16,199 nucleotides of DNA, from NCBI GenBank assembly GCA_023150835.1, contig JAKLKB010000146.1, positions 1-16,199 on the forward strand, given 5' to 3'. Below are positions 1-16,199 of the stretch, in pieces (position 1 is the stretch's first letter; each line of letters begins with the position of its first letter). The position numbers and the translations under genes are program-made. Source of the DNA: Myxococcota bacterium (GTDB lineage: Bacteria > Myxococcota_C > UBA6777). The notes below the pieces were generated by a model that did not search any database, had not been told where the DNA came from, and saw only the letters and a list, made by a program, of their open reading frames with translations.

Positions 1-147
1 CGTGACGCACGCTGTATGCACGAGACGCAGACGCTACCCGTTCCAACTTCCCCCCGTTCACGGGGGGATTGAGGGGGGGCCAACACCCAAAACGGCGATC
101 ATCCTCGACCCTCCGGTGTTTCCACCTTAACCTAGCGCGTATGGGGC
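1..147 (-). repeat. Dispersed palindromic element, copy 1 (left arm of a long inverted repeat)
   Basis: The reverse complement of this stretch is found at 3377-3523 with almost no length change. By hand alignment 75 of the first 79 bases match, the middle 43 bases are weaker, and the last ~25 match strongly again. It holds a G/C hairpin: six C at 50-55, loop GTTCAC, six G at 62-67. It begins at the window edge, so it may extend further left. Such repeats are usually non-autonomous REP/MITE-like elements; no coding sequence is seen in it. Confidence 0.8.
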
Positions 148-197
148 AGGGGGGATAGGACGGGAGGGGGGCTGTTGCCGATGTCGGCGGGCAATGC

Positions 198-215
198 GGC
201 CTTTGTGCAAAGGCC
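198..215. repeat. Short perfect palindrome
   Basis: Eight-base arms (GGCCTTTG at 198-205, CAAAGGCC at 208-215) are separated by only two bases. This could be a dimeric protein-binding site or a chance palindrome. No gene starts close by, so a regulatory role is not supported. The rest of 148-375 shows no convincing gene. Confidence 0.45.
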
Positions 216-267
216 CAAGCAATTGCGGCCGTTTGAATCGGTATGGCCACATCTTCGTGTCAAATGC

Positions 268-297
268 CCGTCGATTGGGCAGCCACAGGGGGCAACA
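268..297 (+). repeat. Partial copy of a dispersed palindromic repeat
   Basis: The segment around GGGCAGCCACAGGGGGC matches the right half of the double hairpin at 12469-12527 almost exactly, including the preceding CCCG. Here the right half of the stem is missing, so this is a truncated copy. Confidence 0.6.
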
Positions 298-375
298 CTC
301 AGGCACATCCTCTATCATTTCGGAACGACCGCACGTTCGTCATCAACCGTGCAGTGTTGTTTGTTGGATGGTTTT

Positions 376-695
376 GTTGAATCGAAAACGATAGGTTTTG
401 GGATGAGAAGAAGCGCAATTGAATCGAAAACGATAGATTTGGGATGGGAGGAAGCGTAATTGAATCGAAAACGATAGATTTGGGGATGAGAAGAAGCGTA
501 ATTGAATCGAAAACGATAGATTTGGGGATGAGAAGAAGCGTAATTGAATCGAAAACGATAGATTTGGGATGGGAGGAAGCGTAATTGAATCGAAAACGAT
601 AGATTTGGGGATGGGAGGAAGCGTAATTGAATCGAAAACGATAGATTTGGGGATGAGAAGAAGCGCAATTGAATCGAAAACGATAGATTTCGGGA
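376..695. repeat. 41/42-bp minisatellite, seven full units plus a partial eighth
   Basis: Seven head-to-tail units start at 376, 418, 459, 501, 543, 584 and 626, and a partial one starts at 668. Units are 42 bp except those at 418 and 543, which lose one G and are 41 bp. Each carries the interrupted palindrome ATCG-AAAA-CGAT followed by a purine-rich tract that exists in two versions, GATGAGAAGAAG and GATGGGAGGAAG, interspersed along the array. Because unit length is not always a multiple of three, long reading frames across it are not real genes. There are no spacers, so it is not a CRISPR array. The last unit degenerates after the GATAGATTT core. Confidence 0.95.
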
Positions 696-993
696 CGACG
701 GGACGATGTTTAGAATCGAAGTTAGGTTGTAGGAGGTGTTGGTGTCGGTTGTGGAGTCGGGGGAGATGTTTTCTTTGAGGATGGAGAGTTTTGTAGGTTG
801 GGGTAGCGGGTGAGGGGATCTTGTTTTCGGAAGAGATAGCGGCCCGTGTCAATGACTTCGCCGTGTCGTCAGGTCGAGCCCCTAGTTGCGGTTTTCCGTT
901 TTGTGGTTTTGCCGTTTGCGGCGCGTGTGTGTGGCGAGGGTAGTTGAAGCATGCCCTTGATCGCGCTTTTCCCCTCGTGGCGTTGTGGGTATG
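696..993. other. Non-coding stretch, nothing recognised
   Basis: This is about 300 bp between the minisatellite and the Rpn remnant. Open frames here are short or overlap the repeat array. It may contain heavily eroded 5' sequence of the Rpn pseudogene, but I could not align any of it to the intact copy. Confidence 0.5.
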
Positions 994-1206
994 GAAAAGA
1001 CGTGTCAGTCCAATGTGGAAGTGCAAGTCGGTTCTCAACAGACGTGGCCGCAAAGGATGTTGTACTACTGGCCGAAGATGTACGCGCACCAGTTGATGCA
1101 AGGGGACGAGTACAAGAAACTGAATCCTGCGATCTGTGTGGTGTTTTTGGGATTCTCGTTGGACAAACGGGAGGGATATATGCGGCGGGTGGTGGCGTGG
1201 GATGAG
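994..1206 (+). pseudogene. Remnant of an Rpn-family PD-(D/E)XK nuclease gene
   Basis: The translation matches residues about 74-144 of the intact Rpn protein encoded at 7488-8390: 46 of 71 aligned residues are identical by hand count. It keeps the NVEVQ segment, which carries the second catalytic acidic residue and the Gln of the E-x-Q motif, the LYYW-KMYAHQL helix and the RRVVAWDE strand. It lacks the N-terminal third with the first catalytic Asp and the whole C-terminal region. After Glu-74 the frame continues into unrelated sequence and then a stop near 1251. At this divergence it is not a recent tandem duplicate. The open frame begins at an ATG at 985 without a convincing ribosome-binding site, so expression is unlikely. 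Confidence 0.8.
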
Positions 1207-1219
1207 TACCCCTGCAAGT

Positions 1220-1981
1220 TTAGACGTAGGGAGAAAGAGTGGGGTGTTTGAGGGCTTTGCGTGTGTTGTTTATTTGGGCGGTGGGGACAGGAAATTCGAT
1301 CACGACAGGTTGTCGTCGGCTGCTTATCCCCATGAGGAAAACAAAGCGCAATCGAGAAGGCTTTCCTTCGAGTAGACCAAGCTTCACGAGATTTCCACGA
1401 CCCAGCGAGGAACCCCACAGCATGAAATGGCCGAAAGAAGTCCACAGCATCCCATCGCTCAGATAGAATTCGCCCGGTGGTGTTTGTTGTGCAGCCAAAT
1501 ACGCCAAACGGTGATACCCGAACCAAGCGAACAAAGCGAGCAAGACAAGCCCAAAGAACGCGACCATCGGCCAAAACAAGGCTGCTTGTTCTTCGGGGGC
1601 GTTCTTTGAGGCGAGGTAAGCCGAGACACCTGCCGCGACACTGAGCGTCCAAAAAGCAAGGAAAACCGTTTGACCTCTCTTTTTTCTGTATCCTGATTCG
1701 AGGTGATCTTGCCATTCTTCTTTTGAATATTTCCATCCGAGGAGTGGGGGATCTGTGAAGGTGTTGGGGACAGGAGCGATCGAGATATCCTGTAGGTTTT
1801 GTTGTAAGACGAGAAGTACCAAAGAAGCGGCCCCGAGAAAGATCGAGAACAGCAGCCCGTTTTGGCCACCAAGCCAGAGAAGGAAGCTGCCCACGCACAA
1901 GACGCGCATGATCCAATCGGCGGTTCGGAGACGTTCGATCAGTGCGCTGTAATGGGGTGGGGTTTGTGGCTTGTTTTGCAT
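1220..1981 (-). CDS. Conserved-looking four-helix membrane protein of unknown function
   Basis: A 253-residue protein. The ATG at 1981 is preferred over an upstream one at 2038 because AAGGAT (1988-1993) sits six bases before it and the added 19 residues look like translated intergenic DNA. Hydrophobic segments lie at about residues 25-38, 42-60, 106-124 and 135-156, arranged as two hairpins around a polar loop that contains a PPLLGWKYSKEEW stretch. The last ~90 residues are hydrophilic and look beta-rich, resembling the PH-like tails of some bacterial membrane proteins, but I cannot assign a family. It lies downstream of the SDR gene on the same strand with 126 bp between them, so co-transcription is possible. 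The function is not known. Confidence 0.75.
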   Translation of the reverse strand: MQNKPQTPPHYSALIERLRTADWIMRVLCVGSFLLWLGGQNGLLFSIFLGAASLVLLVLQQNLQDISIAPVPNTFTDPPLLGWKYSKEEWQDHLESGYRKKRGQTVFLAFWTLSVAAGVSAYLASKNAPEEQAALFWPMVAFFGLVLLALFAWFGYHRLAYLAAQQTPPGEFYLSDGMLWTSFGHFMLWGSSLGRGNLVKLGLLEGKPSRLRFVFLMGISSRRQPVVIEFPVPTAQINNTRKALKHPTLSPYV

Positions 1982-2107
1982 CGCAGCATCCTTGTTCGGG
2001 GGGAGGCGTTGTCGTGGTCGTTGCAGCGCCAGAGCCATTGTTTGTGTTGGTGGATCTCTTGGACTTTCTGTTGAGGTCGTTGCAGCGTCGGCTCTGTTGT
2101 TTGAGCG

Positions 2108-3145
2108 TCAAGGTGCGGGATATAGGGTGTTTTTGGGCATGGAGTGCCCTTTGGGAAACAGGCCGCGTTGTTCGATACTGTGCAAGGCGTCCCAGATGCA
2201 GGTGCGGATGGGGCGAGGGGAGAAGCCCAAGACTTGTCGGGCGCGTGTTGCGTGGAGCAATTGGTGGTTGCGCAAGATCTCCATGCTTTCGCGAGTAAAG
2301 AGCGGTCGGTTTCCGCGCCATCGGCTCCAAGCCATCACGAACGGCGCACTCATGCGGGCAAGCCACATCGGGGCAGCAAAGCGTGGTGTCGAAACCCCCG
2401 TCCATTCGCGCACCCAAGCGGCGATATCGGTGATGGGGACATACTCGCTGGTGAGGATGTAGCGTTGGCCTGTCTCGCCGCGCACTTCGGCAGCGATGGC
2501 GGCATCGACGACATCGCGCACATCGACCCAATGAAAGCCCGAACGCACCAGTCCGGGCAAGCGCCGATACAATAGCTGGTGCAAGACTTCACCTGTTGGC
2601 GAGGGTTGGTAATCTTCGGGTCCAAAGATGCCCACAGGATTGACGATCACGGCGTCCAATCCCCTCGATACTGCGTCGAGTACAGCTTGCTCGCCGCGTG
2701 CTTTGCTGTTGTCGTAGGCAAGGTGAGTGCGGGGATCGAGGGCCAAGGCCCGCGTCTCATCGATATCTTGTTCGCGTGGCCAACAAGACAACGCATGGAT
2801 CGAACTCATGTGGATCAAGCGTTTGACACCTTCGGCAAGACAGGCTTCAGCGATGTGACGGGTTCCTTCGACATTGACTTGTTGCAACAAGTCTTTCGGC
2901 TCGTTTTCATCGATCGAGATCACAGCGGCCAAGTGGTACACGATATCCATCCCTTGGACGGCTTGGCGAACGCACGCTGCATCGCGGATATCGCCGATGA
3001 TGCGTTCGACCTCAAAAGCCCGAAAGTGCGCAGGTTCAGGTACATCCTTGTGCAGCAGGACGCGAACAGATCGGCCTTGCTCCAACAGCCGCTTGACGAG
3101 GTGAGTTCCGACAAATCCCGAGGCTCCTGTGACCAATGTTCGCAC
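2108..3145 (-). CDS. NAD-dependent epimerase/dehydratase family protein (extended SDR)
   Basis: A 345-residue extended short-chain dehydrogenase/reductase. The N-terminal Rossmann motif TGASGFVG is at residues 6-13, an acidic GDIRD follows strand 3, the catalytic Ser region is HMSSIHAL (112-119), and the catalytic Tyr/Lys pair is in YDNSK (144-148). NVEGTRH (91-97) and NPVGIFGPEDY (169-179) are typical of the dihydroflavonol-reductase/HpnA-like branch, which reduces ketones or modifies sugar nucleotides using NAD(P)H. The start is the GTG at 3145, because a full AAGGAG lies nine bases upstream and the Rossmann strand begins right after it. The longer frame to 3211 adds residues unlike the family. 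The substrate cannot be told from sequence. The C-terminal ~60 residues are less typical. Confidence 0.88.
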   Translation of the reverse strand: MRTLVTGASGFVGTHLVKRLLEQGRSVRVLLHKDVPEPAHFRAFEVERIIGDIRDAACVRQAVQGMDIVYHLAAVISIDENEPKDLLQQVNVEGTRHIAEACLAEGVKRLIHMSSIHALSCWPREQDIDETRALALDPRTHLAYDNSKARGEQAVLDAVSRGLDAVIVNPVGIFGPEDYQPSPTGEVLHQLLYRRLPGLVRSGFHWVDVRDVVDAAIAAEVRGETGQRYILTSEYVPITDIAAWVREWTGVSTPRFAAPMWLARMSAPFVMAWSRWRGNRPLFTRESMEILRNHQLLHATRARQVLGFSPRPIRTCIWDALHSIEQRGLFPKGHSMPKNTLYPAP

Positions 3146-3154
3146 GTTGCAGAT

Positions 3155-3160
3155 CTCCTT
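3155..3160 (-). promoter_or_regulatory. Shine-Dalgarno site fixing the GTG start of the SDR gene
   Basis: On the minus strand this reads AAGGAG, nine bases before the GTG at 3145. It decides the start in favour of GTG over upstream ATG codons. Confidence 0.8.
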
Positions 3161-3255
3161 GTGTGTTGGGGCTTTTGCCCGTGTGAAGCCGTCTCGATAG
3201 CTGTGCGCCATCCTACCGCATCTTGCTTGCGAATGTGCAAAGGAGTGAGGTCAGA

Positions 3256-3384
3256 GGCAAAAAAAACCCGTTGTTCGTGCTGTTTCAAGCGGCACTGTTG
3301 TTGGTTTGAAAAACCTGTGATCACCCCGCCAAGTCGGGGTCAAGGGGCGACAGTCTATGGCGGGGTGTGGGGTGAAACCCCATA
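3256..3384 (+). repeat. Dispersed repeat family B, copy 1
   Basis: It aligns almost without gaps to 12276-12410. Shared blocks include an A-rich run then CCG, TGTTTCAAGCG, and CGGGGTCAAGGGGC, and both copies end in a G/C hairpin (GGGGTGAAACCCC at 3369-3381; GGGGCAGCGCCCC in the other copy). Identity by eye is about three quarters. No coding frame is conserved between the copies, which suggests a structured non-autonomous element. Its right end overlaps the next repeat family. Confidence 0.75.
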
Positions 3385-3523
3385 GGCGTTAGGTTAAGGT
3401 GAAAACCTCGTAGAGTCGGTCTTGATCGCCTTTTCTTTTTTTCTCCCCCCCTCAATCCCCCCGTGAACGGGGGGAAGTTGGAACGGGCAGCGTCTGCATT
3501 TCGTGCATACAGCGTGCGTCATG
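3377..3523 (+). repeat. Dispersed palindromic element, copy 2 (right arm of the inverted repeat)
   Basis: This is the reverse complement of 1-147. It runs from CCCCATAGGCG through a T-rich stretch to the G/C hairpin (six C at 3457-3462, six G at 3469-3474) and ends near CGTGCGTCATG. The spacing between conserved blocks is the same in both arms (43 bp), so they are full-length relatives and not two independent short matches. Confidence 0.8.
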
Positions 3524-3554
3524 AAAAAACAAAATCCCTGAGGCTTCCGACTTT

Positions 3555-3636
3555 CGCTCCCTCCCCTGTTCACGGGGGAGGGCGGGGTGGGGGGCTTTCC
3601 TCCACTTAACAAGGCGCGTATGGGGTGAAACCCCAC
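3555..3636 (-). repeat. Dispersed palindromic element, copy 3 (shortened)
   Basis: It has the same order of blocks as copy 1: a hairpin (CCTCCCC at 3560-3566 against GGGGAGG at 3575-3581 with a GTTCAC-containing loop), then CCACTTAAC and GGCGCGTATGGGG near 3603-3626, followed by GGGGTGAAACCCC (3622-3634). The central part is shorter than in copies 1 and 2. Between this copy and the next gene (3637-3800) I see nothing but AT-richer spacer. Confidence 0.65.
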
Positions 3637-3800
3637 AAGATCAATCCGATCTCACTCCATTCGACACCTACCCAACCCCATTACCCCTCAAAAAACAACC
3701 TTGCGTTATTCTATGGTGTGGAGTATCCGATGACACGGGGATGTTGTGCTGTGCGTAGCGAGGATGTTGTATGTTTCTCGAAGGCAAGGAGAGTGATGGG

Positions 3801-4805
3801 ATGTTTGAGCGAGTGTTGGTGACGGGTGGTGGTGGATTTTTGGGGCAGGCGATCCTCCACAAGCTGCGAGGGCAGGGGATCGCGGTGCGAAGCCTTTCGA
3901 GAGGACGTTATGAGAGCCTCGAAGGGATGGGCGTTGAGCAGATCCAAGGCGATATCACAAGTGCGGTCGATGTGTTGCGTGCAAGTGAGGGATGTGAGGC
4001 GATCTTTCACGTTGCGGCAAAGGTCGGTGTATGGGGCGCTTACGAGGATTTTTTCCGAACCAACGTAGAAGGTACGCGGCACGTCTTGGAGGCGTGTCGC
4101 CATCACAAGATCCGCTATCTGATCCACACCAGTTCGCCGAGTGTGGTGTTCGATGGAAAGGATATGGAAGGCGTTGACGAAAGTGTCCCCTATCCCGAGC
4201 ATACCGAGGCTTTTTATCCTGCGACGAAGGCCATCGCTGAGCAAGAAGTCTTGCGTGCCAACGGTGAAGCCCTTCGGACGGTGGCTTTGCGCCCTCACCT
4301 GATCTGGGGGCCGGGAGATCCGCATCTTGCGCCGCGCATCTTGCAACGGGCGCGGCAGGGGCGGCTGCGCCGTATTGGGGATCGCGATCCGTTGGTCGAT
4401 ACGATCTATGTGGATAATGCGGCAGATGCACATTGGTTGGCGGCGCGTAGCCTTGTCGAAGGCGGAGCCGCTGCGGGGAAGGTGTACTTTCTCTCCAACG
4501 GCGAACCCATCGGGGCATGGACGATGATCGACAAGATCCTTGCGGCGGGTGGTTTGCCGCCGCTGCAAAAGAAGATCTCCGCCAAAGTTGCCTATCGTAT
4601 CGGTGCGGTGTTGGAGGCGGTGTATCGGTTCTTTCGCATCCAACACGAACCGCCGATGACACGCTTTGTCGCCAAAGAACTGTCTACCGCCCATTGGTTC
4701 GATATCTCTGCTGCCCGCCGTGACCTCGGCTATCAACCCGCCATCTCTACAGACGAAGGTCTCCGCCGTCTTGCGGAGTCTCTCACAGGATCTGCCAAAG
4801 CATGA
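3801..4805 (+). CDS. OleD/3beta-HSD-type NAD(P)H-dependent reductase (extended SDR)
   Basis: A 334-residue extended SDR. The Rossmann motif TGGGGFLG is at residues 8-15, HVAAKVGVWG at 70-79, the Ser region HTSSPSVVF at 109-117, the catalytic YPATK at 139-143, LRPHLIWGPGD at 163-173 and YVDNAADAH at 203-211. This pattern closely follows OleD, the reductase that converts 2-alkyl-3-ketoalkanoates to 2-alkyl-3-hydroxyalkanoates in long-chain olefin synthesis, and the related 3beta-hydroxysteroid dehydrogenases. Neither oleA, oleB nor oleC is in the window, so the substrate is open; sterol or other lipid oxidation is an alternative. The ATG at 3801 is chosen because AAGGAG (3786-3791) lies nine bases upstream and the fold starts at once; an ATG at 3771 would add ten residues. 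It converges on zorC with a 50-bp gap. Confidence 0.88.
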   Translation: MFERVLVTGGGGFLGQAILHKLRGQGIAVRSLSRGRYESLEGMGVEQIQGDITSAVDVLRASEGCEAIFHVAAKVGVWGAYEDFFRTNVEGTRHVLEACRHHKIRYLIHTSSPSVVFDGKDMEGVDESVPYPEHTEAFYPATKAIAEQEVLRANGEALRTVALRPHLIWGPGDPHLAPRILQRARQGRLRRIGDRDPLVDTIYVDNAADAHWLAARSLVEGGAAAGKVYFLSNGEPIGAWTMIDKILAAGGLPPLQKKISAKVAYRIGAVLEAVYRFFRIQHEPPMTRFVAKELSTAHWFDISAARRDLGYQPAISTDEGLRRLAESLTGSAKA

Positions 4806-4855
4806 CCATCATCGTCGGGTGCTTTTGTTGCGGTGTCTTCTCATGGGCTGTGCTT

Positions 4856-6319
4856 TTACCAAACCTCTGTATAGTCTTTGTTGATCTTGTGTTTGAACAT
4901 AAAAACGTCGCAGCCCTCTTGCCAAAGGTACTCGTGGCGTATCTCGTGAAGTCGAGGAAGTCGCAGCACCTCGGACAATAGCAATTCGTTGCGTAGAAAG
5001 ATGTGTTGGTGGTTTTGGAACACATCTTTTGCGAAGAAAAGTGCTTTATTTCTCGGGCCGTAAATAAACTCCAGAACCGTGAAGGGGTTGAACTCCATCA
5101 ACACGGCGTCGCTTGGTGTGTCCATCTTCCCAACACATTGACCAATACCTATTTCTCGGATGACCTCGAAGCCTTCGTCGTGTTTTTCGAGCCATTCACG
5201 AGCGATAGGAGTCAGGTAAAAGCGAACAAGCCTCATTTTACTCAGATACTGCTTCCAATACTTTCCGTAGCGGCTTTCTAAACGTTTTTCGTCACCGTAG
5301 GCATCACTCGTCAGTGAATTAATATAAGAATAAAAATGCACATCTAAAAGGAGGACGTGGACACGCCGGTAGTCTTCATACTGCACTTTCCCCCCCCAAG
5401 AAAGTATACGGGATCGAGCTTGTTCGGAAAACAATTTCCAATCGCTTTCAGCGGAAAGAGGGTGGCCAAATTCTTTGCGAAGAAGAGAGAAAAAATCATC
5501 TTTGCAATTTTTGAGTAGCTCATCGGGCGTTTTTTCTAGAAGATCGTTGACCAATTCGATATAGTGCGTTCGGCTTTGCTCTTGAAACACACGAAACACC
5601 CAAAGCACATACATCCAAGTAGGCCATGCTTTTTGAACAAGCTTTTCGCGGCAGAGATCGAGGATCGTGTTCGTGAAATCACCTTGAGATGGCAGGTTCA
5701 TGCTCACGAATACTTCTTGAGGTGTTTTTTTTGTGTTGCAGAAGTCATGGACACGCGACGCAGATTGTTTTATCCCTTGTTCGGCACTGTCTGGCGAAGG
5801 GAACCATTCTTTGAGTCGTTTGATCATCAAAAAATGCTGCTTCTTTTGGTCTGCTGCCAAGGCCGTTAACAATGAGCGCATAAAGTCTTGTTGGGCTTTC
5901 TGCGTCCAGCATCTTTGGTTTTCTTGTGGTGAGGATGGTTCGGAAAGAGACTTCTGATTTTCTTGAAGGAAAGTAAAAAAGCATTGAACCATCAAATAAA
6001 GGATGGAAAAATCCTGAGATTGACTGGCCTGTCTCCAAAGGTGCTGTATGTGAGTTGCTAGATTCTTTTGTGTTGCGGGATGTTGCTTTTCGATGGAAAA
6101 CCAGATCCGTAAACGGTGGTGTGGCTTGAGTTGAGAGGGTGCCTCTTGTAAGAGACACAGAAGATCTTCGATGGAAAAAAAGATGGAACCTTCTGAATTT
6201 GGAGTACTTGGCTGTTTGTCTCGCCATGTATTTCCCAAGAGGGCGTCGAATCTTTCTTCGATCAACTTGCTGATGGGCGGAAGAGCGATCCTTTCGGGCG
6301 AAAAATCGGGGAGCTTCAT
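4856..6319 (-). CDS. zorC: ZorC-like EH-signature protein of a Zorya anti-phage system
   Basis: A 487-residue soluble, largely helical protein with no signal peptide or membrane segment. The C-terminal half (about 280-475) has the layout of the EH_Signature domain: basic and aromatic YGKYWKQYL (351-359), then LMEF...VLEF with Glu-417, and near the end LHEIRHEYLWQ with His-462. Glu-417 and His-462 fit the Glu and His that name the family. In Zorya, ZorC is a cytosolic effector thought to bind DNA and act after the ZorAB proton-driven complex senses phage. The start codon overlaps the stop of the zorB remnant (ATGA at 6316-6319), the tight coupling expected of a zorB-zorC operon. The frame is uninterrupted. 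Sampled lines are 40-47% GC, below the flanking genes. No zorD or zorE follows; the next gene converges from the other strand. Confidence 0.85.
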   Translation of the reverse strand: MKLPDFSPERIALPPISKLIEERFDALLGNTWRDKQPSTPNSEGSIFFSIEDLLCLLQEAPSQLKPHHRLRIWFSIEKQHPATQKNLATHIQHLWRQASQSQDFSILYLMVQCFFTFLQENQKSLSEPSSPQENQRCWTQKAQQDFMRSLLTALAADQKKQHFLMIKRLKEWFPSPDSAEQGIKQSASRVHDFCNTKKTPQEVFVSMNLPSQGDFTNTILDLCREKLVQKAWPTWMYVLWVFRVFQEQSRTHYIELVNDLLEKTPDELLKNCKDDFFSLLRKEFGHPLSAESDWKLFSEQARSRILSWGGKVQYEDYRRVHVLLLDVHFYSYINSLTSDAYGDEKRLESRYGKYWKQYLSKMRLVRFYLTPIAREWLEKHDEGFEVIREIGIGQCVGKMDTPSDAVLMEFNPFTVLEFIYGPRNKALFFAKDVFQNHQHIFLRNELLLSEVLRLPRLHEIRHEYLWQEGCDVFMFKHKINKDYTEVW

Positions 6320-6705
6320 TTTTTTCTCAACACTTTTTTGTTTGGCGAAGAATAATTGCGGATCCCTGCTTGTAGCCGATCCCAGCTTTCGAGCAGTTCT
6401 GTCTCGCGAAATTGGATGCGAAAGATCACGCGTCGATCTTTTTCACGCGTGAACCGTTTTTCTGCGTCCAATTTCCCTCGACCACTCGGCAAGATACTTT
6501 GGAGCATGGATTCTCGGTCGGCTTCGCTTCGGTAATTGCAATCTTCAGAGATGACGTAAGAGGCGACAGAAAAGGAACGCCGCAAACTCATCATCAGATT
6601 CACCCGATCCGTACCGACTCGATCCGTATGCCCTTCGATGAGGATACGAGATATCTCTTTTTTGAAGTTTGGCAAAAAGAGAACAACATAGCAAGATGCC
6701 AGCAT
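6316..6705 (-). pseudogene. zorB: 3' remnant of zorB (OmpA/MotB-like peptidoglycan-binding domain)
   Basis: This 129-residue frame matches the C-terminal half of ZorB. ILIEGHTD (21-28), NLMMSLRRSFSV (36-47), a SGRG turn (74-77) and RRVIFRIQF (91-99) follow the OmpA/MotB peptidoglycan-binding fold; the Asp of HTD and the Arg pair are the residues that normally contact diaminopimelate. Full ZorB proteins are around 240 residues, from memory, and begin with a transmembrane helix followed by a linker. Both are absent here, so the product could not anchor in the membrane or form the ZorA5B2-type motor. The ATG at 6705 has no good ribosome-binding site. The junction with zorC is intact. Upstream to 6984 no zorB or zorA sequence is visible in any minus frame. 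Most likely a 5' deletion left this piece; a functional short protein is less likely. Confidence 0.8.
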
Positions 6706-6749
6706 TGGTTTGCGTGGTGGATGCGTTCGATCATTTCTTCGTAACTCAA
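6600..6749 (-). other. Out-of-frame 49-codon ORF with a strong ribosome-binding site over the zorB break
   Basis: A TTG at 6749 follows AAGGAG (6755-6760) by five bases and opens a frame beginning with Ser-Tyr-Glu-Glu-Met-Ile-Glu-Arg. It overlaps the start of the zorB remnant in a different frame and stops at 6600. It may be the true 5' end of a rearranged gene separated from the zorB frame by a frameshift, or the end product of the deletion. I recognise no family in it. Confidence 0.3.
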
Positions 6750-6844
6750 GCGATCTCCTTTCGGTTTGTCTTCTTCTTATCGCCGTACTCCGTTCGCTCC
6801 TGATCGATTGGACGAAAGTGTTTCTCTTTTTTCTTAGTCTTGGG

Positions 6845-6872
6845 AGAATACAGAGAGAAAAATTTTTTGCAA
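6845..6872 (-). promoter_or_regulatory. Candidate sigma70-type promoter upstream of the zorB/zorC remnant
   Basis: Reading the minus strand, TTGCAA (6872-6867) is followed after 16 bases by TATTCT (6850-6845), in an A/T-rich tract. It points toward the zorB remnant about 140 bp away. It matches a vegetative -35/-10 pattern loosely; no operator is visible. Confidence 0.35.
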
Positions 6873-6984
6873 TAGGTTCGTTTTGGTAAGGCTTGACAAG
6901 GCGAATGTCTCGAAGCTGGTAGCTTTCTGCGCTGCGGTCGGTCGTTTGAGTCGGTGTTGCGGGATGGTGAAACGCTGCGGCGCG

Positions 6985-7359
6985 TTAGATCCCATACTTT
7001 TGCTTCAATATGTTGACGATTTCTTGGGCTTTTTCGAGCTGCCCGTCAGGGATAGGGATGTGAAGCGCAACCGCGTTGTCGAATCTTCCGTTGGTCACGA
7101 AGATCTCGATCCGCAACGTCGCAGTTGTTTCTTCGGTGCTTGGTTCGATGATCGCTCTTTGGATGCGATTCCCAAAGGTTTGAAAGGCATAGAGGTTGCC
7201 GTTTTGGATCACGAGATCTTCGGAGATGATCATTTCTTGGGTGGGTGGAGGTTGTTTGAGAGAACGTTTGGCGTCCCACCAATGCCACGCATGAAGTGCT
7301 TGCATCCCGCCCGATATCAACAGGCTGACTCCCCATAAGGCGAGGAGGTAGCGTTGCAC
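6985..7359 (-). CDS. Small membrane-anchored protein of unknown function
   Basis: A 124-residue protein starting with GTG at 7359. It opens with a hydrophobic segment (residues about 4-18) preceded by Gln-Arg, giving an uncleaved anchor or a signal peptide, followed by a Trp/His-rich patch. The rest (about 40-124) is soluble, alternates polar and hydrophobic residues in a beta pattern (IQNGNLYAFQTF, RIEIFVTN) and ends in a charged helix. I do not recognise the family. It lies upstream of the zorB remnant on the same strand but is separated by about 280 bp and a candidate promoter, so it is probably not part of that operon. A start further in, at the next ATG, would remove the hydrophobic segment and is less likely. 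Confidence 0.6.
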   Translation of the reverse strand: MQRYLLALWGVSLLISGGMQALHAWHWWDAKRSLKQPPPTQEMIISEDLVIQNGNLYAFQTFGNRIQRAIIEPSTEETTATLRIEIFVTNGRFDNAVALHIPIPDGQLEKAQEIVNILKQKYGI

Positions 7360-7487
7360 ACGGCCTCTTCACAGAGCCTAGCGAAAGACCGATATCTCTG
7401 GTATGGGTGTCGTGCGCGTGGGGTCATATCGTACGCGGTTTACAAGGTGGTTTTTGCGGGCCGTTGAAGTGCTTGGAGGATGTGCGG

Positions 7488-8390
7488 ATGCAAGACAAGG
7501 GATTTTTGCCGCGCCCGATGTTGGACTTAACGTTCAAGGCGTTGTTTGGGAGGGAAACCAACAAAAACTTGTTGTTGTCATTGTTGAACGCGGTGCTAGA
7601 GCGACCGGGATTTGTGCCGTTGGTGGAGGTGACGCTGCAAAATCCTGCATTGGACTACGAAGTGATCGGGGAAAAGCATCCGTTGTTGGATGTCAAAGCT
7701 CGCGACGAGAAAGGGCGTATCTTCAACGTGGAAGTTCAGCTGGCGGAGCAAAAGACGTTTCCGCAGCGTTTGTTATACTATTGGTCGAAGATCTACGCAC
7801 ATCAGTTGGCAGAGGGGGAACATTACGTCAAGTTGCGTCCGACGATCAGCGTAGCCTTTTTGGATTTTGCGTTGGACGAGCGAGAAGGGTATTCGCGGCG
7901 GGTTGTGGCGTGGGATGAAACGCATCATCTTATTTTTAGCGAACATTTGGAGATGGTATTGTTTGAGTTGCCGAAGTTCTCGCTAGAGCTAGGAGAAGAG
8001 ATCCCATCAAAGCGAGAGCGTTGGCTGTACTTTTTAAAGGAGGCCAATTCGATGAGTACGGAGCTTTTGGATCAATGGAAAACACCAGAGATCGAGCAAG
8101 CGATCAAGGAATTGAAGAAGCTCAGCCAAGATCCGCAGTGGAGGACATCGTATCTTGATCGTGAAAAGGCGTTGCGCGACTACATTTCGATCATGGCGGA
8201 AAAGTTTGAGGATGGATGGGAGAAGGGGATAGAGAAGGGGATGGAGAAGGGGATGGAGAAGGGGATGGAAGCCGAGAGGCTTCTTTTTGTGCGTCGTTTG
8301 TTCGCAAAAGGAATGGAAAAGAAAGAGATCGCAGAGTTGGTGGGGATCACAGAAGAAGAAGTCGCGAAGCTAGAAGCGACGGAAGGTTGA
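7488..8390 (+). CDS. Rpn-family recombination-promoting nuclease / putative transposase
   Basis: A 300-residue member of the Rpn family (PD-(D/E)XK nuclease-family transposase). The N-terminus LPRPMLDLTFKALFG matches the family's usual opening. Catalytic residues are Asp-68 in LLDVKARDEKG and Glu-82/Gln-84 in NVEVQ, followed by the conserved LYYWSKIYAHQL helix (95-106). The C-terminal third is charged and helical, with tandem EKGM tetrapeptides (245-260) and a final helix-turn-helix-like stretch (KGMEKKEIAELVGITEEEVAKL). Rpn proteins are DNA nucleases that raise RecA-independent recombination and in some bacteria act in phage defence. The ATG at 7488 is chosen because GGAGGA (7475-7480) lies seven bases before it and the family sequence begins there; an ATG at 7407 adds 27 unrelated residues. 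It stands alone on its strand. Confidence 0.88.
   Translation: MQDKGFLPRPMLDLTFKALFGRETNKNLLLSLLNAVLERPGFVPLVEVTLQNPALDYEVIGEKHPLLDVKARDEKGRIFNVEVQLAEQKTFPQRLLYYWSKIYAHQLAEGEHYVKLRPTISVAFLDFALDEREGYSRRVVAWDETHHLIFSEHLEMVLFELPKFSLELGEEIPSKRERWLYFLKEANSMSTELLDQWKTPEIEQAIKELKKLSQDPQWRTSYLDREKALRDYISIMAEKFEDGWEKGIEKGMEKGMEKGMEAERLLFVRRLFAKGMEKKEIAELVGITEEEVAKLEATEG
8220..8267 (+). repeat. 12-bp in-frame tandem repeat within the Rpn gene
   Basis: Four near-identical 12-bp units (GAGAAGGGGATG, the first ending in A) encode Glu-Lys-Gly-Met/Ile tetrapeptides. Copy number could change by slippage without breaking the frame. Similar EKG-type repeats are common at this place in Rpn proteins. Confidence 0.85.
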
Positions 8391-8434
8391 GAGTGTGTTT
8401 GTGTGATACGATATCCGCGTATTGTGTGGCGGAA

Positions 8435-8460
8435 TGTAGGGGCGCATTGCATACGCCCTG
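8435..8460 (+). repeat. Short palindromic dispersed repeat
   Basis: TGTAGGGGC begins this element exactly as it does the larger one at 12469. The arms GGGCG (8440-8444) and CGCCC (8454-8458) can pair. It sits 45 bp after the Rpn stop and could help end transcription, but there is no T-run directly after the stem. Confidence 0.55.
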
Positions 8461-8591
8461 AACCCATCCACGGTGATTTTTCTCGATCTGTTCGAGCACA
8501 CAACATACGGATGTCGTATGGTGTGTATCGTTGAGCAGGGTAAGCGTGGCGTGGCGATTGGATAGGGCGTTGGATAGGGAGGTTTGGCGAG

Positions 8592-10793
8592 ATGAGGGTG
8601 TTGGTATGGGCGCGGTGGTGTGTGGTGTGTGGCTTGGGTGGTTTGAGTGGAGGGGCAGGCTTGAACGGCCAAGGCATCGGTGAGGTGTGGGCGCAAAGCT
8701 CACGTCCTTCGAGCGTTGCAGCCTCGCGCCCAGATCGTTTGGCAACAAAAACAGGTCGTGCGATACCGACGCATCCAGCAACGCAGCCCTCAAAGCGGTT
8801 GGTTGTGGAAGTTCCGACGTGGGAGGGGGCGCTCCAGCTTTTGCGCCAAAGCTCGGTGACAGCGCAAGACAAAGCGGTCCAGCAATTGGTATCGCTAGGA
8901 GAGAAGGCAAAAGAGGCGCTGCCATCGTTATTTGCGTTATTGGGATCGTCGGATGTGTTGCTGCTTCGGGCGGCGAAGAGAGCGATCGTGGCGTTGGGGA
9001 TCCGTGCGGTTCCAGCGTTGTTACAGCGGCTGAATGCGCTGGATCGAGATCAGCGGTTTCATGCGCAGTCGATGCTTGTGCAGCTTGGTGCGATCGCGGT
9101 GCCGTCGATGGTGGCGCGTTTGCCCCAAGCCGCACCCGACGAGCAAGAGCGCTTGTTGGACACCTATGCAGCGATGGGCAGCAAGGCAGCGGCAGCGGGT
9201 GAACAGATCCTCGATCTGTTTTTGCAAACCGCCGAAGCGACGGACGATCGTTCGGTGCGTTTGGCTCCCAAAGCAGAAGCGGCCTTGTTGGGATTGCGCC
9301 AAGAGGGAGCCAAGCTGCTTGGGGGGCGTCTGCGTCGGTTGCCGTATGGGTTGAGAGAGCGGGCGCTGCGCTTGCTTGAACAGATGGGGCCGATGGCGTC
9401 GCCTGCGCGATCGGTCTTGGTCGAGATGCTTGGCGAACTGCCGATCCGTGATCGAGAACCTGTGGTGCGGATCTTGGGGCAGATGCAAGAGGCGGCGGCG
9501 GAAGCATTGCCCGCGATCCTCGAACAGCGCAAAACGCCGTTGGCTTCGTTGCAATTGGCGACGGTCGTCGCGCTTGGGCAGATCCATACACGGCCAGAGA
9601 TGACGTTGCCAGCACTCGAAGAAGCCTTGAAGGCGACCGATCTCGCGGTGCGTGTGGCAGCGGCGTATGCCATCGGTCGCTTCCCTGCGGCGGTTGCAAA
9701 GCGTAGCCTGCCAGCATTGCGTGAGGCCCTCAAACGTGCCGATCCCGTCTTTCAAGCGTCTGTGTGCCAAACCCTCGTGCTGTTGGGGGCCGACGCGCTG
9801 CCAGCATTGCCCGAATTGATCGGGCTGCTTTCTTTGTCACAACACACGGATACGCAGTTGCAAGCGATCCGTGCGATCGGCTCGATGCGTCATCATGCGA
9901 AAGATGCCATCACGCCCTTGATACGGATGTTTTCACATCGCAACGCCTCCATCCGTCATGCTGCGACCCAAGCCATCGCAGATATCGGAGTGATCGCTCT
10001 CCCTGTTTTGGAGCGCGAACTGCGATCTCGCCGCAACCTGTTTCAATTTCTGTTGCTGCGGAGAAGCGAACGGCGCAACGCAGCCGCCCACGCCATCGGC
10101 CTGATCGGTCCACCCGCCAAAGCATCGATCCCTGCGCTGCTTTGGGCATTGACCAAGCCGTTGACGCGGCGTAATGCGGTGTGGGCGCTCGGGCAGATCG
10201 GAGCCGATGCACAAAGCACTCTCCCTGCGTTGCTTCGGTACAAAGGTGACAAATCGTTGGCGGTGCGTCTTGCCGTCCTCGAAGCACTCGGAAAGATCCG
10301 TCATCCCAGCGAGCAAGTCAAAGCGGCCTTGTTGAATGCGCTTTCTCATCACGAAGCTTCTATTCGCCAACAAGCCATCCGTTCGGTGGCTTTGCTGTCC
10401 CCCGCGCCGTTGGAACTTTTGCCGCGCATTGTTCCGCATCTTGCGTCCCGAACAGATCGTCGGGCTGCACGAGAGGCGCTTCGGGCTTTTGGGATCTCCG
10501 CGCTTCCGGTACTTCAACAAGCCTTAAAAAGCCCTTCGTGGGAGATGCGCGTCGAAGCGCTTCGCACCCTCGCTTCTCTTGCACCGAGCAGCATCGCGCT
10601 GTTGCCTTCGATCTTGCAGAGTCTTCATGACGACGATTATCGTGTGCGGGCAGCGGCAGCAAGGGCTTTGGTGCATTTCCCACAACAAGCCTCTGTCTTG
10701 CTTCCCATCCTTCAAAAACATCGCAACGACTCTGTCCCCTATGTCCAAATGGAAGTGCTTCGCAGTCTCCAACAGCTTTCGCGCACACCGTAG
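8592..10793 (+). CDS. Exported HEAT-repeat protein
   Basis: A 733-residue protein starting at ATG 8592, nine bases after GGGAGG. The N-terminus has Arg residues, a hydrophobic stretch (about 9-24) and a plausible signal-peptidase site after VWA (residue 34), followed by a Ser/Thr/Pro/Ala-rich linker to about 75. The remainder is a continuous solenoid of HEAT-type helical pairs, recognisable by recurring patterns such as ALPAL, AAAYAIGRF, IRHAATQAIADIG and NAVWALGQIGADAQSTLPALL. There are no catalytic motifs; HEAT solenoids serve as protein-binding scaffolds, here probably in the periplasm. PBS-lyase-type HEAT repeats are a possible alternative label. It is followed after 79 bp by the M42 peptidase on the same strand, but with its own ribosome-binding site and no clear functional link. 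Confidence 0.85.
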   Translation: MRVLVWARWCVVCGLGGLSGGAGLNGQGIGEVWAQSSRPSSVAASRPDRLATKTGRAIPTHPATQPSKRLVVEVPTWEGALQLLRQSSVTAQDKAVQQLVSLGEKAKEALPSLFALLGSSDVLLLRAAKRAIVALGIRAVPALLQRLNALDRDQRFHAQSMLVQLGAIAVPSMVARLPQAAPDEQERLLDTYAAMGSKAAAAGEQILDLFLQTAEATDDRSVRLAPKAEAALLGLRQEGAKLLGGRLRRLPYGLRERALRLLEQMGPMASPARSVLVEMLGELPIRDREPVVRILGQMQEAAAEALPAILEQRKTPLASLQLATVVALGQIHTRPEMTLPALEEALKATDLAVRVAAAYAIGRFPAAVAKRSLPALREALKRADPVFQASVCQTLVLLGADALPALPELIGLLSLSQHTDTQLQAIRAIGSMRHHAKDAITPLIRMFSHRNASIRHAATQAIADIGVIALPVLERELRSRRNLFQFLLLRRSERRNAAAHAIGLIGPPAKASIPALLWALTKPLTRRNAVWALGQIGADAQSTLPALLRYKGDKSLAVRLAVLEALGKIRHPSEQVKAALLNALSHHEASIRQQAIRSVALLSPAPLELLPRIVPHLASRTDRRAAREALRAFGISALPVLQQALKSPSWEMRVEALRTLASLAPSSIALLPSILQSLHDDDYRVRAAAARALVHFPQQASVLLPILQKHRNDSVPYVQMEVLRSLQQLSRTP

Positions 10794-10860
10794 ACCACAG
10801 CCCCATCGCTTGAACTGCCGAGAACACGGGGTTTTTGTCAACAAATGACACCGATATAGA

Positions 10861-10866
10861 AAGGAG
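10861..10866 (+). promoter_or_regulatory. Shine-Dalgarno site fixing a TTG start
   Basis: AAGGAG lies six bases before TTG at 10873. No ATG or GTG in the peptidase frame lies at a better place before the conserved N-terminal helix, so the TTG start is favoured. Confidence 0.75.
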
Positions 10867-10872
10867 TTCTCC

Positions 10873-11955
10873 TTGAAAGAACAAGCGCTTGCTTTACTCA
10901 AACGCCTGACCGAAGCGCATGGTGCGCCTTCGCGTGAAGAACAAGTGCGTGCGATCTTTCGCGCCGAAGTGCCTGCGGCCTGTGAAGCCGATCGCATGGG
11001 CAATATCACTTGTGCGCTGCGCGGTCGCAGCGAGCGTCCACGCATCCTGATCGCCGGCCACATGGACGAAGTGGGGTTCATGGTTCATTCGATCACCAAC
11101 GAAGGACTGCTGCGTTTTGTGCCGCTTGGTGGGTGGTGGGGGCATGTCTTGCTTGCACAGCGGATGCGCGTCTTGACCCAAGACGAGCGCGAGATCATCG
11201 GTGTGGTCACGTCCAAACCACCGCATTTTTTGACGGCAGCGGAGCGCGAAAAGGTCTTGCCGATCGAGTCGATGTACATCGATATCGGCGCACGCGACAA
11301 AAAAGAAGCCACAGAGACTTTTGGGGTGCGCCTTGGTGATACGATCGTCCCGGATAGTGCGTTTACACAGATGGCAAATCCCGATCTGTTGTTGTGCAAA
11401 GCCTTTGACAACCGCGTGGGGATGGCGCTGACCATCCAAAGCGCCCAGATGATCGCCAAAGAAGAACATCCCAACACCGTGTATTGCACCGCAACTGTAC
11501 AAGAGGAACTTGGCTTGCGGGGTGCCAAAACCGTCGGTGAGATGGTCGATCCCGACGTCGCTTTGATCCTCGAAGGCCCGCCCGCTGACGATCTGCCGGG
11601 TGTCTCGGCGGACGAGCGGCAAGGTGTCTTGGGTGGCGGCGTTCAGATCCGTTTGCTCGATACCACCGCCGTTTCCAATCATCATCTCTCGCGTTTTGTG
11701 ATCCGCATCGCCGAAGAAGCCCAGATCCCGCATCAAGTGACCGTTCGCCGCAGCGGTGGGACGGATGCAGGAGCCTTGCACCTTTACAAGCGCGGTGTCC
11801 CTACCGTCGTCCTTGGTGTCCCTGCCCGCTACATCCACACCTCCAACAGCATCATCCATCTCCAAGACTATCTCTCTGCCTTGCAGCTTGTTCGCATGTT
11901 GGTTCAGCGGCTCGGCGAAGAGAGCGTGGCTTCTTTGGCTCCTTGGACGATGTGA
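10873..11955 (+). CDS. M42-family metallo-aminopeptidase (glutamyl aminopeptidase/FrvX-like)
   Basis: A 360-residue cytosolic peptidase. The binuclear metal site of the M42 family is visible: His-63 in AGHMDE (with Asp-65), bridging Asp-179 in FDNR, catalytic base Glu-211 and ligand Glu-212 in QEELGLRG, an acidic ligand at Glu-234 in LEGPPADD, and His-322 in ARYIHTSNS. SGGTDAG (294-300) is the conserved glycine-rich loop. Members form large tetrahedral dodecamers and trim N-terminal residues from peptides released by proteolysis; some are misannotated as cellulases. Length is normal for the family and nothing is missing. The position aligned with Glu-234 is Asp in some well-studied members, a conservative difference. 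Substrate preference cannot be told from sequence. Confidence 0.93.
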   Translation: MKEQALALLKRLTEAHGAPSREEQVRAIFRAEVPAACEADRMGNITCALRGRSERPRILIAGHMDEVGFMVHSITNEGLLRFVPLGGWWGHVLLAQRMRVLTQDEREIIGVVTSKPPHFLTAAEREKVLPIESMYIDIGARDKKEATETFGVRLGDTIVPDSAFTQMANPDLLLCKAFDNRVGMALTIQSAQMIAKEEHPNTVYCTATVQEELGLRGAKTVGEMVDPDVALILEGPPADDLPGVSADERQGVLGGGVQIRLLDTTAVSNHHLSRFVIRIAEEAQIPHQVTVRRSGGTDAGALHLYKRGVPTVVLGVPARYIHTSNSIIHLQDYLSALQLVRMLVQRLGEESVASLAPWTM

Positions 11956-11998
11956 TCGCTCCTCGTCTTTGCTCCACAGAACTTGCGCCGCTAGATCC

Positions 11999-12262
11999 GC
12001 CACACAAAAAGCTCTCGCAGAAATCTAGCAGACAGACACGCCACACAAAAAGCCCTCACAGAAATCTGGCAGACAGACACGCCACACAAAAAGCTCTCAC
12101 AGAAATCTGGCAGACAGACACGCCACACAAAACGCTCTCACAGAAATCTGGCAGACAGACACGCCACACAAAACGCTCTCACAGAAATCTGGCAGACAGA
12201 CACGCCACACAAAACGCTCTCACAGAAATCTGGCGGATAGACACGCTACACAAAACGCTCCC
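11999..12262. repeat. 41-bp tandem array, six full units plus a partial
   Basis: Full units start at 11999, 12040, 12081, 12122, 12163 and 12204, with a partial at 12245. The core is GCCACACAAAA followed by GCTCTCACAGAAATCTGGC and AGACAGACAC. Units 1-3 read AAAAAGC and later units AAAACGC, showing stepwise amplification. Because 41 is not a multiple of three, a long open frame crosses it through all three frames; this is an artefact. No spacers are present, so it is not CRISPR. It begins 43 bp after the M42 peptidase stop. Confidence 0.95.
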
Positions 12263-12275
12263 ATCAATACGACTT

Positions 12276-12410
12276 GTGGGCCAAAAAAACCGTGTTCGCG
12301 GTGTTTCAAGCGACAGTGTTGTCTGTGTGAAAAGCCTCTGATCTTTTCGCCATTACGGGGTCAAGGGGCCAGAGGTCCCTTGCGGGGTATGGGGCAGCGC
12401 CCCGTGAGAG
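12276..12410 (+). repeat. Dispersed repeat family B, copy 2
   Basis: This is the partner of 3256-3384 in the same orientation, from an A-rich run followed by CCGTGTTCGCG to the hairpin GGGGCAGCGCCCC. It directly follows the 41-bp array, so the array and the element may have been shaped by the same slippage or insertion events. Confidence 0.75.
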
Positions 12411-12468
12411 GGTGTCTAAAGCAGCGATATCTGAACGCGATATCTCCGCGTCATGTATGATCGCATGA

Positions 12469-12527
12469 TGTAGGGGCGGTTCGCGAATCGCCCGATTCTT
12501 GGGCAGCCACAGGGGGCTGCCCCTACA
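12469..12527 (+). repeat. Double-hairpin palindromic repeat
   Basis: The outer arms TGTAGGGGC (12469-12477) and GCCCCTACA (12519-12527) are perfect complements. Inside are two smaller hairpins: one centred on TTCGCGAA (12480-12487) with GGGCG/CGCCC flanks, and one with the eight-base stem GGGCAGCC (12501-12508) and GGCTGCCC (12515-12522). The result is a cloverleaf-like or cruciform structure typical of REP/BIME-like elements. Partial relatives lie at 268 and 8435. Confidence 0.8.
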
Positions 12528-12782
12528 TTTTTGCGGTAACACTAAGGGGCGGATATCGTATGAGTCCTCTCCAGAAAGAAATGGAGTAGGCCGTTCTTTG
12601 TTGCGTTGGTGAGCGAATACGTGGGGTCTTGCATCGTGGACGCTTTTGGCGTTGAGATAGAGAACTATCCCATAAGGCGAAAGGCTCGCAAGGTCGGCTG
12701 TTGTATATCTTGTTGGGTGCGTGGACCTTAGAAGCATACCAAACATAGCTTGACCACGAGTGGATGGAGGGTTGGTCTGATT
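12528..12782. other. Upstream region of the Cys-rich gene, nothing firm
   Basis: No gene is seen. The region should hold the promoter of the large downstream gene; TTGACC near 12750 resembles a -35 element but has no matching -10 at the right distance. GGAGGG at 12766-12771 lies eleven bases before the start codon and is a plausible ribosome-binding site. Confidence 0.4.
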
Positions 12783-15700
12783 ATGGATGCGCAGCATAGA
12801 GTATTTCATCGGCCATTGGTTTTGTGGTGTTTGCTGTTTCTGTCCTCGATTCAAGTCCATTGCCTCCCATCGCGCCCGTCGCTTGAGGGGGTTCCTTGTG
12901 TAAAAGAAGACGAGTGCGGCGAGACATTGCGTTGTATCAACCACACCTGTTTGCCGGCATCGTATCTGTGCGAGGGGGGATGTCGCTCGGGTGAAGAATG
13001 CGTCAAAGGGACGTGTGTTCTTCGATGCAGCGAAACGGAGACGCGCTGTGGCAATTTGTGTGCGGATCTGAAACGCGATCCCAAGCATTGTGGTGGGTGC
13101 GACAAGGCTTGTGCGTCAGGAGAAGCGTGTTTTTCGGGGGTTTGCGGGCCAGCTTGTCAGGGTGGGTTCACAAGCTGCGCGAATGTTTGTGTGGATCTCA
13201 AGACAGATCGGGCGAACTGTGGGACGTGCGGGGTGGTTTGTAAGGAGGGCGAGGTTTGTGTTGGGGGCGTTTGTGGGTTGCGGTGCGTGGCGGGGCAGAC
13301 GGCTTGTGAGAAGGGCTGCGTCGATCTCAAGACGGATCGGGCGCATTGTGGGGTATGCGGAACGGCTTGTGGGAAGGGGCAGATCTGTTCGAATGCGCAA
13401 TGCCAGCTTGTTTGCCAGAGCGGATTGACCGATTGTACGGGGAAGTGCGTAGATACACAGACGGATAACGCGCATTGTGGGGCGTGTGGGGTGATCTGTG
13501 CGGTCGGGCAAGTTTGTTCGGGCGGAAAGTGCGAGGTGTCTTGTGCGCAGGGTCTTTTGATCTGTAGTGGTGTGTGTGTGGATCCGCAAAAAGATCGCTT
13601 TCATTGTGGGGCGTGTGGAGCGGCGTGTGCGCAAGGAGAAGTCTGTAACGCAGGAGCGTGTGCTTTTTTCTGCCCGCAAGGGGTGGACAAGTGCGGGACG
13701 CTTTGCACTCAGCTCCAGTCGGATCGGGCGAACTGTGGGGCGTGTGGGACGGCTTGCAAGAGCGGCGAAGTGTGTGCCAACGGTGTGTGCGCGTTGTCTT
13801 GCCCGGGAACGCAGGTGGAATGTAGCGGTGGGTGCGCAGATCGGCAAAGCGACGACAACAACTGTGGTGCTTGTGGGACGCGCTGCCTTGGTGGAAAGCG
13901 CTGTGTTGCGGGGGCTTGCGCTTGTCCGGGCGGGCAAAGCGATTGTGGCGGGACGTGCTTTGATACGCTGTCGGATCGGCAGCGTTGTGGGGCTTGCAAT
14001 ACGGTGTGTTCGGCAGGGCAAGTGTGCGCGGCAGGGGCTTGTTTGGTGTCTTGCCCGGGGACGCAGGTCGAATGTAGCGGAGCTTGCTTTGATGCGAAGA
14101 ATAGCAACGCGAACTGTGGAGGTTGTGGAACGCGCTGTTTGGGGGGGATGAACTGTGAAAACGGGAGTTGCTTGTGTCCTTCTCCTGACGGAGTGTCTCC
14201 GCGCATGGCCGACTGTGCAGGGGTTTGTATCGACACACGCACAAGCCGTTCGCATTGTGGGGCTTGTAACAACGCCTGCCCTGCGGGGGCGGTATGTTCG
14301 GCGGGTGTGTGTGGGGTTGCGTGCCCTGTGGGACAAACCGAATGTAGCGGGGCTTGCTTTGATACGCAGGTGAGCACAGCGCATTGTGGGGCGTGTGGAA
14401 CGCCTTGTACGGGCGGGAAGCGTTGTGTGGCTGGTTCGTGTGCGTGTGGGGCAGGTCAAGCGGATTGCGGTGGGGCGTGTGTGGATCGGGCGACGGATCG
14501 CTTGAACTGTGGGGTGTGTGGGACGGCTTGTGCGAGTGGTGAGGTCTGTGCGGCTTCTACGTGTGTGGTGAGCTGTCCAATCGGGCAGACCGTATGTGGC
14601 GGAAAGTGCGCGGATACGCAAAAAGACGACGCTCATTGCGGAAGTTGTGGGACGATCTGTGGGGCGGGTCGTTCTTGCGCTGCGGGGGTGTGTGCGTGTG
14701 TGACGGGAAAGACCGAATGTTCGGGGGTTTGTGTCGATACACAAGTGGAACGAGCGCATTGTGGGGGATGTAGTGCAGCGTGTGGTGGGTCGGATGTGTG
14801 CGTGGCGGGTTCTTGTTCAACGAACTGCCCGTCGGGCCAGACGGTCTGCACAGGGCAATGCAAAGACACGCAAAACGACAGCGATCATTGCGGAAGTTGC
14901 GGTGTGGTGTGTAGCGGAGGGCAGTATTGCAGCGGAGGGGGGTGTGTTTGTCCGTCAGGTCTGACTTTTTGTGGGGGGGCGTGTGTGGATACGAGCAGCG
15001 AACCCAACCATTGTGGTAGCTGTGGAAACGCCTGTGGGACGGGGCGCGTTTGTTCGAGCGGAGCGTGCGGGTCGGTTTGTCCGAGCGGACAGACCCATTG
15101 CAGCGGAGCGTGCGTGTCGTTGGGGACGGATCGCAGCCATTGTGGGGCGTGCGGGGTGGTGTGCGGTGCGGAAAAGCTGTGTGTTGCGGGGGCGTGTTCT
15201 TGTTCGGCGGGTTTGTCAAGTTGCCCGATCGGTTGTCGGAATCTTCAGACGGACGCGACGAATTGTGGGACGTGTGGCAATCATTGCGGAGGTTCGGGGG
15301 TTTGTATCGCGGGAGTGTGTCGCGTGTTGTGCAACGCAGGGGAGGCGAATTGCGGAGGTTCGTGTGTAAGCTTACAGACGAGTGCATCGCATTGTGGGGC
15401 GTGTGGGAGGGCTTGCGTGGCAGGAGAAAGCTGTGCAAGTGGCGTGTGTGTGGTGGGAGCGATCGAGCCGTTTGCGGCGAAGGCAGGCGGGAATGGGGGA
15501 GATATCGCGAATGGTGTAGCGGTCGATGCTTCCAAAAACATCATCGTGGTGGGGCAATTCCAGAACACGGCGACGTTTGGTGCGTGGTCGTTGACTTCGC
15601 TCGGGGGGTGGGATGGTTTTGTGGCGAAGACCAATGCAGCGGGAGGATACAAGTGGGCGCAGCGTGTGGGTTCAGCAGCAGGGGATGATCAGGTCAACAA

Positions 15701-16199
15701 GGTTGTGGTGGATAGTGTTGGGAACATCTATATCACGGGCAAGTTTTACGGGACGCTGACGCTTGGTAATATCACGCTGACCTCGGCAGGATCGGCGGAT
15801 ATCTTTGTTGCGAAGCTCGATCAAGGGGGGAACTTTTTGTGGGCCAAGCGTGCAGGGAGCAGCCACGCAACGCTTGAGGACGAGGGGCTTGCGATAGCGC
15901 TCGATACAACGGGGAATGTGTACGTCACAGGTGCGTTTGCAGGAACAGCGGACTTTGGTGCAACGAGTCTGGTCTCGGCGGGGGACACGGATATCTTTGT
16001 GACCAAGTTGAACAACAACGGTGTTTTTCTGGCTTCGTGGCGAGATGGTGGGGCAAACAAAGATGTTGCCAAGGGTATCGGGATCGATGGGGCGGGCAAT
16101 GTGGTGGTGACGGGCGAGTTTCAAACCCAGACAGTGATCGGTTCAAACACGTTCAATGCAGCGGGTGGAGGGGGAGATACGGATATATTTGTTGCGCGA
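12783..16199 (+). CDS. Secreted Cys-rich repeat protein with C-terminal SBBP beta-propeller repeats (3' end beyond window)
   Basis: The open frame runs 1139 codons from ATG 12783 to the window end without a stop. Residues 1-28 form a signal peptide with a hydrophobic core (PLVLWCLLFLSSIQV); a nearby Cys does not fit a standard lipobox. From about residue 45 to 890 the protein consists of Cys-rich modules built around [HN]CGxC, each followed by a CxxGxxCxxGxC pattern; I count 19 such motifs. This repeat type is common in myxobacterial surface proteins and often receives misleading automatic names. From about 893 on, Cys vanishes and SBBP-type repeats begin, with phrases such as GDIANGVAVDASKNIIVVGQ and ADIFVAKLDQGGNFLWAKRAG, the blades of a predicted beta-propeller; about four are visible. 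It is probably an outer-surface or matrix protein with a disulfide-bonded stalk and a propeller head. The function is unknown. Confidence 0.85.
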   Translation, partial: MDAQHRVFHRPLVLWCLLFLSSIQVHCLPSRPSLEGVPCVKEDECGETLRCINHTCLPASYLCEGGCRSGEECVKGTCVLRCSETETRCGNLCADLKRDPKHCGGCDKACASGEACFSGVCGPACQGGFTSCANVCVDLKTDRANCGTCGVVCKEGEVCVGGVCGLRCVAGQTACEKGCVDLKTDRAHCGVCGTACGKGQICSNAQCQLVCQSGLTDCTGKCVDTQTDNAHCGACGVICAVGQVCSGGKCEVSCAQGLLICSGVCVDPQKDRFHCGACGAACAQGEVCNAGACAFFCPQGVDKCGTLCTQLQSDRANCGACGTACKSGEVCANGVCALSCPGTQVECSGGCADRQSDDNNCGACGTRCLGGKRCVAGACACPGGQSDCGGTCFDTLSDRQRCGACNTVCSAGQVCAAGACLVSCPGTQVECSGACFDAKNSNANCGGCGTRCLGGMNCENGSCLCPSPDGVSPRMADCAGVCIDTRTSRSHCGACNNACPAGAVCSAGVCGVACPVGQTECSGACFDTQVSTAHCGACGTPCTGGKRCVAGSCACGAGQADCGGACVDRATDRLNCGVCGTACASGEVCAASTCVVSCPIGQTVCGGKCADTQKDDAHCGSCGTICGAGRSCAAGVCACVTGKTECSGVCVDTQVERAHCGGCSAACGGSDVCVAGSCSTNCPSGQTVCTGQCKDTQNDSDHCGSCGVVCSGGQYCSGGGCVCPSGLTFCGGACVDTSSEPNHCGSCGNACGTGRVCSSGACGSVCPSGQTHCSGACVSLGTDRSHCGACGVVCGAEKLCVAGACSCSAGLSSCPIGCRNLQTDATNCGTCGNHCGGSGVCIAGVCRVLCNAGEANCGGSCVSLQTSASHCGACGRACVAGESCASGVCVVGAIEPFAAKAGGNGGDIANGVAVDASKNIIVVGQFQNTATFGAWSLTSLGGWDGFVAKTNAAGGYKWAQRVGSAAGDDQVNKVVVDSVGNIYITGKFYGTLTLGNITLTSAGSADIFVAKLDQGGNFLWAKRAGSSHATLEDEGLAIALDTTGNVYVTGAFAGTADFGATSLVSAGDTDIFVTKLNNNGVFLASWRDGGANKDVAKGIGIDGAGNVVVTGEFQTQTVIGSNTFNAAGGGGDTDIFVAR

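What the first reader, a model, noticed from the sequence alone, without database searches (positions are those of the whole stretch)
4856..6705. Decapitated Zorya anti-phage system: intact zorC overlapped by the tail of zorB
An EH-signature protein with both signature residues (Glu-417, His-462) is preceded, with a 4-bp ATGA overlap, by an OmpA/MotB domain carrying IEGHTD, NLMMSLRRS and RRVIFRIQF. That pairing and order are diagnostic of zorB-zorC in Zorya systems. zorA, the membrane half of zorB and any zorD or zorE are absent. zorC remains a full open frame, so either the deletion is recent, or ZorC keeps a role without the ZorAB motor or works with a ZorAB encoded elsewhere.
Basis: partly seen in the sequence, partly recalled or inferred. 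Interest (0 to 1): 0.75.

Follow-up and report, generated by a model that had tools for sequence, protein, structure and literature searches.

The report
Zorya defence operon gutted by deletion
A bacterial anti-virus operon has lost its membrane motor through one internal deletion but keeps one intact protein (ZorC); its relatives show a little-noticed Zorya branch that lacks the usual ZorD helicase-nuclease and carries an undescribed small gene instead.

Summary
Observation confirmed. Window 4856-6319(-) is a full-length ZorC relative (PADLOC ZorC, E 2.6e-20; Glu417 and His462 present). It overlaps by ATGA the C-terminal half of ZorB (6316 to about 6690; PADLOC ZorB positions 122-226 of 232, E 1.4e-26). 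One deletion of about 2.6 kb therefore joined this gene's start to mid-zorB, removing zorA and the membrane half of zorB.

Absence of zorD is not part of the damage. Complete relatives (two same-family genomes, a Nostoc plasmid, 20 probable cyanobacterial loci) also lack ZorD; four proteobacterial type I loci all have it, without the small gene. The window is a broken member of a ZorD-less Zorya branch.

Most likely it is a recently disabled system. Against simple decay: zorC has no stop, and three congeneric species carry syntenic full-length zorC without neighbouring zorAB, at dN/dS 0.23-0.28, so ZorC can be selected without an adjacent motor. Of 28 loci surveyed, 20 are complete, 5 broken, 3 zorC only.

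Whether this ZorC is expressed or works is untested. A MAG assembly error is unlikely but not excluded.

The parts
4856..6319 (-). zorC, 487 codons, full-length open frame with Glu417 and His462 of the EH signature
   Evidence: PADLOC ZorC PDLC00618 E 2.6e-20; 28% and 27% identity to ZorC of complete operons in same-family genomes; signature residues
6316..6690 (-). zorB', C-terminal half of ZorB (from about residue 113 of 234); lacks the membrane helix and the first half of the peptidoglycan-binding domain; 4-bp ATGA overlap with zorC.
   Evidence: PADLOC ZorB PDLC00609 positions 122-226 of 232, E 1.4e-26; alignment to complete ZorB starts at residues 113-121
6690..6749 (-). start of the small (~115-codon) gene that accompanies zorA-zorB-zorC in relatives: TTG 6749, MSYEEMIERIHHANQCWHLA; out of frame with zorB'
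   Evidence: profile of 23 relatives: E 5.7e-5 in this stretch, 12.0 bits against a best of 5.8 in 1000 shuffles; invariant Asn and Trp kept
6755..6761 (-). Shine-Dalgarno-like AAAGGAG in front of TTG 6749
   Evidence: sequence
6685..6705 (-). deletion junction: small-gene homology ends and zorB homology begins within this stretch

Best explanation
This is the remnant of a ZorD-less Zorya operon (small gene - zorA - zorB - zorC). A single internal deletion fused the first ~20 codons of the small gene, out of frame, to the second half of zorB. In characterised Zorya the ZorA5B2 motor is thought to sense phage attack on the envelope through the ZorB peptidoglycan-binding domain and to recruit the cytoplasmic effectors through the ZorA tail; without ZorA and the ZorB membrane helix that cannot happen, so the locus should give no Zorya defence. 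ZorC itself is complete, and the loss is recent in evolutionary terms. Shown: the remnants, their order, the junction, the intact zorC frame, complete operons in relatives. Inferred: loss of defence activity, and recency.
For: Remnants of three operon genes lie in native order and orientation with a junction of about 15 nt. Complete zorA, zorB and zorC occur in two same-family genomes, with the small gene, and the window ZorC forms a clade with theirs (100/100). No other ZorC in the genome and no true ZorA. Published type I Zorya loses protection when any component is deleted, and needs the ZorB peptidoglycan-binding domain and the ZorA tail (PMC11890865). Decay is common in the branch: 5 of 28 surveyed loci have a broken zorC, one by a deletion that fuses zorA to the end of zorC.
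Against: zorC has no stop or frameshift in 487 codons; if unconstrained since the deletion, drift is bounded to about 4% per site (95%), about 1.4% if indels at a tenth of the substitution rate are counted. Orphan zorC genes under purifying selection exist elsewhere.
Confidence: 0.7

Rival explanations
1. ZorC is retained for a function of its own that does not need the ZorAB motor (for instance DNA binding or helping another nuclease); the deletion removed only the motor part.
For: Full-length zorC. Three species of one genus carry zorC at the same place (beside cysH) with no zorA, zorB or zorD in the fetched stretches and dN/dS 0.226-0.277, against 0.26-0.46 for zorC in complete operons. The operon 5' end is kept, and overlapping frames (GTGA near 6600, ATGA at 6316-6319) could couple translation down to zorC (sequence; inference).
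Against: No sister strain to measure selection here. ZorCD without ZorAB gave no protection in the published assay (PMC11890865). Whether the orphan-zorC genomes have ZorAB elsewhere was not searchable. No promoter above chance.
Confidence: 0.2
2. Assembly artefact: the MAG contig was misjoined and the real genome holds a complete operon.
For: A contig filed under another phylum (L029) shares 483 identical bases with the window and then diverges, so chimeras touch this locus. The genome is a 239-contig draft.
Against: Both sides of the junction come from the same operon type in native order and strand; no repeat is found at the junction; ZorC is collinear with relatives across the L029 breakpoint.
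Confidence: 0.06
3. ZorC partners with the genome's other ZorAB-like pair (contig C191, MotA-like 312 aa and MotB-like 382 aa), giving a split Zorya system.
For: The MotB-like protein matches ZorB models at up to 3.2e-33, and its neighbour matches ZorA models at 1.9e-12.
Against: The MotA-like protein lacks the long ZorA cytoplasmic tail. The pair sits with unrelated genes, and the MotB-like protein also matches generic peptidoglycan-binding and MotB models.
Confidence: 0.03

Closest known systems
Complete operons of the same family, G004 (L031) and G002 (L032)
   Same: Nearest ZorC relatives, one clade; the small gene is present in both; G004 has the order small-zorA-zorB-zorC and the same 4-bp zorB/zorC overlap
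   Different: Complete zorA and zorB; in G002 the order is zorC-small-zorA-zorB; G004 ZorC has Gln at the signature Glu position
Zorya type I (zorA-zorB-zorC-zorD, e.g. Klebsiella plasmid NZ_OY856405, Polaromonas, Nitrosospira, Polymorphobacter plasmids)
   Same: zorB followed by overlapping zorC; ZorC with the EH signature
   Different: They have full zorA, full zorB and zorD, and no small gene; the window lacks zorA, half of zorB and zorD
ZorD-less small-zorA-zorB-zorC loci in probable cyanobacteria (L073, L120-L141) and on the Nostoc sp. HK-01 plasmid (L074)
   Same: Same PADLOC ZorC, ZorB and ZorA models (PDLC00618, 00609, 00597), no zorD, small gene
   Different: Those loci are mostly complete; ZorC only 14-20% identical to the window's
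Orphan zorC genes of genus g351 (L135, L136, L137)
   Same: Full-length zorC without a complete zorA and zorB beside it
   Different: No zorB or small-gene remnant; syntenic in three species and under purifying selection

Membership tests
ZorC (EH-signature protein) | significant match to a ZorC profile over the C-terminal domain | tested here: met
   PDLC00618 2.6e-20, residues 193-480
ZorC (EH-signature protein) | conserved Glu and His of the EH signature | tested here: met
   Glu417 and His462 aligned with relatives, His invariant in 6 of 6 of A3
ZorC (EH-signature protein) | Pfam EH_Signature (PF15611) match | tested here: not met
   no hit up to E 10, while 21 of the 24 aligned ZorC proteins match it; the window protein is divergent
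ZorC (EH-signature protein) | same fold as solved ZorC (8r68) | tested here: inconclusive
   model pLDDT 53, fold matches meaningless
Zorya type I system | ZorA motor subunit with long cytoplasmic tail | tested here: not met
   none in the window; only a short-tailed relative elsewhere in the genome
Zorya type I system | complete ZorB with membrane helix and peptidoglycan-binding domain | tested here: not met
   only model positions 122-226 of 232 remain
Zorya type I system | ZorD helicase-nuclease | tested here: not met
   none in the window; own-genome hit covers only the helicase part of the ZorD model
ZorD-less small-zorA-zorB-zorC branch | ZorC in a clade with complete ZorD-less loci | tested here: met
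   100/100 with G004 and G002, long branches
ZorD-less small-zorA-zorB-zorC branch | small gene next to the zor genes | tested here: met
   its first ~20 codons remain at 6749-6690
ZorD-less small-zorA-zorB-zorC branch | complete zorA and zorB | tested here: not met
   deleted: a broken member
ZorD-less small-zorA-zorB-zorC branch | phage defence without ZorD | not testable with these tools
   needs an infection assay

The most novel reading that the evidence does not exclude
ZorC of this branch has a selected function without the ZorAB motor, as the three syntenic orphan zorC genes suggest, and the window's deletion is a case in which the motor was lost and ZorC retained for that function.
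Probability: 0.2. Interest if true: 0.75.

Novelty: new variant of a known kind. Interest (0 to 1): 0.5.

Why it matters
By itself the locus is a broken defence operon, which is ordinary. Dissecting it showed a branch of Zorya that lacks ZorD in every complete locus examined and carries a conserved, apparently undescribed ~115-aa gene (18 genera; no match in PADLOC, no significant Pfam or NCBIfam match). Published type I Zorya needs ZorD, so either this branch defends with ZorABC plus the small protein or it recruits another nuclease; that is directly testable. The orphan zorC genes under purifying selection raise the question of what ZorC does without the motor.

Tried and rejected
Zor remnants further upstream: frameshift-tolerant alignment of 6707-7420 to ZorA and ZorB scored no better than shuffles; the pairwise test also missed the small-gene start, which only the family profile found. 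A 35-bp match of the junction region in G001 was chance. Empty-site comparison with G001 failed: its syntenic contig ends at window 3837. ZorC fold: model too poor (pLDDT 53), fold matches meaningless. Small-protein fold: confident model (pLDDT 91; two helices and a three-stranded sheet) but no convincing relative (best VIA Z 5.2, rmsd 1.4 over 49 residues). A profile comparison of the window ZorC with A5 is not used because A5 contains it. ZorC relatives in plasmids (window query) and viral contigs: none. Own-genome ZorD hit is an SNF2 helicase without the ZorD N-terminus. Literature: nothing found on zorABC loci naturally lacking zorD, on this small gene or on orphan zorC in the held library, which does not hold all papers on Zorya.

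Full report
Observation. The 487-aa and 129-aa minus-strand frames, their ATGA overlap and the quoted motifs are as described; Glu417 and His462 are at the stated positions. hmmscan against PADLOC-DB gives ZorC (PDLC00618, 2.6e-20, residues 193-480) for the long frame and six ZorB models for the short one, best 1.4e-26 over model positions 122-226 of 232. Pfam sees OmpA in the short frame (1.3e-6) and nothing in the long one, not even EH_Signature. The frame is coding-like (GC at codon positions 0.53/0.34/0.49) and AT-rich against its neighbours (0.45 against mostly 0.58), which fits horizontal acquisition (inference). By sequence search ZorC is 28% and 27% identical to proteins of two same-family genomes.

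Context. The window is the whole contig C88 of a 7.56-Mb, 239-contig genome, 93% complete, from a phylum with only five held genomes. Same-family genomes G004 and G002 carry complete zorA (673, 899 aa), zorB (234, 279 aa) and zorC (500, 578 aa), identified by PADLOC. The window's ZorC forms a clade with theirs (100/100, with long branches). In the window's genome this is the only ZorC. MotA/ExbB and ZorB hits were listed; only the C191 pair resembles ZorAB, with a 312-aa MotA-like protein that lacks the long tail.

Where the break is. Frameshift-tolerant alignment of the upstream 1.1 kb to both complete ZorB and ZorA proteins finds ZorB only from residue 113-121 onward and nothing beyond chance upstream. 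A clustering of neighbouring genes then revealed a small gene of ~115 codons in 18 genera next to zorA-zorB-zorC. Its profile also finds the gene upstream of zorA in G004 (1.5e-27) and, in the window, the peptide MSYEEMIERIHHANQCWHLA beginning at TTG 6749 behind AAAGGAG. In this stretch the match has E 5.7e-5, and its 12.0 bits exceed the best of 1000 shuffles (5.8); 11 of 19 residues equal the G002 protein, and the invariant Asn and Trp of the family are kept. The small-gene remnant runs into zorB' at about 6690-6700, out of frame. Hence one internal deletion removed the rest of the small gene, all of zorA and the first half of zorB; by the G004 operon about 2.6 kb (inference). The operon's own 5' end and zorC are untouched.

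ZorD. Because complete relatives had no zorD, the branch was surveyed: PDLC00618 matches 28 of 386 genomes of the phylum of G051, probably cyanobacteria, since the only named relative is a Nostoc plasmid whose ZorA is 83% identical to that of one locus. In the fetched loci, 20 have zorA, zorB and full-length zorC (two of them with an interrupted zorA, L122 and L130, and one cut by a contig end, L134), 3 have only zorC, and 5 have a broken zorC. None has zorD by profile or tblastn, nor do G004 and G002. The same ZorD profile finds ZorD in all four proteobacterial type I loci examined, none of which has the small gene. On the Nostoc plasmid, zorABC is followed by a DpdE/DrmD-like helicase and a DISARM-like methyltransferase. 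The small gene is present in 21 of the 28 loci; its place varies (before zorA, after zorC, or, in G002, between zorC and zorA), which argues for functional association rather than hitchhiking. It has no match in PADLOC and no significant one in Pfam or NCBIfam, and a confident model without convincing structural kin.

Does ZorC outlive the motor? Three species of one genus (L135, L136, L137) hold full-length zorC beside the same cysH-like gene, with no zorA, zorB or zorD and no significant small-gene match in the fetched stretches even with filters off. Pairwise dN/dS is 0.226, 0.277 and 0.237 at dS 0.18-0.36; for zorC in complete operons it is 0.26-0.46, and for the neighbouring cysH-like gene 0.06-0.11. 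So zorC without an adjacent motor can be under purifying selection. For the window itself the only evidence is the open frame: if it had been unconstrained, the absence of stops bounds drift to about 4% per site, about 1.4% if indels count.

Mechanism. In characterised type I systems ZorA5B2 is an ion-driven motor; the ZorB peptidoglycan-binding domain, the ZorA tail and each component are needed for defence (PMC11890865). The window lacks the ion channel, the tail and half of the peptidoglycan-binding domain, so Zorya-type defence is not expected. This is inference from published mutants, not a test. ZorC translation may persist through overlapping frames (GTGA near 6600, ATGA at 6316-6319; sequence, inference), but no promoter above chance was seen.

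Artefact check. A contig filed as KSB1 MAG_5 (L029) equals window 6390-5908 and then diverges; G004 and G002 ZorC align across that point in the window, so L029 is the chimera or a variant. At the window's own junction both sides come from one operon type in native order and no repeat is present, so misassembly is unlikely but not excluded.

Verdict. Observation confirmed; interpretation partly supported. The locus is a disabled member of a ZorD-less Zorya branch with an apparently undescribed small gene. The branch and the orphan zorC genes are of more interest than the broken locus itself.

Noticed in passing
L029 (JABWAN010000610.1) 1-483 against window 6390-5908: A contig filed under candidate division KSB1 is 100% identical to the window over 483 bp and then unrelated: chimeric contig or strain variant from the same source.
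   Followed up: partly
window 3261-3638 and 3-146: High-copy dispersed repeat, dozens of copies across the window's own genome; another family at 12280-12403.
   Followed up: no
window 377-751 and 11934-12302: Two arrays of 41-42-bp tandem repeats, unrelated in sequence, at the two sides of the window.
   Followed up: no
window 12750-16199: Long Cys-rich repeat protein on the + strand (CG-x-C-type repeats of about 129 bp in the DNA), cut by the contig end; relatives lie near the zor loci of G002 and G004.
   Followed up: no
L074:11756-19741 (Nostoc sp. HK-01 plasmid AP018320): ZorD-less zorABC directly followed by a DpdE/DrmD-like helicase and a DISARM-like methyltransferase: possible coupling of two defence systems.
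   Followed up: partly
L022:8050-10172 (own genome, contig C191): MotA/MotB-like pair that matches ZorA and ZorB models, with a long coiled-coil insert in the MotB-like protein and no zorC beside it.
   Followed up: partly
L146:8514-10463: Deletion fusing ZorA residues 1-569 to the ZorC C-terminus in one open frame of 649 codons, zorB lost: an independent internal operon deletion.
   Followed up: no
L031:6464-7966: ZorC of the intact G004 operon has Gln in place of the signature Glu (IVQYMYG), so the Glu may be dispensable in this branch.
   Followed up: no
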